Shown here one piece after another: positions 1-64,000 of a DNA stretch of 64,000 nucleotides. The position numbers and the translations under genes were made by a program. Source of the stretch: Desulfatirhabdium butyrativorans DSM 18734 (GTDB taxonomy: Bacteria; Desulfobacterota; Desulfobacteria; Desulfobacterales; Desulfatirhabdiaceae); NCBI RefSeq assembly GCF_000429925.1, contig NZ_AUCU01000004.1, positions 186,001 through 250,000 on the forward strand, written 5' to 3'. The notes beneath the pieces were generated by a model. That model made no database searches, was not told the origin of the DNA, and saw only the letters and a program-made list of their open reading frames with translations. Each line of letters starts with the position of its first letter. The stretch's first letter is position 1.

Positions 1-4
1 GGGG

Positions 5-2338
5 ATGTTTCGGCCAAAGCTGGTCAAGGAAAGATTTTATGTCATCAAAAATGTACGGATCGCTGGACGCCCATGCTCGACGGCCGAGGATTTTTCAAAT
101 CTTGCGGATACGGTGCATGTTCACATTGAATGCGAAAAGGCATGGGCTTTCTGGAAAGGACGAAACGAGAAAGAGGATGGGCCATATGCTCTCCAACTGA
201 CGGCTCTCAGGTCATTACGGGACGCACTCGGAAACATCTTGGCGCTCGAAGAGCTCATTTTCAAATGCCGGGAAGCGATTAAACAATGTTCAGGCATGAG
301 TGAGCCGGTGTGGGCCGACGAATCCCAAATAGAAAGGCTTGTGTCCTCGTGCCGTCTTGCATTGGCTCGAATCCACAAACAACTTGCCTCCGAAAAAATT
401 CAGAGCATTGAGGCCCCGATTTCTCGAATGGCTGTCAAAAGCGGCGTTCATCCGGTAACGCATGAATTACTGAGAGCCATTTACAGTCGTGATATCAATA
501 AGTTCTCGATGTGCGCGAATAGGATTCAGGATTTGGAGAAGCAGCGCGAACGCCTTCAGAAGATGGAAAAAGATCTCTCTAATCTGCGTCGTTTGCTCCC
601 ACAGTTCACACAAGCCATTGAACAGACCTTTAACGAGCTATATTGGGAAGAACGGGTTCAGCGCATAGATAATGCTTGGCATTGGGCGCAGGCGCGTTCA
701 TGGATCGAAGTATACATCCGGAAAGAAGATGTCCCTGCGCTTGCAAAGCGCTCCAGACAAATCGAGGACGAAATCAACCGCTTCATCGCTAAGCTTGCTG
801 CGCTTCATGCATGGTCGTTCTGTTTCTCGCGGCTCAAGGAAGACCATCGACGACACATGGAAGCCTGGCGACAGTCCATGCGAAGGCTTGGAAAGGGGAC
901 GGGGAAGCATGCACCACGTCATCGGCGCGAGGCTCAAGAACACCTTCATAAATGCCGCGAGGCGGTTCCGGCATGGGTAATGCCACTGCATCGCGTTTGG
1001 GATACTGTGTATCCAACTCCCGGCGTGTTCGATATCATTATCGTTGATGAAGCTTCACAATGCGGTATCGAGTCGTTTCCATTGTTCTTTCTCGGGAAAA
1101 AAATATTAATCGTCGGGGACGACAAACAGATCAGCCCGGATGCCGTGGGTTTACCCCGCGATGCGGTTCATCGACTGATGGAAGAGTACCTTTACGATTT
1201 TCAGTTCAAGTCATCCTTCGATATTGAGAGCAGCCTGTTTGATCATGGGAAACTGCGATATGGAACCAGTCGAACAACATTACGTGAGCACTTTCGTTGC
1301 ATGCCTGAAATTATTCGTTTCAGCAATGAACTTTGCTATTCAGATACGCCCCTGATTCCATTGAAGCAGTACGATCCATATCGGTTGGCGCCGCTTGAGC
1401 ATGTATTTGTCAGTGGAGGCTTTCGCGAAGGTGCCAATAATCGGGCAATCAATCGGCCGGAAGCGGAATCATTAGTTGAAAGAACCGTAGAGATGTGTAA
1501 GAACCGACGCTATGAAGGCAAATCAATGGGGGTTATCGTTCTTCAAGGAGATGCCCAGGCGGCATTGATCGAAAACTTGCTGCTCGAACGCATAGGCGCC
1601 GAGGAAATGGAACGACGGCGACTTATTTGTGGCAATCCTTACAGCTTCCAGGGCGATGAACGCGACATCATATTTCTGTCGCTTGTAGCAGCCATCAATG
1701 AAAGAATTGGCCCTCTCACAAAGGCAGGTGATGAACGGCGTTTCAATGTCGCGGCTAGTCGGGCCAAAGAACAAATGATTCTCTTCCATTCCGTTACCTG
1801 TGACGACTTGAGTGCATCGTGTCTTCGCCGTCGTTTGCTTGAATTTTTCGAGAATACGAGGCCACAACAGATTGCCGGGATCGAGTGGAACGAGCTTGAG
1901 CGAAGGGCGACACAGGATAATCGGCGTATCGTAAAACCGCCTGTTTTATTTGACAGTTGGTTCGAGGTGGATGTTGCCCTGGAACTGCTTCGCAAAGGTT
2001 ATACCGTAATTGCTCAATATGAAGTTGCTGGCAAGCGGATTGACCTCGTTGTAGAAGGCGGCCAAGCAAGGCTCGCGATCGAATGCGATGGCGAGAAATG
2101 GCATGGTCCTGACCGCTATGAAGAAGATATGCAACGGCAAAGACAGTTGGAACGTTGTGGTTGGGAATTTTTCCGCGTGAGGGAATCAGCTTTTTATGTC
2201 AACAAGGAGGACGCACTTAAGGGACTTTGGGAAGTGTTGCAGGAGCGAAGCATCTTCCCTGACTCTCAGCGCAGTGTTTGTAATGATAGTTGCCGTAGGG
2301 AGTCATATCGTACCGATTGTGCGTCATTGATTCAGTAA
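5..2338 (+). CDS. Superfamily I DNA/RNA helicase with C-terminal MTES_1575/Vsr-like nuclease (5' part outside window)
   Basis: The visible 777 residues are the C-terminal part of a DNA2/UPF1-type helicase; the frame is open to the window edge and no Walker A motif is present, so the first helicase half lies upstream. A Walker B-like DEASQCG (about residue 349) is followed by GDDKQ, and then by FQGDERDI (about 548) and NVAASRAKEQ (about 580), matching SF1 motifs II, III, V and VI. Residues about 650-740 (FEVDVALEL, RIDLVVEGG, AIECDGEKWHG) match the PD-(D/E)XK nuclease of DUF559/MTES_1575/Vsr type. Large helicase-nuclease proteins of this build are often found in defence islands; an antiphage role here is inference. 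The next gene is a Fic protein. Confidence 0.85.
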   Translation: MFRPKLVKERFYVIKNVRIAGRPCSTAEDFSNLADTVHVHIECEKAWAFWKGRNEKEDGPYALQLTALRSLRDALGNILALEELIFKCREAIKQCSGMSEPVWADESQIERLVSSCRLALARIHKQLASEKIQSIEAPISRMAVKSGVHPVTHELLRAIYSRDINKFSMCANRIQDLEKQRERLQKMEKDLSNLRRLLPQFTQAIEQTFNELYWEERVQRIDNAWHWAQARSWIEVYIRKEDVPALAKRSRQIEDEINRFIAKLAALHAWSFCFSRLKEDHRRHMEAWRQSMRRLGKGTGKHAPRHRREAQEHLHKCREAVPAWVMPLHRVWDTVYPTPGVFDIIIVDEASQCGIESFPLFFLGKKILIVGDDKQISPDAVGLPRDAVHRLMEEYLYDFQFKSSFDIESSLFDHGKLRYGTSRTTLREHFRCMPEIIRFSNELCYSDTPLIPLKQYDPYRLAPLEHVFVSGGFREGANNRAINRPEAESLVERTVEMCKNRRYEGKSMGVIVLQGDAQAALIENLLLERIGAEEMERRRLICGNPYSFQGDERDIIFLSLVAAINERIGPLTKAGDERRFNVAASRAKEQMILFHSVTCDDLSASCLRRRLLEFFENTRPQQIAGIEWNELERRATQDNRRIVKPPVLFDSWFEVDVALELLRKGYTVIAQYEVAGKRIDLVVEGGQARLAIECDGEKWHGPDRYEEDMQRQRQLERCGWEFFRVRESAFYVNKEDALKGLWEVLQERSIFPDSQRSVCNDSCRRESYRTDCASLIQ

Positions 2339-2380
2339 TATTTTTTTCGTAGTGCATGAAAAGGGCTTGAACAGATTCCT

Positions 2381-3343
2381 ATGAAATCGTTGGCACTACC
2401 ACCCATGAATGATAGACTCCTTGCGAGTATTGAAGGTAAAAAGCGAGAGCTTGATCGCCTCCGTCCTCTTTCTTCAGGTATCCTTCAGAAATTACGCGAC
2501 CAATTTGTTCTGGAGTGGACCTACAACAGCAATGCCCTTGAAGGCAACACTCTTTCGCTTCAGGAAACCGAACTTGTCCTTAACCGTGGCCTTACTATTG
2601 GCAACAAATCTCTTAAAGAACATTTTGAAGCTATAAACCATAAAGCAGGCATTGAATTTGTCGAACAATTTGTTGCAAAGAAAAAAATTCTCGACGAATC
2701 TTTTCTCAAAGAACTCCACCACATTATTTTGAAAAATATCGATGACGGCAATGCCGGAAGATACCGTGTCACCAATGTGCGGATTTTAGGCGCGGTGCAC
2801 ATCCCTCCTGATCCATCCAAAATTCCTCGATTAATCCAAGAATTTCTTGCCTGGTATTATGAACACCAACACACTATGCCGATTCCTGCATTAGCAGCCT
2901 ATGCTCACTACAAATTTGTCTGCATTCATCCCTTTATTGATGGCAATGGAAGAACGTCTCGGCTCTTGATGAATTTGATCCTTATGCAGAACGGCTATCC
3001 GCCAGCGGTTATTTTGAATATTGACCGAAAGAAATATTATCGAGTCTTAAAATTGGCAGACTTGGATAAACCGCAAGAATTTATCAATTTTATTGGAAGA
3101 GCAATAGAACGTTCACTGATTATCTACTTACACAGCATAGAACCAATTTCAACTAGAAAAGGACATCAGGGATATATAAGCCTTAAAGAGGCAACCCAGT
3201 ACTGTGATTATTCTCTTGAGTATTTATCTTTATTGGCTCGTAAGGGCAAATTACCGGCAGTAAAATTTCAACGGAATTGGATGACGACAAGAGAAGCTAT
3301 AGAAGATTATAAAAACAATAGAAAGAATCCAAATCGGACATGA
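2381..3343 (+). CDS. Fic/DOC family protein (probable AMP transferase) with C-terminal helix-turn-helix
   Basis: Fic proteins usually transfer AMP from ATP to hydroxyl groups of target proteins. The catalytic motif HPFIDGNGRTSR is intact at residues 183-194. An upstream S-x-x-x-E-G inhibitory motif (S50 to G55, within NSNALEGN) indicates an autoinhibited class in which the inhibitory helix lies in the same chain. The last 50 residues (SLKEATQYCDYS to TTREAIEDY) resemble a MerR/excisionase-type winged helix, so DNA binding is possible. The gene is visibly more AT-rich than the surroundings, which suggests transfer. No strong Shine-Dalgarno sequence precedes the ATG; the alternative start at 2408 would lose nine residues. 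Its target is unknown. Confidence 0.9.
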   Translation: MKSLALPPMNDRLLASIEGKKRELDRLRPLSSGILQKLRDQFVLEWTYNSNALEGNTLSLQETELVLNRGLTIGNKSLKEHFEAINHKAGIEFVEQFVAKKKILDESFLKELHHIILKNIDDGNAGRYRVTNVRILGAVHIPPDPSKIPRLIQEFLAWYYEHQHTMPIPALAAYAHYKFVCIHPFIDGNGRTSRLLMNLILMQNGYPPAVILNIDRKKYYRVLKLADLDKPQEFINFIGRAIERSLIIYLHSIEPISTRKGHQGYISLKEATQYCDYSLEYLSLLARKGKLPAVKFQRNWMTTREAIEDYKNNRKNPNRT

Positions 3344-3401
3344 CATCCGCATTGGGCCGACCGGCGTTGTCTGACTGGGATTACAAAGAGGGGGACATCG
3401 C

Positions 3402-3737
3402 ATGCGCAAGGGCATCGAATTTCCGGTTACTGACGGCACGATCCTGAGCGGGTGGCAGTACCTGCCGGGCGGCCTTTCGGGCAGGCATCCTACCATCATT
3501 ATGGCGCACGGCTTCTCGGCCGTGAAGGAAATGTCTACCAGCGTCGGTCACAATTTGCGCTTTTTTCACCCTCACCCCGGCCCTCTCCGGCTGGGAGAGG
3601 GAGATAACGGAAATCGCAGTTAATGACCGCTCAAAGTATATCTCGACAAGTCTACAGAGTCGTTCGCCCACGCAGGGTTCGCGTCGCTCGTCTACGACAA
3701 CCGCAATTTCGGTGTCGGCGTTGCCGACTGTCAATGA
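3402..3737 (+). pseudogene. Alpha/beta hydrolase (dienelactone hydrolase-like), disrupted by a repeat insertion and truncated
   Basis: The first 44 residues, including PTIIMAHGFSAVKEM, are a standard start of an alpha/beta hydrolase and follow a good GAGGGGG ribosome site. Reading is then broken by 105 inserted bases (3534-3638) that contain an in-frame TAA at 3621. Homology resumes in the same frame at 3639 with YLDKSTESFAHAGFASLVYD, then NRNFG, which is exactly what follows KEM in intact family members. The frame ends at a TGA at 3735 shortly afterwards, so the catalytic Ser/Asp/His part is missing. The gene is non-functional. The insert belongs to the CCCTCACCCC repeat family described separately. 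Confidence 0.85.
3534..3640 (+). repeat. CCCTCACCCC hairpin repeat, copy 1 (inserted in hydrolase)
   Basis: This segment interrupts the hydrolase gene. It carries the imperfect palindrome CCTCTCCGGCTGGGAGAGG (3582-3600) preceded by TTTTTTCACCCTCACCCC and followed by GGAAATCGCA. A second copy lies on the opposite strand near 7028-7111. The two copies match for about 85 bases with scattered substitutions, from TTGCGC to TCAAA-TAT. There is no coding capacity, so a short non-autonomous element is the likeliest nature. Confidence 0.8.
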
Positions 3738-3877
3738 TCACCCTCATGGAGCCACCCATGATCGCCTTGTTGGGGCCGCCCGGGGTTATGCGCTCATGGC
3801 GCGTTCCGGGACCACATCGTGGAACTTGGAACTCCTCATCCTGAGACGGCGCCTGTCATTAGGCTTGTATCAGAGAG
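3738..3877. other. Short gap between hydrolase remnant and deacetylase 3' end
   Basis: The 140 bases between the broken hydrolase and the convergent deacetylase gene contain only short overlapping frames with no family I recognise. They may be further decayed hydrolase or insertion debris. Confidence 0.4.
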
Positions 3878-5203
3878 TCACGCCGCCCCCCTCCGCTTGA
3901 CGACAAACCGGTCTTGCGGCCGATCCTGAAGAAACACGGCATCGAAATCCTGCCTCGCTCCTTGCTCGAACCAGTCCATCGCCAGATTTCGGCAATCGCT
4001 GCAGGCATGAACGGGTACGTGAATGGCCAGGGCGCGCTGGGTCTTCTGGCATTCCGTCTCGATTTTCCACGCGCCCGGGCAATCGGGGCATATCCGCAGC
4101 GTTTCTTTCTGATCTTCCACCAGGCTGTCCGTATCGTAGAAAAGCGTTCGGCTTCTTTCTTCGAAGCGTTTGTCACCCCGGGCCATTTCGCTCAACTGGT
4201 TGCGGTTTTTCCAGTTCGTGAGCACCTGATCGCCGATGCGCTGGATCCAGGTCATGATCTCGGGTTTCTGGCGCAACGCCATCGGGTTGTAGTTGGGTTC
4301 CGTCACCTTGCTGTAATCGAGCCCGGCCATCGCCAGGATGATGCCGACATTGAGGTACGGCAGGGCGCCTTCGATGCTGTAGCCGCCTTCCAGCACGGCG
4401 ATGTCGGCCTGCAGCAACTCCGTCAGGCGGGCGTAGCCCTGCGCCGTGAAATTCATGTTCGTGATGGGATCGGAAAAATGGTTGTCCTGACCGGCGGAGT
4501 TGACGATCAGCTCGGGTTCGAATTCCTTCAGAACCGGCAGTACCACCTGCTCGATGGCGTACAGGAACCCTTCATCGGAGGTGTTCGGCGGAAGCGGGTA
4601 GTTCAGGGTGTAGCCGCTGGCGGTAGGGCCGCCGATTTCGTTGGTGAAGCCGGAGCCCGGATAGAGGGTGCGCCCGTCCTGGTGCAATGAAATGAAAAGG
4701 GTGTCCGGATCGTGCCAGTAGATGTCCTGGGTCCCGTCTCCGTGGTGGCAGTCGGTATCGACGATGGCGACCTTGCGGATGCCGTAAGCCTTGCGCAGGT
4801 ACTCGATCATGATGGCTTCGATATTGATGTTGCAAAATCCCCTTGCGCCATGCACCACCCGCATGGCATGGTGTCCCGGCGGCCGGACCAGGGCAAAGCC
4901 CCGCTCCACCCTCTTGTCCATCACGGCCATGCCGATGGTTTTGGCGCCGCCTGCGCTGATGAAATGGGATTCTGTCGTAACGCCCCACACGTCCGGAACA
5001 CAGAAGTGCACCCGCTGCACGTCCTTCACGGTTACCAGGTCCGGTTTGAATTCTTCGATGCCTTCGATGTCGAAAATGCCTTCTTCGAATACCTGGTCCT
5101 GGGTATAGAGCAGACGTTCTTCCCGTTCGGGATGGGTCGGATTGATGGCCCAGTCGAAAGCCGGGAAAAATACGAGGCCGGTCCTGCGTTTTGCCTGATA
5201 CAT
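3878..5203 (-). CDS. Histone deacetylase family protein (acetylpolyamine/acetyl-lysine amidohydrolase-like) with C-terminal Cys cluster
   Basis: Members of this arginase-like fold use zinc to remove acetyl groups from lysine, polyamines or related amides. All key motifs are present: PPGHH (108-112), DTDCHHGDG (149-157, metal ligands D151 and H153), SAGQDNH (D240, third metal ligand) and the catalytic-tyrosine motif LEGGY (271-275). The catalytic domain ends near residue 310. The remaining 130 residues are unusual and contain C372, C375, C385, C401 and C404, arranged like a small zinc-binding module. The gene follows the hydantoinase-like gene by 6 bases in the same direction, and an AGGAG site precedes the ATG. 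The substrate cannot be read from sequence; a small-molecule amide is as likely as a protein. Confidence 0.9.
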   Translation of the reverse strand: MYQAKRRTGLVFFPAFDWAINPTHPEREERLLYTQDQVFEEGIFDIEGIEEFKPDLVTVKDVQRVHFCVPDVWGVTTESHFISAGGAKTIGMAVMDKRVERGFALVRPPGHHAMRVVHGARGFCNINIEAIMIEYLRKAYGIRKVAIVDTDCHHGDGTQDIYWHDPDTLFISLHQDGRTLYPGSGFTNEIGGPTASGYTLNYPLPPNTSDEGFLYAIEQVVLPVLKEFEPELIVNSAGQDNHFSDPITNMNFTAQGYARLTELLQADIAVLEGGYSIEGALPYLNVGIILAMAGLDYSKVTEPNYNPMALRQKPEIMTWIQRIGDQVLTNWKNRNQLSEMARGDKRFEERSRTLFYDTDSLVEDQKETLRICPDCPGAWKIETECQKTQRALAIHVPVHACSDCRNLAMDWFEQGARQDFDAVFLQDRPQDRFVVKRRGAA

Positions 5204-5209
5204 GAGCCT

Positions 5210-6898
5210 TCACTCCTGTGACAGCATGCCGACGATGGCATCCGAAGCCGCGATGAGTCCCGGCTTGATCTGTACCCGGACCCGGATGTTCCGGCCGGTC
5301 GTATAGAAACCCCGGACCATGTTGAACTGATACTCTTCGATGACTTCCGTTTCCAGATCCTCCGGGACAGCGCCGAGCCGAACGGCTTTTTGACGCAACA
5401 GGGCCGTGGCGTGTTCGATGGCTTTGTCCTTGTCGAATTGCCGGTCCACCTTTTCCTGCCAGGATTCTTCCGGGGCCATGGCGATGCCTTGCTGGGTGTC
5501 GGCAAAGAGAACGACTTCCGTGGTCGTCCGGGCAAGGGCGGCGCCGATGGCGTTGGCCACATCCCAGCGGGGAACGACGCCGACCTGCATGCCTTCGGAG
5601 AAACGTTCGATCCGGGAGGCCAGATAGGGGGCCGGGCCGCCCAGCAGCAGGATCTTTTTCGGATGGACCCGGTAACCTTCGAGAATTTCGTGGATGGTGT
5701 AAACCGGCTTTTCGTTGATCCGCCGCAGCAGTTCGTTGGCTTCCTGGACGACGGTGCGGCACAGGGTATCGAGAACCTGTTTCGCCGCATCTTCGATCCC
5801 GCATCCAAGTGCTTTGGCGATGGGCTGGAATCCTTCGACCGCACGATCCGTATTTCCGGTTTTGATCTTTCCGAGAATGCACAGGGCGTCTGTCGGTGTA
5901 GGGTATGGGCCGCCGAATGCGAGGGCGAACCCCTTGCGTTCCGGTCCGATCTGCAGCCTGCCCTGAGCGATGGAGATGGCGCTGTCTCCGCCGAGGGCCA
6001 GGGAGTGGCTTTCCATCGAACGGATGAGCGTCTTGTAGGAACCGACGGTGATGCCGCTCGGATTGAGTATAGGAGCCAGATTGACCAGGACGGCGATGTC
6101 TGTGGTCGTCCCGCCGATATCGAGAATGATCGCATCCTCCTCGTCGAAGGCGAAGGCCAGCGATCCCATCACGCTGGCTGCCGGTCCGGACAGAATGGTC
6201 TGGGCCGGCTGATCGACCGAGGCGTCGAGGAGCATCGTTCCACCGTCAGGCTTCATGATGTGAATGGGTACGCAAATGCCGCGTTCGGCCAGGCTTTGCC
6301 GCACGGCATTGAAGAATGCGTAATGAATGGGGAAAACGGCGGCGTTGAGGTAGGTGGTGGCGATGCGTCGGGGAAAGTTGAGGCTTCCGGAAACCCGGTG
6401 CCCGAGGAAAATCCGTTCAAAGCCAGGGGGAAGGGCTTTCTGGATGGCGATTTCGTGAGCGGGATTGCGGACGGAGAATTTTCCGACGATGCCCAAATGT
6501 GTGATGCCTTGCTCCAGGAAGCATTGGGCCGCTTGCCGGACTTGCTCCGGATCGATGGGCTCGATTTCTCTGCCCCGGTGGTCGATGCATCCGCGGACGG
6601 CGGTGTAATTCCGATGCGTTCGGAAGTATTCGGGATCGATGCCCGGACCAGAGCTGACGATCATGCCGACATTGGGGATACAGCCCTGAGCGATGGCATT
6701 CGTTGCGAGGGTGGTGCTGAGAACGATCCGCCGAAGCGAGGCCGGATCGATGCCTGCCGTAACGGCCGTGATACCGGTCAACACCGTGTGGAACAAATCG
6801 GCGGAATTGGTGGGAACCTTGACGGCTTTCCGAATTCCGTCCTTTGCCAGCAGCACGACGTCTGTATGGGTACCCCCAACATCGAGTCCAATGATCAT
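5210..6898 (-). CDS. Hydantoinase/oxoprolinase family protein (HyuA-type ATPase)
   Basis: This family hydrolyses cyclic amides such as hydantoins or 5-oxoproline with ATP, or carboxylates ketones as in acetone carboxylase. The chain opens with the ASKHA phosphate-1 loop GLDVGGTHTDVVLL and has the second phosphate loop DIGGTTTDIAVL near residue 265 and an adenosine-type LLGGPAPYLA near 420. At 562 residues it is shorter than classical HyuA/HydA subunits (about 680-700), and no HyuB partner is present. AGGAA lies six bases before the ATG. It is the first gene of an operon with the deacetylase-like gene, so both probably act on one amide-containing compound (inference). Confidence 0.88.
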   Translation of the reverse strand: MIIGLDVGGTHTDVVLLAKDGIRKAVKVPTNSADLFHTVLTGITAVTAGIDPASLRRIVLSTTLATNAIAQGCIPNVGMIVSSGPGIDPEYFRTHRNYTAVRGCIDHRGREIEPIDPEQVRQAAQCFLEQGITHLGIVGKFSVRNPAHEIAIQKALPPGFERIFLGHRVSGSLNFPRRIATTYLNAAVFPIHYAFFNAVRQSLAERGICVPIHIMKPDGGTMLLDASVDQPAQTILSGPAASVMGSLAFAFDEEDAIILDIGGTTTDIAVLVNLAPILNPSGITVGSYKTLIRSMESHSLALGGDSAISIAQGRLQIGPERKGFALAFGGPYPTPTDALCILGKIKTGNTDRAVEGFQPIAKALGCGIEDAAKQVLDTLCRTVVQEANELLRRINEKPVYTIHEILEGYRVHPKKILLLGGPAPYLASRIERFSEGMQVGVVPRWDVANAIGAALARTTTEVVLFADTQQGIAMAPEESWQEKVDRQFDKDKAIEHATALLRQKAVRLGAVPEDLETEVIEEYQFNMVRGFYTTGRNIRVRVQIKPGLIAASDAIVGMLSQE

Positions 6899-7270
6899 GG
6901 TGTGTTCCTGACCGCAGGGTTACCGACAAGATGGAAAGCGCTCCGAATACGCAGAGCCGATTTTCATCGTTCGAAGAACAAGATGGTGTCCGATTATCTG
7001 ATGGATTATCTCCGGAATGGTTTCCGAATATTTTGAATGGCCATGAATTGCGATTTCCTTTAACTTCCTCTCCCAGCGGGAGAGCGTTGGGGTGAGGGTT
7101 AAAAAGGCGCAGATGATGACTGCTGAAGGTATAGAAATTGAAATGGGATGTCAACCCAAGACCCTGCGGAAATCCATCAAGCGAACGGGAATGAAAGCCG
7201 GAGAGGGCGGGGCGGCGTTTCATCGAAACGGGTCAGCAAACAACCTCTGATTGTCTGCTATTTCATTCGA
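6899..7270. other. Intergenic region upstream of the hydantoinase operon
   Basis: These 372 bases separate the hydantoinase start from the end of the sigma54-type regulator, both on the minus strand. They hold the second CCCTCACCCC repeat copy (about 7028-7111). The promoter of the hydantoinase-deacetylase operon must lie here, but I see no convincing consensus. Confidence 0.5.
7028..7111 (-). repeat. CCCTCACCCC hairpin repeat, copy 2
   Basis: On the minus strand this reads TGCGCC-TTTTTAACCCTCACCCC, a CTCTCC/GGGAGAG palindrome and GGAAATCGCA, matching copy 1 over about 85 bases. This copy is intergenic and gives the undisrupted outline of the element. Confidence 0.8.
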
Positions 7271-8659
7271 TTACCTGAACCGTTCAGCGCTGATGTCGTA
7301 TTTTCGGAGAATCTGCTGCAGGTGCTGTCGCTCCAGTCCGCAGATCTGGGCCGCCCGGGTGACATTGCCTTCCGCCCGGTGAAGCAGGTTCTCGAAATAG
7401 CGGTTGTGGAAATCCGCAAGCGTTTTCTGTTTGGCCACACGGTATTCCATCTCCAGATAGCGATCTGCAGGGCATTCGGAAGAACTTCTGCTGGAAGACC
7501 ATCCGATATCCTCGGGCCGGATCGTATCTTCCGGGGCAAGCACGACACCCCGCTTGACGAGATTGGCCAGCTCCCGCACATTTCCTTCCCATCTGGCTTC
7601 CAGAAACAGTTGGATGAGCTCCGGCGAAAACCCCTTCTTGTCACGCTCGAACTCGGTATTATAGCGCTTCAGGAAATAATGGGATAGAAGCGGGATATCT
7701 TCCCTTCTGTCCCGCAGCGGCGGCATGTGCAGGTTGACGACGTTGAGGCGATAGAACAGATCTTCCCGGAATTGCTTGGCTGCGATTTTCTCCCGCAGAT
7801 CGCAATTGGTGGATGCCAGAAGCCGTATATTCACATGAAGACTTGCCGTCTGCCCGAGGGGCTTGATCTGTTTTTCTTCGAGCACCTGCAACAGTTTCGT
7901 TTGTACGGCAGGGGAAATGTCGCCGATTTCATCGAGGCACAGGGTTCCACCATCCGCTTCTTCGATGAGGCCTTTTTTGTCCTGGGTGGCGTGGGTGAAG
8001 GCCCCTTTCTTATAGCCGAAAAGTTCGCTTTCCAGGATGGATTCCGGAAGGGTAGGGCAGTTTACATGCACATAAGGCTTGCTGGATCGAGAGCTCATGG
8101 CGTGGATCGCCCGTGCGGCGAGATTTTTCCCGGTGCCGGATTCCCCGGTGATGAGTACGGTGACATCGGTTTGCGCCACCATCTGGATGGTGTCATAGAC
8201 TTTCTGCATGGCAGGGCTCATGCCGACGAGGTTCTGGAAGGTCTGCTCTGTCTGGATGCGCCGTTGCAGATGGCGGTTTTCGCGAAGGAGCCTGCTGCGC
8301 TCGAAGGCCTTTGTCAACAGATGGATCAGGGTTTCGTGCTCGAAGGGCTTGGTGATGAAATCATAGGCTCCCTTCTTGATCGAATCGACAGCGACTTCGA
8401 TGACACCGTAGGCCGTCATCATGATCACCGTGATGAAGGAGTCGATGGATCTGATGCGTTCAAGAAGCTCGAGCCCGTCAACGCGGGGCATGCGGATATC
8501 CAAAAGCGCGACATCGATTGAATGGGTTTCGACGATGTGAAGGCCGGAAAGCGCGTCGGTGGCGGAAAAGATTTCACAATCGATATCCGCACGGATGGAT
8601 CGCTGCAGCAGCTTCAGCATGTCTTTTTCGTCATCGACGATCAGCAGGGAGGGCTTCAT
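7271..8659 (-). CDS. Sigma54-dependent response regulator, NtrC family
   Basis: It activates sigma54-RNA polymerase after phosphorylation by a sensor kinase. Residues 1-120 are a receiver domain with phospho-acceptor D54 (ALLDIRMP). Residues about 143-380 are an AAA+ domain with Walker A GESGTGKN (172-179) and Walker B LCLDEIGD (about 240). The C-terminus is a Fis-type helix-turn-helix (EGNVTRAAQICGLERQHLQQI). The sigma54-contact loop reads GAFTHA (219-224) instead of GAFTGA. The ATG overlaps the stop of the upstream receiver gene (ATGA), so the two are translationally coupled. No cognate intact kinase is in the window; a decayed hybrid kinase end lies immediately upstream. Confidence 0.93.
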   Translation of the reverse strand: MKPSLLIVDDEKDMLKLLQRSIRADIDCEIFSATDALSGLHIVETHSIDVALLDIRMPRVDGLELLERIRSIDSFITVIMMTAYGVIEVAVDSIKKGAYDFITKPFEHETLIHLLTKAFERSRLLRENRHLQRRIQTEQTFQNLVGMSPAMQKVYDTIQMVAQTDVTVLITGESGTGKNLAARAIHAMSSRSSKPYVHVNCPTLPESILESELFGYKKGAFTHATQDKKGLIEEADGGTLCLDEIGDISPAVQTKLLQVLEEKQIKPLGQTASLHVNIRLLASTNCDLREKIAAKQFREDLFYRLNVVNLHMPPLRDRREDIPLLSHYFLKRYNTEFERDKKGFSPELIQLFLEARWEGNVRELANLVKRGVVLAPEDTIRPEDIGWSSSRSSSECPADRYLEMEYRVAKQKTLADFHNRYFENLLHRAEGNVTRAAQICGLERQHLQQILRKYDISAERFR

Positions 8660-9069
8660 ACGGCGGATATCGGTTCATTCATTGCCTTGAGAATGTGCAA
8701 TTTCAAATCAGCCATGGTGAAGGGCTTTTGAAGGAAGCCTTTGCATCCCTTGGCCAGAAGCTCGGGCATGATTTCCCTGGTGAAGCCGGAACAGATGAGT
8801 ATGCTGACATCCGGATCGATGGCCTGAAGCTTGTTGAAGGTTTCGGCGCCATTCCAATCGGGCATCATCATATCGAGAATGACCACGCGGATGTTGTCGT
8901 GGTGTTCCTGAAAGAGCCGAATCGCTTCCCGTCCAGTGGATGCCGTGAGGACTTGGAAGCCGAGTTTCTGGATCATCTGGCTGGCCACATCCCGAAGCAG
9001 CGGCTCGTCATCGGCGAACAGAATGATCCCTGAAGTGGGGGATTCGCAGGGGGCGGGATCGGAAATCAC
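8656..9069 (-). CDS. Response regulator receiver domain, probably the freed C-terminus of a hybrid histidine kinase
   Basis: A single receiver domain with acidic pocket FADDEP, phospho-acceptor in VVILDMMMPDWNG and the conserved Lys in FLQKPF. It ends in an ATGA overlap with the NtrC-like gene. I place the start at a GTG (9069) preceded by AAGGAA at good spacing; a TTG at 9138 would add 23 residues. The sequence upstream in the same frame resembles the end of a histidine kinase ATPase domain with a TGA in it, so this domain was probably once fused to a kinase. It may still act as a phosphate relay or sink for the NtrC-like protein. Confidence 0.75.
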   Translation of the reverse strand: MISDPAPCESPTSGIILFADDEPLLRDVASQMIQKLGFQVLTASTGREAIRLFQEHHDNIRVVILDMMMPDWNGAETFNKLQAIDPDVSILICSGFTREIMPELLAKGCKGFLQKPFTMADLKLHILKAMNEPISAV

Positions 9070-9212
9070 GGTTGCGGTTTCCTTGGAAAGGTGGAAGCCC
9101 GATGGTGAAGGCGGTGTCTGGCCTTGTGGTCGAAGCAATATTCAAATGACGCCGTCCGAAAGCTTGGTAATGCCATAGGCTGCGGCCGGCTTCTTCAACG
9201 GTGAGCTCAAAA
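9070..9212 (-). pseudogene. Remnant of hybrid histidine kinase (end of HATPase domain)
   Basis: In the frame of the receiver, the minus strand reads PFLSSPLKKPAAAYGITKLS, then DGVI, a TGA at about 9145-9147, then ILLRPQGQTPPSPSGFHL. This parallels the usual kinase ending (PFFTT..., VYGI...GG.I, ...PG.GTTF..YLP) that precedes a receiver in hybrid kinases. The N-terminal sensor and dimerisation parts are absent, and the remnant abuts the tRNA-Pro gene. The resemblance is by eye and moderate. Confidence 0.55.
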
Positions 9213-9308
9213 ACGGACTTTCCCGAACGGGCGTTCTAAGCCGCGCCAGATCGGATCCTTCCTGACGACGAACGCCGATACGAAGTAATAAGGAAAGGAT
9301 TGAAAAAG

Positions 9309-9385
9309 TGGTCGGGACGACTGGATTTGAACCAGCGACCCCAGCGTCCCGAACGCTGTGCTCTACCAGACTGAGCCACGTCCCG
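9309..9385 (-). tRNA. tRNA-Pro(CGG)
   Basis: The minus strand folds as a full cloverleaf of 77 nt with the CCA end encoded: acceptor CGGGACG/CGTCCCG with discriminator A, D-arm TGGCTCAGTCTGGTAGAGCA, anticodon stem CAGCG/CGCTG around loop TTCGGGA (anticodon CGG), and T-arm GGTTCAAATCC. A compact promoter lies just upstream. The 3' flank has a T-rich run (CACTTTTTC). Confidence 0.95.
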
Positions 9386-9398
9386 ACTCGACCCGAAC

Positions 9399-9427
9399 TA
9401 TTTAAACGCTCGGACGAAAATTGTCAA
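9399..9427 (-). promoter_or_regulatory. Sigma70-type promoter of tRNA-Pro
   Basis: On the minus strand there is a perfect -35 TTGACA (9427-9422), a 17-base spacer and a weak -10 TAAATA (9404-9399). The predicted start lies about 6-8 bases before the tRNA 5' end, as expected for a tRNA promoter. Confidence 0.6.
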
Positions 9428-9456
9428 CGAAAAACCGGTAAACGGATTTCAGGGGA

Positions 9457-9774
9457 TTATTGCCGGATCATGGTCAAGAGCATTTTGAATGCAGTTACAG
9501 CCTTCAAGGCATGGGGGCTATGGGCGGGCATCACAATCATCTGGCCCGCGGCCACCCGGAAAGGCGTTCGCGAGATGGCGATTTCGGCTTCCCCTTCGAG
9601 CACCTGCACCATGGCGTCGAAGGGAGCCGTGTGTTCGCTCAGGCCCTGACCGGCATCGAAGGCGAACAAGGTGATGGTGCCGCTGTCCTTTTTGACGAGG
9701 GTTTTGCTGACGACGGCGTCTTTCTGATAATCGATCATGGCTGCAAGGGTATGGACCTTTACATCGTGGTTCAT
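9457..9774 (-). CDS. Cupin domain-containing protein
   Basis: A 105-residue single cupin barrel. The metal-binding motif is recognisable: LSEHTAPFDAMVQVLEGEAE (motif 1; the usual second His is replaced) and MPAHSPHALKA (motif 2). Such proteins bind a metal and a small ligand, or catalyse simple isomerase or dioxygenase reactions; the substrate is unknown. Its ATG overlaps the stop of the HD-domain gene (ATGA), so the two are co-translated. Its end lies about 30 bases from the tRNA-Pro promoter. Confidence 0.85.
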   Translation of the reverse strand: MNHDVKVHTLAAMIDYQKDAVVSKTLVKKDSGTITLFAFDAGQGLSEHTAPFDAMVQVLEGEAEIAISRTPFRVAAGQMIVMPAHSPHALKAVTAFKMLLTMIRQ

Positions 9775-10349
9775 CGGCAGGTCTCCTCTGAGGGGGATGA
9801 ATGGATCGGATAACGAAACAACTCACAGCATTCGAGAAAACGCCGGGTCTGTTTTTCCCCGTAACGGGAGAGACCTTTCAGGATGTTCTCGACAGGCTTT
9901 TCCTGCTCGGGGTTGTGGTCCTTGGAGAAGAATTTGTCGGCGAAGCAGACGAGCTTCTCTTCGATGGTGATGGGGAGCATATCCCCATCGGGAAGAGGAA
10001 TCCGCCGCTTTTGGATTTCCTCCCGGTCGATCCCCATGGCCACATGCCGCTCGCAGACCAGGGCATGACGGAAAAGGCCCCGCTCTTCCAGCATTCGTCT
10101 TCCGACCATGCCATGTTGCACATAGGGCAGGTTTCCGAAGCATCCGATGCTCGACGCATGGCATTCCCGGATGCCGATGTCGTGCAGAAACGCCGCCTCG
10201 ATCACGAAATTCCGATCGATTGCCAGCTCGGGACAGCGGTCTGCGATTTCGAGAGCCTTTTCTCCCACCACCCGGCCGTGGATCAGCAGCAGATCCCGCA
10301 CCATCGGTGAATCGGCGTATACGGTTTTGAGAATGTCGACAGGTTCCAT
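9771..10349 (-). CDS. HD domain phosphohydrolase
   Basis: A 192-residue HD-superfamily protein: HGRVVGEKALEIA supplies the first His, AAFLHDIG is the HD pair, and the downstream ERHVAMGIDREEI region contains further metal ligands. Members hydrolyse phosphate esters of nucleotides or related compounds; annotations such as 'uncharacterised HD protein' or 'phosphohydrolase' are usual. The ADKFFSKDHNPEQ stretch is typical of the small YedJ/YpgQ-like and archaeal-type HD proteins. It is coupled to the downstream cupin gene. The substrate is unknown. Confidence 0.88.
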   Translation of the reverse strand: MEPVDILKTVYADSPMVRDLLLIHGRVVGEKALEIADRCPELAIDRNFVIEAAFLHDIGIRECHASSIGCFGNLPYVQHGMVGRRMLEERGLFRHALVCERHVAMGIDREEIQKRRIPLPDGDMLPITIEEKLVCFADKFFSKDHNPEQEKPVENILKGLSRYGEKQTRRFLECCELFRYPIHSSPSEETCR

Positions 10350-10575
10350 GGATGAGTCATCAGTTATCAGCCATCAGTGGGCAGTCGGAATCGGGCAGCC
10401 TGTAGGGGCGACCGGCGGGTCGCCCCTACAAGTCCCTGCGAATGCCTTGGTCTGTATCGCCGCATTTGCCGGAATGGCGACCGGATTATCATCTCCGGGG
10501 GCGGCAACCCCCTCCCTGAGCATTTATCGGAAAAAACAATGCGGGCATCCTCTTGTGCATGGAGGAATCGGCGGC
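10350..10575. other. Intergenic region with degenerate GGGCAGT tract and a hairpin repeat
   Basis: Between the methyltransferase gene and the HD gene (both minus strand). It contains short repeated words (TCAGTTATCAGCCATCAGT, GGGCAGTCGG, 10355-10400) followed by the GTAGGGGCGA hairpin repeat. No gene is seen. Confidence 0.5.
10401..10430. repeat. GTAGGGGCGA hairpin repeat, copy 1
   Basis: A perfect palindrome: TGTAGGGGCGACC, loop GGCG, GGTCGCCCCTACA. The same 13-base arms recur at 20937 and, with AA/TT instead of CC/GG near the loop, at 26291 and 27629. Confidence 0.85.
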
Positions 10576-11778
10576 CTATTCGATCCGGCAGATCAACCCT
10601 TTCAGATACAGCCCTTCGGGAAAGGAAAGCGCCACCGGGTGATCGGCTCCCTGATGACACCAGCGCAGGATCCGGGCTTCCCTTTTTGCATCACAGGCCG
10701 CATCGGCAACGACTTTTTGAAACAGGGCAGGGGAGATCATGCCGGAGCAGGAGAAGGTGGCGAGAATCCCGCCCCGCCGGATAAGCTTCATCGCCAGTAG
10801 ATTGATGTCCTTGTAGCCCCTGCAGGCCCGTTCGACCTGGGCCTTGGATTCCGCGAACTTGGGCGGGTCGAGGATGACGGCATCGAAAGTTTCTCCCCGA
10901 TCCCGAAACCGCCGCAGGGCCTCGAAGACATCGGCGCACACATGCCGTACCCGGCCTTCCTCCGAAAAGCCGTTCATGTCGGCATGACGGCGGGCGGCAT
11001 CGAGCGCCTGCTCCGATGCGTCCATCTGCACCACATGCTCCGCACCTGCCCGGAGCGCGTGGATGCCGAAGGCACCCGTATAACAGAAGGCGTTCAGAAC
11101 GGATTTTCCGGTACAATAGTCGGCAACGGCCCTTCGGTTTTCGGCCTGATCGAGATAGAAGCCGGTCTTGTGACCCTGCCGGATGTCGACCTGGAATCGG
11201 AGCCCGTTTTCGAGAATCGGGATCGTTTCATCCGGAACCCGACCCCAGAGCACGCCGACAGATGCCGCAAACCCTTCCTTTATACGGGCTGCTGTATCGG
11301 AGCGCTCATAAATACCTGTGCAGGATACCGTTTCGGCAATGGCGGAGACGATTTCGTTCTTCCAGAATTCAGCGCCTGCAGAAAGAAGCTGGCAGACGAT
11401 GACATCGGCATATCGATCGGCTACAAATCCGGGAAGGCCGTCGGATTCGGCAAAGACGAGCCGGAAGGCGCTTCGGGCACCATCGGCATCGTATCCAGCG
11501 GATTTGCGCCGGTCGAGGGCTTTGCGAACCGTTCTGAGGAAAAACGCCCGGTCGATCTGCTCTTCGGGATCGAAACTCCAGATCCGGGCGGTGATCTGGG
11601 AATGCGGGGAGTAGGCGGCTTGAGCCAGAAACGTCCCATTCGATGCCACAACATGGCATGTATCCCCGGAGGCTGGATTTCCCTCAATCCGGTCCACGGC
11701 ACCCGAAAAAATCCACGGGTGCCGGTTCAGGACCGATTTTTCTCGGCCACGCTTGAGAATGATTCTGCCCGGTCTCAC
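10576..11778 (-). CDS. rlmI: Class I SAM-dependent rRNA methyltransferase, RlmI-like
   Basis: RlmI methylates C5 of cytosine 1962 in 23S rRNA. An N-terminal PUA-like domain (RIILKRGREKSVLNRHPWIF) is followed by an RlmI-specific linker and a Rossmann methyltransferase with SAM loop VLNAFCYTGAFGIHA, acidic VQMDAS and catalytic-type motif DPPKFAESK, ending with TFSCSGMI, whose Cys is the expected nucleophile. I favour the GTG at 11778, which overlaps the stop of the formate dehydrogenase gene (GTGA) and gives 400 residues, close to E. coli RlmI. A GTG at 11805 would add nine unconserved residues. Target specificity by family only. Confidence 0.88.
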   Translation of the reverse strand: MRPGRIILKRGREKSVLNRHPWIFSGAVDRIEGNPASGDTCHVVASNGTFLAQAAYSPHSQITARIWSFDPEEQIDRAFFLRTVRKALDRRKSAGYDADGARSAFRLVFAESDGLPGFVADRYADVIVCQLLSAGAEFWKNEIVSAIAETVSCTGIYERSDTAARIKEGFAASVGVLWGRVPDETIPILENGLRFQVDIRQGHKTGFYLDQAENRRAVADYCTGKSVLNAFCYTGAFGIHALRAGAEHVVQMDASEQALDAARRHADMNGFSEEGRVRHVCADVFEALRRFRDRGETFDAVILDPPKFAESKAQVERACRGYKDINLLAMKLIRRGGILATFSCSGMISPALFQKVVADAACDAKREARILRWCHQGADHPVALSFPEGLYLKGLICRIE

Positions 11779-14540
11779 GCCGCTTTTTTCAGCTTGACGG
11801 CGCACACCTTGTATTCCGGGATCTTGGCCACCGGATCGAGAGCTGCGTTGGTCAGGCGGTTGGCTGCAGCCAGGGCGAAATGGAACGGGATGAACACGGT
11901 TCCTGCAACGGCTTTCTCCGAGATGCTGATCTTGGCTTCGATCTCGCCGCGGCGGGACGTAACCGACACCCGATCGCCTTCTGCAAGACCCATCCGGGAG
12001 GCATCCTGCGGAGCGATTTCAACGAAACACTCCGGTGAGCGATCCATCAACCCTTCGGATTTCATGGTCATCGTTCCGGTGTGGTATTGATAGATCACCC
12101 GGCCGGTGGTCAGGTACATCGGATATTCCTCGTCCGCCTGCTCTGCCGGCGGCCGGTATTCGATGCCGAAAAAGACCCCTTTGCCGATGGGGAAGGCGTC
12201 CTTGTGGAGGATCGGGGTCCCGGGATGCTCCGCATTGGGGCAGGGCCAGTGCAGCCCCACCCGGTCGATCCGCCCGTAGGTGATGCCTGCATAGGAAGGC
12301 GTTATCTGGGTCAGCTCCTGGAAAATGGCTTCGCTGTTTTCATAGTCCATGCTGTAGCCGAGTCGTTTGGCGACTTCTGCGACAATCTTCCAGTCGTCCC
12401 AGATGTCGCCCGGCGGATCGACGGCCTTTCGCACCAGCTGCACCCGGCGTTCGGTGTTGGAGAACGTGCCGTCCTTTTCCGCAAAGCACTTGGATGGAAA
12501 GATGACATCCGCCATTTGTGCCGTTTCGGTCATGAAAATATCCTGCACCACCAGAAAATCCAGTTTGGCGATGCTTTTTTCGGCATGGTTCAAATCCGGA
12601 TCGGATACGAGCGGATTTTCACCGATGATGTACAGGGCCTTGAGCTTGCCTTCATGCGCCATCGGGATCATTTCCGTGACCTTGAGGCCGGGTTTCTCGG
12701 GAAGTCCCAGTACACCCCAGGCGGCTTCCATTTTCTTCCGGGCTTCCGGATCGATCACTTTCTGATATCCCGTATAGACATCCGGCAACCCGCCCATATC
12801 GCAGGCCCCCTGGACATTGTTCTGACCACGCAAGGGGTTGACACCCGTGCCGGGCCGTCCAATCTGTCCGCAGAGCATGGACAGGTTGGCGAGTGATTTG
12901 ACGTTGTCGGTTCCGCTCGTGTGCTGGGTGATGCCCATGCAATAGACGATACTCGATGCCCTGGATGTGGCATACATCCGGGCGGCTTCCCGGATTTCTT
13001 TCGCCGGGATGCCGGTGATTTCTTCGACGTATTCCGGCGTGTATTTCTCGGTGACCCGTTTCAATTCGTCGAAGCCGACCGTGCGCTCCGTGACGAAGGT
13101 TTTGTTGTAGAGGTTTTCGGCGATGATGACGTTCATCATGCCGTTGATCCAGGCAACATCCGTTCCGAGATTTGGCCTGAGCCATTTGTGGGCGAAGGAG
13201 GCGATCTTGACCCGTCTCGGATCGACCACAATCAGCCTGGCTCCTCTGCGGGTGACGGCCCGCTTGATATAGGTGGAAATCACCGGGTGATTTTCCGTCG
13301 TATTGGAACCTGTTACCAGGATAACGTCTGCGGTTTCGATGTCGCCAATGCTGTTTGTCATGGCGCCACTTCCGAACGTCGCGGCCAGACCGGCCACCGT
13401 TGAGCTGTGTCAGAGACGGGCGCAATGATCGATGTTGTTCGTTTTGAGCACCGCCCGGGTGAACTTGTTGGCGATGTAGTTGTCTTCGTTCGTGACGCGG
13501 GCCGAGGTGAGAACCCCGATGCTGTCGGCGCCGTGATTGTCCTTGATTTCGGCAAGACGTTTCGCCGTCAGATTGAGGGCTTCCTCCCATGTGGCTTCCC
13601 GGAATTTTCCGTTTTCCTTGATAAGCGGCGTTTTCAGGCGATCCGGGGAATGGATGAAGTCGAAGCCGAAACGCCCTTTTACGCAGAGGCTTCCGTAATT
13701 GGGTGGCGACTGCTCCACACCCGTCACTTTGACCACCTGGTTATCCTTGACATGCAGATAGATTTGACAGCCGACGCCGCAATAGGCGCAGGTGGTGCGT
13801 ACCGCATGGGTTTCCCAGGGCCGTACGTTGTAGCGGACATTCTTTTCCACCAGGGCGCCCACGGGGCATGCCTGGACGCATTCCCCGCAGAACACGCATT
13901 CGGAATCCCGGAGCGGCCTGTCTCCGGCAGCGACGATCTTGCTGGCTGGCCCCCGGTAGCCGAAGTGGATGGCGTTGTTGACCTGGACTTCGGTGCATGC
14001 CTGCACGCATCGGCCGCATTGGATACACCGTGAGAAATCCCGGACGATGAAGGGATTGACGTCTTCGATGGGATAGCGCACCGGGGTTGCCGAAAATGCC
14101 TCGCCCGTTACCTGGTAACGGTAGGCCAGATCCTGCAGCCTGCAATCTCCCCAGACCGGGCAGAGTTCCGCGCTCTTGTCCTCCTGCTGCACTTTCAGTT
14201 GAAAGGCCGTCCAGTCCTTGCCGTTTCCGGTGCGAATGGCGCAATTGTGGTTTCCGGAAGCGAGCATGAGCTGGAGAATCTGTTTCCGGGCTTCGACCAC
14301 CTTGGGTGATTCGGTCTGCACGACCATGTTGTCGGAAGCGGGCGTTGCGCAGGATGCGAGCAGGGTTCTTGCGCCTTTGACTTCGACCACACAGATCCGG
14401 CAGGCTCCGGTCGGCGTCGTGTTTTTGAGATGGCACAGGGTGGGGACATCGATCCCGTTTCTGCGGGCAACATCCAGAATGGTTTCGCCCGGTTCGAAGG
14501 AAAATGTATTCCCGTTGATCGTCAGGGCATGGGTACTCAT
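11775..14540 (-). CDS. fdhA: Formate dehydrogenase alpha subunit, selenocysteine-containing (TGA at 13410-13412 read as Sec)
   Basis: Oxidises formate to CO2 at a molybdenum or tungsten bis-MGD cofactor. The 921-residue chain has an N-terminal [2Fe-2S] ferredoxin domain (C36, C47, C50, C64), a NuoG-like segment, two [4Fe-4S] clusters (CIQCGRCVQAC and CVFCGECVQAC), then the catalytic domain starting at CAYCGVGCQI. The frame meets a TGA at codon 377 in DHCARL-TGA-HSSTVAGLA, exactly where formate dehydrogenases carry selenocysteine; homology continues without a break, and a SECIS-like hairpin follows. This ferredoxin/NuoG-like N-terminus is typical of soluble NAD- or ferredoxin-linked enzymes, but no diaphorase subunit is adjacent. 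AAGGAG precedes the ATG. Confidence 0.95.
13373..13412 (-). promoter_or_regulatory. Bacterial SECIS element following the Sec TGA
   Basis: Directly after the TGA the minus strand can fold around GGTGGCC-GGTCT-GGCCGC. The apical GGTCT and its position match the E. coli fdhF SECIS (same GGTCTG in the loop at equal distance from the TGA). SelB binds this hairpin to bring Sec-tRNA to the ribosome. The fold was drawn by eye. Confidence 0.8.
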
Positions 14541-14631
14541 GGTATCAGGGCTCCTTGTCGTATGGTTCGTCTTGCACGTGGGCTATCTGTTTCAGATGAT
14601 GTGTCCAGTTCTCATCACGGGCCTGTTGGGT

Positions 14632-16548
14632 TCAGGAGTCAAAAATCGTCAAGTCCAGTCTCCGGTCACGGATGTGCTCCCGTACGCTTGCAAGAAAGCC
14701 TTCCTCACGCATGGCGGCATGGACCTTTCCGTCGAGGGTTCGGACCGAAACGGTTCCGGATTCCTGTTCGCGTGCGCCGACCGTCAGGATCAACGGAATA
14801 TAGAGCAGTTGGGCTTCCCGCACCTTCTTGTTGAGACTTTCGGTTCGATCGTCGACCTCGACCCGAAGGCCGGCAGCCTCGAAACGGGCAGCCGTTTCCC
14901 TGGCGTAAGGCACGAGCTCGTCGTTGATGGGCAGCAGCACGACCTGGGTCGGGGCGAGCCAGAGGGGGAATTTTCCGGCGAAGTGCTCGACCAGAATCCC
15001 GAAAAACCGCTCGATCGAACCGTAGATGACCCGGTGAATCATGATGGGCCGGTGCCGCTGGTTGTCGGGCCCGATGTAGCCGAGATCGAAGCGCTCGGGA
15101 AGCGACATGTCGAGCTGCACCGTGCCGCACTGCCAGGTTCGGCCCAGGGCGTCCTTGATATGCACGTCGATTTTCGGCCCGTAGAATGCGCCGTCCCCTT
15201 CATTGATGTGGTAGGGTTTCCCGTAGGCTTCGAGCGCATCCTTGAGACCGTTGGTGGCCGTCTCCCACTGGGCGTCGGTCCCGATGGACTTGGCCGGCCG
15301 GGTGGAGAGCTCCAGATGAAAGCTCAGACCGAATGTGCTGTAAATCGTTTCGACCAGATGCAACACGCCAAGGATTTCATCCTTGATCTGCTCCGGCGTC
15401 ATGAAAATGTGGGCGTCATCCTGATGGAAGGCCCGGACCCGGAAGAGACCGGAGAGCACACCGCTCATTTCATGTCGGTGGACCAGGCCGATCTCCGCCG
15501 CCCGGATCGGAAGGTCCTTGTAGGAATGCGGCCGGTTGTTGAACAGGAGCATGCCTCCAGGGCAGTTCATGGGTTTGATGGCATATTCGGTTTCATCAAC
15601 CACCGTCGTGTACATGTTCTCCCGGTAATTTTCCCAGTGACCGCTTCGCTCCCACAATCCCCGATTGAGCAGAATCGGGGTCTTGGTTTCCACGTACCCG
15701 GCCTTGCGGTGCTCCATGCGCCAGTAGTCGAGAAGCGCATTCCACACGTTCATGCCCCGGGCATGGAAAAAGGGCATGCCGGGCGCTTCGTCATGGAAAC
15801 TGAACAGATCGAGGGCATGGCCGATCTTGCGGTGGTTGCGCTTCCTGGCTTCTTCCAGAAAGGTCAGGTAATCCTTGAGGGCTTTCTTGTCGAAATAGGC
15901 CGTGCCGTAAATGCGCTGCAACTGGGCCTTGGTTTGATCGGCACGCCAGTAGGCGCCCGAAACCTTGATCAGCTTGAATGCCTTGATAAAACCCGTGTTG
16001 GGTACGTGCGGGCCCCGGCACAGGTCCGTGAAGTCACCCTGCTCGTAAATGGAGATGGTGCCGTCCGGCAGATCCGAAATGAGTTCGGTCTTGTACGGTT
16101 CATTCCGGTAGAGATCGAGGGCTTCGGCTTTCGAAATTTCTTTTCGGCGGATGGGAATCTTGGCCGATACGATTCGTTGCATTTCGGCTTCGATCTTGGG
16201 GAAATCGGCTTCGGAAACCGGCTCCATGTCGATATCGTAATAGAACCCGTCCTCGACGACAGGCCCGATGGTGAGTTTGGCCTTTGGATACAGATGCATC
16301 ACGGCCTGGGCCATGACATGGGCCGCGCTGTGACGCATGATCTCGAGGGCTTCGGGATCGTGGGTGGTCAGGATGCGGACGTCGGCGTCGGTTGAGATCG
16401 GGCGGTAGATGTCGATGGCCTGGCCATTTACGACAATGGCCACTGCGGATCGGGCCAGATTTTCGGAAATGGCGGATGCGATGTCCATTCCGGTTGGAGG
16501 CGTTTCAAACGATTTGATGGAACCATCGGGTAGGGTGATGCGTATCAC
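14632..16548 (-). CDS. thrS: Threonyl-tRNA synthetase
   Basis: Charges tRNA-Thr. Full length (638 residues): N-terminal TGS domain (MIRITLPDGSIKSFE), editing domain with HSAAHVMAQAV (HxxxH) and the DLCRGPHVPNTG motif, class II catalytic core with zinc Cys in KPMNCPGGMLLF, motif 2 RHEMSGVLSGLFRVR and motif 3 GSIERFFGILVEH, then the anticodon-binding domain. It is not followed by infC-rpmI-rplT as in many bacteria; instead the formate dehydrogenase gene follows after 91 bases on the same strand. Confidence 0.97.
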   Translation of the reverse strand: MIRITLPDGSIKSFETPPTGMDIASAISENLARSAVAIVVNGQAIDIYRPISTDADVRILTTHDPEALEIMRHSAAHVMAQAVMHLYPKAKLTIGPVVEDGFYYDIDMEPVSEADFPKIEAEMQRIVSAKIPIRRKEISKAEALDLYRNEPYKTELISDLPDGTISIYEQGDFTDLCRGPHVPNTGFIKAFKLIKVSGAYWRADQTKAQLQRIYGTAYFDKKALKDYLTFLEEARKRNHRKIGHALDLFSFHDEAPGMPFFHARGMNVWNALLDYWRMEHRKAGYVETKTPILLNRGLWERSGHWENYRENMYTTVVDETEYAIKPMNCPGGMLLFNNRPHSYKDLPIRAAEIGLVHRHEMSGVLSGLFRVRAFHQDDAHIFMTPEQIKDEILGVLHLVETIYSTFGLSFHLELSTRPAKSIGTDAQWETATNGLKDALEAYGKPYHINEGDGAFYGPKIDVHIKDALGRTWQCGTVQLDMSLPERFDLGYIGPDNQRHRPIMIHRVIYGSIERFFGILVEHFAGKFPLWLAPTQVVLLPINDELVPYARETAARFEAAGLRVEVDDRTESLNKKVREAQLLYIPLILTVGAREQESGTVSVRTLDGKVHAAMREEGFLASVREHIRDRRLDLTIFDS

Positions 16549-16675
16549 GGTGTTGCCTGCTTTGACGGATATGTTGGGTTCGACGGATGTTGAGATGGAA
16601 GCTTTCCTGGCATGAAATGGTGATATGGCTTCGACTCAATGAACGTTCTTTCTTAATAAAAAACCGGTGAAAAGG

Positions 16676-17446
16676 TCAAGCAGAATCGTCCTGACAACCG
16701 TTTCCGAGGCATTGGGTCAGCAAAACGGCAACTTCCCTGTCCGAGAGATAGCGCCATTTCCCTTCCGGCAGACGCCCCAGCCGGATATTGGCCATCCGGA
16801 TGCGCTGCAGCTCGACGACCCGATGGCCCAACGCTTCGAGCATCCGGCGGATTTGGCGATTGCGGCCTTCCTTCAGCGTGATCCGAAAGCGACGATCCGA
16901 GACCCGCACGACATCTGCCGGCCGGGTCGGGCTTCCCAGTATCGGCATGCCCTTGGATAGCCGCTGCAGGTGCTCATCCGAAATGGGGGCTGCCACCGTA
17001 ACCCGGTATTCCTTTTCGTGATCGAAGGAAGGATGGGAGAGCCGGTGATGCAGCCTGCCATCGTTGGTCAGCAGCAGCAAACCGGTGGATGCCTTGTCGA
17101 GCCTTCCAATCGGATAGATCCGTTCGGGGATCCGGACCAGTTTCGTAACGAGCTTTTCACCCGGCTGTTTCAGGCTGGTGACATATCCGCCGGGCTTGTT
17201 CAGGGCGATGTACAGGAGTTGCCGGATCGATCGGACCGGTTTCCCGTTGACCTCGACCCGGTCGGATTGCGGATCGATGCGCGTGCCCAGCTCCGTGACA
17301 ACGAGCCCGTTGACGCGAACCCTGCCTTCCCGTATCCAGACCTCCCCTGTCCGGCGGGAGCAGACACCTGCCTGCGAAAGCCACTTCTGCAGACGAATAC
17401 CGCCATTGGCCGTTTCAGGACCGGTAATCTGCGTTGATTCGGACAT
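16676..17446 (-). CDS. Pseudouridine synthase, RsuA/RluB family
   Basis: Converts uridine to pseudouridine in rRNA (16S U516 for RsuA; 23S 2605 region for RluB). The S4 RNA-binding domain (RLQKWLSQAGVCSRRTGEVW) is followed by the catalytic domain with GRLDKASTGLLLL, whose Asp is the nucleophile, and the family motif KEGRNRQIRRMLEALGH. I start at the ATG at 17446 (MSESTQ), which overlaps the end of argJ by 32 bases. A longer reading to 17497 adds residues unlike the family. Which site it modifies is not decidable from sequence. Confidence 0.92.
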   Translation of the reverse strand: MSESTQITGPETANGGIRLQKWLSQAGVCSRRTGEVWIREGRVRVNGLVVTELGTRIDPQSDRVEVNGKPVRSIRQLLYIALNKPGGYVTSLKQPGEKLVTKLVRIPERIYPIGRLDKASTGLLLLTNDGRLHHRLSHPSFDHEKEYRVTVAAPISDEHLQRLSKGMPILGSPTRPADVVRVSDRRFRITLKEGRNRQIRRMLEALGHRVVELQRIRMANIRLGRLPEGKWRYLSDREVAVLLTQCLGNGCQDDSA

Positions 17447-18599
17447 AGTCCACCGAAAAGTCGCAGGTCCACATCGAATAGAACGCCTCTCCTGCATGCA
17501 GATCGATGCCGATACAAAATTCGGGCTGTTTCATGACCCGGGTGACCGCATCCTCGACATCGGCGCCTCTGCCGCTGCCCTTCGAAAATATGGTGACGTC
17601 ATCGAAGCGGATCTCGATGCGATCCGGATCGAAATCGACCCCGGATCGGCCGGCTGCGGCCAGGATCCTCCCCCAGTTGGCGTCTTCCCCGAAAATGGCG
17701 GTCTTGACCAGCGCGGAATTGGCGACGGTGTCTGCCACCTGGCGGGCGTCGCCTTCGGTGTTTGCGCCGCAGACCCGAATTTGAACGAGCTTGGTTGCGC
17801 CTTCACCATCTCTGACGAGCATTTTGGCCAGCTCCACCATGACGCCGGAAACCAGTTCCTGAAAAGCCATTTCTTGGGCGGCATCGTCTATCGGCACGCC
17901 GGATGCCCCGTTTGCGAGGATGATGGCCGTGTCGTTGGTGCTGGTATCCCCATCGATGGTAATCCGGTTGAACGAGGCATCCGTTGCCCGTTTCAGCACG
18001 GTTTTGAGGGTTACGGGCGAGGCGGCGGCATCGGTTGCCAGAAAACACAGCAGGGTGGCCATGTTGGGCTGGATCATGCCTGCGCCCTTGGCGACGCCGG
18101 TCACCGAAACCGGTTTTCCGCCAATATCGGCCGTCCGCACGACGCATTTGGGAACGGTGTCGGTAGTCATCATGGCTTCGGCAAGACGCGGGAATCCGTC
18201 TTCGGAGAGCCCTTGCACCAGGGCCGGAATGGCGGAAAGCATTTTATCGACAGGCAGGGGCTGACCGATGACGCCGGTGGAGGCCAGAAGCACTTCGTTT
18301 TCATCGATCCCCAGGGTTTCAGCGACAGCCCTGGCCGTCGCCAGCGCGTCCGCATGTCCCTGCCGGCCGGTGCAGCAATTGGCGCATCCGCTGTTGACCA
18401 GAATGGCGCGGGCTTTGCCGCATGCGATCCGCTCCATATCGATGAGCACCGGCGCCGCCTTGACGCGGTTTTTCGTGAAAACGCCCGCCGCCGCTGCAGG
18501 CGCGTCGGATACGATCAACCCCAGATCGGGTTTGGCATGCTTCTTGATGCCTGCTGGGATTCCCGATGCGCGGAATCCCGGAGTGAACATGGTTTTCAT
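17415..18599 (-). CDS. argJ: Bifunctional glutamate N-acetyltransferase/ornithine acetyltransferase
   Basis: ArgJ recycles the acetyl group from N-acetylornithine to glutamate in arginine biosynthesis. Residues include the oxyanion motif NSGCANCCTG, STGVIGQPL, and the autocleavage site at MA-TLLCF, where Thr becomes the N-terminal nucleophile of the beta chain. The length of 394 residues is usual. The start of the downstream pseudouridine synthase lies inside its last codons. Whether it is also a primary acetyl-CoA-dependent glutamate acetylase is not decidable here. Confidence 0.95.
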   Translation of the reverse strand: MKTMFTPGFRASGIPAGIKKHAKPDLGLIVSDAPAAAAGVFTKNRVKAAPVLIDMERIACGKARAILVNSGCANCCTGRQGHADALATARAVAETLGIDENEVLLASTGVIGQPLPVDKMLSAIPALVQGLSEDGFPRLAEAMMTTDTVPKCVVRTADIGGKPVSVTGVAKGAGMIQPNMATLLCFLATDAAASPVTLKTVLKRATDASFNRITIDGDTSTNDTAIILANGASGVPIDDAAQEMAFQELVSGVMVELAKMLVRDGEGATKLVQIRVCGANTEGDARQVADTVANSALVKTAIFGEDANWGRILAAAGRSGVDFDPDRIEIRFDDVTIFSKGSGRGADVEDAVTRVMKQPEFCIGIDLHAGEAFYSMWTCDFSVDYVRINADYRS

Positions 18600-18674
18600 G
18601 GTGGAACATCTCCTGAATGGGCAAAATGGATGCTTATCGTTAAAAAATGGGCAGTGGGCAGTGGGCTCGATTCC
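18600..18674. repeat. GGGCAGT direct repeats between U32 gene and argJ
   Basis: The gap contains GGGCAGTGGGCAGTGGGC (18648-18665), a tandem of the GGGCAGT word that also recurs near 10375, 20880-20936, 40473 and 52265. Confidence 0.5.
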
Positions 18675-20786
18675 TTACGACAACGAATGCTCCCAGTTCC
18701 ACAACCCCGGCCGTTTCTTGAGCGAAATGCCCTCTGGAACGGGCTCGACCAGGTGGATGAAAAGACGATACCCCGCCTGTTCCAGGGTATTGCGATGCGC
18801 TTCGAGATGGATTTCCCAATTGGGATAGACCCATACGGTCTGGTCACGGGATTTGAGGAAGCACATTTCCCCTTTCGGGCTCTGAATGGCGCTTTCAAAG
18901 CCGATGCCTTCCGGCGCCAAACGGGAAATCGACAGCGGCCACAGGCCGGAGAGCAACATCCCCAAAGGCAGCGGACTTTGAGCCGGAAGCGCCAGATAAT
19001 CCGCTTTTCCCAGCTCCGGGCTGACGATGACCCCGGAAAATCCCATGCGCTGCAGCATCGAGACAGCGGATGGATTGGCGATGTTGCAGAAGGGCCCGGC
19101 CCAGAGTTCAAAGCGTTTTTTCGCGGTTTTCGACGGGTCATTCCGGTGGGCGTACCGGCTGATGTCCTGCCTGCCGCGCTTCAAGGGCGGTCCGCCGCCC
19201 CGTTCCAAAGGGATTGCATCCGGGAACCAGGCGATCTGATAGGGAATGTTCAACACGAAACGCCGATGCCCCTGATCGCAGAGCGAGCGGACGCGGGTTC
19301 GCCATTCATCGGCATCCGCAGGCCAAACAACCGGTGGAAGCCATATCCAGGCATTTTCCGGGAATGCCGCACCCGGATGCTCGGTGGAAAGCCAGAAGCC
19401 GATTTCCTGTTTTCGGGCCTGTTGCCTTGGCGATGGCACGCGGTAAACGGTCAGATCCCGCGTTCTGATCCGGGCATGGACGGGCGCATTCCGGCTGCCG
19501 CCCGGCTTCAGCAGGAGAGGCGGCGGGCCGGCGGATTTCAACCGCTTCTCTTGCGGGATCAACGCACCATTGTCGGCGGCGATGCCCGTGATCTTGCTCA
19601 TGGATTGGAGCAACCGCTCGAGCTCGCGCTGTTTTCGATCCGTCAGGAAGACAGGCGCGCCTGGCTCGATCCGGCCCGAGGCTTCCTGCGGAAGCGGGAT
19701 CCGGCTTGACGGTATCCAGAGCCGATCGATGCGAAGCAACGTGTGGTATGGGTCATCTTCGTATCCGACCCGAATGGTATCTCCTGGCTCCAGCGCTTCG
19801 AATGCGAGAATCAGGGGTTTTTGGGGCGTTCCGACAATTTTGCCGATCCGCTTGCCGCTGCCCGTTTGCTGGCCAGGCGCCAGCGGACTTTGCGGTCTGT
19901 GATCGAGAAAGCGATAGTGTGTCGTCGGCCTTCCCAGAGCGTTTTCCAGCATGTCCATGGCCTGCTTCCGGGCAGCGGGGTCTTTGGGGGCATCCCGCAG
20001 CAGCCGATAGGCCGAAACGGTCTGGTATACGTAATGGGGACCTTTCTTGCGGCCTTCGATCTTCCATGCCCGAATCTGGGGCAGATCGAGCAATACCTTC
20101 GTGAGAACATCCAGCGAAAGATCGAGACAGGAAAACAGTCTTCCCTTCTTCCCTGAATGGGTGTATCGCCTTCTGCAGGGCTGAACGCAGGAGCCCCGCA
20201 GCCCGCTTTTTCCGCCGAGAAAACTGCTCCAGTAGCATCGGCCGGAAACGCCGTAGCACAGGGCGCCGTGTACAAACACCTCCAATCCGAAATGTTCGGG
20301 GCAGGCCTTTGCCATTTCTTTGATTTCATCGATGCCCAGCTCGCGTGGCAGAACGACGCGGTCCAACCCGAGCGTTGCGGAAAGCTGGCCCAGGGCATCG
20401 GGAAAACAGGCATTGGCCAGGGTGGACAGATGGATTTCGCCCTTGAACCCTGCCTTTCGGGCAAGAGAGACGATACCCAGGTCCTGGATGATCAGCGCAT
20501 CGGGAACCACCCGTTGGGCAAGGATGCTCACCATTCGGTATACTTCATCCAGTTCTTCCGGGCGGATCATCGAATTGATCGCGACGAAAACGGCACTCCC
20601 TTTCTCGTGGGCAAGGGATGTCAGTGCGGCCAGCTCTTCAACGGAGAAATTTTTCGCCTCCATACGCGCTGAAAACCGTTTCAGTCCGCAATAGATCGCA
20701 TCGGCTCCGGCGGCAATGGCAGCCAGAAAACAGTCGCGGTTTCCGGCCGGAGCCAGAATCTGGGGAGGCATGGGATCGGGATGCAT
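18675..20786 (-). CDS. Peptidase U32 family protein (RlhA/TrhP-like)
   Basis: Despite the peptidase name, characterised members are RNA hydroxylases (RlhA on 23S C2501, TrhP on tRNA U34) or act in ubiquinone hydroxylation. The N-terminal TIM-barrel half starts with ILAPAGNRDCFLAAIAAGADAIY. The U32 signature lies around VFVHGALCYGVSGRCYWSSF with following cysteines (RGSCVQPCRRR) that probably bind an Fe-S cluster. The chain is 703 residues, with a C-terminal beta-barrel-like extension and a second barrel-like half, as in long U32 proteins. The start is an ATG (MHPDPMPPQ) with no clear alternative. Confidence 0.88.
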   Translation of the reverse strand: MHPDPMPPQILAPAGNRDCFLAAIAAGADAIYCGLKRFSARMEAKNFSVEELAALTSLAHEKGSAVFVAINSMIRPEELDEVYRMVSILAQRVVPDALIIQDLGIVSLARKAGFKGEIHLSTLANACFPDALGQLSATLGLDRVVLPRELGIDEIKEMAKACPEHFGLEVFVHGALCYGVSGRCYWSSFLGGKSGLRGSCVQPCRRRYTHSGKKGRLFSCLDLSLDVLTKVLLDLPQIRAWKIEGRKKGPHYVYQTVSAYRLLRDAPKDPAARKQAMDMLENALGRPTTHYRFLDHRPQSPLAPGQQTGSGKRIGKIVGTPQKPLILAFEALEPGDTIRVGYEDDPYHTLLRIDRLWIPSSRIPLPQEASGRIEPGAPVFLTDRKQRELERLLQSMSKITGIAADNGALIPQEKRLKSAGPPPLLLKPGGSRNAPVHARIRTRDLTVYRVPSPRQQARKQEIGFWLSTEHPGAAFPENAWIWLPPVVWPADADEWRTRVRSLCDQGHRRFVLNIPYQIAWFPDAIPLERGGGPPLKRGRQDISRYAHRNDPSKTAKKRFELWAGPFCNIANPSAVSMLQRMGFSGVIVSPELGKADYLALPAQSPLPLGMLLSGLWPLSISRLAPEGIGFESAIQSPKGEMCFLKSRDQTVWVYPNWEIHLEAHRNTLEQAGYRLFIHLVEPVPEGISLKKRPGLWNWEHSLS

Positions 20787-20822
20787 CGGGTCTTTCGCAA
20801 CAGGGGTTCAGGGTTCAAATGA

Positions 20823-20849
20823 CACAGGGGTGCATGGCGCACCCCTGTG
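20823..20849. repeat. Perfect inverted repeat CACAGGGGTGC/GCACCCCTGTG
   Basis: Eleven-base arms with a 5-base loop, 36 bases upstream of the U32 start codon. It could be a leader hairpin or operator for that gene. There is no T-run on either side. Confidence 0.6.
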
Positions 20850-20936
20850 AGTGAACGATAGTTATGGGTAATAGGTTATGGGCAATGGGCAATGGGCAAT
20901 GGGCTATAGGCAATCGGCAGTGGGCAGTTGGCAGTC

Positions 20937-20965
20937 TGTAGGGGCGACCCGCCGGTCGCCCCTAC
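20937..20965. repeat. GTAGGGGCGA hairpin repeat, copy 2
   Basis: TGTAGGGGCGACC, loop CGCC, GGTCGCCCCTAC; identical arms to the copy at 10401 except for the last base. It follows a GGGCAGT tract, as copy 1 does, so the two repeat types may travel together. Confidence 0.8.
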
Positions 20966-21108
20966 GAGATCCAGCGTAGGCCAATGTTCTGGATTCCTCC
21001 CGCCACGGCAGGATTCCGCTGGAGTGGCGGCCCAAGGCTTTCTCAGAATTGCCGGGTCGGATGTTCATCTATGGCTGCGGCGCGACCCCTGCCATGCGCA
21101 TTGATCGT

Positions 21109-21148
21109 GAAAACGCAAACGGGTCAGAATCTGTTCGGCCCGTTTGCG
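21109..21148 (-). terminator. Intrinsic terminator of adk
   Basis: Nine bases after the adk stop the minus strand has a perfect 10-bp stem CGCAAACGGG/CCCGTTTGCG with a 15-base loop, followed by TTTTC. Confidence 0.8.
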
Positions 21149-21156
21149 GGCAGCGA

Positions 21157-21834
21157 TCAACCCAGTTTGGAAACCAGTTCCGCAGCCACATCCTTCACGC
21201 TTGGCGTTCCGTCCAGGGTGATATAACGGGGCTTGCCGGTTTTTTGGGACAGATCCCGGAAATAATACGCGGATGCGAGCGTACCGGTTACCGTGTCATA
21301 ATAAATGTCGTGTCGCTTGTTGATGGCGGCTTCGTCCTGGTCATCGGCCCGGGTCTTGAGTTCCCCGCCGCAAACCCGGCATTTGTCGCCGTTGGGTTTG
21401 ATCGCATCGATAAAGATGTTGTTCGGGTGGTTGTTGTCGTTGACGCACAGTCTTCGGCCCATGATGCGATCCCTGGCGATTTTCCGATCCAGAATGATTT
21501 CGACGACGATGTCGAGATCGAGCTTGGCCGCTTTCAGGGCCTCGTCGAGCTTGACGGCCTGGTTGCGGTTTCGGGGAAACCCATCCAGCAGCCAGCCGTT
21601 TTTGCAATCGGGTTGCTGGAGCCGATCGAGGATCATGGGGATGGTGATTTCATCCGGAACAAGGTCTCCCTTGTCGATGAAGGCCTTGGCTTTGGCGCCG
21701 AGTTCGGTTCCCTTGGAGATGTTTTCCCGGAAAATGGCTCCTGATTCGATATGAGGAGTCTTGTATTTGTCCTTGAGAATGGCTCCCTGGGTTCCTTTGC
21801 CGCTGCCGTTGGGTCCAAAAAACAGGATGTTCAT
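21157..21834 (-). CDS. adk: Adenylate kinase
   Basis: Catalyses ATP + AMP to 2 ADP. P-loop FFGPNGSGKGTQ at residues 5-16, NMP-binding NGWLLDGFPRNRNQA and the LID domain with GRRLCVN and CRVCGGEL. The LID Cys pairs may bind structural zinc. The 225-residue form starts at ATG 21834, preceded by an AAAGGAGAA ribosome site. An upstream ATG at 21906 would add 24 residues that are not family-like. A strong terminator follows. Confidence 0.95.
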   Translation of the reverse strand: MNILFFGPNGSGKGTQGAILKDKYKTPHIESGAIFRENISKGTELGAKAKAFIDKGDLVPDEITIPMILDRLQQPDCKNGWLLDGFPRNRNQAVKLDEALKAAKLDLDIVVEIILDRKIARDRIMGRRLCVNDNNHPNNIFIDAIKPNGDKCRVCGGELKTRADDQDEAAINKRHDIYYDTVTGTLASAYYFRDLSQKTGKPRYITLDGTPSVKDVAAELVSKLG

Positions 21835-22287
21835 GATGTTCTCCTTTCTACGGGTGGATGTTTGGCCTTCCACTGACTCGTTGGCAGGGAAGGCGATCTG
21901 TGACACGCTCCTGTTCTGTCCTTCCGTATATCCATGAATCTTGACGATTGTTGTGAACCCGAAAAGTTCATATATCCAGTGGATAAAAGAGAAGTGAATG
22001 GAAATGATCTGCAGGATTCTGCGACAACCCGAAACCGGTGTCCATCATCCGCAGGTTGAAAGATCATGGCGTGACACTGTCTATAAAATTGGACCGTTAA
22101 TGTCAAGCCATCTTCGCTTGCCCCAAAGGGTAATTCTTGACACTGCAAGTGCCAACCCTTATTTATATTGGTTGAGGGTTACGTTGAACACCCTGTTGCT
22201 CTGCATCAGGTGAATAGAATATGCGCATTTTCGTCGTTGAACCAGGGAAATGCAACTTCTTTTCGAATTTTTGAGGGGTGATGATCT
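21835..22287. promoter_or_regulatory. Divergent regulatory region between adk and the DnaJ-like gene
   Basis: No gene is seen. A minus-strand promoter candidate for adk has TTGACA (22106-22101), 17 bases, TAGACA (22083-22078). A plus-strand candidate for the DnaJ-like gene has TTGACA (22137-22142), 17 bases, TATTTA (22160-22165). An inverted repeat TTGACACTGCAAGTGCCAA (22137-22155) covers the plus-strand -35 and spacer and could be an operator. It is not the CIRCE sequence. The two promoters are back to back, only 30 bases apart. Confidence 0.45.
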
Positions 22288-23205
22288 ATGGCTGAAAAGG
22301 ATTATTACAGCATTCTCGGCGTTTCCAAAAGTGCCACGGAGGATGAAATCAAGAAGGCGTACCGAAAACTCGCCATGAAATATCATCCGGACAAGACCAA
22401 AGGGGATAAGGCATCCGAGGATAAATTCAAACAGATCAGCGAAGCATACGCTGTTTTGAGCGACAAGGAGAAACGGCAGCAATACGACACATTTGGCTCC
22501 ACCGGTTTTCAACAGCGTTACAGTCAGGAAGATATATTCAGAAACTTCGATTTTTCGGATATTTTACGAGATCTTGGGCTTGGTGGTGCGTTTGGTTCGG
22601 GAAAGCGGGGGCGGACGCGTTTTTCTTTTTCCTCCGGCGGCGCCGGCTTTGATCCGTTTGGCAGTGGCGGGCAGTATCCCGTAAAAGGAAACGATCTCGT
22701 ATATGAATTGGGGTTGACCATAGAAGAACTCATGAACGGAGCCCAGAAGACCCTCAGTTTTCAGCATGGGGGAAGAAGTGAAAATATTTCGGTCAAAATT
22801 CCCAAAGGACTCGTTCCGGGAAAGAAACTGCGGCTTTCGGGAAAGGGAGAACCCGGAACCTTCGGTGGCCCTGCCGGGGATTTGTATATCGAATCCATCC
22901 TGATTCCGGATCCACGTTTTGAAGTCAAAGGAATGGACATATATGTTCACAAAACAATCAAGTTGACGGAAGCGCTGCTGGGGACATCGTTGACGGTCCA
23001 GGCCCCAAACGGAAAGGAGCTTTGTGTCAAAGTCCCTGCAGGGGCCAAACCCGGCACAAAGATGCGCCTTGTAGGGCATGGCCTGCCACTGATGAACGAA
23101 TCGCGAAGTGGCGATCTTTTCGTACAACTGGATGTTCTCTTTCCTGCCAGCTTGACTCCGGAACAGCGGGAACTCGTTCTTCAATTGGCCAGGACCGGCC
23201 TGTAA
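22288..23205 (+). CDS. DnaJ/CbpA-like co-chaperone without zinc finger
   Basis: Stimulates Hsp70 (DnaK) ATPase and delivers substrate. J domain at residues 1-68 with the essential HPD (KYHPDKTK), a Gly/Phe-rich linker ([10 protein letters not shown] to GSGGQYP), then two beta-sandwich C-terminal domains ([19 protein letters not shown] and the [13 protein letters not shown] repeat). The four-repeat CxxCxGxG zinc finger of class I DnaJ is absent, so it is class II (CbpA-type), 305 residues. The ATG follows GAGGGGTGAT. No dnaK or grpE is adjacent. Confidence 0.93.
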
Positions 23206-23216
23206 TATGGCCGGTC
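23193..23216 (+). terminator. Possible terminator hairpin over the end of the DnaJ-like gene
   Basis: GACCGGCC (23193-23200), an 8-base loop containing the stop codon, GGCCGGTC (23209-23216), then TGCCATTTTC. The stem is perfect but the T-run is weak. Confidence 0.45.
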
Positions 23217-23434
23217 TGCCATTTTCGGCTGTTTGTGTTCCATCCCCCATATCCCAAAAAATTCAATGGCAAAACCGGACGACATCTTTTCCGTTGCCAA
23301 TACGAGAAGGATTTCATTGACATTTTCGTTTCGTATGGTGTATCGGATTTGACGAGACGGCTGAGGCTCCACACGTCATGATGTGACGTTTCCGAACGGT
23401 CATCGCGAGAACAAACCATAGGAGAAATGTAGCC

Positions 23435-23980
23435 ATGGGTTCACGGGTGTTGCGGGTATCGGAAAGCGAAATCGCAGAGCGCGTATCGGAAATCGCGAAA
23501 ACAATCTCCCTCGATTACCGGGGCCGGGAGTTGATTGTGGTGGGTGTGTTGAAGGGGGCATTTGTTTTTCTTGCGGATCTGGTGCGCAAATTGACGATAC
23601 CGGTTGTGCTGGATTTTATTCAGGTGGCGAGCTATGGCGCATCGATGACGTCATCCGGTACAATATCGCTGAAGCTGCCCATCAGCATGGACGTGAAGGG
23701 AAAAGACGTACTTCTGGTGGAGGATATTGTCGATACGGGGGGGACCATCCGTTTTCTGCTTGATCATATTCTTTCCCTGGGAGCCGCCTCCGTTGCAGTT
23801 TGTGCCATGATCGACAAGCCGGAAAGAAGAAAAGTGGAAGTGCCGGTGCGCTATGTGTGTCTGCGTGTTCCGGAAGGGTTTCTGGTCGGTTATGGCCTGG
23901 ACCATGCCGAACGATATCGGGAACTACCAGGTATTTATGAATTGATCACGGATGCTTCGGGTGAGAACCATCCTGAGTGA
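23435..23980 (+). CDS. hpt: Hypoxanthine phosphoribosyltransferase
   Basis: Salvages hypoxanthine (and often guanine) with PRPP. The PRPP loop LLVEDIVDTGGTIRFLL (near residue 90-108), the flexible-loop SYGASMTSSG and the base-recognition segment VCLRVPEGFLVGYGLDHAERYR are all present. The length of 181 residues is normal. It lies 230 bases after the DnaJ-like gene, with an AGGAG site (AGGAGAAATGTAGCCATGG), and is followed 54 bases later by the zinc-ribbon protein gene. Confidence 0.95.
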   Translation: MGSRVLRVSESEIAERVSEIAKTISLDYRGRELIVVGVLKGAFVFLADLVRKLTIPVVLDFIQVASYGASMTSSGTISLKLPISMDVKGKDVLLVEDIVDTGGTIRFLLDHILSLGAASVAVCAMIDKPERRKVEVPVRYVCLRVPEGFLVGYGLDHAERYRELPGIYELITDASGENHPE

Positions 23981-24034
23981 GATGAGGCCCAGAGCGAATG
24001 ATCGATCTTCCTTACTGCAAATCGAGAGGCAGCC

Positions 24035-25621
24035 ATGATTGTTACCTGTGAGCAATGCAGCAGGCGTTTTCATCTCGATGAAAGTCGCATTTCCCCATCC
24101 GGCTCCAAGGTCCGCTGTTCCAGGTGCAAGAACGTTTTCAAGGTTTTCCCTCCTCCTCCTCCTCCGATTGAAGAATTGTCCCCTGTCGAACCGCTTGAGT
24201 TGGCGGTAAGCGATTTACCCTCTCCTGACATTTCCTTATCCGACGAACCGCCCGCCCTGGTGAGAGACATTGCGCAGGAACATCCTGTTCAGCCACCGGA
24301 GCTGCAGGAAACGATGCTGCTGGATACCAGCTCGCTTCTGATGCCGGAAATGGAATTCGAGGCGAAGGAGAAACCGGAGCCGGATGCCAGCCAGGAGCCT
24401 GCGAGCAGCCAGGAAGCGATGGACATCGATCTGGATTCAGATTTCCAACTGGAGATGGAAACCCCCTCTCTTCAGAGAACTGCCGATCCGGATCGGACGA
24501 CCGATACACCGGTGCCCTCCCAAGATAAACCGGAAATGGGGATTTCACTGGATGATCTCGATCTGTTTCCAGAGCCGCAGATTGAATCCAAACCGGATGA
24601 AGATCGATTCCTTTCGCAAACGGATGCCCATCAGCCTGTGGTTTCCGAGCCGTCTTTTATGGAAGAAATCTTTGTGGAAGCCGAAGGCCAGCAGCCGGAA
24701 GTGGCTTTGGATCAGGAGTCCGCTTCGCCTTCCGTGTCCCCGGCTATCGCTGAAACGAAAAGCGATTCACTTTCCTTTGACGATATCGAAGCGCTTGACC
24801 TGGATGAAATAGAACGGTTGATCGAAAAGAGCCAGATCGGTGGAGAAGGGCCGGGTTCCGAGTCGAAGGCGTCTGCTCCAACGGATGAGCCGGAGGAAAT
24901 TTCCTTCGATCGGCTCGATCTGGATGATGGCGAAGCGCCAAAAGGACATGCAAGCATCGGAAGCCAGCAGGCAGCTTCGAGATCGTTCACCGAAACGGCC
25001 GTTCTCGATACGGGCGCGCTGGGGATGGATCACCAAAGGGATAATGAACTTGCGGAAGGCCAGGGTCCGGCTGCCGCCCCGAAGGTGCGAAAACCGATCA
25101 GCAAGCCGCTGATCGGGCTTTTGTGTCTGGTGCTTCTCTCCGGAATCGGATATGTCGGTATGCGGTTTTTTCCGGATATCCAGATTCCGTTTCTATCGCC
25201 AAGCACGCCCGCACCGGAGGATATTGCGGGAAACCTCAAGATCCGGGTATTCGATGTCAACAGCAAATTTACCGATTCGTCGGCGCTCGGAAGACTGTTC
25301 GTGATTACCGGAAAAATTCGGAACGATTATCCGGATCCGCGTGGCTTTGTCCAAATCAAGGGGAAATTGTACGATACCGCGAAAAAAGTGGTTCAAACAC
25401 AGACCGGCTATTGCGGCAATGTGATTTCGGATAGCGATCTGGCGACCATGAACGAAGAAAGCATCAAGAAGGCGCTTTCCAACAGGCTTGGTACGGATCG
25501 CAGCAATGCCAAAATTCCGCCTGGAGGCACGGTACCCTTCATGATCGTGTTTTCCCGGTTGCCCGAGCAGTTGGATGAGTTCAGTCTGGAAGTCGTCAGT
25601 TCGGCGAAAATTTCCCCATAA
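24035..25621 (+). CDS. MJ0042-type zinc-ribbon and DUF3426 domain membrane protein
   Basis: Residues 1-36 are an MJ0042/PilZ-like zinc ribbon with C5, C8, C29 and C32. A polyproline stretch and about 300 low-complexity acidic residues (many E, D, P, S) follow, then one transmembrane helix near residues 355-377 (PLIGLLCLVLLSGIGYVGM) and a DUF3426-like C-terminal domain with LFVITGKIRNDYP. Proteins of this design occur widely in Proteobacteria with unknown function; the ribbon would be cytoplasmic and the DUF3426 domain outside. The long acidic linker varies strongly between species. A tRNA gene follows. Confidence 0.88.
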   Translation: MIVTCEQCSRRFHLDESRISPSGSKVRCSRCKNVFKVFPPPPPPIEELSPVEPLELAVSDLPSPDISLSDEPPALVRDIAQEHPVQPPELQETMLLDTSSLLMPEMEFEAKEKPEPDASQEPASSQEAMDIDLDSDFQLEMETPSLQRTADPDRTTDTPVPSQDKPEMGISLDDLDLFPEPQIESKPDEDRFLSQTDAHQPVVSEPSFMEEIFVEAEGQQPEVALDQESASPSVSPAIAETKSDSLSFDDIEALDLDEIERLIEKSQIGGEGPGSESKASAPTDEPEEISFDRLDLDDGEAPKGHASIGSQQAASRSFTETAVLDTGALGMDHQRDNELAEGQGPAAAPKVRKPISKPLIGLLCLVLLSGIGYVGMRFFPDIQIPFLSPSTPAPEDIAGNLKIRVFDVNSKFTDSSALGRLFVITGKIRNDYPDPRGFVQIKGKLYDTAKKVVQTQTGYCGNVISDSDLATMNEESIKKALSNRLGTDRSNAKIPPGGTVPFMIVFSRLPEQLDEFSLEVVSSAKISP

Positions 25622-25638
25622 CCTGCGGGAGAAATGCC

Positions 25639-25667
25639 TTGACTTCACCCGGAGTCTCCACTATTAT
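25639..25667 (+). promoter_or_regulatory. Sigma70-type promoter before tRNA-Met
   Basis: TTGACT (25639-25644), 17-base spacer, TATTAT (25662-25667); close to consensus. It starts 18 bases after the DUF3426 stop and would give a 5' leader of about 55 nt before the tRNA. Confidence 0.6.
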
Positions 25668-25730
25668 GCCGGACTCGATTGAGCCCGGTATTGGATGGGC
25701 GATTTTCTTCTGCATATCCCACGCTTGCAT

Positions 25731-25807
25731 GGCGATGTAGCTCAGTTGGTCAGAGCATGCGGCTCATATCCGCAGTGTCCGGGGTTCAAATCCCTGCATC
25801 GCCACCA
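25731..25807 (+). tRNA. tRNA-Met(CAT), elongator type
   Basis: A complete cloverleaf with encoded CCA: acceptor GGCGATG/CATCGCC, D-arm TAGCTCAGTTGGTCAGAGCA, anticodon stem TGCGG/CCGCA around CTCATAT (anticodon CAT), T-arm CCGGGGTTCAAATCCCTG. The first acceptor base pair is matched, so it is not an initiator. A tRNA-Ile2 with lysidine-modified CAT is the alternative; the D-arm looks Met-like. Confidence 0.92.
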
Positions 25808-25908
25808 TATCTTCATTCAGACACATCCAAAGTATTCCATAACCCCGCATCAAATCAACGATTTCGGGGTTTTTCCTTTCCAAGTATGTCTGTTAAAATC
25901 TATTTAGT

Positions 25909-25962
25909 GCCTGAACGAAAAACCCCTATTTGGCGCAGTGCGCCGCCTGCGGGCAGGCAATT
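25909..25962. repeat. Dispersed repeat CCTGAACG-AAAA-CCCCTATT, copy 1
   Basis: GTGCCTGAACGAAAAACCCC then TATTTGGCGCAG and a CCGCCTGCGGGCAGG hairpin. A related sequence occurs at 61445-61500. Confidence 0.5.
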
Positions 25963-26009
25963 TTGCGATACATCGTGAAATCCTGCGGAACACAGGACAG
26001 CCGCCCGAT

Positions 26010-26717
26010 CTCGTACGGGTCGGGCGGATTGCCAGCACCGTCGTTTTAGCCTTTGTAGAAGGGCAGAAACCACGAGCCCTTGCCCTTGAGGTGGGTGCAG
26101 AAACGCACCTCGTGCTCGTCCACGGCAAAATGAACGACGTAACAGCCGAACTGGAACAGCAGCTCCTTTGGGTCGCGGTCCCGCTGGTAATGCTGCACGG
26201 CATCGAGCACCGTCTGCTTGGTGAGTTTGTTCTTGAGCTCGAAGGTGGCGATGGGCAGGCCGTTGATAAACACCGCCAGGTCAAGGGCCAGTAGGGGCGA
26301 ACCTCTGTGTTCGCCCGAATCGGCGCGGCTGTAACGGAGCTGGCGGGTGACGCTGAAGATGTTGGCCGCAAAGCGTTCCGCTGCCTTCACATTGCCCGGC
26401 GTCGGCGTGCCGTAAAAAATGTCCACATGGGCCGGGCCGTGCTTGATGCCGCCGCGCAGCACGTCTACTACGCCGCGCTTGGCAATCTCGCCCTGCAGGC
26501 GGTGCAGGAATTGTGTGCGCTTGGGGCCTTCCTTGTCAATGCCGAGCGCCTCATAGGTATCGGGCTGGGTAGCGGCGAGGAACTGCAGCAGTTTGGCCAG
26601 GTCGACGGCGTGTTCCCGGTCGCAGTCCTGCGGGTCACCCTGAACGTATCCGGCCTCGTTGACCAGTGACTGGACAATGAGACTTTCCAGCCCTTTTTCC
26701 GTCGTATCCGTTTTCAT
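26010..26717 (-). pseudogene. hsdR: Type I restriction enzyme R subunit (hsdR), N-terminal remnant
   Basis: HsdR is the nuclease-translocase of type I systems, normally about 1000 residues. Here only the N-terminal nuclease domain survives, from ATG 26717 (MKTDTTEKGLESLIVQSL), through LALDLAVFINGLPIATFELK, which supplies the catalytic D and ExK. A TAA at 26046 ends the frame at FLPFYKG, but homology runs on past it in the same frame (NDGAGNPPDP), after which the gene is gone. The nuclease domain also contains an in-frame GTAGGGGCGA hairpin insertion, reading RADSGEHRGSPLL. No helicase part remains, so it cannot restrict DNA. Confidence 0.85.
26291..26317. repeat. GTAGGGGCGA hairpin repeat, copy 3 (inside hsdR remnant)
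   Basis: GTAGGGGCGAAC-CTCTGT-GTTCGCCC; arms agree with copies 1, 2 and 4 but the outer bases of the right arm have diverged. It lies between codons for VTRQLRYS and LALDLAVF and keeps the hsdR frame. Confidence 0.7.
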
Positions 26718-26838
26718 CTCGCCATCCCAATACTCACTTATTGCCCCAAACAGTGGCCTGAGAATTTCCTGCACCAGTGGCGTGAGTTTTTCTGATGTGC
26801 ATTTTTCGCACTGGCACAAATCCCCTTCAGTAACGGGA

Positions 26839-27030
26839 TCACTCGCCCGCCGAGGTGTTCTGCCGCTCCTCGACGACCTGGCCATCCTTCCACAGCACAA
26901 CGCCCGCGCCCACCAGTTTTGCCCGCTGCCGGGCTTTTTGCGCAGCGCGTTTGATGGCGATTTCCGCCGCCGCTAGATCGGAATCGCGTTTTTTCGGTTC
27001 CTTGCCGGAAACCATGGTGGTTTCGCTCAT
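26839..27030 (-). CDS. Small basic protein paired with zeta-toxin-like kinase (possible antitoxin)
   Basis: A 63-residue protein with a highly charged, Ala/Lys/Arg-rich helical centre (AAAEIAIKRAAQKARQRAK) and a short C-terminal strand (GAGVVLWKDGQVVEE). Its ATG overlaps the stop of the upstream zeta-like gene (ATGA), so the pair is translationally coupled. Small proteins in this position next to zeta-like kinases are often annotated as hypothetical; an antitoxin role is inference from context only. It begins the gap in front of the hsdR remnant. Confidence 0.6.
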   Translation of the reverse strand: MSETTMVSGKEPKKRDSDLAAAEIAIKRAAQKARQRAKLVGAGVVLWKDGQVVEERQNTSAGE

Positions 27031-27569
27031 ATGTTTACTCCTTCTTCAATGAGAACGGGTTCGCTGCCGGAATTGTCATAGAGCGCCCATTCATCGACCA
27101 AAGGTTTGTAGAGGTTTTCGAAATTGCGCAGCCCGGAGTCAAAGCGCCGTCGAATGACCGGCTCGGGGATGTTGTGGCCGCCTTCGCGCACCCGTTGCCG
27201 AACCCGGGCAATGGCCAGATCGGGGGATGCCAGACCCAGAAAGAACAGCTTGACGATGTAGCCCTCCGCTCGCCAGACGGGAATCAGCCCGGCATAGCCC
27301 CTGCCGCTCAAGGTGGTCTCGAAGGAGAAACTCTCCCCTTTTCGGGAGTGGCGGCAAATCTCCTCCAGCATCAGCCGCCCGGCGCGGAATGCTGCCCGCT
27401 CCGGCTCGAAGGGAGCAAGACCGGCGGCGATGAGGTCGGCATTGACAAAGGTCAAACAACCGGCCTCGTTCGGCAGAAACTCCTCGGCGAAAGTGGTTTT
27501 GCCCGAGCCGTTGGGTCCGGCGATGATGATGATTTTTTTCTCCGGCCGGTTTGTGTCAGTCGGTTTCAT
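27027..27569 (-). CDS. Zeta toxin family P-loop kinase
   Basis: Zeta toxins phosphorylate UDP-N-acetylglucosamine and block cell-wall synthesis; many chromosomal relatives have unknown substrates. The Walker A motif IAGPNGSGKTTFAEEF lies at residues about 17-32, followed by TFVNADLIAAGLAPFEPERA, the substrate-side FSFETTLSGRGYAGLI and the LID-like IARVRQRVREGGHNIPEPVIRRRF. The start at ATG 27569 (MKPTDTN) has GAGGGGG six bases upstream and overlaps the end of the hsdM remnant. A start six codons earlier is possible. It is coupled to a 63-residue ORF and sits between hsdM and hsdR remnants. Confidence 0.85.
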   Translation of the reverse strand: MKPTDTNRPEKKIIIIAGPNGSGKTTFAEEFLPNEAGCLTFVNADLIAAGLAPFEPERAAFRAGRLMLEEICRHSRKGESFSFETTLSGRGYAGLIPVWRAEGYIVKLFFLGLASPDLAIARVRQRVREGGHNIPEPVIRRRFDSGLRNFENLYKPLVDEWALYDNSGSEPVLIEEGVNI

Positions 27570-27768
27570 CCATATCCCCCTCGTCATCGATCACGTCATC
27601 GCCATCGGCGTCGGCGGCGTCCTCTTCCTGTAGGGGCGAATCATTATTCGCCCTTACATCCTCGGCAACCTCCGGCACCTCGATGCCGCGCACATAGACA
27701 TCGCGCAGCACGTCGTCGGCGATACCCCAGATAAAATTCACGATGCTGTTGTGGATCACATGGTTCAT
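27556..27768 (-). pseudogene. hsdM: Type I restriction methyltransferase (hsdM), N-terminal remnant
   Basis: The first 28 residues (MNHVIHNSIVNFIWGIADDV, then LRDVYVRG) match the N-terminus of HsdM DNA adenine methyltransferases, which continue with KYRDVILPM... and reach about 500-800 residues. Here the sequence changes at once to an acidic tail with no methyltransferase motifs, part of which (RANNDSPLQ) is the translated GTAGGGGCGA hairpin. Almost the whole gene is therefore deleted. The short frame is open and could be translated, with coupling to the zeta-like gene. Confidence 0.75.
27629..27658. repeat. GTAGGGGCGA hairpin repeat, copy 4 (inside hsdM remnant)
   Basis: TGTAGGGGCGAAT, loop CATT, ATTCGCCCTTACA; 13-base arms with one mismatch. 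It is the second copy of this repeat in the same decayed restriction locus. Confidence 0.8.
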
Positions 27769-27831
27769 AGCCCGTTATGACTCCTTGCGCTTCTTGCCGG
27801 TTGGATTCGAGCCATCCGTGGCGCTCACCCT

Positions 27832-28065
27832 TCAGGTGTTCTTCGGGCGTCCAGAATCGCTCCCGGCGATTTTGTCCGAAGGCTGAGCCGCGCAGCCAGC
27901 CTTGACCCACGCGTCGACCTCATCTTTCTTGAACTTCCAAAGACGACCCATGCGGTGGGCGGGCATACCATGCTTGTCGATCCACTTGTAAACGGTGTCG
28001 TTGCTGACCCCGAGGTGCTTGCAAATCTCGGTTATTGATAACCAGCGGTCTTCCATCTCGTTCAT
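27832..28065 (-). CDS. Helix-turn-helix (excisionase/MerR-like) DNA-binding protein
   Basis: A 77-residue protein with the winged helix used by AlpA/Xis-type and SinR-like small regulators: WLSITEICKHLGVSNDTVYK is the HTH and MPAHRMGRLWKFKKDEVDAW is the wing and following helix. Such genes frequently lead type I restriction operons. The tail (AAQPSDKIAGSDSGRPKNT) looks unstructured and the gene runs towards the hsdM remnant on the same strand, 63 bases away. It may regulate the remaining toxin-like pair, or simply persist after loss of its operon. Confidence 0.85.
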   Translation of the reverse strand: MNEMEDRWLSITEICKHLGVSNDTVYKWIDKHGMPAHRMGRLWKFKKDEVDAWVKAGCAAQPSDKIAGSDSGRPKNT

Positions 28066-28590
28066 TCTTTTGCTCCACGGGCGTTTTGGTTGTTTGCCAC
28101 GTCCGCCAGAGGCGAAACGGGAGAGACTGGAGGCACCTCCCCCAGGTTAAAACACCCCGTCAATATACAAATGCACTATGTGCTATGTCAAACGATCTTT
28201 ACCGATTTAAGCCGATTATTTTCAATAACGCTCGATGCCAGTCGCCGGTCGGGTGACCGAAGCGCGGCGTGCCGATTTCCTGTTGTATGCAGGCGCTGGC
28301 CAGGCGGAAGATCAGCTCGCTGTGCGCCTCGGCGCAGCGCGGCAGCCCGAGGCGGGTGGAAGCCGATCTTTTCAGCACGTTCAGAGCCCTTCCTGCCAGA
28401 GGCAGGATTTCGTTTGAGTGACGAAATATGCCGGTTTTGCAATTGGCTCTCCTGTCAACCGGAATTCAGCGGAACCCGATTTTCTCCTTGAAATGAAACC
28501 TGTTCTCGCCTAATATCCCACCCTACGGAATTCTCAAAAGCCCCTGGTTTCTGGAAGGCATTGCCCAGCTTCATATCCTGATTTGAAAAA
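28066..28590. other. Gene-poor stretch upstream of the restriction remnants
   Basis: About 525 bases without a confident gene. On the minus strand an open frame from about 28365 to a TAA near 28200 reads ASTRLGLPRCAEAHSELIFR, then LASACIQQEIGTPRFGHP and DWHRALLKIIGLNR. It looks protein-like and could be the C-terminal end of a lost gene, but I do not recognise the family and see no start. The rest (28400-28590) shows no features beyond a short inverted repeat CCTGCCAGAGGCAGG at about 28390. Confidence 0.4.
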
Positions 28591-28986
28591 ATGATCACCG
28601 GCTTTGAAAAAATCGTGGAAGAACGGATATTGGCGGCGCAACGCCGGGGGGAGTTCGATTGTCTTCCCGGGCAAGGACTTCCGCTTGAATTCGAAGATGA
28701 TTCCCATATTCCGGAAGATTTGAGGCTGGCGTACAAAATCCTGAAAAACGCCGATTGCCTTCCTCCGGAGCTTGTCACCAAACAGGAAATTTATCAGACA
28801 CAGGAATTGTTGGCCGGAATGCAGGATACCCAGGAAAAATACCGCATTCTGAAAAAACTGAATTTTCTCATCCTCAAACTCAATTCCACGAGACAGCGGG
28901 CCATTTGCCTGGAAATGCCCCAGCAGTACGCCGAAGTACTGGCCGAAAGAATGACTTCCTCCCATCACAGGAAAATCGATTCATGA
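28591..28986 (+). CDS. DUF1992 (DnaJ-homologue) family protein
   Basis: A 131-residue member of DUF1992, the family of YhdN-like short proteins sometimes called DnaJ homologue subfamily C member 28. The hallmark is a start of the form EKIVEERILAAQRRGEFDCL, followed by PGQGLPLEFEDDSHIPEDLR and LAYKILKNADCLPPEL. The function is unknown; there is no J domain in this form. Its TGA overlaps the ATG of the next gene (ATGA), indicating an operon. ATG start; upstream AAAA-rich leader without strong Shine-Dalgarno. Confidence 0.88.
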   Translation: MITGFEKIVEERILAAQRRGEFDCLPGQGLPLEFEDDSHIPEDLRLAYKILKNADCLPPELVTKQEIYQTQELLAGMQDTQEKYRILKKLNFLILKLNSTRQRAICLEMPQQYAEVLAERMTSSHHRKIDS

Positions 28987-29486
28987 AATCATCCGCTGTG
29001 GGTATCCAATCGGAGACGCATTTCAAAAGCGTCTTAATGGCTTATGGCATCCTGATCCTGCATTTGGTCCTGATTGCGGCAATGGGCATTATGGTGCTGT
29101 TTTTCAGAGGGTTTATCGAGTACATGATCTGGGTGTTCTTGGGTGGCTCGACTGCCCTGGCAATTTCAGCCTACCATTTCTACAAACGAATGAAAAAAGA
29201 AGGAAAAACGCTCAAGGAAATGCTTTCGACCCCCATGTTTCGGAATCGTTCGGTCGAAATCAGTCTGTTGGGCGGGATCGCATCGCTCAAACTCGGCAAA
29301 CCCCAGTCATCCCACGCTGCGGAAGGCATCGATTCCCAGTGGATCGATACGCCCAGACAATTGGAGGACCCGCTGACAGCCAGGGTGAGGGAGCTTGCAG
29401 AGCTTGCCAAACTGCTCGAAAACGAGTTGATCACCATCGACGAGTTCAATGAGGTGAAACGGGAAATGCTGCGCTTTCGCAGTTGA
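28983..29486 (+). CDS. Two-TM membrane protein with C-terminal SHOCT-like motif
   Basis: A 167-residue protein starting at ATG 28983, which overlaps the DUF1992 stop. Two hydrophobic segments, VLMAYGILILHLVLIAAMGI and YMIWVFLGGSTALAISAYHF, cover residues about 17-63. The cytoplasmic remainder ends with VRELAELAKLLENELITIDE and FNEVKREML, a SHOCT-type short helical hairpin known from oligomerising membrane proteins. An extended reading from 28755 would overlap the previous gene completely and is not credible. Function unknown. Confidence 0.75.
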   Translation: MKSSAVGIQSETHFKSVLMAYGILILHLVLIAAMGIMVLFFRGFIEYMIWVFLGGSTALAISAYHFYKRMKKEGKTLKEMLSTPMFRNRSVEISLLGGIASLKLGKPQSSHAAEGIDSQWIDTPRQLEDPLTARVRELAELAKLLENELITIDEFNEVKREMLRFRS

Positions 29487-29610
29487 TGCCACCCTTGTTT
29501 CGGCTGGCAGCATGTGTGGCGGTTCCACAACGGGCCGTCGCCATAACCAAGATCGGCTCCTTTTTGAGAACATCCAGATCATCCACTTTATCTTCAAGGC
29601 GAACCAATCC

Positions 29611-30552
29611 ATGAAGCCATTGACGGTGGCGCTTTTATCCGGGGGTATGTCTTCGGAGCGGGAAGTCTCCCTGAAAAGCGGAGATCAGGTTTACGCGGCT
29701 CTGGACAAGGAAAAATATCGCGTTGTTCGATACGATCCGAAGACCGATCTCATGAAATTGATGACCGATGCCCCGCGGATCGATTTCGCCCTGATCATCC
29801 TGCATGGACCGTACGGCGAGGATGGCGCCATTCAGGGACTTCTGGATTGTCTGAACATCCCCTATCAGGGGTCCGGTGTGCTGGGAAGCGCCATCGCGAT
29901 GGACAAGGCGGCATCGAAAATCCTCTATGAGCGCGCCGGCATTCCAACGCCTCCATACCTCGTCCTCGACGGTCGATCGGAAGTGAATCCCGAATCGATT
30001 ATCACCCGTATCGGACTTCCCCTTGTGGTCAAACCGGCCCGGGGTGGATCGAGCATCGGCATGAGCATCGTCCGTGAGGCATCGGAAGTCGCCGGAGCTG
30101 TCGAAAAGGCAAGGACCTTCGGATCGGCCGTTCTCATCGAAGCCTATATCGAGGGGACCGAGTTGACGGTGGCCGTCATCGGGAACCAGGACCTGCAACC
30201 GTTGCCGGTCATCGAAATCATCCCGGATGAGCGCTTCGTGTTTTTCGATTATGAAGCCAAATATACGCCGGGCGCGAGCAACGAAATCTGTCCGGCAAGA
30301 ATCGATGAGGACATCCGGGAAAAGGCCCAGAACCTTGCCATTGCAGCTCATCGCGCCCTCTTTTGTGAAGGATGCAGCCGCACCGACATGATTCTGGCCG
30401 GAAGGCAGCTGGTTGTTCTCGAAACCAATACCATTCCGGGAATGACGCAAACCAGCTTGCTGCCGCGAGCCGCAAGAACGGCAGGCATCGAATTCGGAAG
30501 CCTTCTTGACCGGCTGATCGAACTGGGGTTGGAAAGACACCGGCAGGGATAG
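29611..30552 (+). CDS. ddl: D-alanine--D-alanine ligase
   Basis: Joins two D-alanines for peptidoglycan. It has the N-terminal Rossmann-like segment VALLSGGMSSEREVSLKSG, HGPYGEDGAIQGLLD, the ATP-grasp region LPLVVKPARGGSSIGMS and the metal-binding LVVLETNTIPGMTQTSLLP. The start at ATG 29611 gives 313 residues, typical of DdlB. Reading from 29512 would add 33 unrelated residues. It is isolated from mur genes; a composite repeat region follows before purD-purE. Confidence 0.95.
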   Translation: MKPLTVALLSGGMSSEREVSLKSGDQVYAALDKEKYRVVRYDPKTDLMKLMTDAPRIDFALIILHGPYGEDGAIQGLLDCLNIPYQGSGVLGSAIAMDKAASKILYERAGIPTPPYLVLDGRSEVNPESIITRIGLPLVVKPARGGSSIGMSIVREASEVAGAVEKARTFGSAVLIEAYIEGTELTVAVIGNQDLQPLPVIEIIPDERFVFFDYEAKYTPGASNEICPARIDEDIREKAQNLAIAAHRALFCEGCSRTDMILAGRQLVVLETNTIPGMTQTSLLPRAARTAGIEFGSLLDRLIELGLERHRQG

Positions 30553-30918
30553 ATTTCCTCTCTCCAACGATATGGCCTGGCAATTATGTCCACTGGATGC
30601 CGGTCAATTGGTGGATCGTTATCATCCATCTTCTCCCAACGCGGGGAGAACTCGCTATCGTTGTCGTTGTCGCTATCGTTATCGTTGTCGTTGTCGTTGT
30701 CGTTATCGTTGTCGTAATCGTAATCGTAATCGTAATCGTAATCCCCTGGGCCCGTCACCCCGGTGAAAGGCGTGGTCCAGAACCTGTCCATAACCCGCAA
30801 TCGAAGTACTGGATTCCGGCTTTCGCCGGAATGACGCTCCAAGGCGCTCGCTGGAACGACGACTGTTGATGAAACCATCCAACATGACTACCAAACGTAT
30901 CCTGAAGGAGTCGAAACG
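30553..30918. other. Intergenic region with hexanucleotide tract and palindrome
   Basis: 366 bases between ddl and the purD-purE gene. It contains hexanucleotide tract copy 1 (30653-30763) and then the common palindrome ATTCCGGCTTTCGCCGGAAT (30813-30832). The open frame across the tract encodes only Val/Ile or Asn/Asp repeats and is not a gene. The purD ribosome site (AAGGAG) lies at 30904-30909. Confidence 0.6.
30653..30763 (+). repeat. Hexanucleotide TCGTTG/TCGTAA tract with GGGCCCGTCA flank, copy 1
   Basis: About fifteen hexamer-like units: first TCGTTG/TCGTTA/TCGCTA variants, then five TCGTAA units, ending at CCCCTGGGCCCGTCACCCCG. The same order of two blocks and the same flank occur at 40563-40650 and, inverted, at 52026-52166. 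Confidence 0.85.
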
Positions 30919-32691
30919 ATGAACATCCTGGTGATCGGCGGTGGAGGGAGGGAACATGCCCTGGTGTGGAAACTGGCGCAAAGTCCGAAAGTCAGCCGAA
31001 TCTTTTGCGCGCCCGGAAACGCAGGGATTGCGGAACTGGCCACCTGTGTTCCGATCGATGCCGAAGACATCGGCAAGCTGCTGGAATTTGCCCGGGAAAC
31101 CGCCATCGATCTGACGGTTGTCGGGCCGGAAGGGCCGCTTGCCAAAGGTATCGTAGATATGTTCGAGAAGAACGGTCTGCGGATTTTCGGCGCTTCCAGG
31201 AAAGCCGCAGAGATCGAAGCCAGCAAGTCCTTCGCCAAGAATCTCATGAAGAAATACGGCATTCCGACGGCGGAGGGGAAATCCTTTGCTTCCTATGACA
31301 AGGCCTCCGCCTATCTGCGCAAACAGACAGCGCCTGTCGTGGTCAAGGCAGACGGGCTTGCGGCGGGAAAAGGCGTTCTGGTGTGCCGGACGATCGAGGA
31401 AGCGCTCGATGGCCTGAAGCGGATCATGGTGGATCAGGCTTTTGGGGACGCCGGGAAAAAAGTCGTCATCGAGGAATGCCTCAAAGGCGAAGAAGCATCC
31501 TTTCTCGCGTTTACGGATGGAAAATCCGTTTTGCCGCTGCCGTCGTCCCAGGATCACAAGCGGGTGTTCGATCATGATGAAGGGCCCAACACCGGCGGCA
31601 TGGGTGCCTATTCGCCGGCGCCCATCATCGATCATGCCCTGCAGGAAGCGATCATGAAGCAGGTGATGGTTCCTACCGTCCAGGCGATGGCATCGGAAGG
31701 CAGGCCTTACAAGGGGGTGTTGTATGCCGGGCTCATGATCCACGATGATCGGGTGAAAGTCCTCGAATTCAATGCACGATTCGGCGATCCCGAAACCCAG
31801 CCGCTGCTGATGCGACTCAAAGGCGACCTGGTGCCGATCATGGAGGCCACCATCGACGGCACGCTAAGTGCACACAAGCTCGAGATCGATGAACGGCCTG
31901 CCGTATGTATTGTGATGGCATCCGAAGGTTATCCGGGCAGCTATCCGAAAGGTATTCCCATTTCCGGGTTGGATAAGGCCCGGCGTATGAAAAACGTGGT
32001 TGTCTTTCATGCGGGGACAGTCAAACAAGGGGATTCCGTTGTGAGCAGCGGCGGACGGGTGCTCGGCGTTACGGCAGTGGGCTCCGGAATTCAGGATGCT
32101 GTTACAGCGGCTTACAAGGCGGTTTCCGTCATCTCCTGGAAAGGCGTCCATTACCGTAAGGATATTGCCGGGCGTGCGCTGAACCGGATCAAGACGCCTG
32201 CAAGGGTGGGTATCGTCATGGGTAGCGATTCCGATTTGCCGATTATGCAGGAGGCTGCGGTTGTGCTTCGCAAATTCGGTGTGAGTTTCGAAATGACCGT
32301 TGCCTCCGCACACAGAAGCCCCGAACGGGCTGCAAGCTTCGCAGCGGATGCCGCGAAGCGGGGCATGAAAGTGATCATTGCCGGCGCAGGCCACGCCGCA
32401 CATCTTGCCGGTGTCCTGGCCGCGCATACCACCATTCCGGTTATCGGTGTGCCCATCGATTCATCCGCACTGCAGGGGCTCGACGCCCTGCTTTCGACGG
32501 TGCAGATGCCGCCAGGTGTTCCGGTTGCCTGCATGGCCATCGGGAAATCGGGAGCCCGCAACGCAGGGCTTCTCGCCGTGCAGATACTTGCGCTTTCCGA
32601 TATTCGGCTTGCCTCGCTGCTCGAAAAGGATAAGGCCGAAATGGCCCTTCAGGTGGAAGAGAAAGCCAGAAAGCTCTCTGTCTGTGCCTGA
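30919..32691 (+). CDS. purD-purE: Fused phosphoribosylamine-glycine ligase / N5-CAIR mutase (PurD-PurE)
   Basis: Residues 1-about 420 are PurD (GAR synthetase), which joins phosphoribosylamine and glycine with ATP: VIGGGGREHAL, the ATP-grasp KADGLAAGKGVLVC and EFNARFGDPETQPLL. Residues about 427-590 are PurE, which forms CAIR: GIVMGSDSDLPIMQEA, SAHRSPERA and AGAGHAAHLAGVLAAHTT. The join is in frame with a short linker (LNRIKTPA), both parts look complete, and there is no stop between them, so one polypeptide would carry steps 2 and 6 of purine synthesis. No purK is in the window. AAGGAG precedes the ATG. The next gene starts inside its last codons. Confidence 0.95.
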   Translation: MNILVIGGGGREHALVWKLAQSPKVSRIFCAPGNAGIAELATCVPIDAEDIGKLLEFARETAIDLTVVGPEGPLAKGIVDMFEKNGLRIFGASRKAAEIEASKSFAKNLMKKYGIPTAEGKSFASYDKASAYLRKQTAPVVVKADGLAAGKGVLVCRTIEEALDGLKRIMVDQAFGDAGKKVVIEECLKGEEASFLAFTDGKSVLPLPSSQDHKRVFDHDEGPNTGGMGAYSPAPIIDHALQEAIMKQVMVPTVQAMASEGRPYKGVLYAGLMIHDDRVKVLEFNARFGDPETQPLLMRLKGDLVPIMEATIDGTLSAHKLEIDERPAVCIVMASEGYPGSYPKGIPISGLDKARRMKNVVVFHAGTVKQGDSVVSSGGRVLGVTAVGSGIQDAVTAAYKAVSVISWKGVHYRKDIAGRALNRIKTPARVGIVMGSDSDLPIMQEAAVVLRKFGVSFEMTVASAHRSPERAASFAADAAKRGMKVIIAGAGHAAHLAGVLAAHTTIPVIGVPIDSSALQGLDALLSTVQMPPGVPVACMAIGKSGARNAGLLAVQILALSDIRLASLLEKDKAEMALQVEEKARKLSVCA

Positions 32692-33325
32692 GTCTGAAAG
32701 ACTGTCGATCGATCCGCTTCGGCCCGAGCCGGCCGCGATCCGGCTGGCGGGCCGCATTCTCCGTTCAGATGGGATCATTTGTTTTCCGACTTCGGGCTTG
32801 TATGGCCTGGGTGCGATATGGGACAACGAGCGGGCCATCGAGCGGATTTATGCCATCAAGGGGCGGGACAGAAGCAAGCCGATTCTGATCCTCGTACCTT
32901 CTGCAGATGAAATTCCAGCCCTGGTTACGGAAATCCCCGATGTCGCCCGGCGACTGATGCAGCGTTTCTGGCCTGGACGATTGACCCTGATATTTCGGGC
33001 GGCCTCCCATGTCTCCAGACATCTGACTGCCGGAAGCGAAAAAATCGGTCTGCGATTGCCGATGCATCCGGTGGCGAAGGCGATTCTTCAGGAGGCCGGA
33101 GTCCCCCTCACCGGTACCAGCGCGAACCTGTCGGGGGATGCCGGATGCGACGTCATCGAATCCTTGTCGCCGGCGATCCGGACCGCTGTCGATCTGGTGC
33201 TCGATGCCGGGAAATTGACGGGTGGAGCGGGCTCGACGGTGGTAGACGTAACGGCCGATCCGGTGCGGGTGTTGCGATGGGGGGCTGTGGGGATGAACGA
33301 ATTGCGTGAATGGATCGATTCATGA
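32684..33325 (+). CDS. Sua5/YciO/YrdC family threonylcarbamoyl-AMP synthase
   Basis: TsaC/Sua5 proteins make threonylcarbamoyl-AMP for t6A37 in tRNAs. The fold is recognisable from GIICFPTSGLYGLGA, IYAIKGRDRSKPI (the KxR..KP ligand motif), PGRLTLIF, GLRLPMHPVA and TGTSANLSG. I start at GTG 32684, which overlaps the purD-purE stop; this gives 213 residues, the usual single-domain length. No ATG is available in the homologous region. It is the second gene of the purine-transport-quinone run and ends in an ATGA overlap with the transporter lipid-anchored or secreted binding protein gene. Confidence 0.88.
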   Translation: MPESERLSIDPLRPEPAAIRLAGRILRSDGIICFPTSGLYGLGAIWDNERAIERIYAIKGRDRSKPILILVPSADEIPALVTEIPDVARRLMQRFWPGRLTLIFRAASHVSRHLTAGSEKIGLRLPMHPVAKAILQEAGVPLTGTSANLSGDAGCDVIESLSPAIRTAVDLVLDAGKLTGGAGSTVVDVTADPVRVLRWGAVGMNELREWIDS

Positions 33326-34272
33326 CAAGGGTATCGATGGATGCGTTCAACCGGTTGGTTGCGTTCATTCTCGCCTGGTTTGTGATGGGATTCACGGCAA
33401 CGGTTGGCTGGTCGGCGGACGCCATGCACATTGGGGTGTTGCCTGTCGTGGATACGCTTCCGCTCTGGGTGGCAAAGGAACGCGGTTATTTTGTCGAAAG
33501 TGGAATCGATGTCACGCTTTTAAGCTTCGATAGTGCGCTGGAGCGGGATGCTGCCCTTCAGGCAGGCAAGCTGGAGGGATATTTCGGCGATTTGCTCAAC
33601 ACGGTGCTGCTCATTCGCTCCGGCCATCCGATTCGCGTGGCGACAGTCGCCTATCATACGGATGTCACGCAGCGGATGTTCGGCGTTGCCCTTCAGCCCG
33701 GATCGAAAATCAGGCACCCCGATCAACTGGCGGATCAAACGATCGGCATTTCCCGCTCCACGGTCATCGAATTTCTGCTGGACAGGATGTTGATCGGCTC
33801 CGGTGTGCCCACTTCCGCCGTGCAAAAGCAGGATATCAAAAAAATTCCGATCCGGATGCAGCTTTTGCTTTCCGGGCAGATCCCGGCAGCCCTGCTGCCC
33901 GAGCCGCTGCTGAGTCTTGCGGAATTGAAAGGGGCCCGGGTGATCCTCGACGACCGACGGCTTGATATGACCGAAACCGTCATTGCATTGAAAAAATCCT
34001 GGGTCGATGCAGGAACCGAACTGCTGAAACGGTTTCGTCTGGCCTATGGAAAGGCGGTCGAAACGATTCGCCGGGAACCCGAAACCACCACCGATATCCT
34101 GGTTCGGCATTGCAGACTTCCCAACGAACTGGTTCCATCCTATCGACCTCCTGTCTTTCCGCCCGTCGGCCTTCCTTCCTCCGGGGACATCGAACTTGTC
34201 CAGCAATGGCTGATCGAACACCAGATGATTCTGAAACCGATGGACGAGCGGGATATCGTCTTTTCCCCGTGA
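33322..34272 (+). CDS. ABC transporter substrate-binding protein, NitT/TauT (SsuA/NMT1-like) family
   Basis: A secreted solute receptor. A signal peptide-like N-terminus (FILAWFVMGFTATVGWSADA, cleavage likely near Ala-Asp-Ala) is followed by IGVLPVVDTLPLWVAKERGY, GYFGDLLNTVLLIRSGHPI and the second-lobe STVIEFLLDRMLIGSGVP. I use ATG 33322 because of the ATGA overlap with yrdC; ATG 33310 is an alternative. The ligand class in this family includes nitrate, sulfonates, thiamine precursors and aromatic compounds, and some relatives (MqnA/MqnD) are enzymes of futalosine menaquinone synthesis; the sequence here is closer to transporter receptors. Confidence 0.88.
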   Translation: MTRVSMDAFNRLVAFILAWFVMGFTATVGWSADAMHIGVLPVVDTLPLWVAKERGYFVESGIDVTLLSFDSALERDAALQAGKLEGYFGDLLNTVLLIRSGHPIRVATVAYHTDVTQRMFGVALQPGSKIRHPDQLADQTIGISRSTVIEFLLDRMLIGSGVPTSAVQKQDIKKIPIRMQLLLSGQIPAALLPEPLLSLAELKGARVILDDRRLDMTETVIALKKSWVDAGTELLKRFRLAYGKAVETIRREPETTTDILVRHCRLPNELVPSYRPPVFPPVGLPSSGDIELVQQWLIEHQMILKPMDERDIVFSP

Positions 34273-34294
34273 AAGCCGCTCGGAGGTTCAGACG

Positions 34295-35059
34295 ATGATC
34301 GTTGTCGACGGGGTATCGAAAGGATACGATTCCGATTGTGGACTTGTCCTGAAAGAAGTATCCTTTCAAATTCCGGATGGGAACACGCTTTCGATCATCG
34401 GAGCTTCGGGTTGCGGCAAGACGACACTGCTCTATCTGATGGCCGGCTTGCTGAGACCGAATACGGGCAGCATCCGGATTGTCGATAGCCGGGGAAGATC
34501 GGGAAAACCCGCAATCGTGTTCCAGGATTATGGTCTGTTTCCCTGGAAAACCGTTTTCGAAAACATTCTTTTGGGCATGCGGATAGCGGGTGTTCCTAAG
34601 CGGGAGGCCATTGGTACGGCCCTATCGCTGATGCAGGAAATTGGTATCGGGGATCTGGGTCAACGCTATCCGATTCAACTGAGCGGTGGCCAGAAGCAGC
34701 GGGTGGCAATTGCCCGTGCGCTTGCGATGCGTCCGGAAGTGCTGCTCCTGGATGAGCCGTTTTCATCCCTCGACGCCATTACCCGGGAGCATTTGCAGCA
34801 TCTGGTCAAAGACTTGTGGCGCACCCGGCATCTTTCCTATGTTCTGGTGACGCACAGCGTGGAAGAAGCCGTTTTCATGGGGCAGACAATTCTGGTGCTG
34901 CAGGGGAAACCCGGCGTTGTGGCGCACCGGATCGACAATCCGCTGTTCGATACACCCGATTTCCGGATGCAACCGGCATATTTCGAAATTGTCCGAGCGG
35001 TACGGAAAGCCCTTGCGGATTATGCGAATGGCCACTTCTCTTGCGGGGACCGCTCCTGA
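34295..35059 (+). CDS. ABC transporter ATP-binding protein, NitT/TauT family
   Basis: Powers the uptake system with its neighbours. Walker A IGASGCGKTTLLYLM, Q-loop FQDYGLFPWKT, signature LSGGQKQRVAIARAL and Walker B VLLLDEPFSSLD, then the switch His in VLVTHSVEEAV. The FQDYGLFPWKT and PFSSLD forms are characteristic of the nitrate/taurine subfamily. The length is 254 residues. The stop overlaps the ATG of the permease-UbiA gene (TGATG). Confidence 0.95.
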   Translation: MIVVDGVSKGYDSDCGLVLKEVSFQIPDGNTLSIIGASGCGKTTLLYLMAGLLRPNTGSIRIVDSRGRSGKPAIVFQDYGLFPWKTVFENILLGMRIAGVPKREAIGTALSLMQEIGIGDLGQRYPIQLSGGQKQRVAIARALAMRPEVLLLDEPFSSLDAITREHLQHLVKDLWRTRHLSYVLVTHSVEEAVFMGQTILVLQGKPGVVAHRIDNPLFDTPDFRMQPAYFEIVRAVRKALADYANGHFSCGDRS

Positions 35060-36666
35060 TGCGGTATCTGGTATCCTTGCTCATCCTGATCGCCGGATGG
35101 AAGACGCTTTCGGTTAATCTGAACCTGGATATGCTTCCAGCGCCGGAGGATGTGGCCTCCAGCTTTTGGGCAACCAGTTGCACGAATGATTTCTGGATGC
35201 ATCTGGCCGCAAGCGGATTTCGGGTCGGAACGGCCTTGATTGCGGCCTGGATGATCGGGTTTCCGCTCGGCATTCTCATTGGTTTCGATCAGCGAATGGA
35301 TCGGGTCTTGAGTCCGATGGTGTTTCTGACCTATCCGATTCCCAAAATCGTTTTTCTGCCGGTGGTGCTCGTTCTTTTCGGATTGGGTGATTTTTCCCGG
35401 ATTTTCATCATCAGCCTGATCGTGGGCTATCAGATTCTCGTATCCTGCCGGGATTGTATCGTTCATTTGCCACGGCAATACGTGGTTTCGATCCGTTCCC
35501 TTGGTGGTGGCAGGTGGCAGACGTTTCGTCACGTGCTCGTTCCGGCGGCGCTCCCCGAAGGATTTACCTCCCTTCGGATCGGCGTGGGAACGGCCATTGC
35601 CGTACTCTTTTTCGTCGAATCCTTTGCTACCGAAACGGGACTCGGGTTTTTGATCATGGATGCCTGGGGACGATTCGACGGGAAGGGAATGTTCGTAGCC
35701 ATCATCGGGATGAGTCTGCTGGGTGTGGTGATGTATGAAGGGGTCAATCTGTTGGAGAAATATTTTTGTGAATGGAAACGGAAGGAAATGAAGGAAAACG
35801 CCTTGCCTTCGCCGGTGCTGCGATCGCTGCGGACCTATGGCCGAATGATCAAATTCAGCCACAGTATTTTTGCGGCGCCTTTCGCATTTTCCGCTCTCGT
35901 ACTGGCTTCCCGGATCGAGCCTATCGGGATTTCCCGGTTTTTCTGGATCCTGGTAGCCCTGGTTGCCGCGCGATCGGCAGCCATGGGCTTCAATCGAATC
36001 GTTGATCTCCGATACGATGCGCGCAACCCGAGAACGGCATCGCGGGAACTGCCGGCGGGAACCATCCGGCCTGCCGAGGCCGTTGCGTTCGTCGTTTTGT
36101 CTTCCATCGTATTTGTGATCGCAGCCGGCATGCTCAGTCGGTTGTGCGCGTTGCTGGCGCCTCCGGTTCTGGCTGTTCTCTTTTGTTACAGTTATACGAA
36201 ACGATTTACGGCGTGGTCTCATGTCTACCTGGGCTTCAGCATTTCCCTGGCCCCGCTTGGGGCATGGATTGCGGCCACAGGCCACTTCGAGCCCCGCATC
36301 GTGGTCCTGAGCCTGGCGTTGCTGACGTACATCGCAGGGTTCGATATTCTCTATGCCTGCCAGGACATGGATTTCGACAGACAAGTCGGCCTGATATCGA
36401 TCCCGGCCCGCTGGGGCGCCGAAAAGGCATTTCAAATTTCCACACTGCTGCATGTGCTGACGATGGCTTGTCTGCTCGCTCTGGCGGGATTGTTTCATCT
36501 GGGCTGGGCCTATCTCGTTTGTGTCGGCATCATTGCGGTCCTGCTGGTCATCGAACACCGGCTGGTCAAACCCGATGACCTGACCCATATCGATATCGCA
36601 TTTTTCCATATCAACAGCGTGGTCAGCGTGGTGTTGCTGGTCGGGGTATGGCTTGATCGGTTGTAG
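35059..36666 (+). CDS. Fusion of ABC permease (NitT/TauT type) and UbiA prenyltransferase
   Basis: Residues 1-about 245 are a binding-protein-dependent permease: several membrane helices and the EAA-type loop FRHVLVPAALPEGFTSLRIG (about 155-175). Residues about 255-535 are a UbiA-family aromatic prenyltransferase starting at LRTYGRMIKFSHSIFAAPF, with first Asp motif NRIVDLRYDARN (about 310) and second DILYACQDMDFDRQ (about 427), both needed for Mg-diphosphate binding. The join (EKYFCEWKRKEMKENALPSP) is in frame, without stop or shift. The permease half alone would normally end near CEWKR. The chain has about 13-15 membrane segments by eye. The UbiA half fits MqnP/UbiA, given ubiX and ubiD next. 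The start overlaps the ATPase gene. Confidence 0.88.
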   Translation: MRYLVSLLILIAGWKTLSVNLNLDMLPAPEDVASSFWATSCTNDFWMHLAASGFRVGTALIAAWMIGFPLGILIGFDQRMDRVLSPMVFLTYPIPKIVFLPVVLVLFGLGDFSRIFIISLIVGYQILVSCRDCIVHLPRQYVVSIRSLGGGRWQTFRHVLVPAALPEGFTSLRIGVGTAIAVLFFVESFATETGLGFLIMDAWGRFDGKGMFVAIIGMSLLGVVMYEGVNLLEKYFCEWKRKEMKENALPSPVLRSLRTYGRMIKFSHSIFAAPFAFSALVLASRIEPIGISRFFWILVALVAARSAAMGFNRIVDLRYDARNPRTASRELPAGTIRPAEAVAFVVLSSIVFVIAAGMLSRLCALLAPPVLAVLFCYSYTKRFTAWSHVYLGFSISLAPLGAWIAATGHFEPRIVVLSLALLTYIAGFDILYACQDMDFDRQVGLISIPARWGAEKAFQISTLLHVLTMACLLALAGLFHLGWAYLVCVGIIAVLLVIEHRLVKPDDLTHIDIAFFHINSVVSVVLLVGVWLDRL

Positions 36667-36827
36667 GAAGGCGGATGTGGCGTCAGGCTTCCGGATTCTT
36701 TGAACCGCAAAGGCGCAGAGAACGCAAAGGGGAAAACGGGTTGGATTCCGGCCTCCGCCGGAATACCGGCCGGGGAATTCTGCAACAGGATGGATTGCGG
36801 GCAAAAGCCCGCCTGAGTTGGATGCAT
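36667..36827. other. Gap between permease-UbiA and ubiX with small repeats
   Basis: Holds AACCGCAAAGGCGCAGAGAA (36703-36722), a CCGGCCTCCGCCGG palindrome (about 36742) and a hairpin GCGGGC-AAAA-GCCCGC (36797-36812) just before ubiX. No gene. Confidence 0.5.
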
Positions 36828-37448
36828 ATGCCAAAACGAATTGTCATTGGAATTTGCGGGGCATCGGGGGTGATTTACGGCATCCGGCTCATCCGGGAGC
36901 TGTTGAACCACCCCATCGAGGCCCATGTGATCGTCTCGGATGCGGGACGGCAGGTGATGGCACACGAGCTGAAAACGGGCGCACCGGTCGCAGAGATCGT
37001 CCAGAGGCTTTACCCCGGCGATTGGCATCCGGATGCCGTTTTCCAGGAACATCCCGTTTCGAGTTTTTTCGAGGCTCCTGCGAGCGGTTCCTTCCGGCAT
37101 GACGGCATGGTCATTGCGCCCTGCTCCATGAAAACGGCTGCCGCCGTTGCTTGCGGTTATGCGGAAAACCTCATTCATCGCGCGGCGGACATCTGCCTCA
37201 AGGAACATCGCAAACTCGTCCTTGTACCGCGAGAAACCCCGTTGAGCCTCATTCATCTGCAGAATCTCCTGCGGCTGGCCGAGGCGGGCGCTGTCATTCT
37301 GCCGCCTGCACCCGGGTTTTACCGCCATCCCGAAACGGTCGGCGATATGATCGATTTTGTCGTCGGCCGAATTCTCGATCAGTTGCACCTTCCCCAAACC
37401 CTCGTTCAGGAGTGGGCCAGTGAAACCGTCGGCACATCAGCGATTTGA
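36828..37448 (+). CDS. ubiX: UbiX family flavin prenyltransferase
   Basis: UbiX makes prenylated FMN, the cofactor UbiD needs. N-terminal RIVIGICGASGVIYGIRLI is the FMN/phosphate loop, HDGMVIAPCSMKTAAAVACG holds the conserved CSMKT motif, and VPRETPLSLIHLQN is the family C-terminal motif. The start at ATG 36828 gives 206 residues; extending to 36675 would add repeat-derived sequence. Its stop lies inside the start of ubiD. With the UbiA half upstream it forms a prenylation and decarboxylation set. Confidence 0.95.
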   Translation: MPKRIVIGICGASGVIYGIRLIRELLNHPIEAHVIVSDAGRQVMAHELKTGAPVAEIVQRLYPGDWHPDAVFQEHPVSSFFEAPASGSFRHDGMVIAPCSMKTAAAVACGYAENLIHRAADICLKEHRKLVLVPRETPLSLIHLQNLLRLAEAGAVILPPAPGFYRHPETVGDMIDFVVGRILDQLHLPQTLVQEWASETVGTSAI

Positions 37449-39243
37449 CAATCTGGGGTCATACATTCAGGCCCTTGACAGGGCCGGAGAACTCCGGACC
37501 GTTTCCGATCCGGTATCGGCCCATCTGGAAATCAGCCGATATACGGATGCGGAATCCAAAAGCCCTGGAGGTGGAAAAGCACTGTTCTTTCCACGGGTGA
37601 CCGGATCGGCGTTTCCGGTGGCCACGAATCTGTTCGGAAGTTACAGACGGATCGGTATGGCCCTCGGTGTCGAGCGGATCGACGACCTTGCCGGCCGGCT
37701 CAAGGCGCTGATTACCATGAAACCGCCGAAGGGCTTGCGTGACATGCTGCAACTGCTGTCCACAGCGCTTCAATTCACATCTTTTTTCCCCCGGCGCTTC
37801 AGGGGGAAAACACCCCCATGCCAGGAAGTGGTGCATCTGGGCGATGCAGCCGATTTGCGCAGGCTCCCTGTCCTGCACTGCTGGCCCGGGGACGGCGGTC
37901 CCTTCATCACCCTGCCGCTGGTCTTTACGAAAAGTCTTGTCAACGGCGTTCGTAATGTCGGGATGTACCGGATGCAGGTCTATGACGAGCGAACGACGGG
38001 CATGCATTGGCACATCCACAAGGACGGATCGAGCAATTTTTCCGAATATCGAAAGGCAGGAAAACGGATGCCGGTTGCAGTCGCCATCGGCGCCGATCCG
38101 GCAACCATATACGCCGCAACGGCACCCATGCCACGGCACGCAGACGAGCTGCTCCTGGCGGGTTTCATCCGGAATCATCCGGTGGTGCTGACCAAATGCC
38201 TGACGGTCGATCTTGAAGTGCCCGCGGAGGCGGAGTTTGTCATCGAGGGGACGGTCGATCCGCAAGAGCTGCGTATCGAAGGCCCATTCGGCGATCATAC
38301 CGGGTATTACTCCCTGGCCGATCTTTACCCGGTATTCCGGGTGAGCGCCATTACACATCGAAGAAGACCTGTCTATTGTGCGACGCTTGTGGGCAGGCCT
38401 CCGATGGAGGATTGTTATTTAGCAAAGGTGACGGAACGGCTTTTTTTACCGCTGCTGCAGATGGTGTTTCCGGAAATCGTCAATTACTGGCTGCCCTGGG
38501 AAGGCGTGTTTCACAACATCGTGGTGGTGGCGATCGAAAAAGCCTACCCGCTGCACGCCCAGAAGACCATGAGCGGCCTGTGGGGACAGGGGCAGATGAG
38601 TTTTTGCAAGGCCATCGTGGTGGTGGATCACGACGTCGATCCGACGGATGAAACCCGGGTGTTTTCGGTGCTGATGGCCTTGCTCGATGTGGAGACGGAT
38701 ATCACCATCAACCGCGGCATTCTCGATGCTCTCGATCATTCTTCTCCGACGCCGCATTATGGCAACAAGATCGGCATCGACCTGACCCGGCGGATTGCCG
38801 GTGAGCTTCCCAGAAAGGCGTTGGATAGAGGCGTAATGGCGCCGCTGGATCGGGAGAAAATCGCCCATGGATTTTCGGATATTGTCGGTGTGCGGCGCTG
38901 GCGGGAGGTTGCCGTTCCGAACGGGGTGAATCGAAAAGTATTTCTGGCGGCTGTGGAAAAGCCCGGAGATCGATCGGGGAGGTGGTATGCCGAGCAATTG
39001 ATGACGGCGGAGCGGCTCTCCGGAATCGATATGTTTGTTCTTTACGATATGGATATCGATCTGGCTGACAACAGCCTGATACTGTGGAAGCTTTTCAATA
39101 ACACCGATCCGGGAAGGGATCTGATGATCCGGGAGGGCAGGGCGGTCATCGATGCCTGCAAGAAAGACGCATCCGACGGTCATCACCGGGAATGGCCCGA
39201 AGAGCTGCACTTCGATGATTTCGCAAAAAGCCCATCGGTATGA
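37420..39243 (+). CDS. ubiD: UbiD family decarboxylase, long menaquinone (MqnL-like) type
   Basis: Decarboxylates aromatic or alpha,beta-unsaturated acids with prenyl-FMN. RGKTPPCQEV and the signature IEGPFGDHTGYYSLADLYPV are clear; the conserved E-R-E residues lie around MHWHIHKDGSSNF and GPFGDHTGYY. The length of 607 residues resembles the long menaquinone forms, such as that of Helicobacter (over 600), rather than E. coli UbiD (497). The start is GTG 37420 with AGGAG seven bases upstream, overlapping ubiX by 29 bases. The likely substrate is a prenylated naphthoate in the futalosine route (inference); no mqnA-E are in the window. Confidence 0.93.
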   Translation: MKPSAHQRFDNLGSYIQALDRAGELRTVSDPVSAHLEISRYTDAESKSPGGGKALFFPRVTGSAFPVATNLFGSYRRIGMALGVERIDDLAGRLKALITMKPPKGLRDMLQLLSTALQFTSFFPRRFRGKTPPCQEVVHLGDAADLRRLPVLHCWPGDGGPFITLPLVFTKSLVNGVRNVGMYRMQVYDERTTGMHWHIHKDGSSNFSEYRKAGKRMPVAVAIGADPATIYAATAPMPRHADELLLAGFIRNHPVVLTKCLTVDLEVPAEAEFVIEGTVDPQELRIEGPFGDHTGYYSLADLYPVFRVSAITHRRRPVYCATLVGRPPMEDCYLAKVTERLFLPLLQMVFPEIVNYWLPWEGVFHNIVVVAIEKAYPLHAQKTMSGLWGQGQMSFCKAIVVVDHDVDPTDETRVFSVLMALLDVETDITINRGILDALDHSSPTPHYGNKIGIDLTRRIAGELPRKALDRGVMAPLDREKIAHGFSDIVGVRRWREVAVPNGVNRKVFLAAVEKPGDRSGRWYAEQLMTAERLSGIDMFVLYDMDIDLADNSLILWKLFNNTDPGRDLMIREGRAVIDACKKDASDGHHREWPEELHFDDFAKSPSV

Positions 39244-39251
39244 AATGCGCC

Positions 39252-39479
39252 GCATGGGAGCGGGTCGCTTTTGCTCCGCAGCGGAAAAACTCAGCCGCCC
39301 GATCTCGTAGGGTCGGGCATTTGACCCGTCTTCGACAGTCATTGCAAGTAATTGAAAAGGGGTTGTTTTGAGCGTATTTCGATTGAGGAAAAATGCCCGT
39401 CCCAATCACGCCTTTGGCGTGATCTCCGGCGGCTTCAAACACGTTTCCGCTGCATCACAAAAGCGACCCGCTCCCATGC
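39252..39479. mobile_element. MITE-like element with 22-bp perfect terminal inverted repeats
   Basis: Left end 39252-39273 starts GCATGGGAGCGGGTCGCTTT; right end 39458-39479 is its exact reverse complement, ending CCGCTCCCATGC. The 228-base unit has no coding capacity and contains a second hairpin around CCGCCCGATCTCGTAGGGTC (about 39297). It fills the gap between ubiD and the DUF3786 gene. The surrounding 309-base gap has no other feature. No clear target duplication is visible at the ends. Confidence 0.7.
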
Positions 39480-39552
39480 TCAGACCTTGCAACAACGGAA
39501 AATCGGGGGTGGAGCGGCTTTTTGCGTTTCCATCTGCGTTGAGGGGTGAATC

Positions 39553-40470
39553 ATGGCGACAGGAGCATGCGGCATTTCGTGCGATGTCTGCCGGTTGTTC
39601 GTGACGGGGGTGTGCGGCACCTGCGGCGCCGGAACGAGCTGGGAGGCCAGCGCCAAGATGGCGGTGCAGGAGCGGCTGTTCGATCAGCCCTGCCCGATTC
39701 TATCCTGCGCTCAGATGAACCGTGTCGGTTACTGCAACCGGGACTGCGATGCCTTTCCCTGCGAAATCTATCAACAAGGGCCTTACCCGTTCAGCCAGGG
39801 GTATCTTTCCATGCAAGCCAGAAGAAGAAACACATCCGCAGACAGCTCGGTGCTGCCGGGCTCGTCCTTGAATGTTCCGGATGAATACTGGGAGCGGTTG
39901 CAGCAGGCCGATCGGGGTGAGCTGTTCCAACGCGCGTTGGCCCGGCCGGTCGGTGAGGGCCGGGATATCGCCATCGATTTTCTCGACGACGAAATCCGGG
40001 TCGATGTGCAGCAGAAGCTGATCTTGCGCAGAAGTGCGGATGGCTGGATCCCCGTAACGGGTTTTCTGATCCGGCTTCTGACAACGCTCTATCTGATGCA
40101 TGCCGAGGAAAGTCCTGTGGCAAACGACTGGATCGGCGTGCAGCAACTGAAGGACGCGCATTTCTTCCAGGGGCCGCACGCATTGAACCTTTCACCGGTA
40201 CTCGCACGGTTCGGCCACGACCCGGAAGGTTTTTCCAGCAGGTGTGCGGCGCTGGGCGGGGTACCCATCCAAATGGCGGATGTGGCTTTCCGGCTGAGGC
40301 CCTTTCCGAGGATTCCCCTGGTGTATCTGTTGTGGAAAGGGGATGAGGAATTTCCGGCCCGACTGTCCGTTCTCTTCGATCGTTCCATTGAGCGGCACTT
40401 TGCAGCGGATGCCATCTGGGGGCTGGTGAACCTGATGACGGATCTTCTGGTCAGGGGGGAGATCCGCTGA
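39553..40470 (+). CDS. DUF3786 family protein with N-terminal Cys-rich segment
   Basis: The first 75 residues are Cys-rich (CGISCDVCRLFVTGVCGTCG and later CPILSCAQ, CNRDCDAFPCEIY), like DUF3795 and related zinc or Fe-S modules. The rest is a DUF3786 domain: LYLMHAEESPVANDWIGVQQ, FFQGPHALNLSPVLARFG, GGVPIQMADVAFRLRPFPRI and VYLLWKGDEEFPA. DUF3786 is found mostly in anaerobes and is often fused to or next to Fe-S proteins; its function is unknown. The length is 305 residues, ATG start. It is preceded by the MITE-like element and is monocistronic by position. Confidence 0.85.
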   Translation: MATGACGISCDVCRLFVTGVCGTCGAGTSWEASAKMAVQERLFDQPCPILSCAQMNRVGYCNRDCDAFPCEIYQQGPYPFSQGYLSMQARRRNTSADSSVLPGSSLNVPDEYWERLQQADRGELFQRALARPVGEGRDIAIDFLDDEIRVDVQQKLILRRSADGWIPVTGFLIRLLTTLYLMHAEESPVANDWIGVQQLKDAHFFQGPHALNLSPVLARFGHDPEGFSSRCAALGGVPIQMADVAFRLRPFPRIPLVYLLWKGDEEFPARLSVLFDRSIERHFAADAIWGLVNLMTDLLVRGEIR

Positions 40471-40791
40471 AGCGGCAGTCGGCAGTGGGCAGTGTGGCCG
40501 GTCATTTCTCTGACGGCCGGAAATGACAAAACGCATTTTCCTCTTCATTATCATTGCCCTCATCGTTGCCCTCATCGTTGTCGTTGTCGTTATCGTTATC
40601 GTTGTCGTAATCGTAATCGTAATCGTAACTCCCCGGGCCCGTCACTCCGGCTTTCGCCTAAATGATGGCCAGATTTTTATCGCTGAGGGTGGCGACGAGG
40701 CAATGCGTATCGATCAGTGAGCAGGGCAGCGCATAAATCGCCAGCGCCGCAAGACGTTCTTTCGCGATCCGTTCAACCTGTTGTGAAGTGC
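40471..40791. other. Intergenic region with GGGCAGT words and hexanucleotide tract
   Basis: Begins with GGCAGTCGGCAGTGGGCAGT (40473-40492), then hexanucleotide tract copy 2. Between 40658 and about 40795 the minus strand has an open frame (ERIAKERLAALAIYALPCSL, then IDTHCLVATLSDKNLAII, stop at 40658) that looks protein-like but has no start; I do not recognise it. Confidence 0.45.
40563..40650 (+). repeat. Hexanucleotide TCGTTG/TCGTAA tract with GGGCCCGTCA flank, copy 2
   Basis: TCGTTG and TCGTTA units followed by TCGTAA units, then CCCCGGGCCCGTCACTCCGG and CTTTCGCC. Same order and flank as copy 1. Confidence 0.85.
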
Positions 40792-41352
40792 TTACCGCTC
40801 GAGCCAGCGGAGGATTTCGGCAAGGGGGATCCTTTCGGGGAGCCGGGCCGCAACCTCCTGCAGGAAATGGTCATTGATTCGAATCAGGTACTCGTTCATT
40901 CTGTCGAGATCGATGAGCATTGCTGCCGGGAAACGGCTCATGCCGCCAAAATTCCTGGGGCAATGAACGAGCCGCTTTTCGCCTTCCTCCTCAACCAGAA
41001 AGGCCATGCCCTGGGTGCGGCAGATCAGGGGACGAACCGGGTAGATGCGGCAGCGGTGCTGGTGCAGGAATGGGCACGGTGAAGCCGTTGGCGTTGATTC
41101 CGAATGCTGCATAATGCCATGGATTTTCTCCCAATCCGGTAACCGGGAAGGATCGAGGTGGCGGGCGATCTGAACGGCCTCGACTGGCAGCACGCCGATC
41201 GCCTCGCAACAGGCATCGCAGCCGTCATGGCAGGTGATGGCCGCGCCGGCCTCCTTCGTGATGGTTCGGCAGATGGCATCGATTCGCTCGATCAGGTTGC
41301 GATAAGGGGCCAGGGCAGCCTCGATGGATTCGATGGTTTGCGGATGTTTCAT
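40792..41352 (-). CDS. YkgJ family cysteine cluster protein
   Basis: A 186-residue protein with the zinc/Fe-S-type cluster of the YkgJ (CxxxCxxCC) family: TCHDGCDACCEAI near residues 38-50 and CPFLHQHRCRIYPVRPLICR further on. The family probably binds a metal cluster; function unknown. The C-terminal half is helical. It runs opposite to the DUF3786 gene and divergently from the oxidase gene downstream. ATG start (MKHPQTIESIEAALAPY). Confidence 0.88.
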   Translation of the reverse strand: MKHPQTIESIEAALAPYRNLIERIDAICRTITKEAGAAITCHDGCDACCEAIGVLPVEAVQIARHLDPSRLPDWEKIHGIMQHSESTPTASPCPFLHQHRCRIYPVRPLICRTQGMAFLVEEEGEKRLVHCPRNFGGMSRFPAAMLIDLDRMNEYLIRINDHFLQEVAARLPERIPLAEILRWLER

Positions 41353-41528
41353 GAATGCCTATAAGCAGAGGATTTGTGCGGTGGATGTCGCCACCCCCGT
41401 CGATGAAATGTCAATGGAAACGATGCACCTACAAAATCAAAGCGTTCTCATCCACCTCTTAACCCTTAAAACTTAACCCTTAACCCTTTTCCCTGATTTG
41501 AATTTTCACGATAAAGGAACCACATCTC

Positions 41529-42905
41529 ATGAACGAACTCTTGGCCCAACACACCGCTTTTTTCAAGGAACTGGTCGGTTCCGAGCGATTTTCCACCGGG
41601 ACATCCCATCGTGAGCTGCATGTGCGGGATATTTCCGCCCATCACGGCAGCCTGCCTGCAGGGGTCATTTTTCCGGTGACAACCGATGAGGTCGCCAAAA
41701 TACTCGCCTTTTGTTACGGAAACGACATACCGATGACGCCCTGGGGGGCGGGAACCAGCACGGAAGGCAACCCTGTTCCGGTGTGCGGCGGACTGGTCAT
41801 CGATCTGACCCTGATGAACCGGGTCATCGCCATTCGACCGGCGGATCTGCAGGCCGATGTCGAGCCCGGAGTTCTGCGCAAGGAATTGAACCGTCAGGCA
41901 GGTCAGTTCGGCCTGTTTTTCCCGCCCGATCCGGGGGCGGATGCCACCATCGGCGGCATGATCGCCAACAACGCATCGGGCGTTCAGACGGTCAAGTATG
42001 GCGCGACCAGAGACAACGTGCTGCGGCTTGTCGCCGTTCTGCCGCATGGGGAAGTCATTCATACGGGGTGCAAGGCCCCGAAATCCTCATCCGGCTACGA
42101 TCTGACCCGGCTCTTCATCGGATCGGAGGGGACACTGGGCATCGTCACCGAAATTACGGTCAAGCTATCGGGCATTCCGGCGCTTCGGATGGCGGCAACC
42201 ATCCAGTTCCCGGATCTGGCAAGCGCCTCCCAGGCCGTCGGCATCCTGATCGGATCGGGGCTCGGACCAGCGGCCCTCGAATTGCTGCCGCCGGGGCTGA
42301 TCTGTCTGATGAACCGGGAAAAGGGGCTTGGACTTGCCGAAGTGCCGACCCTGTTCTGCGAATTTCATGGATCGAGCGATCCGGTCATCGAGGAGACGGC
42401 CGCACTCGCCAGGGAACTATGCGAGGAATGCGGCGCGGTCGGGTTCCGCCACGCCAGTGACGAGGCCGGAAGAACCGCCCTGTGGCGGGCCCGTCACGAA
42501 GCGTGGGAAACCATCCACCGGGCTCATCCGGGCCTCGAGAGTCTGATCGTCGATGCGGCGGTGCCCATTTCCGCTTATCCCGAAATGGTGGTTTTCGCCC
42601 AGAGCGCCGTCGATCGGGCGGGCGTGATCGGTTATGTCTTCGGGCACGCCGGAGACGGCAACCTTCACGTCGTTCTGGTGGGCGATATCCGGGATGAATC
42701 GGCGTGGGCGAAACTGGAGGCCGTGAACCATGCCATCGTGGAAGAGGCGATCCGAAAAGACGGCACCTGCACGGGAGAGCATGGGATCGGCATCGGAAAG
42801 CGCAAGTTCATGCCGCTCGAGCACGGCGCCTCCTACGAGTGGATGCGGCGGATCAAGACCCTTTTCGATCCGAAGGGCTTGATGAATCCCGGAAAAATTT
42901 TCTGA
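41529..42905 (+). CDS. FAD-linked oxidase, GlcD/D-lactate dehydrogenase family
   Basis: Oxidises 2-hydroxyacids such as D-lactate or glycolate. The FAD-binding PCMH domain contains TPWGAGTSTEGNPVPVCGG and GADATIGGMIANNASGVQTV, the Gly-rich GSEGTLGIVTEITVKL, and the C-terminal cap has the metal-binding GHAGDGNLHVVLVGD and ends with GTCTGEHGIGIGKRKF and NPGKIF, all diagnostic. The 458 residues are typical. No Fe-S GlcF-like partner is adjacent, and the electron acceptor is unknown. An AAAGGAA site lies in front of the ATG. A terminator follows after 110 bases. Confidence 0.92.
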   Translation: MNELLAQHTAFFKELVGSERFSTGTSHRELHVRDISAHHGSLPAGVIFPVTTDEVAKILAFCYGNDIPMTPWGAGTSTEGNPVPVCGGLVIDLTLMNRVIAIRPADLQADVEPGVLRKELNRQAGQFGLFFPPDPGADATIGGMIANNASGVQTVKYGATRDNVLRLVAVLPHGEVIHTGCKAPKSSSGYDLTRLFIGSEGTLGIVTEITVKLSGIPALRMAATIQFPDLASASQAVGILIGSGLGPAALELLPPGLICLMNREKGLGLAEVPTLFCEFHGSSDPVIEETAALARELCEECGAVGFRHASDEAGRTALWRARHEAWETIHRAHPGLESLIVDAAVPISAYPEMVVFAQSAVDRAGVIGYVFGHAGDGNLHVVLVGDIRDESAWAKLEAVNHAIVEEAIRKDGTCTGEHGIGIGKRKFMPLEHGASYEWMRRIKTLFDPKGLMNPGKIF

Positions 42906-43015
42906 CGGCAGCGCTGTTTCTGAAGTTGCAGGTGAAATTCCCCGACGCATCGGATGGGCGCATGGCAAGAGCTGTAAAAAAGGCACAAGGAGCTGCCGCT
43001 GTCTCGGATTTCGCC

Positions 43016-43041
43016 AACGGCGGCAGATGGCGCCGTTTTTT
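43016..43041 (+). terminator. Intrinsic terminator downstream of the FAD oxidase
   Basis: AACGGCG (43016-43022), 8-base loop, CGCCGTT (43031-43037), with the run TTTTTT to 43041. It serves the plus-strand oxidase; the gap 42906-43125 holds nothing else recognised. Confidence 0.65.
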
Positions 43042-43125
43042 GCTGGGGCTCACGATCCTTCTGTGACCCGCTTTTCTCCACCAAGTTCACAGGCCGATGA
43101 TTGGGGTTCTCTGTGGTTCTGGGTG

Positions 43126-43323
43126 TCATGCCCGCACACCCGGTGTATCGCCTGTCGTGCGATCAAAAGCTTCAACCGCCCGTCGGGGAAGCTGATCGGT
43201 CAGAAACGACTCGATTTCCCGGTACCGCAGGTGCAGCAGCCGGTAAATGCCAAAATCCAGGTCCGCCAGTTCAAGCTGAAACAGGTCCTGTAAAAATGCC
43301 TGAAATTTTTCCAGTGCGGTCAT
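43126..43323 (-). pseudogene. N-terminal stub of a DNA methyltransferase (Eco57I/type III-like)
   Basis: The 65-residue frame begins MTALEKFQAFLQDLFQLELA then DLDFGIYRLLHLRYREIESF, which matches the N-terminus of large adenine-specific methyltransferases of type III or Eco57I class. The following DPPY and SAM motifs are absent: the frame ends at TTGDTPGVRA and a stop. The ATG overlaps the stop of the AAA-ATPase gene (ATGA). It is a truncated relic or a short truncated peptide; the normal protein is several hundred residues. Confidence 0.65.
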
Positions 43324-44873
43324 GAGATCTCTTCCGTTTTCCAGTCTACAATGCCCTCTCCATCGGTTCCGAATACGGCCCCGATCAGATGAACCGGCTT
43401 GTTTGCGCCTGCATAGGGTTCGGCATATCCCCGATCCCGCATCTGGGCCAGAGCCGTTTCGGCGTTTCCGCCCAGCTTGAATTCAAACAGGAATACGCCC
43501 TCGTCCAGTTCCACCACCGCATCGATTCGGCCCCTACTGGTTCGCACTTCCACACCGGCCTGAAGGCCCATGAGCTTGAAAATCAGATAGAATACGGTCT
43601 GGTAATACCGCTCCTGCCTGATCTGAATGTCGTAGGGGATTCCGGCGAAAAAGCCCTGGAGCACCTTAAAAAACCGGTCCATGTCTCGGGCCCGAAGGGA
43701 TTGGATCATATCCCAAAGATGGCCTGCGGTCCGGGCCATTTTTCCGGGACAGAAGGCATCCAGAAGATACCGCATGAAGGCATTTTTGACTTCAAAATTG
43801 GGGTATGACAGACGAAAGAGGCGAGATTCCGGGTTATAACCCGTGATGGTCAGATATCCGGTCTGCACCAGCAGGGCTTCCGGCTTCAAATCATCCAGTT
43901 CATAGCTGCTGAACGCCAGCTCGTCGACCTGCATGTCTTCCAAGTTCCGAATGTCATACTGCCTGGATTTCAAAAGACGAATCAGAAATGTCGGTGTTCC
44001 TGTCTCGAACCAATAGTTGCGAAAATCCTGCATGTCGAGCAGCATCAACAGGGAAAATGGGTTGTAGATATGAACGCCGGCTTTTGAAAAACAGAAGCCG
44101 TCATACCAGTGTCGGATTGACGCAATGAGTTCAGGAACGGATATACCGGCATTATGGGAAAATGACGTCAGATAGTCGGAAAAACATGATGCCACCTCCT
44201 CCTGGGTCATGCCCAACAATGCGCCAAATCGCATGTCGAGCGTGATATCCTTCAAATGGTTCAATCCCGAAAACACGCCAACCTTGCTGAACTTGCTGAC
44301 CCCGGTCAGAAACACGAACCGCAGATACTCGTCCAGTCCCTTCAGCACCTCGTAAAAACCTTTCAGAATATCCCGAATCTGCATGGCGGTTTCTGCATGG
44401 TCGATGTTGTCCATGATCGGCTTGTCGTATTCATCCACCAGAACCACCACCTTGCCCTGGGAGGAAAGCTGAATGATCAGATCCGAAAACTGCTCGAAAT
44501 AGAATCCATCCCGGAGTGTCAATTGATGCTGTTCGGCAATCAGGCGTACCTGACGAATCAGTAACTCCGGCAATTCGTCCGGGGACGTCACCCGAAACTG
44601 GCTGAAGTCGATGCGGATGACCGGGTGGATATTCCAGACATAGTCGCTGCCGTCAATCCACAAACCGTTGAACAGATGCCGTTTCCCCTTGAATATGGCT
44701 TCCAGTGTGGATATCAGCAGACTTTTTCCAAAACGCCGGGGGCGGGACAAAAAATAGACACCTTTGGAATACCGCACCATCTCATAAATCCAGCGCGTCT
44801 TATCCACATACAAGAATCCGCCGGTAATCAGGTCCGCAAATGATTGAATCCCAATCGGCAGTGGTTTCGGCAT
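43320..44873 (-). CDS. AAA-ATPase-like and PD-(D/E)XK nuclease protein (DUF1703)
   Basis: A 517-residue member of the widespread AAA-ATPase-like/DUF1703 family. The P-loop is degenerate (FLSRPRRFGKSLLISTLEA, residues about 40-58), the sensor-like VVLVDEYDKPIMDN lies near 150, and the C-terminus has a PD-(D/E)XK-like fold (GRIDAVVELDEGVFLFEFKL, with D and E-x-K). Often present in many copies in genomes of anaerobes; the function is unproven, with defence or mobile-element links suggested. The start is ATG 44873 with GGAGG 8 bases upstream. It is followed by the methyltransferase stub. Confidence 0.88.
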   Translation of the reverse strand: MPKPLPIGIQSFADLITGGFLYVDKTRWIYEMVRYSKGVYFLSRPRRFGKSLLISTLEAIFKGKRHLFNGLWIDGSDYVWNIHPVIRIDFSQFRVTSPDELPELLIRQVRLIAEQHQLTLRDGFYFEQFSDLIIQLSSQGKVVVLVDEYDKPIMDNIDHAETAMQIRDILKGFYEVLKGLDEYLRFVFLTGVSKFSKVGVFSGLNHLKDITLDMRFGALLGMTQEEVASCFSDYLTSFSHNAGISVPELIASIRHWYDGFCFSKAGVHIYNPFSLLMLLDMQDFRNYWFETGTPTFLIRLLKSRQYDIRNLEDMQVDELAFSSYELDDLKPEALLVQTGYLTITGYNPESRLFRLSYPNFEVKNAFMRYLLDAFCPGKMARTAGHLWDMIQSLRARDMDRFFKVLQGFFAGIPYDIQIRQERYYQTVFYLIFKLMGLQAGVEVRTSRGRIDAVVELDEGVFLFEFKLGGNAETALAQMRDRGYAEPYAGANKPVHLIGAVFGTDGEGIVDWKTEEIS

Positions 44874-45002
44874 GGTGATTACCTCCAATCGGTCGATAGC
44901 GAAGCCCATCCATTTGGGGATAGTGTGATGAAAGCATCGTGAAGGCAAGGGCTCAGCGTCGGAAGCCATGGCGAAAAGCCTCCATGTTGAACCTGCATGC
45001 CT

Positions 45003-46184
45003 TCAGTTTCCAAACTGTTTGCGGAATCTGGCCATGCCGACGCCGAAAATCACCCCGCCCAGAATCCCCATGATCAGGATTTCATCCCAGAGAATATCGA
45101 CGCCCGCGCCCTTGAGCAGAATGCCGAAGCCCGTGTCGATGTAATAGTGCAATGGGGATGCGTACATGACCGTTCGCATCCAGAACGGCATGGCCTCTGG
45201 CGGGGTCCAGGCGCCGGAGAGAAAGAGCATGGGCGTGAAGACGAGGATGGTCATCATCCCGACCTGCGCGAGGTTTCGGGCGATGGTGGAAATGAACAAT
45301 CCAAGGCCTGCCGTCGTAAACACGAACAGGGTGGTGATGGCGAAAAACAGCGGAAGACTGCCCCGGATGGGAACGTGGAATATCCCCTTCAGAACCAGGG
45401 CCAGACTGATGGCGCAACCGATGAGGATGACCGTCGTCATGGAAAGGACCTTGGGGAACATGATCTGAAAGGACGAGAGGGGAGAGACGAGAAGCTGCTC
45501 GACGGTTCCCCGTTCCTTTTCCCGTACCATTGCGGCTGCCGGCAGCAGTACCGAAAACAGGGTGATGATGGTCAGAAGCTCCGTAATGCTCATGAACCAG
45601 GTGTCGTTCTGGTTGGCGTTAAACCACACCCGATGGTCATCGATGATGCGGGGCAGGGAGGCAGAGCCGCCGCCGAGGGCTTTCAACCGGGTCATCGCCT
45701 TTTCAGTTCCGTAATCGGCGACGATGCGCTGGGCATAGGAGGAGGCAAGAAATCCCTGCACGGAATTGCTCGTGTCGATCTGCATCTGGATTCGGGCGGA
45801 TGCGCCGGTGATGAGCTCTTTTTCGAAATCCGCTCCGATATCGAGAACGACCATGGCATCCCCTTCATCCAGAAGCTGCAGAGCCTTCCGCGGATTTTCG
45901 CTGATTTCTCCGGCCACATGGAAGTTGGGCGGCTGAAAGCGATAGACGAGCTCGCGGGAGGATACGCTCTTGTCCTGATCCGTGAAATACAGGACGGCTT
46001 CCCGAAGCTGGAGGCTGACGCCGGAGCCTGCCAGATAGATGTCTGCCGTGAAAGCGTAAACGATGAAGATGAGCAGCATCCAGTCCCGCTTGAGCTGCAG
46101 GAACTCCTTGAAGGTCATCACGTGCAATCGTCTAAGCCAGATCATGGGGTTATGCATGGCTGAAAACATCCATTTCTGCATCAT
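45003..46184 (-). CDS. ABC-2 type permease, second subunit (YbhR/YhhJ-like)
   Basis: An ABC-2 exporter subunit: one N-terminal helix (LLIFIVYAFTADIYLAGSG), a long periplasmic domain and five C-terminal helices, with the family motif VREKERGTVEQLLVSPLSSF and IGCAISLALVLKGIFHVPIRG. About 394 residues. I start at ATG 46184 (MMQKWMF); a TTG at 46202 would add six residues and abuts the preceding gene. It is the last gene of the exporter operon (TolC, HlyD, ATPase, permease, permease). Confidence 0.88.
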   Translation of the reverse strand: MMQKWMFSAMHNPMIWLRRLHVMTFKEFLQLKRDWMLLIFIVYAFTADIYLAGSGVSLQLREAVLYFTDQDKSVSSRELVYRFQPPNFHVAGEISENPRKALQLLDEGDAMVVLDIGADFEKELITGASARIQMQIDTSNSVQGFLASSYAQRIVADYGTEKAMTRLKALGGGSASLPRIIDDHRVWFNANQNDTWFMSITELLTIITLFSVLLPAAAMVREKERGTVEQLLVSPLSSFQIMFPKVLSMTTVILIGCAISLALVLKGIFHVPIRGSLPLFFAITTLFVFTTAGLGLFISTIARNLAQVGMMTILVFTPMLFLSGAWTPPEAMPFWMRTVMYASPLHYYIDTGFGILLKGAGVDILWDEILIMGILGGVIFGVGMARFRKQFGN

Positions 46185-46202
46185 CGATTCTGCTGGCCTC
46201 AA

Positions 46203-47357
46203 TCAAGTGGCTGTCCTTTTCCGGAAAAGGGCATAGCCGAACCCCATCAGCAAGGCGGCATAGCCTGCAAGGATCAGCACATCCAACCAGAAATAACCGA
46301 TACCGGTCCCTTTCATGAAACAGGCCGTCACGATGTTCGTGTAGTACATGGCCGGAAGCAGGTGGGCGATGATCCGTGCCGTCGTTTCCAGGGAGAAAAT
46401 GGGAATGAGTACACCCGAATACAACACGGCAGGCACCAGCGTGACGATGGAAGCGACGATCATCGCCGCAATCTGCGTGCGGACAAAGACCGATACCAGC
46501 AGCCCGATGCCGGTTGTACAGACCACATACAGCAGCGTAGCGAGAAAAAAAATTGAAACACTTCCCTTGAAGGGTGCGCCGAACAGGGCTGTGGCCAGGA
46601 GAAACAGCACCGCCGCGTTGACCATGGAAATGGCTACATAGGGAAAGAGTTTTCCGACCAGGAATTCCGCGCGGCTGACCGTCGAGACGTAGATGTTGTA
46701 GATCGATCCGCTTTCCTTTTCGCGAACGACGCCGAGGGCTGTCAGAAAAGGTGGGGAAATCATCAGGATGAGCATGATCAGTTTGGGCGCCAGCGACCAG
46801 ATGCTCTTGAGGCTCTGGTTGTAGAGGTAGCGGGTTTCGAGACGAACGGGTTGCAGTTGCCGCCGGATGTTCTCTTCTGATGTGCCGAGGATTTTGGAAA
46901 GATGACCGGCGAGCATGTCCATGTTGGCCGCCGCATTGATGGCGATGACGTATCCCTTGGTCGTCTGGGCCCGGAAGGGGAATGTGCCGTCGATCAGTGT
47001 CTGGACGGCCACGGCTTTGGCGGAAAGGAGATTTTTTTCGAAATCCGGCGGAATGATGACTGCGGCACGAATGCGGTTGTCCGTCAGCAGTTCGTTCAGG
47101 TCGCGTTCGCTGTCGACATATCCCCGAAAATCGAAGTAGCGGGAGCCGATGAACCGGTAGGCGTACTCGCGGCTGGCCGAGCTGTGATCATCATCCAGGA
47201 TGGCCAGCGGTATGCCTTCGACATCGAGGGAAAGACCGTATCCCAGCAGAATCATCATGGAGACCGGCACCAGAAAGGCCAGGGCGAAAAACACCTTGTC
47301 CCGGACAATTTCACGCCATTCCTTGTGGCTGACGGCAATGATCCGATGCCAGTTCAT
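46203..47357 (-). CDS. ABC-2 type permease, first subunit (YbhS/YhhJ-like)
   Basis: Paralogue of the next gene: N-terminal helix VFFALAFLVPVSMMILLGYG, a periplasmic domain to about residue 190, and C-terminal helices with VVREKESGSIYNIYVSTVSR and the LLYVVCTTGIGLLVSVFVRT region. 384 residues, ATG start. It forms a heterodimeric exporter with the next permease. The gene ends immediately before it (about 18 bases apart), so the two are co-translated. Confidence 0.9.
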   Translation of the reverse strand: MNWHRIIAVSHKEWREIVRDKVFFALAFLVPVSMMILLGYGLSLDVEGIPLAILDDDHSSASREYAYRFIGSRYFDFRGYVDSERDLNELLTDNRIRAAVIIPPDFEKNLLSAKAVAVQTLIDGTFPFRAQTTKGYVIAINAAANMDMLAGHLSKILGTSEENIRRQLQPVRLETRYLYNQSLKSIWSLAPKLIMLILMISPPFLTALGVVREKESGSIYNIYVSTVSRAEFLVGKLFPYVAISMVNAAVLFLLATALFGAPFKGSVSIFFLATLLYVVCTTGIGLLVSVFVRTQIAAMIVASIVTLVPAVLYSGVLIPIFSLETTARIIAHLLPAMYYTNIVTACFMKGTGIGYFWLDVLILAGYAALLMGFGYALFRKRTAT

Positions 47358-47366
47358 CAGAACCCC

Positions 47367-49364
47367 TCAAGCCTGTTCCAGAGATAACACCCGATAGACG
47401 AAGACATCTTCCATCGAGAGGGGTTTGCGGCCGACGCCCAGCAACGCGATGCCTTCTTTCTGAAACAGCGTGGCCAATTGATCGTTCGTTTCAGAAACAT
47501 TGCGCGTCAGCAGGTGGATCCGTTTGCCATAGAGCGCCGCTTCCCGGTGGCCGCTCTGCTGCAGCGCCTGCAGGGCAGCCAGCGGATTGTCGGTGTCGAT
47601 TTCAAGAAGCTCACCGGCCTCTTGCTCGACCTCCGCCTTCATGGCTGCAGGCGTTGCATCCGCAACGATCCTTCCGGCGAACATCAGGGCCAGATGGTCG
47701 CAATGCTCGGCTTCGCTCATGTAATGGGTGGTCACCAGCACCGCGACCGATTGTTCCCTGGCAAGCCGATAGAACGTTTCCCACAGACGCCGCCTGCCGA
47801 GGGGATCGACACCCGATGTCGGCTCATCCAGAAAAAGCACCTTGGGCTGGTGTACCAGAGCGCAACCCAGAGCCAGACGCTGCCGGATACCCATCGGCAG
47901 GCTGCCGGAGAGCCGGTTCTGATGCTCCTGAAGCTCGGCCATATCGAGAACCCACGCCGTCCGCTCCATGGTCAGGCGCCGATCCAGACCGTAGATGCCG
48001 GCATAGAGATGTATGTTTTCAACAACCGTCAGATCGGTATACAGGGAAAAAGCCTGGGACATGTATCCGATTTTCTCCTTGATCGACCTTCCGGCCCGGC
48101 GCATGTCAACACCCGCTACCTGGCCTTCTCCGGCTGTCGGTCGCAGGATGCCTGTCAGCATCTTGATGACAGTCGTCTTGCCCGCCCCGTTGGCGCCGAG
48201 AAGCCCGAAGATCTCGCCATAAGGGGCTTCGAAGCTGACCCGATCGACGGCGCGGAATGCGCCGAAATCCCGCACCAGTGAGCTTGCCGCAATCGCTATT
48301 TCCGGTTTGGGCCGCTCCCTCCGGTCTGCAACCGTCCTGTCCAATGCGGAAATCGATATACCGGAAGGTCCGATCTCCTGCGGGCAATGGGTCGTATCCC
48401 GTGAAACATCCCGAATCAGCTCGAGAAAAACGTCTTCGAGGTCAGGTGGGTCGTATCTCAGATCAAGGACGCGAGCGACAGGGCCCAGGAGCTTGCGGAC
48501 GTATGCCGTAGCCGCATCGGGTTCCATCTCCGGAACGAATACCTGGATCCATTCCTGTTGCACCCGCAGGGACGGGTAGCACGTGCGCAGCAGCTCGACT
48601 GCGGTCCATTGCGGATCGGCCCTCAGGGCAACGAGAGTCCCATTCACCCGGTCGATGATTTCGGATGGCTCGCCTTCGGCGAGCACCATGCCTTCATGCA
48701 TCAACGCAATCCGATGGAAGCGGCTCGCCTCTTCCATGTAGGCCGTCGAGATGAGGGCGCTTGTGCCTTTTTCGGCGAGCAGACTGGCGAGAATGGCCCA
48801 GAAATCTCTTCTCGATACCGGATCGACTCCTGTTGTCGGCTCATCGAGAATGATGAGATCCGGTTCGTGGATGAGGCTGCAGACAAGGCCCAGTTTCTGC
48901 TTCATTCCGCCAGAGAGCAGTTTCATCGGCCTGGCCCTGAATGCCTCCAGCCGCGTGATGGCCAGAAGTTCGCGCTTTCGCTCTTTCAGAACGGTTTCCG
49001 GGACCAGGCGAAGCCGCGCGAAAAAATCGATGTTTTCTTCGATGGAAAGTTCGGGATATAGATTGAGCCCGAGCCCTTGGGGCATGAATCCGATTCGGCC
49101 CTTGATCTTCTCGGCTTCGGCTTCGGTCTGCACCGGCAGATCAAACACGCGGACCATCCCGGCATCGTAGGACAAGACACCCGCAACGGCTTTCATGAGC
49201 GTGCTCTTGCCCGCGCCATCCGGTCCGATCAGCCCGAACATCTCCCCTCGATGCATGGACAAATCGACGCCGCGAACGGCAGCGGTGCTGCCGTAGGATT
49301 TCCGGAACGAACGGATATCGACGACCGGGGGATCCGGTGCGCTCACCATACGGGTTTGGACCAT
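47367..49364 (-). CDS. ABC exporter dual ATP-binding protein (YbhF/RbbA-like)
   Basis: Two ABC domains in one 665-residue chain. Domain 1: Walker A IGPDGAGKSTLMKAV, signature LLSGGMKQKLGLVCSL, Walker B LIILDEPTTGVDPVS. Domain 2 (from about residue 330): LLGANGAGKTTVIKML, signature RLSGSLPMGIRQRLALGCAL, VLFLDEPTSGVDPLG. This layout is that of YbhF in the YbhFSR cation/drug exporter. Its start overlaps the end of the HlyD gene by 22 bases. It follows the adaptor gene and precedes the two permeases. Confidence 0.92.
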   Translation of the reverse strand: MVQTRMVSAPDPPVVDIRSFRKSYGSTAAVRGVDLSMHRGEMFGLIGPDGAGKSTLMKAVAGVLSYDAGMVRVFDLPVQTEAEAEKIKGRIGFMPQGLGLNLYPELSIEENIDFFARLRLVPETVLKERKRELLAITRLEAFRARPMKLLSGGMKQKLGLVCSLIHEPDLIILDEPTTGVDPVSRRDFWAILASLLAEKGTSALISTAYMEEASRFHRIALMHEGMVLAEGEPSEIIDRVNGTLVALRADPQWTAVELLRTCYPSLRVQQEWIQVFVPEMEPDAATAYVRKLLGPVARVLDLRYDPPDLEDVFLELIRDVSRDTTHCPQEIGPSGISISALDRTVADRRERPKPEIAIAASSLVRDFGAFRAVDRVSFEAPYGEIFGLLGANGAGKTTVIKMLTGILRPTAGEGQVAGVDMRRAGRSIKEKIGYMSQAFSLYTDLTVVENIHLYAGIYGLDRRLTMERTAWVLDMAELQEHQNRLSGSLPMGIRQRLALGCALVHQPKVLFLDEPTSGVDPLGRRRLWETFYRLAREQSVAVLVTTHYMSEAEHCDHLALMFAGRIVADATPAAMKAEVEQEAGELLEIDTDNPLAALQALQQSGHREAALYGKRIHLLTRNVSETNDQLATLFQKEGIALLGVGRKPLSMEDVFVYRVLSLEQA

Positions 49365-50458
49365 GCGGCATCTTCTTTCCAGCGGATGACGGCATCCGCC
49401 GGAATACCCGGCGTCAAACGGTGTCCGGGGTTGTGATCCAGGGCGATTTTGACGGCATACACGAGTTTGACCCGCTCATCGGGGGTTTGCACTTCCTTGG
49501 GCGTAAATTCGGCCCGGGAGGCGATATAGGTGACGGTTCCATCGAAGGGGGCGTCCGGTATCGCATCGATGAAAATGCGGGCGGAAAGCCCTCGCCTGAG
49601 TTTGCCGATTTGCTTTTCGGGCACATACACTTTCAGATAGAGCGCATCCAGGTCGATCATCGAGAACAGCGGCGCGCCGGAGGCGACCACCTCTCCGGCA
49701 TTGACCGTTTTCACAGTGACAATACCGTCGATCGGCGCCCGAACCGATAGATCGGTCTCGATGCTGCGGGCCTCGGCCAGAGCGGCCTCCGCCTGCTGCG
49801 TCAGGGCTGCAACGGCTTTAAGTTCTTCCGCCTTGGCCTGGAGCCGGGATGGTCCGAGCAGGGCATCTTCAAGCAGCTTTCGCGCCTGGGTTACCCCGCT
49901 TTCGGCGCTATCCCGATCGCTTCGGGCAGAAGTCAGTGCAAGCCATGCATGCTCGCTTTTCTGTCTGCCGATGGTTCCTTCTTCTGCCAGACGGGCGTAA
50001 CGCTCGGCATCCCGGGCAGATTGCCTTTCCGCTGCAACGGCCTTGGCAAGTAGTGCCTCGGCATGGGCTTTTGCTGCTCTGGCCCGATCGATGCCGAGCG
50101 GAATTTCCCTTTCCAAAAGCCTGTAGGCGCTCTGGCTGGCTTCGAGTCTTGCCTTTGCGGAAGCCAGGGCAAAGGAAGCCTGCTGCACACGCTCCCGGAT
50201 CTGGCTGTCATCCAGTACGGCCAGAATATCGCCGGCTTTCACCGCATCTCCTTCTTTGGCGAGCATGCGGACAATCTTGCCTGCAATCTTGGTTGCGACC
50301 ACATGCGTTTCCCCTTCAATACGGCCGTTGGCCTGAATCAGACCTTCCGGCAGGGAACGCTGAATGTGGTTCCTTTGATAGAAAAACCACCCGGCCACCC
50401 CCAGAGCCGCAAGCACCATGATGGGGAAAACCGTTTTAAACAATTTGATATTGCTCAT
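49343..50458 (-). CDS. HlyD family membrane-fusion protein (periplasmic adaptor)
   Basis: Links the inner-membrane exporter to TolC. A single N-terminal membrane helix (FPIMVLAALGVAGWFFY) is followed by a lipoyl-like half (GKIVRMLAKEGDAVKAGDIL), a long coiled coil (ASFALASAKARLEASQSAYR to ALLGPSRLQAKAEELKAV) and the second lipoyl half (VRAPIDGIVTVKTVNAGEVV), then a beta-barrel. 371 residues, like YbhG or EmrA. ATG start (MSNIKLFKT). It overlaps the ATPase gene. Confidence 0.92.
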   Translation of the reverse strand: MSNIKLFKTVFPIMVLAALGVAGWFFYQRNHIQRSLPEGLIQANGRIEGETHVVATKIAGKIVRMLAKEGDAVKAGDILAVLDDSQIRERVQQASFALASAKARLEASQSAYRLLEREIPLGIDRARAAKAHAEALLAKAVAAERQSARDAERYARLAEEGTIGRQKSEHAWLALTSARSDRDSAESGVTQARKLLEDALLGPSRLQAKAEELKAVAALTQQAEAALAEARSIETDLSVRAPIDGIVTVKTVNAGEVVASGAPLFSMIDLDALYLKVYVPEKQIGKLRRGLSARIFIDAIPDAPFDGTVTYIASRAEFTPKEVQTPDERVKLVYAVKIALDHNPGHRLTPGIPADAVIRWKEDAAWSKPVW

Positions 50459-50578
50459 GATTCTATCCTCATTCGCGATTGTGCGGAAAGTGTCAGGTTC
50501 CCAGCTGTCTGGTGCGTCGCCAAAGGGCCTGCCCCCGGCCCGGGTCCTTCAAAAAACGGGGTTTCCATTCAGGAACTT

Positions 50579-51904
50579 TTACAAATCACCGATGGCATAT
50601 TTGAGTTTTATCCGGGCCAGCAGCAGATCGTACAGCGCATGGACATGGTTTGTTTGGCTTTTGGTTCGCAACGTTTCGGCATCCAGCACCTCGGTATGGG
50701 TTCCGATCTCCTGAACGTATCGATTTTTGGCGACCTTCAGGTTTTCCTCGGCCTGAACCAGGGCTTTCTCGCAAACCGAGACGCGCTGGATGCTTTCCTG
50801 TACATCGAGCCATGCCTGGCGAACCTGCAATTCGATGAGCGAGCGCACATCCTGCCGCTGGTGTTCGGCGATCCGGCGCTTTCGCTCTTCTGCCCCGGCC
50901 CGATGCCGAACGACCCCGCCGTCAAAGATTTTCCATTGCAGAACAAGTCCCGCCTCCCAGATGTCGTTGTCGGTCAAGGGCATTTGATCCGAGTGAAACC
51001 AGCTTGCCGATCCGGCAAGCTGGGGGAGGGCTTCTGCCCGAATGCTTTTGGCCATGGCGGCGTATGCATCGGCCTGATGGGAAAGCGCCTTGAGTTCTGG
51101 GCGCCGCGCGATGGCCTCGCTACGAAGCGCTTCCTCATCGGCTGGCGGTTCAGCGCCGTTTCCAAAGAAGCCTCCTGCCGGAAATTCAAGCAGAACCGGA
51201 TGGGCAAAAGGTCTTCCCAAGAGACGGTTGAAGGCGCTTCTGGCGAGATCGAGCTTGTTTTCGATCTGCAGCAGGGATTGTCCGGCATCGGCCAGCGCTA
51301 AACCGACGGCAAGCACATCGTTTCGTGAAACCAGCCCTTCGTGGTCCATTTGCTGGACATCGTGCTGATGGGCCTGCAGGGATGTGACATGGCTCCTGGC
51401 GACATCCACCAGGGCTTGTGCCCGAAGCACCTGGATAAAGGCCTCCGCTACCTGAAGCTTGATTTCCTGGGTCGTCTTTGCGGCTTCCTGGCGGTATGAC
51501 TCAACGGTGGATCGCGCCGTATCGATGCCGCCCGAGATGCGACCGCTGGTAAAAAGAGGCACCGAGAGCTGCATTTCCGATGAGAAAACCGTATCGTCCT
51601 TGAGCAGTGGAGAAGTCATGAGCGGGAAACGGGGCAGGCTGATTTCGGCCTCGGGTGTGCGGTTGAACTGGCTGTAAGCAGCCTGCGCTTTCAGTTCTGG
51701 CATGCGCACCGAGGAAGCGGATTTGAGCCGTTCTTCAGCCGCAGCCAGCGATTCTTGGGAGGCCTTCATCCGGTAATCGTATGCAAGGGCGATTTCCCAT
51801 GCTTCTTCGATGGTTTCAGCGGTTGCGATGGGTTGCAGAACAAGGGATAACAAAAGTGTTCCCGCGGCACTGCACCAGGACAGATACCGAATGAGCGGCT
51901 TCAT
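50579..51904 (-). CDS. TolC family outer-membrane channel protein
   Basis: Outer-membrane exit duct of a tripartite exporter. A signal peptide (LSWCSAAGTLLLSLVLQPIA then TAE) is followed by the TolC helical-barrel repeat (IEEAWEIALAYDYRMKASQE and later RRPELKALSHQADAYAAMAK). Start at ATG 51904 gives 441 residues; the far longer reading to 52336 passes through the hexanucleotide tract and is not real. GGAG lies before the ATG. It is the first gene of the exporter operon on the minus strand; 120 bases separate it from the adaptor gene. Confidence 0.92.
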   Translation of the reverse strand: MKPLIRYLSWCSAAGTLLLSLVLQPIATAETIEEAWEIALAYDYRMKASQESLAAAEERLKSASSVRMPELKAQAAYSQFNRTPEAEISLPRFPLMTSPLLKDDTVFSSEMQLSVPLFTSGRISGGIDTARSTVESYRQEAAKTTQEIKLQVAEAFIQVLRAQALVDVARSHVTSLQAHQHDVQQMDHEGLVSRNDVLAVGLALADAGQSLLQIENKLDLARSAFNRLLGRPFAHPVLLEFPAGGFFGNGAEPPADEEALRSEAIARRPELKALSHQADAYAAMAKSIRAEALPQLAGSASWFHSDQMPLTDNDIWEAGLVLQWKIFDGGVVRHRAGAEERKRRIAEHQRQDVRSLIELQVRQAWLDVQESIQRVSVCEKALVQAEENLKVAKNRYVQEIGTHTEVLDAETLRTKSQTNHVHALYDLLLARIKLKYAIGDL

Positions 51905-52390
51905 CGGGGGGGTTCTCCAGTTACCATTTGCCACATCCGTTCCTTTGGGATACAATACATATTCATGATCTTCATGCTGGTGCCGCCGCCAGGTGGTTGA
52001 AAATCTGGTTGAAAATCTGGTCGTCATTGCGGCGAAAGCCGGGGGTAAAGGGCCCGGGGAAGTTCGATTACGATTACGATTACGACAACGACAACGATAA
52101 CGATAACGACAGCGACTACGATTACGATTACGACAACGACAACGATAACGATATTGACAGCGATAATTGACCATGCAGCCGGGGGCACCCCGGTTAATGA
52201 AAGTCGATGGAGCAACTTCCTTAGGAGTATGGCGACATGACAGCCGCCCTACAACACTGCCGACCGCCGACTGCCCACTGCCCACTTTCGTAGGAATCCC
52301 CGGCATTGCGAGGGAAGAGATGCTCACGATAACCACTCAAACCGTCGCTACTGTATCATCGATGATGCAGGAAGAACAAGAGGCGGATGC
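51905..52390. other. Divergent intergenic region with hexanucleotide tract and GGGCAGT words
   Basis: 486 bases between the divergent tolC-like and DUF1573 genes. It carries hexanucleotide tract copy 3 (52026-52166) and ACTGCCCACTGCCCACTTTC (52270-52289), the reverse of the GGGCAGT word. Promoters for both operons must lie here; I see no strong consensus. Confidence 0.55.
52026..52166 (-). repeat. Hexanucleotide TCGTTG/TCGTAA tract with GGGCCC flank, copy 3
   Basis: On the minus strand: two consecutive cycles of TCGTTA/TCGTTG units then TCGTAA units, ending at CTTCCCCGGGCCC and CCGGCTTTCGCCG. The block order and flank are the same as in copies 1 and 2, but the tract is internally duplicated. 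Confidence 0.85.
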
Positions 52391-53161
52391 ATGAGCGTGC
52401 TGAAAATCTGCAGAAGACGATTCATTTTGTTATTTTTGATCGGTTTTTTGGGGCTGTATTTCTCCGCAGGAAATGCCTTCGCTGAGGATCTGGTCGTGCC
52501 GGAAAAAGTCTTCCTGTTCGATACCGTCGTCGAAGGAACCCCGGTTGTTCATGGATTCATCGTGAAAAACAAGGGGAAAGCCCCCGTTCAACTGCTTCGG
52601 GTGCGGACCGACTGCGGTTGCTCGGCGGTGACCCATCCGCCAGCGATTGCAGCCGGTGGTGCGGAAACCATCACCATCAAACTGGATACCAACGGTTACG
52701 GCGGGCAGCGGATTACCAAAACCGCCACGATCGAAACATCGAGCGTCGAGGTGCCCAGTGTCGCGCTGACCTTGATCGGGCAGGTCGATATCTTTGCAAG
52801 GGTCGAGCCCCAGCGGCTGAGCCTTCGGGGCAAGGCGGGGGAGGCGCTATCCGGGAAAGTGCGCATTGTCCGCTTGCCACAATACCCATTTCGCATCGTA
52901 GAAACCCGGGCGCGTACCGGCTCGGATATCGCCTTTCAGTTGGCGGAAACAGCCGGTGGCTACGAGCTGGATGTGAAGGCAATCCGAAATCAACCGGGCC
53001 GAGCCTTCGATACCATCTTGATGAAGACCGACAGCCCCGTCAAACCGGAGCTTCAGGTCAGCGTCTATCTGCAGATCCTCGACCCGAATGCTAAACCCGC
53101 TTCGGAAATGCGGCTGATTCCCATTTCTCCCGAAAGCAAAACCCAGGCCGACCCATCGTGA
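52391..53161 (+). CDS. DUF1573 domain exported protein
   Basis: A signal peptide (FILLFLIGFLGLYFSAGNAF, cleavage after AFA) is followed by the DUF1573 beta-sandwich: FDTVVEGTPVVHGFIVKNKG, VRTDCGCSAVTHPPAIAAGG and ITIKLDTNGYGGQRITKTAT. The CGC motif is family-typical. The remaining 130 residues contain a second Ig-like domain. 256 residues. Function unknown; the family is common in Desulfobacterota and Bacteroidetes. It is the first gene of a long overlapping operon; the HAD gene starts in its stop codon region (GTGA). Confidence 0.85.
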   Translation: MSVLKICRRRFILLFLIGFLGLYFSAGNAFAEDLVVPEKVFLFDTVVEGTPVVHGFIVKNKGKAPVQLLRVRTDCGCSAVTHPPAIAAGGAETITIKLDTNGYGGQRITKTATIETSSVEVPSVALTLIGQVDIFARVEPQRLSLRGKAGEALSGKVRIVRLPQYPFRIVETRARTGSDIAFQLAETAGGYELDVKAIRNQPGRAFDTILMKTDSPVKPELQVSVYLQILDPNAKPASEMRLIPISPESKTQADPS

Positions 53162-53790
53162 AAACCATCCCTTTTCCAGTCATTGCGTTCGATTGCGACG
53201 GGGTGATGTTCGACACCCGTGAAATCAACCGTGCCTACTACAACGAAATTCTGCGACATTTCGGAAAACCCGAAATGGATGAGCGTCAGCTCGAGATGGC
53301 CCACATGCACATGGCCGACACGGTGATGGCCATGCTCTTTCCCGATCCGGAAGAACTGGCCGCTGCCCAGGCCTATCGGCTGGCCATGCCCTACATGCCG
53401 CATCTGGACAAGATGGTGATGGAGCCGGAGCTCAAACCGCTGCTGAAGCGGCTTCGGCCTGCCCGAAAGACGGCCGTCGCCACCAACCGGACGACGACGA
53501 TCGGGGATGTGATGCGGGCCTTTTCGCTGACGGAGGATTTCGATCTGGTGGTGAGCGCCCGGGATGTTGCGCGGGCAAAACCCTGGCCCGACATGCTGAT
53601 CCGGATCGTCGAAACCTTTTCCTGCAGGCCGGAGCAGGTCCTCTATATCGGCGATTCGCTTCTGGACCAGCAGGCTGCCGAGGCTGCAGGCGTCTGTTTT
53701 GCAGCTTACCGGAATCCGGCACTTTCCTCCGATTTCCATATCGATTCGCTGCTTGAGGTCTGCGAATTGCTCGAGCGGCAAGGGGATTGA
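53158..53790 (+). CDS. HAD superfamily hydrolase (phosphoglycolate phosphatase-like)
   Basis: Hydrolyses a phosphate ester via an Asp nucleophile. Motif I is FDCDGVMFDT (residues 9-18), motif II about AVATNRTTT, motif III K in ARAKPWPDML and motif IV QVLYIGDSLLDQQAAEAAG. The helical cap lies between motifs I and II. The start is a GTG at 53158 that overlaps the DUF1573 stop. 210 residues. Substrate not decidable. Confidence 0.88.
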   Translation: MKTIPFPVIAFDCDGVMFDTREINRAYYNEILRHFGKPEMDERQLEMAHMHMADTVMAMLFPDPEELAAAQAYRLAMPYMPHLDKMVMEPELKPLLKRLRPARKTAVATNRTTTIGDVMRAFSLTEDFDLVVSARDVARAKPWPDMLIRIVETFSCRPEQVLYIGDSLLDQQAAEAAGVCFAAYRNPALSSDFHIDSLLEVCELLERQGD

Positions 53791-53799
53791 GCGGGTATC

Positions 53800-54702
53800 G
53801 TGAAAACAGGACAATCCCTTTCCGCGCCGGCCACGATCCTCTCGGCCTCCCGCAGGACCGACATCCCGGCCTTCTATATGGACTGGTTCATGGATCGGAT
53901 CGGAATGGGGTTTTTCGAGCGGGTCCATCCCTACAACCAGAAAGTCGCGAGGATACCCTGCAACCCCCAAGACGTGCATTCCATCGTGTTCTGGAGCAAG
54001 AATTTCGGGCCGTTCATCGAAGGCGGTTTCGATCGGCGGTTGTCGGATGCCGGATACCGGATGTTTTTTCAATTCACGCTCAACCCCGAGCATTCCCTCC
54101 TCGAACCCAACGTTCCGCCCCTTCGGCAGCGCATCGATCAGATGGCGTATCTGATCCGGACATTCGGTGCGAAAAGCGTTGTCTGGCGCTTCGATCCGGT
54201 CTGTATCGGGATCGGTCCCCAGGGGCAGCCGTTTTGCACCTCAGATCGTTTTGCCGAAATGGCTGCCGGGATGGCGGGCATCGGCGTCCAGACATGCACC
54301 TTCAGTTTTCTGGACATGTATGCCAAGGTGGCGAGGCGATCCGCCGCCAAAGGGGTTACCTTCCTCGATCCCGGTATTTCCGAAAAGATCGGGATCGCAT
54401 CTCGGATGGCCGCCATCGCCACGCAGGCAGGCATTCGGCTTCAGACCTGCTGCGAGGCGGACCTGCTGGAGCGCTTGTCCGGAGATGTGCCGATCACGGC
54501 GGCATCCTGCATTCCGGCCCCGCTTCTGATCGAGCTCTACGGAGAGGGATGCCCCGTCTTGCCGGACAAGGGACAGCGCAGGAGCCAGGGCTGCGGGTGC
54601 TACCTGTCCAAGGACATCGGCAGTTACAAGGACCATCCCTGCTATCATGACTGTCTGTTCTGTTACGCCCATCCGATGACACCCAAACCGGATTCCATTT
54701 GA
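53800..54702 (+). CDS. DUF1848 family protein (radical-SAM-like Cys cluster at C-terminus)
   Basis: A 300-residue DUF1848 protein. It begins with ILSASRRTDIPAFYMDWFMD and HPYNQKVARIPCNPQDVHSI, has FQFTLNP and SVVWRFDPVCIG, and ends with GCGCYLSKDIGSYKDHPCYH then DCLFCYAHPM, a Cys cluster reminiscent of Fe-S binding but at the C-terminus. Family function is unknown. The start is GTG 53800, 9 bases after the HAD stop. It precedes dusB by two bases. Confidence 0.85.
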   Translation: MKTGQSLSAPATILSASRRTDIPAFYMDWFMDRIGMGFFERVHPYNQKVARIPCNPQDVHSIVFWSKNFGPFIEGGFDRRLSDAGYRMFFQFTLNPEHSLLEPNVPPLRQRIDQMAYLIRTFGAKSVVWRFDPVCIGIGPQGQPFCTSDRFAEMAAGMAGIGVQTCTFSFLDMYAKVARRSAAKGVTFLDPGISEKIGIASRMAAIATQAGIRLQTCCEADLLERLSGDVPITAASCIPAPLLIELYGEGCPVLPDKGQRRSQGCGCYLSKDIGSYKDHPCYHDCLFCYAHPMTPKPDSI

Positions 54703-54704
54703 CG

Positions 54705-55655
54705 ATGCATATCGGATCGATTATCCTCTCCCATCCGACGGTTCTGGCCCCGCTTGCCGGTATCACCGATCTGCCGTTCCGCCTCGTTGTCAAGCGCCTT
54801 GGGTGCGGGATGGTGTGCTCCGAGATGATCAGCGCCAACGGGCTGGTGCGCGGATCGCAAAAAACCCGCGCCATGCTCGATACGGTCGCCGAAGAGTTTC
54901 CGCTTTCCATCCAACTCTTCGGCGCGGATCCGGCCGTGATGGCGGATGCCGCAGCTCAGGCTGCCGCATGCGGGGCTGCGGTGATCGACATCAATTTCGG
55001 CTGCTCGGTGAAAAAAGTCGTGAAAACCGGCGCAGGCGCCGCCCTGATGAGAGAGCCGCAACGGGCACGAGCGATCCTGCGGACTGTGCGGATGGCCGTT
55101 GCAGCGCCTGTCACCATCAAAATTCGAAGCGGCTGGGATGCATCCGGAGATCAGGCCCTCGAAATCGCCCGGATTGCCGAAGAAGAAGGCGTGGACGGCC
55201 TCTGCGTTCATCCGCGAACCGCTACCCAGGGCTTTTCCGGGAAGGCCGACTGGCAGCTCATCACCCGTATCAAGAAAGCCCTGCATATCCCGGTCATTGG
55301 AAACGGGGACATCGTTGGTGCAGACGATGCCCTGTCCATGATGGAACAAACCCGCTGCGATGCCGTGATGGTCGGCCGGGCGGCGATGGGAAATCCCTGG
55401 ATTTTTGGCCAGATTCATCGCAGGCTTCGCGCAGAGCCCATCATCCCGGTTTCCCTCAGCGATCGCCAGGACCTCATGATCGCCTATGTTCGGGCGGTAT
55501 GCGGCTACCGGGGCGAAAGCCATGGATGCCGCATGCTCCGAAGCCGCCTGGGCTGGTTCAGCCGGGGTATGCGGAACGGGGCCGCATTCCGGGAAGCCAT
55601 CCGCCATCTGGAAACCGAAGCCCAGGCAATCGATCTGATCAGGAGTGTTTTATGA
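54705..55655 (+). CDS. dusB: tRNA dihydrouridine synthase
   Basis: Reduces uridines in tRNA D-loops using FMN and NADPH. PLAGITDLPFRLVVKRLGCG, SIQLFGADPAVMADAA, the catalytic Cys in DINFGCSVKKVVKTGAG (most relatives have CP here), KIRSGWD, HPRTATQGFSGKADW and IGNGDI are all present. About 316 residues, start ATG 54705; a TTG at 54699 would add two residues. It ends in an ATGA overlap with the aminotransferase. Confidence 0.93.
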   Translation: MHIGSIILSHPTVLAPLAGITDLPFRLVVKRLGCGMVCSEMISANGLVRGSQKTRAMLDTVAEEFPLSIQLFGADPAVMADAAAQAAACGAAVIDINFGCSVKKVVKTGAGAALMREPQRARAILRTVRMAVAAPVTIKIRSGWDASGDQALEIARIAEEEGVDGLCVHPRTATQGFSGKADWQLITRIKKALHIPVIGNGDIVGADDALSMMEQTRCDAVMVGRAAMGNPWIFGQIHRRLRAEPIIPVSLSDRQDLMIAYVRAVCGYRGESHGCRMLRSRLGWFSRGMRNGAAFREAIRHLETEAQAIDLIRSVL

Positions 55656-56845
55656 AAGAGACGGCGTGTTCGGATGTTTCGGGTCGAACCCGGTCGATGA
55701 CATCCTTTATCGTGATGGATGTGCTGGAAAAAGCATGTGACATGGAATGCAAGGGCGATCATATCGTCCATCTCGAGGTCGGAGAGCCCGACTTCGATAC
55801 TCCCGATTGCGTCAAGGATGCGGCATGCCAGGCCATCCGGGACGGCTTCACCCACTATACCCACAGCCTCGGCATCCTCGAGCTGCGGGAAGCCATCGCC
55901 CGGAATTTCGGCGATACCTACGGCGTTGCCGTTCATCCGGATCAGATCGTCGTCACATCGGGAACGAGCCCGGCCATGTTCATGCTCTTTGCGGCCCTGC
56001 TCGATCCGGGAGACGAGGTCATTCTCTCCGATCCGCATTATGCCTGCTACCCCAATTTCATCGAGTTCGTGGACGGCGTTCCGGTTCGGGTTCCGGTCGA
56101 GGAGGCCGACGCATTCCAGTTCCGGATCGAGGCGATCCGGGAAAAGCTCACCCCCAGAACCAAGGCCGTATTCATCAATTCCCCATCGAATCCGACCGGC
56201 AATCTGCTGAGCGAGGAGCGGATGCGCCAGATCGCCGATCTTTCCCCCTACATCGTATCGGATGAAATCTACCACGGCCTGGTTTATGCGGGGAAAGAAC
56301 ACTCGATTCTCGAATTTACGGACCATGCCTTTGTGCTGAACGGTTTTTCCAAGCTCTATGCCATGACCGGATTGCGCCTTGGCTATGTCATTGCACCCAG
56401 GGAATTCATCCGGCCCATTCAGAAGATTCACCAGAATTTCTTTATTTCCGCCAACGCCATGGTACAGAAAGCCGGGATCGCCGCCCTGCGGTACGCCGCA
56501 GAGGATGTGCGCCGGATGAAGGCCATTTACGATGAGCGACGAAGGTTCATGATCCGGCGGCTCCGGGAAATGGGGCTTGGCATCACGGTGGAGCCGACCG
56601 GCGCCTTTTATGTGTTCGCCAATGCGAAACACATATCGATGGACAGCTATGCCCTCGCTTTCGACATTCTGGAGAAGGCCAGAGTCGGTGTGGCGCCAGG
56701 CATCGATTTCGGCAGGAACGGTGAAGGCTATCTGCGTTTCAGCTATGCCAATTCGCTCGAGAATATCGCGGAGGGCATGAACCGGCTCGAAGCGTATCTG
56801 GCCAGGCGGGCTGCCGAGGGACAGTCCGGGCGATCCCATGGATGA
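55652..56845 (+). CDS. Pyridoxal-phosphate aminotransferase, class I/II
   Basis: Transfers amino groups from an aromatic, aspartate or alanine-type donor. It has VGEPDFDTPDCVKDAACQAI, HYTHSLGILELREAIARNF, TSGTSPAMFMLFAALLDPGD, NSPSNPTGN, SDEIYHGLVY and the PLP lysine in LNGFSKLYAMTGLRLGYVIA. 397 residues, ATG 55652 with AGGAG six bases before and overlapping dusB. The exact donor cannot be read; it resembles the AspC/PatA-like group. The next gene, engB, starts within its last codons. Confidence 0.9.
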   Translation: MKETACSDVSGRTRSMTSFIVMDVLEKACDMECKGDHIVHLEVGEPDFDTPDCVKDAACQAIRDGFTHYTHSLGILELREAIARNFGDTYGVAVHPDQIVVTSGTSPAMFMLFAALLDPGDEVILSDPHYACYPNFIEFVDGVPVRVPVEEADAFQFRIEAIREKLTPRTKAVFINSPSNPTGNLLSEERMRQIADLSPYIVSDEIYHGLVYAGKEHSILEFTDHAFVLNGFSKLYAMTGLRLGYVIAPREFIRPIQKIHQNFFISANAMVQKAGIAALRYAAEDVRRMKAIYDERRRFMIRRLREMGLGITVEPTGAFYVFANAKHISMDSYALAFDILEKARVGVAPGIDFGRNGEGYLRFSYANSLENIAEGMNRLEAYLARRAAEGQSGRSHG

Positions 56846-57515
56846 GCGCAGCATTTCCGCCGCCGTTCCCCGGATCGTTTCGGCCCGGTTCGATCTGAGC
56901 GCTGCCTGGCCCGAGCACTATCCCCCCGCCGATCTGCCGGAGGTTGCCTTCATCGGCCGCTCCAATGTCGGCAAGTCATCGATGATCAACAAACTGGTCA
57001 ACCGCAGGCATCTGGTGAAAACCAGCGGAAAACCCGGCTGCACGCGGCTCATCAATTTTTTCACCGTGAACGAGGCCCTGCGTCTCGTCGATCTTCCGGG
57101 ATATGGCTATGCGGCCGTATCGGAGGCCGAGCGCAGGCGCTGGAAACAGATGATCGAAACCTATCTCGAAAAGCGGGAAACACTCCGGGGTGTTGTGCTG
57201 ATCGTGGATATCCGAAGAGACCCCGACGAAAAAGATCTGCAGATGAACCATTGGCTTGCTGATCGGAAGGTTCCGGTGATCCTGGCGCTGACCAAGGCCG
57301 ACAAACTATCCACGAACCGCCGGGCGCGGCAGCTCGGCAAGCTGTGCAGGGCTTTTGGAAGGGGCCCGGACGAGCTTTCCGTGTTTTCGGCGAAAACCGG
57401 GCTTGGGCTGATGCAGATATGGGCCGGAATCGATGAATGGCGACAGAGCGGTTGCGGGGGGAATCTGGATGCAGCTGGTGAACAGCGCAAGGATAGGATG
57501 GAGAAGACGCCATGA
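56838..57515 (+). CDS. engB: Ribosome biogenesis GTPase EngB (YihA/YsxC)
   Basis: Assists large-subunit assembly. G1 FIGRSNVGKSSMINKLVN, G3 VDLPGYGYAAVS, G4 LTKADKLSTN and G5-like FSAKTGLGLMQI are present. 225 residues; ATG 56838 overlaps the end of the aminotransferase gene. It ends in an overlap with era, an ordinary pairing of two ribosome-linked GTPases. Confidence 0.95.
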   Translation: MDERSISAAVPRIVSARFDLSAAWPEHYPPADLPEVAFIGRSNVGKSSMINKLVNRRHLVKTSGKPGCTRLINFFTVNEALRLVDLPGYGYAAVSEAERRRWKQMIETYLEKRETLRGVVLIVDIRRDPDEKDLQMNHWLADRKVPVILALTKADKLSTNRRARQLGKLCRAFGRGPDELSVFSAKTGLGLMQIWAGIDEWRQSGCGGNLDAAGEQRKDRMEKTP

Positions 57516-58429
57516 ACTCATCCGTCCCGGGAGTCAACGCGCCGGAATTCCGGTGTGGCTTCATCGCGATCATCGGCAGCCCCAATGCCGGCAAATCAAC
57601 TCTGCTGAACCGTCTGGTCGGTCAGAAAATCGCCATCACATCCAAAAAGCCCCAGACCACCCGAAACCGGATCACCGGCATTCTGCACCGACCGGGTGCC
57701 CAACTGATTTTTGTCGATACGCCGGGGATTCACCGGGCATCCAAACAGCTCAATGTCCGGATCGTCGAAACCGCGCTTGCCACGCTCGAATCAGTTGATG
57801 TCATCGTCTTCGTGGTGGATGCCTCCCGAAAGGATGAATCCTCAGAAACCCTGATCCGGAAAGCCCTGGATCGGATCGATCGTTCTGTGGTGCTGGTGCT
57901 GAACAAGGTCGATCTGATGCCAAAAGCGGCCCTTCTGTCGGTAATCGACCACTGGGCGAAAACCAGGCCTTTTGCCGCCATCGTTCCCGTTTCCGCCAAA
58001 ACGGGAGACCAGGTTCCGCAACTGGCTCAGGTGATCGAAGGGCTGTTGCCGCCCGGACCGCCGCTGTTCCCCGAGGAAAGCGTGACGGATCTGCCGGTGC
58101 GGTTTCTGGCTGCCGAGATCGTACGGGAGAAGGTCTTTCGCTATACCGGCCAGGAAATCCCCTATTCGACGATGGTCACTGTTGACGATTACCAGGAAGA
58201 AAAGCGGATGACCCATATCCACGCCACCATTCATGTGGAGCGGGACAGCCAGAAAAGGATCGTCATCGGCCAGGGGGGGAGCATGCTCAAGCGGATCGGT
58301 GAAGCAGCCCGGATCGAAATCGAAAAAATGATCGAGGCCAGGGTGTTCCTGCATCTTTTCGTCCGGGTCGATGCCAATTGGAGCCGGGATGCCAAGAAGC
58401 TCGAAAGAATGCTTTCCGGCGCTGAATGA
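57512..58429 (+). CDS. era: GTPase Era
   Basis: Binds 16S rRNA and checks small-subunit maturation. G1 IGSPNAGKSTLLNRLVGQ, effector KKPQTTRNRITGI, G3 DTPGIH, G4 NKVDLM, and the C-terminal KH domain with IHVERDSQKRIVIGQGGSML. 305 residues; ATG overlaps engB. The ATP-grasp gene starts in its stop (ATGA). Confidence 0.96.
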   Translation: MNSSVPGVNAPEFRCGFIAIIGSPNAGKSTLLNRLVGQKIAITSKKPQTTRNRITGILHRPGAQLIFVDTPGIHRASKQLNVRIVETALATLESVDVIVFVVDASRKDESSETLIRKALDRIDRSVVLVLNKVDLMPKAALLSVIDHWAKTRPFAAIVPVSAKTGDQVPQLAQVIEGLLPPGPPLFPEESVTDLPVRFLAAEIVREKVFRYTGQEIPYSTMVTVDDYQEEKRMTHIHATIHVERDSQKRIVIGQGGSMLKRIGEAARIEIEKMIEARVFLHLFVRVDANWSRDAKKLERMLSGAE

Positions 58430-59301
58430 GGTTTTTGAAACAGGCCGTGATCCTATCCTATCATCCCTGCATCGTAGCGGAACGAAACGCCCTTTGCGCC
58501 GGAAGGCTTCCCGATGAGGCCGACCTCCAGCTCTTGAAGGCTGCGGATGCCGTCGTTCTGCCCCAGGGGTGTTCCAGGCAGCTTTACGAAATGGCCCGCT
58601 CCGCCTGCCCGAACGTCTGGCCCAGCTATGACGCGCGCTTCAGCCATCCGGGCAAACTGGGGCAGATTCGCCTGTTCCGGGAACTTGGGCTTGCCCATCC
58701 GGAATCCGAGCTGTATCCGGACATGAAGGCGTTTCAGGAGCGCACCTGCAATGGAAAAAACCTGCCTTTCGATTTTCCGCTTGTTCTGAAACTGGATTGG
58801 GGAGGGGAAGGGGACTGTGTCTTCCGCATCGACGATGAGGCGGCCTTTCGGGCGGTTGCGGCGAATCTTCAAATCTGGGAAAAATCCGGTCAGGCGGGTT
58901 TTCTGTTGCAGCGATATATTCCCTGCAGGAACCGAACCCTCCGGGTTGCGGTCATCCAGGACCAGCGAATCCTCTACTGGCGAAGACAGATAGACCCCGA
59001 CAAATTCCACGCCAATCTGGACAAAGGCGGTCTGATCGATCCGGAGGTCGAAGGGGATATCCGGAATGCCGCACGCGAAGCGATCGATTCCCTGTGTCAG
59101 TCTGCGGGGATCAATTTGGCCGGCATCGATCTGATTTTTCCGGAGGAGCAAGCGCAGACAACCCCCCTGTTTCTGGAAATCAATTATTTTTTTGGCCGAA
59201 AAGGCCTTGGTGGCTCGGAAGTCTATTACCGGCTTCTGATCGGCGCCGTCCGGAGTTGGCTTGGTTCGATTGGAATGAGCGATGCAGCCCTTTGCCATTG
59301 A
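58426..59301 (+). CDS. ATP-grasp domain protein (RimK-like)
   Basis: A 291-residue ATP-grasp ligase-like protein: FPLVLKLDWGGEGDCVFRID is the Lys/Gly-loop, GFLLQRYIPCRNRTLRVAVI the adenine-side motif, and LAGIDLIFPEE then PLFLEINYFFG the Mg-binding end. The substrate is unknown; relatives add amino acids to peptides or make peptide-like bonds. Its ATG overlaps era. The HNH gene starts 20 bases before its end. Confidence 0.82.
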   Translation: MRFLKQAVILSYHPCIVAERNALCAGRLPDEADLQLLKAADAVVLPQGCSRQLYEMARSACPNVWPSYDARFSHPGKLGQIRLFRELGLAHPESELYPDMKAFQERTCNGKNLPFDFPLVLKLDWGGEGDCVFRIDDEAAFRAVAANLQIWEKSGQAGFLLQRYIPCRNRTLRVAVIQDQRILYWRRQIDPDKFHANLDKGGLIDPEVEGDIRNAAREAIDSLCQSAGINLAGIDLIFPEEQAQTTPLFLEINYFFGRKGLGGSEVYYRLLIGAVRSWLGSIGMSDAALCH

Positions 59302-59569
59302 CCTGGAAGAGGCGGACATCCGCAGAGAGCGGCGAAAGGCCAGGGAGCTTCGGGCCAGCCAATGGTGGAAGCGCCAGCTCGCCAAAGGCGTCTGCGCGTA
59401 TTGCGGCAAACAAGTCCCTCCGGCCGAACTGACCATGGATCACGTGGTTCCAATCAGCCGGGGTGGAAAATCCACCAAAGGGAATGTGCGGCCGGTGTGC
59501 AAGACCTGCAACACCGCCAAAAAATCCAATCTGACCATTGATGTCGATCCCTGGAGTTTATCACCGTGA
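59282..59569 (+). CDS. Small HNH endonuclease-like protein
   Basis: A 95-residue HNH domain: CAYCGKQVPPAELTMDHVVP gives the first zinc Cys pair and the H, SRGGKSTKGNVRPVCKTCN then TAKKS gives N and the second Cys pair. Beyond the domain there is only an Arg-rich helical N-terminus. Stand-alone small HNH proteins of this kind may be nicking enzymes or non-enzymatic zinc proteins. It overlaps both neighbours, so it is a stable part of this operon and not a mobile intron. Confidence 0.85.
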   Translation: MQPFAIDLEEADIRRERRKARELRASQWWKRQLAKGVCAYCGKQVPPAELTMDHVVPISRGGKSTKGNVRPVCKTCNTAKKSNLTIDVDPWSLSP

Positions 59570-61377
59570 ATCGGTTTTCCCCCAAAAGCCTGCGGCAACG
59601 CATCATGCTCTTTGTGCTGCTGCCGACCGCCTTTTTATTGCTGGCTTTCGGCATCGTCGGCTTCTTATACGCCAGGGGCAAGTTGCTGACGCAATGGGGA
59701 GAAGCCGCCATTCTGAAACTGGAGCGGGCCGCCCACCATGTGGACATGCGGCTGGCCGCGTCCCGCATGTGGTTTTCCCTGTTTCAGGCCAGTTTTGTCC
59801 AGCCCTTTTCCAGGCCGGTTCAGGAGTTGATTCTCAAGCAGATGCGGCAGGCGGAAGGTGTGGTGGATGTGGCGGTCATCCTGGCGGAGCCGAGAAAGCC
59901 ATCGGTCTTTCCGCGGATGTTGCCCAATGTCCTGGGCAGGGGAATGTACGGCATGGGTTTGGGCCAGGGGCGATTCGCCTCAAAAACCGCTGTGCGCATG
60001 TCGAAACCCAAGCTGGATCCGAAGCGTGGCTCGAAAACGGTCGTCATTTCCGCAGATTTGTTCGATATTGCGGATGAGCCGGTCGGAAGGATCGAAATCA
60101 CCCTCGCATTCGAATATCTTATCGAGGATATCCAATCCAGCGGCTGGTGGCAGAGCAACAGGGCATTTCTGGTCGATCAGGATGGCCAGGTCCTGGCTGC
60201 AACCACATCGGATGCGGCTCTGTTTCTTGCAGCGAACGGCAGTGAAATCGAATCCAGGATCCTCGATCGCCTGCAGCGGCAACCTTTCGGCATCGAGATG
60301 GGCAAAGGCTATCCTTCCGCCGAAATCGGGGGGTTTTACCGCTTGCACGAGGCCGACTGGTATCTGGTCATGATTGCGCCCGGAAGCGATATTCTGGCCC
60401 CGATGGTGCGTTTCAGACTGGTCTATATCGTCTCGTTGATATCGGTCGTTTTCCTGACCATGCTGCTGATTCGGCGGACCATGCGCCACACCGTCGATGC
60501 CATTCGGGATGTGTCTCGTGCCGCACGTTCGCTCGCAGGAGGAAAATTCACGAAACTGGCGGTCTCTTCGCGGGATGAGGTCGGAGAACTGGCCCAGAGC
60601 TTCAACGAAATGGCGATCCAGCTTCAGGAGCGACTCCGGATGAAGCAATCGCTCAGCCTGGCGATGGAAATCCAGCAGACCTTGTTGCCGGATCGGACGG
60701 TGCGCTTTCAGCAGTTGGATATTGTTGGAAAAACCCTGTACAGCGACGAGACGGGTGGCGACTACTATGATGTGATCCCGATTCCCGGAATGGATGGCCG
60801 ACGGATTGCCGTTGCTGTTGGGGATGGGGCGGAGCACGGGGTTGCAGCCGCCCTGCTGATGACAACGGTCCGGGCATTGTTGAGAAGCCGTATCCTGATT
60901 GGCGGCGGCATGGCCCAGGTTGTCACGGACGTCAATCGCTGGCTGTGTATCGATACTGCATCCACCGGCACGTTCATGACACTGTTTGTCATGACTCTCG
61001 ATGTCGATCGGAAATCGATCTGCTGGGTGCGGGCAGGCCATGAACCCGCCATGTATTACGATGCGTCTGCAGAGCGCTTCGAAGACTTTGGCGGAGCAGG
61101 GATCGCACTGGGGGTTGACGACACATGGGAATACGCGGAATATTGTTTCAAAGGGTGGAAACCGGGGGACATACTGCTGGTCGGGACCGATGGGATCTGG
61201 GAGACGGAAAATCCTGCTGGACTGCGATACGGGAAACACCGCCTTCAAGCCGTTATCCGGAAAAACCGGAAGGCCCCGGCTTCCCAGATGCTGGATGCGA
61301 TTATTGCCGATGTAACGGCTTTTCGGGAAGAGCTGCCAGTGGATGATGACATTACCCTGGTGATCCTGAAATTCTGA
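59566..61377 (+). CDS. PP2C-type SpoIIE family protein phosphatase with HAMP domain
   Basis: A 603-residue membrane phosphatase. An N-terminal helix (IMLFVLLPTAFLLLAFGIVG), a periplasmic sensor about residues 40-280, a second helix (LVYIVSLISVVFLTMLLIRR), a HAMP domain (SLAGGKFTKLAVSSRDEVGE), then SpoIIE PP2C (TLLPDRTVRFQQLDIVGKTL, GGDYYDVIPI, GDGAEHGVAAALLMTTVRAL and DDDITLVILKF). Most likely dephosphorylates an anti-sigma-factor antagonist, but no such partner is here. It starts at GTG 59566 overlapping the HNH gene and is the last gene of the operon. Confidence 0.9.
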   Translation: MNRFSPKSLRQRIMLFVLLPTAFLLLAFGIVGFLYARGKLLTQWGEAAILKLERAAHHVDMRLAASRMWFSLFQASFVQPFSRPVQELILKQMRQAEGVVDVAVILAEPRKPSVFPRMLPNVLGRGMYGMGLGQGRFASKTAVRMSKPKLDPKRGSKTVVISADLFDIADEPVGRIEITLAFEYLIEDIQSSGWWQSNRAFLVDQDGQVLAATTSDAALFLAANGSEIESRILDRLQRQPFGIEMGKGYPSAEIGGFYRLHEADWYLVMIAPGSDILAPMVRFRLVYIVSLISVVFLTMLLIRRTMRHTVDAIRDVSRAARSLAGGKFTKLAVSSRDEVGELAQSFNEMAIQLQERLRMKQSLSLAMEIQQTLLPDRTVRFQQLDIVGKTLYSDETGGDYYDVIPIPGMDGRRIAVAVGDGAEHGVAAALLMTTVRALLRSRILIGGGMAQVVTDVNRWLCIDTASTGTFMTLFVMTLDVDRKSICWVRAGHEPAMYYDASAERFEDFGGAGIALGVDDTWEYAEYCFKGWKPGDILLVGTDGIWETENPAGLRYGKHRLQAVIRKNRKAPASQMLDAIIADVTAFREELPVDDDITLVILKF

Positions 61378-61563
61378 AAGCATAACCGGAAGCAGCCATT
61401 CAACCACCGAACCTGTCACCCATATCCCGTAACGCTTAACTTGCGCCTGAACGGAAAGCCCCTATTCGGAGCAGCACGCTGCCTGCCCTAAGGGCTCAGG
61501 TTGTATCCAAAAAGAGCTTAATGTTCAGGCGCCAACCGACAACATCTAACCGATCGAAATGGA
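61378..61563. other. Gap after the SpoIIE gene with CCTGAACG repeat copy 2
   Basis: Contains CCTGAACGGAAAGCCCCTAT and TCGGAGCAG (61447-61475), related to 25909-25962, followed by the small palindrome GCCCTAAGGGC (61487-61497). Confidence 0.45.

Positions 61564-64000: not shown

Follow-up and report, generated by a model that had tools for sequence, protein, structure and literature searches.

Does a short palindromic unit lying between two genes mark the true limits of a transposon, and if so, what might have moved it? Bacterial MITEs are short and non-coding, have terminal inverted repeats (TIRs), are flanked by target duplications and occur in many copies. In a 64,000-nucleotide stretch of the Desulfatirhabdium butyrativorans DSM 18734 genome (hereafter the window), a 228-bp unit between ubiD and a DUF3786 gene had been predicted to be such an element, because it is bounded by 22-bp inverted repeats and appeared to have no coding capacity. 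We asked whether these repeats are indeed the element ends, whether related copies exist, and which transposases might act on them.

Limits of the element in the window

The setting is as originally predicted, with UbiD and DUF3786 genes as neighbors, and so are the perfect 22-bp inverted repeats, which lie at 39252–39273 on the forward strand and 39458–39479 on the reverse strand and extend to 36 nt at 89%. The palindrome folds at −119 kcal/mol (z = −10.4), and none of 200 shuffled sequences was equally low. When other copies were read with their flanks and aligned, homology and inverted termini were found to reach 39214 and 39534, past the 22-bp repeats, which are subterminal arms and not the ends that they had been taken for. 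In the other B copies (type B being defined below by its ends), homology stops at GATGGACTCGCAAAAAGTC...GACTTTTTGCGAGTCCATC, and many of them then have an identical six bases on both sides. The perfection of the 22-bp repeats would favor a 228-bp transposon ending at these very repeats, but since B-copy homology passes both of its ends to a common outer repeat, which is the site of target duplications, such limits are refuted by the aligned ends and we give them next to no chance.

We therefore place the whole type-B element at 39214–39534 (321 bp, forward strand as oriented by the conserved core), on the basis of the alignment with 15 other B copies, the TIR match at 39516–39534 and scripted end pairing. 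Both of its TIRs are degenerate: the left TIR-B (GATGATTTCGCAAAAAGCC, 39214–39232, forward strand) has 4 mismatches in 19 positions to GATGGACTCGCAAAAAGTC, and the right TIR-B (GATGGAAACGCAAAAAGCC, 39516–39534, reverse strand) has 3 in 19. The flanking six bases, CACTTC and TGCGTT, form no recognizable target duplication. Because both ends are decayed and the flanking six bases differ, the window copy is either old or rearranged.

The left end of the element runs into the neighboring gene. The ubiD gene spans 37357–39243 and one of its codons starts at 39214, so that the last nine residues (DDFAKSPSV), encoded by the left end of the element, and the TGA stop at 39241–39243 are element-derived. 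The predicted lack of coding capacity was borne out, since no frame of at least 80 aa lies wholly inside 39214–39534 and the overlapping ones are short or enter from the neighbors. Of 46 copies, 38 were used for checking open reading frames (ORFs) and gene arrangements, and in 37 of these 38 no ORF of at least 130 aa runs across the copy.

Two end types and their transposase partners

A search with the surrounding 251 bases returned 66 match rows in the same genome; therefore, the window copy is not single. There are 44 core sites (≤3 mismatches), with 0 for the reversed-pattern control; 33 are forward and 11 reverse on the contigs as given, which may mean nothing as contig orientation is arbitrary. 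Two types of ends are found, TIR-A (GTGCCTGAACGGAAA), present in 369 places (≤1 mismatch; reversed control 1), and TIR-B (GATGGACTCGCAAAAAGTC), present in 103 places (≤2 mismatches; reversed control 0). End pairing, done in a set of extracted stretches, yielded 49 A pairs (81–381 bp) and 27 B pairs (87–345 bp). The target-site duplication that is missing at the window copy was found at its sister copies, with exact 6-bp duplications in 12 of the 49 A pairs vs. 1.0% of cross-paired flanks and in 9 of the 27 B pairs vs. 0.4%. Since at least two of the B pairs (C8 and C10) were paired from an inner match, while their true ends have exact duplications, the B count is low if anything.

Copies of each type come in several sizes. 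Type A has forms of 89, 127, 283 and about 297–339 bp, and type B forms of 87–100 bp, about 165 bp with other cargo, and 308–329 bp. Inspection of the sequences showed two GCCTGC repeats joined in the 89-bp A form, and the short forms look like internal deletions of the long ones. One locus (L009) has a chimeric element, type A at its left end and type B at its right, with unlike flanks and no target duplication. Near one B copy, two cobalamin riboswitches are found in tandem on the minus strand (L013:2552–3048).

Type-A sequences also occur in the window, on the forward strand. The inner piece CCGCCCGATCTCGTA..GGGTCGGGC, which had been described as a dispersed repeat in its own right, does recur at 26001–26027, but as part of a wider-family copy, the left half (TIR-A to inner stem) of a truncated type-A element at 25907–26027. 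A tRNA gene is located at 25731–25804, about 100 bp before this truncated copy. In addition, there are a 90-bp type-A element without the inner stem at 61443–61532, and what is probably a decayed type-A right end at 50513–50577.

Full-length relatives with matching ends, of the kind expected for a MITE, were found in other genomes, whereas the own genome has only TIR-A relics. In one relative (G322), TIR-A bounds a 1870-bp IS (1869 bp in one copy), for which 7 of 7 paired copies have exact 6-bp TANNTA duplications. Its transposase is encoded in two frames: the 156-aa frame matches the first part of the ISNCY model NF033593 and the 333-aa frame the remainder. The score of 375.9 bits is above the curated cut-off of 325. 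The own genome contains two decayed pieces of a similar IS (442 bp, 96.4% identical to each other), both of which end at TIR-A and contain the ISNCY C-terminal part (171 bits). ISDol1 is given as the name of an ISNCY subgroup in the available text of PMC8147514. In another relative (G033), the element bounded by TIR-B is 1877 bp long and has a 575-aa transposase, which matches the IS1182 model NF033551 over its length (150.5 bits, E 7e-44) and is best called IS1182-like, its score being below the curated cut-off of 270 bits. This one complete element has no clear target duplication, and at least five further right TIR-B ends follow the same gene end in G033. No TIR-B transposase was found in the 73 contigs of the own genome, the first query having contained undetermined residues. 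A DDE transposase on contig C67 (L194) is flanked by neither TIR-A nor TIR-B.

With many copies in the genome and full-length IS in relatives, the prediction of a MITE holds, without its 228-bp outline. The explanation that we consider very probable is that a non-autonomous palindromic transposon (MITE) is present at 39214–39534 as an old copy with degenerate ends, type B having most likely been moved by an IS1182-like DDE transposase and type A by an ISNCY-family transposase. Each transposase would recognize the outer inverted repeat, then cut and integrate the element at 6-bp target sites, which are ANNNNT for type B and TANNTA-like for type A. The inner stem common to both types would be exchanged or homogenized by recombination between copies, and internal deletions would give rise to the 89-bp and 127-bp forms.

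A common inner stem in both element types

Both MITE families are of a known kind, and we have linked them to ISNCY and IS1182-like partners. What is unusual is that one inner stem is found under two end types. In the window copy, its left arm is at 39294–39318 and its right arm at 39395–39433 (both forward strand), the latter with an extra small hairpin TCACGCCTTTGGCGTGA at 39406–39422 (forward strand), a net gain of 14 bp that is present in 0 to 3 units in sister copies. We compared the stem in 46 of the 56 A/B pairs of 280–345 bp (the other 10 lacked the core motif as written and were left out). Of these 46, 42 were aligned (16 B, and 26 of 30 A) and 41 (26 A and 15 B; 5 dropped by pattern) were used for arm and loop identities. 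Between A and B, the left arm is 0.72 and the right arm 0.89 identical, compared with 0.49 in the loop, 0.49 and 0.51 in the two outer parts, and 0.44–0.47 in shuffled sequences. Within B subfamilies, arms are likewise conserved and loops diverged. Such conservation of the stem exceeds what mobility relying only on TIRs would require.

Pairing is maintained as well. In the 16 B copies, 97.3% of structure cells are paired and only 32–44% when slid by 1–3 columns, a control that favors the structure because the structure was derived from the same sequences. Changes on both sides were seen for 17 of 63 pairs, while shuffled alignments had a mean of 9.4 and 0 of 500 had as many; further pair types in the B alignment were not exceptional, with 64 of 500 shuffles as high. 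With RNAalifold, such two-sided changes were counted at 18 of 64 pairs in B and at 7 of 85 in A.

Arms that remain alike between A and B while loops and outer parts come near shuffled identity, together with more two-sided changes than in any shuffle, are what would be seen if the inner stem were a functional part, i.e., a selected structured RNA or DNA that spread on two transposon end types. We nevertheless find this rather unlikely. A known structured RNA was rejected, as there was no Rfam 15 match at gathering score over the element (the window and 8 loci), and an association with gene 3′ ends or terminators was rejected too, as copies are found in all gene arrangements in a crude ORF-based look. 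Moreover, outside the own genome the stem is found in one other species genome only, and gene conversion between arms and between copies can likewise maintain a palindrome. It is a speculative idea, which we would bet against, that the conserved stem is a cargo domain of its own in two unrelated end types, with pairing kept by compensatory change while loop and carriers are replaced, and with growth by 14-bp hairpin units; MITEs might then be the vehicles of a structured RNA or DNA element.

The distribution of the TCACGCCTTTGGCGTGA hairpin bears on how the stem is kept. Among the 30 A copies, 5 lack it, 22 have it once and three have it in 2–3 units; among the 16 B copies, 9 lack it and 7 have it once. 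It also differs in presence between two copies that are 97.1% identical (C70 and C32). We infer from these differences and the L009 chimera that recombination or conversion takes place among copies, on a background that keeps the stem. The stem might then be kept neutrally, by template-switching repair of quasi-palindromes inside single copies and gene conversion from one copy to another, which would account for the same presence/absence alleles being found in A and B, for the C70–C32 difference and for the chimera, but would leave unexplained why loops are not homogenized between A and B. We view this as a serious possibility, to which we would give slightly less than an even chance.

Other variation in the interiors was also seen. 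A second small hairpin, TCCTGCGGAACACAGGA, again a net gain of 14 bp, is present in the left arm of 25 of 30 A copies (e.g., L021:1322–1624) and in 0 of 16 B copies. In one truncated copy (L010, C9:47482), the 14-bp hairpin is present as several incomplete units in tandem. Another palindromic cargo, with a GGCGTACT..AGTACGCC-like center or a similar long stem, is found inside both TIR-B and TIR-A elements in this and other genomes (L122:186–349, L135:425–589, L160:1366–1569 and L168–L173), which suggests that elements across the order may generally share their interiors.

Range of the family and relation to known systems

We wondered how widespread these ends and the stem might be. Of 389 genomes in the order, 249 have TIR-B-like ends (≤2 mismatches; 0–2 for the reversed pattern among the matches listed) and 21 have exact TIR-A-type ends (0 for the control among the matches listed). 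When 84,980 species genomes were searched with an exact pattern, the inner stem was found elsewhere in one MAG contig labeled Desulfonema limicola; it is also in G323, probably the same record. DNA searches, which included the own genome, detected the element in 1 genome out of 57 and in 2 out of 389, with only two candidates per genome scored in the 389-genome search. Plasmid spread and viral spread were both rejected, with no match in the plasmids searched and 0 in the viral contigs searched. In the available text of the literature searched on MITEs with ISNCY, in Desulfobacter/Desulfonema or with nested palindromes, there was no report of this family.

An abundant palindrome family of one bacterial order is hereby linked to two transposase families, with its ends and target sites. 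It resembles the ISNCY family (NF033593) in its TIR-A ends, 6-bp duplications and a transposase over the cut-off, all present in the full-length G322 element, while the window element differs in having TIR-B ends and no coding part. It resembles the IS1182 family (NF033551) in that TIR-B ends flank the 575-aa DDE transposase of G033, but this protein is under the cut-off and the 6-bp duplication is found only at the MITE copies of the own genome. Bacterial MITEs, of which MITEAba12 (PMC6382973) is an example, are also among the closest known systems. Members of this family have the general MITE features of being short and non-coding, with TIRs, target duplications and many copies. They differ in having an inner stem common to two unrelated end types, in which hairpin units have been gained and lost. 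With one inner stem found naturally under two transposon end sets, one can test whether the interiors of MITEs are mere filler, or whether selection or homogenization acts on them.
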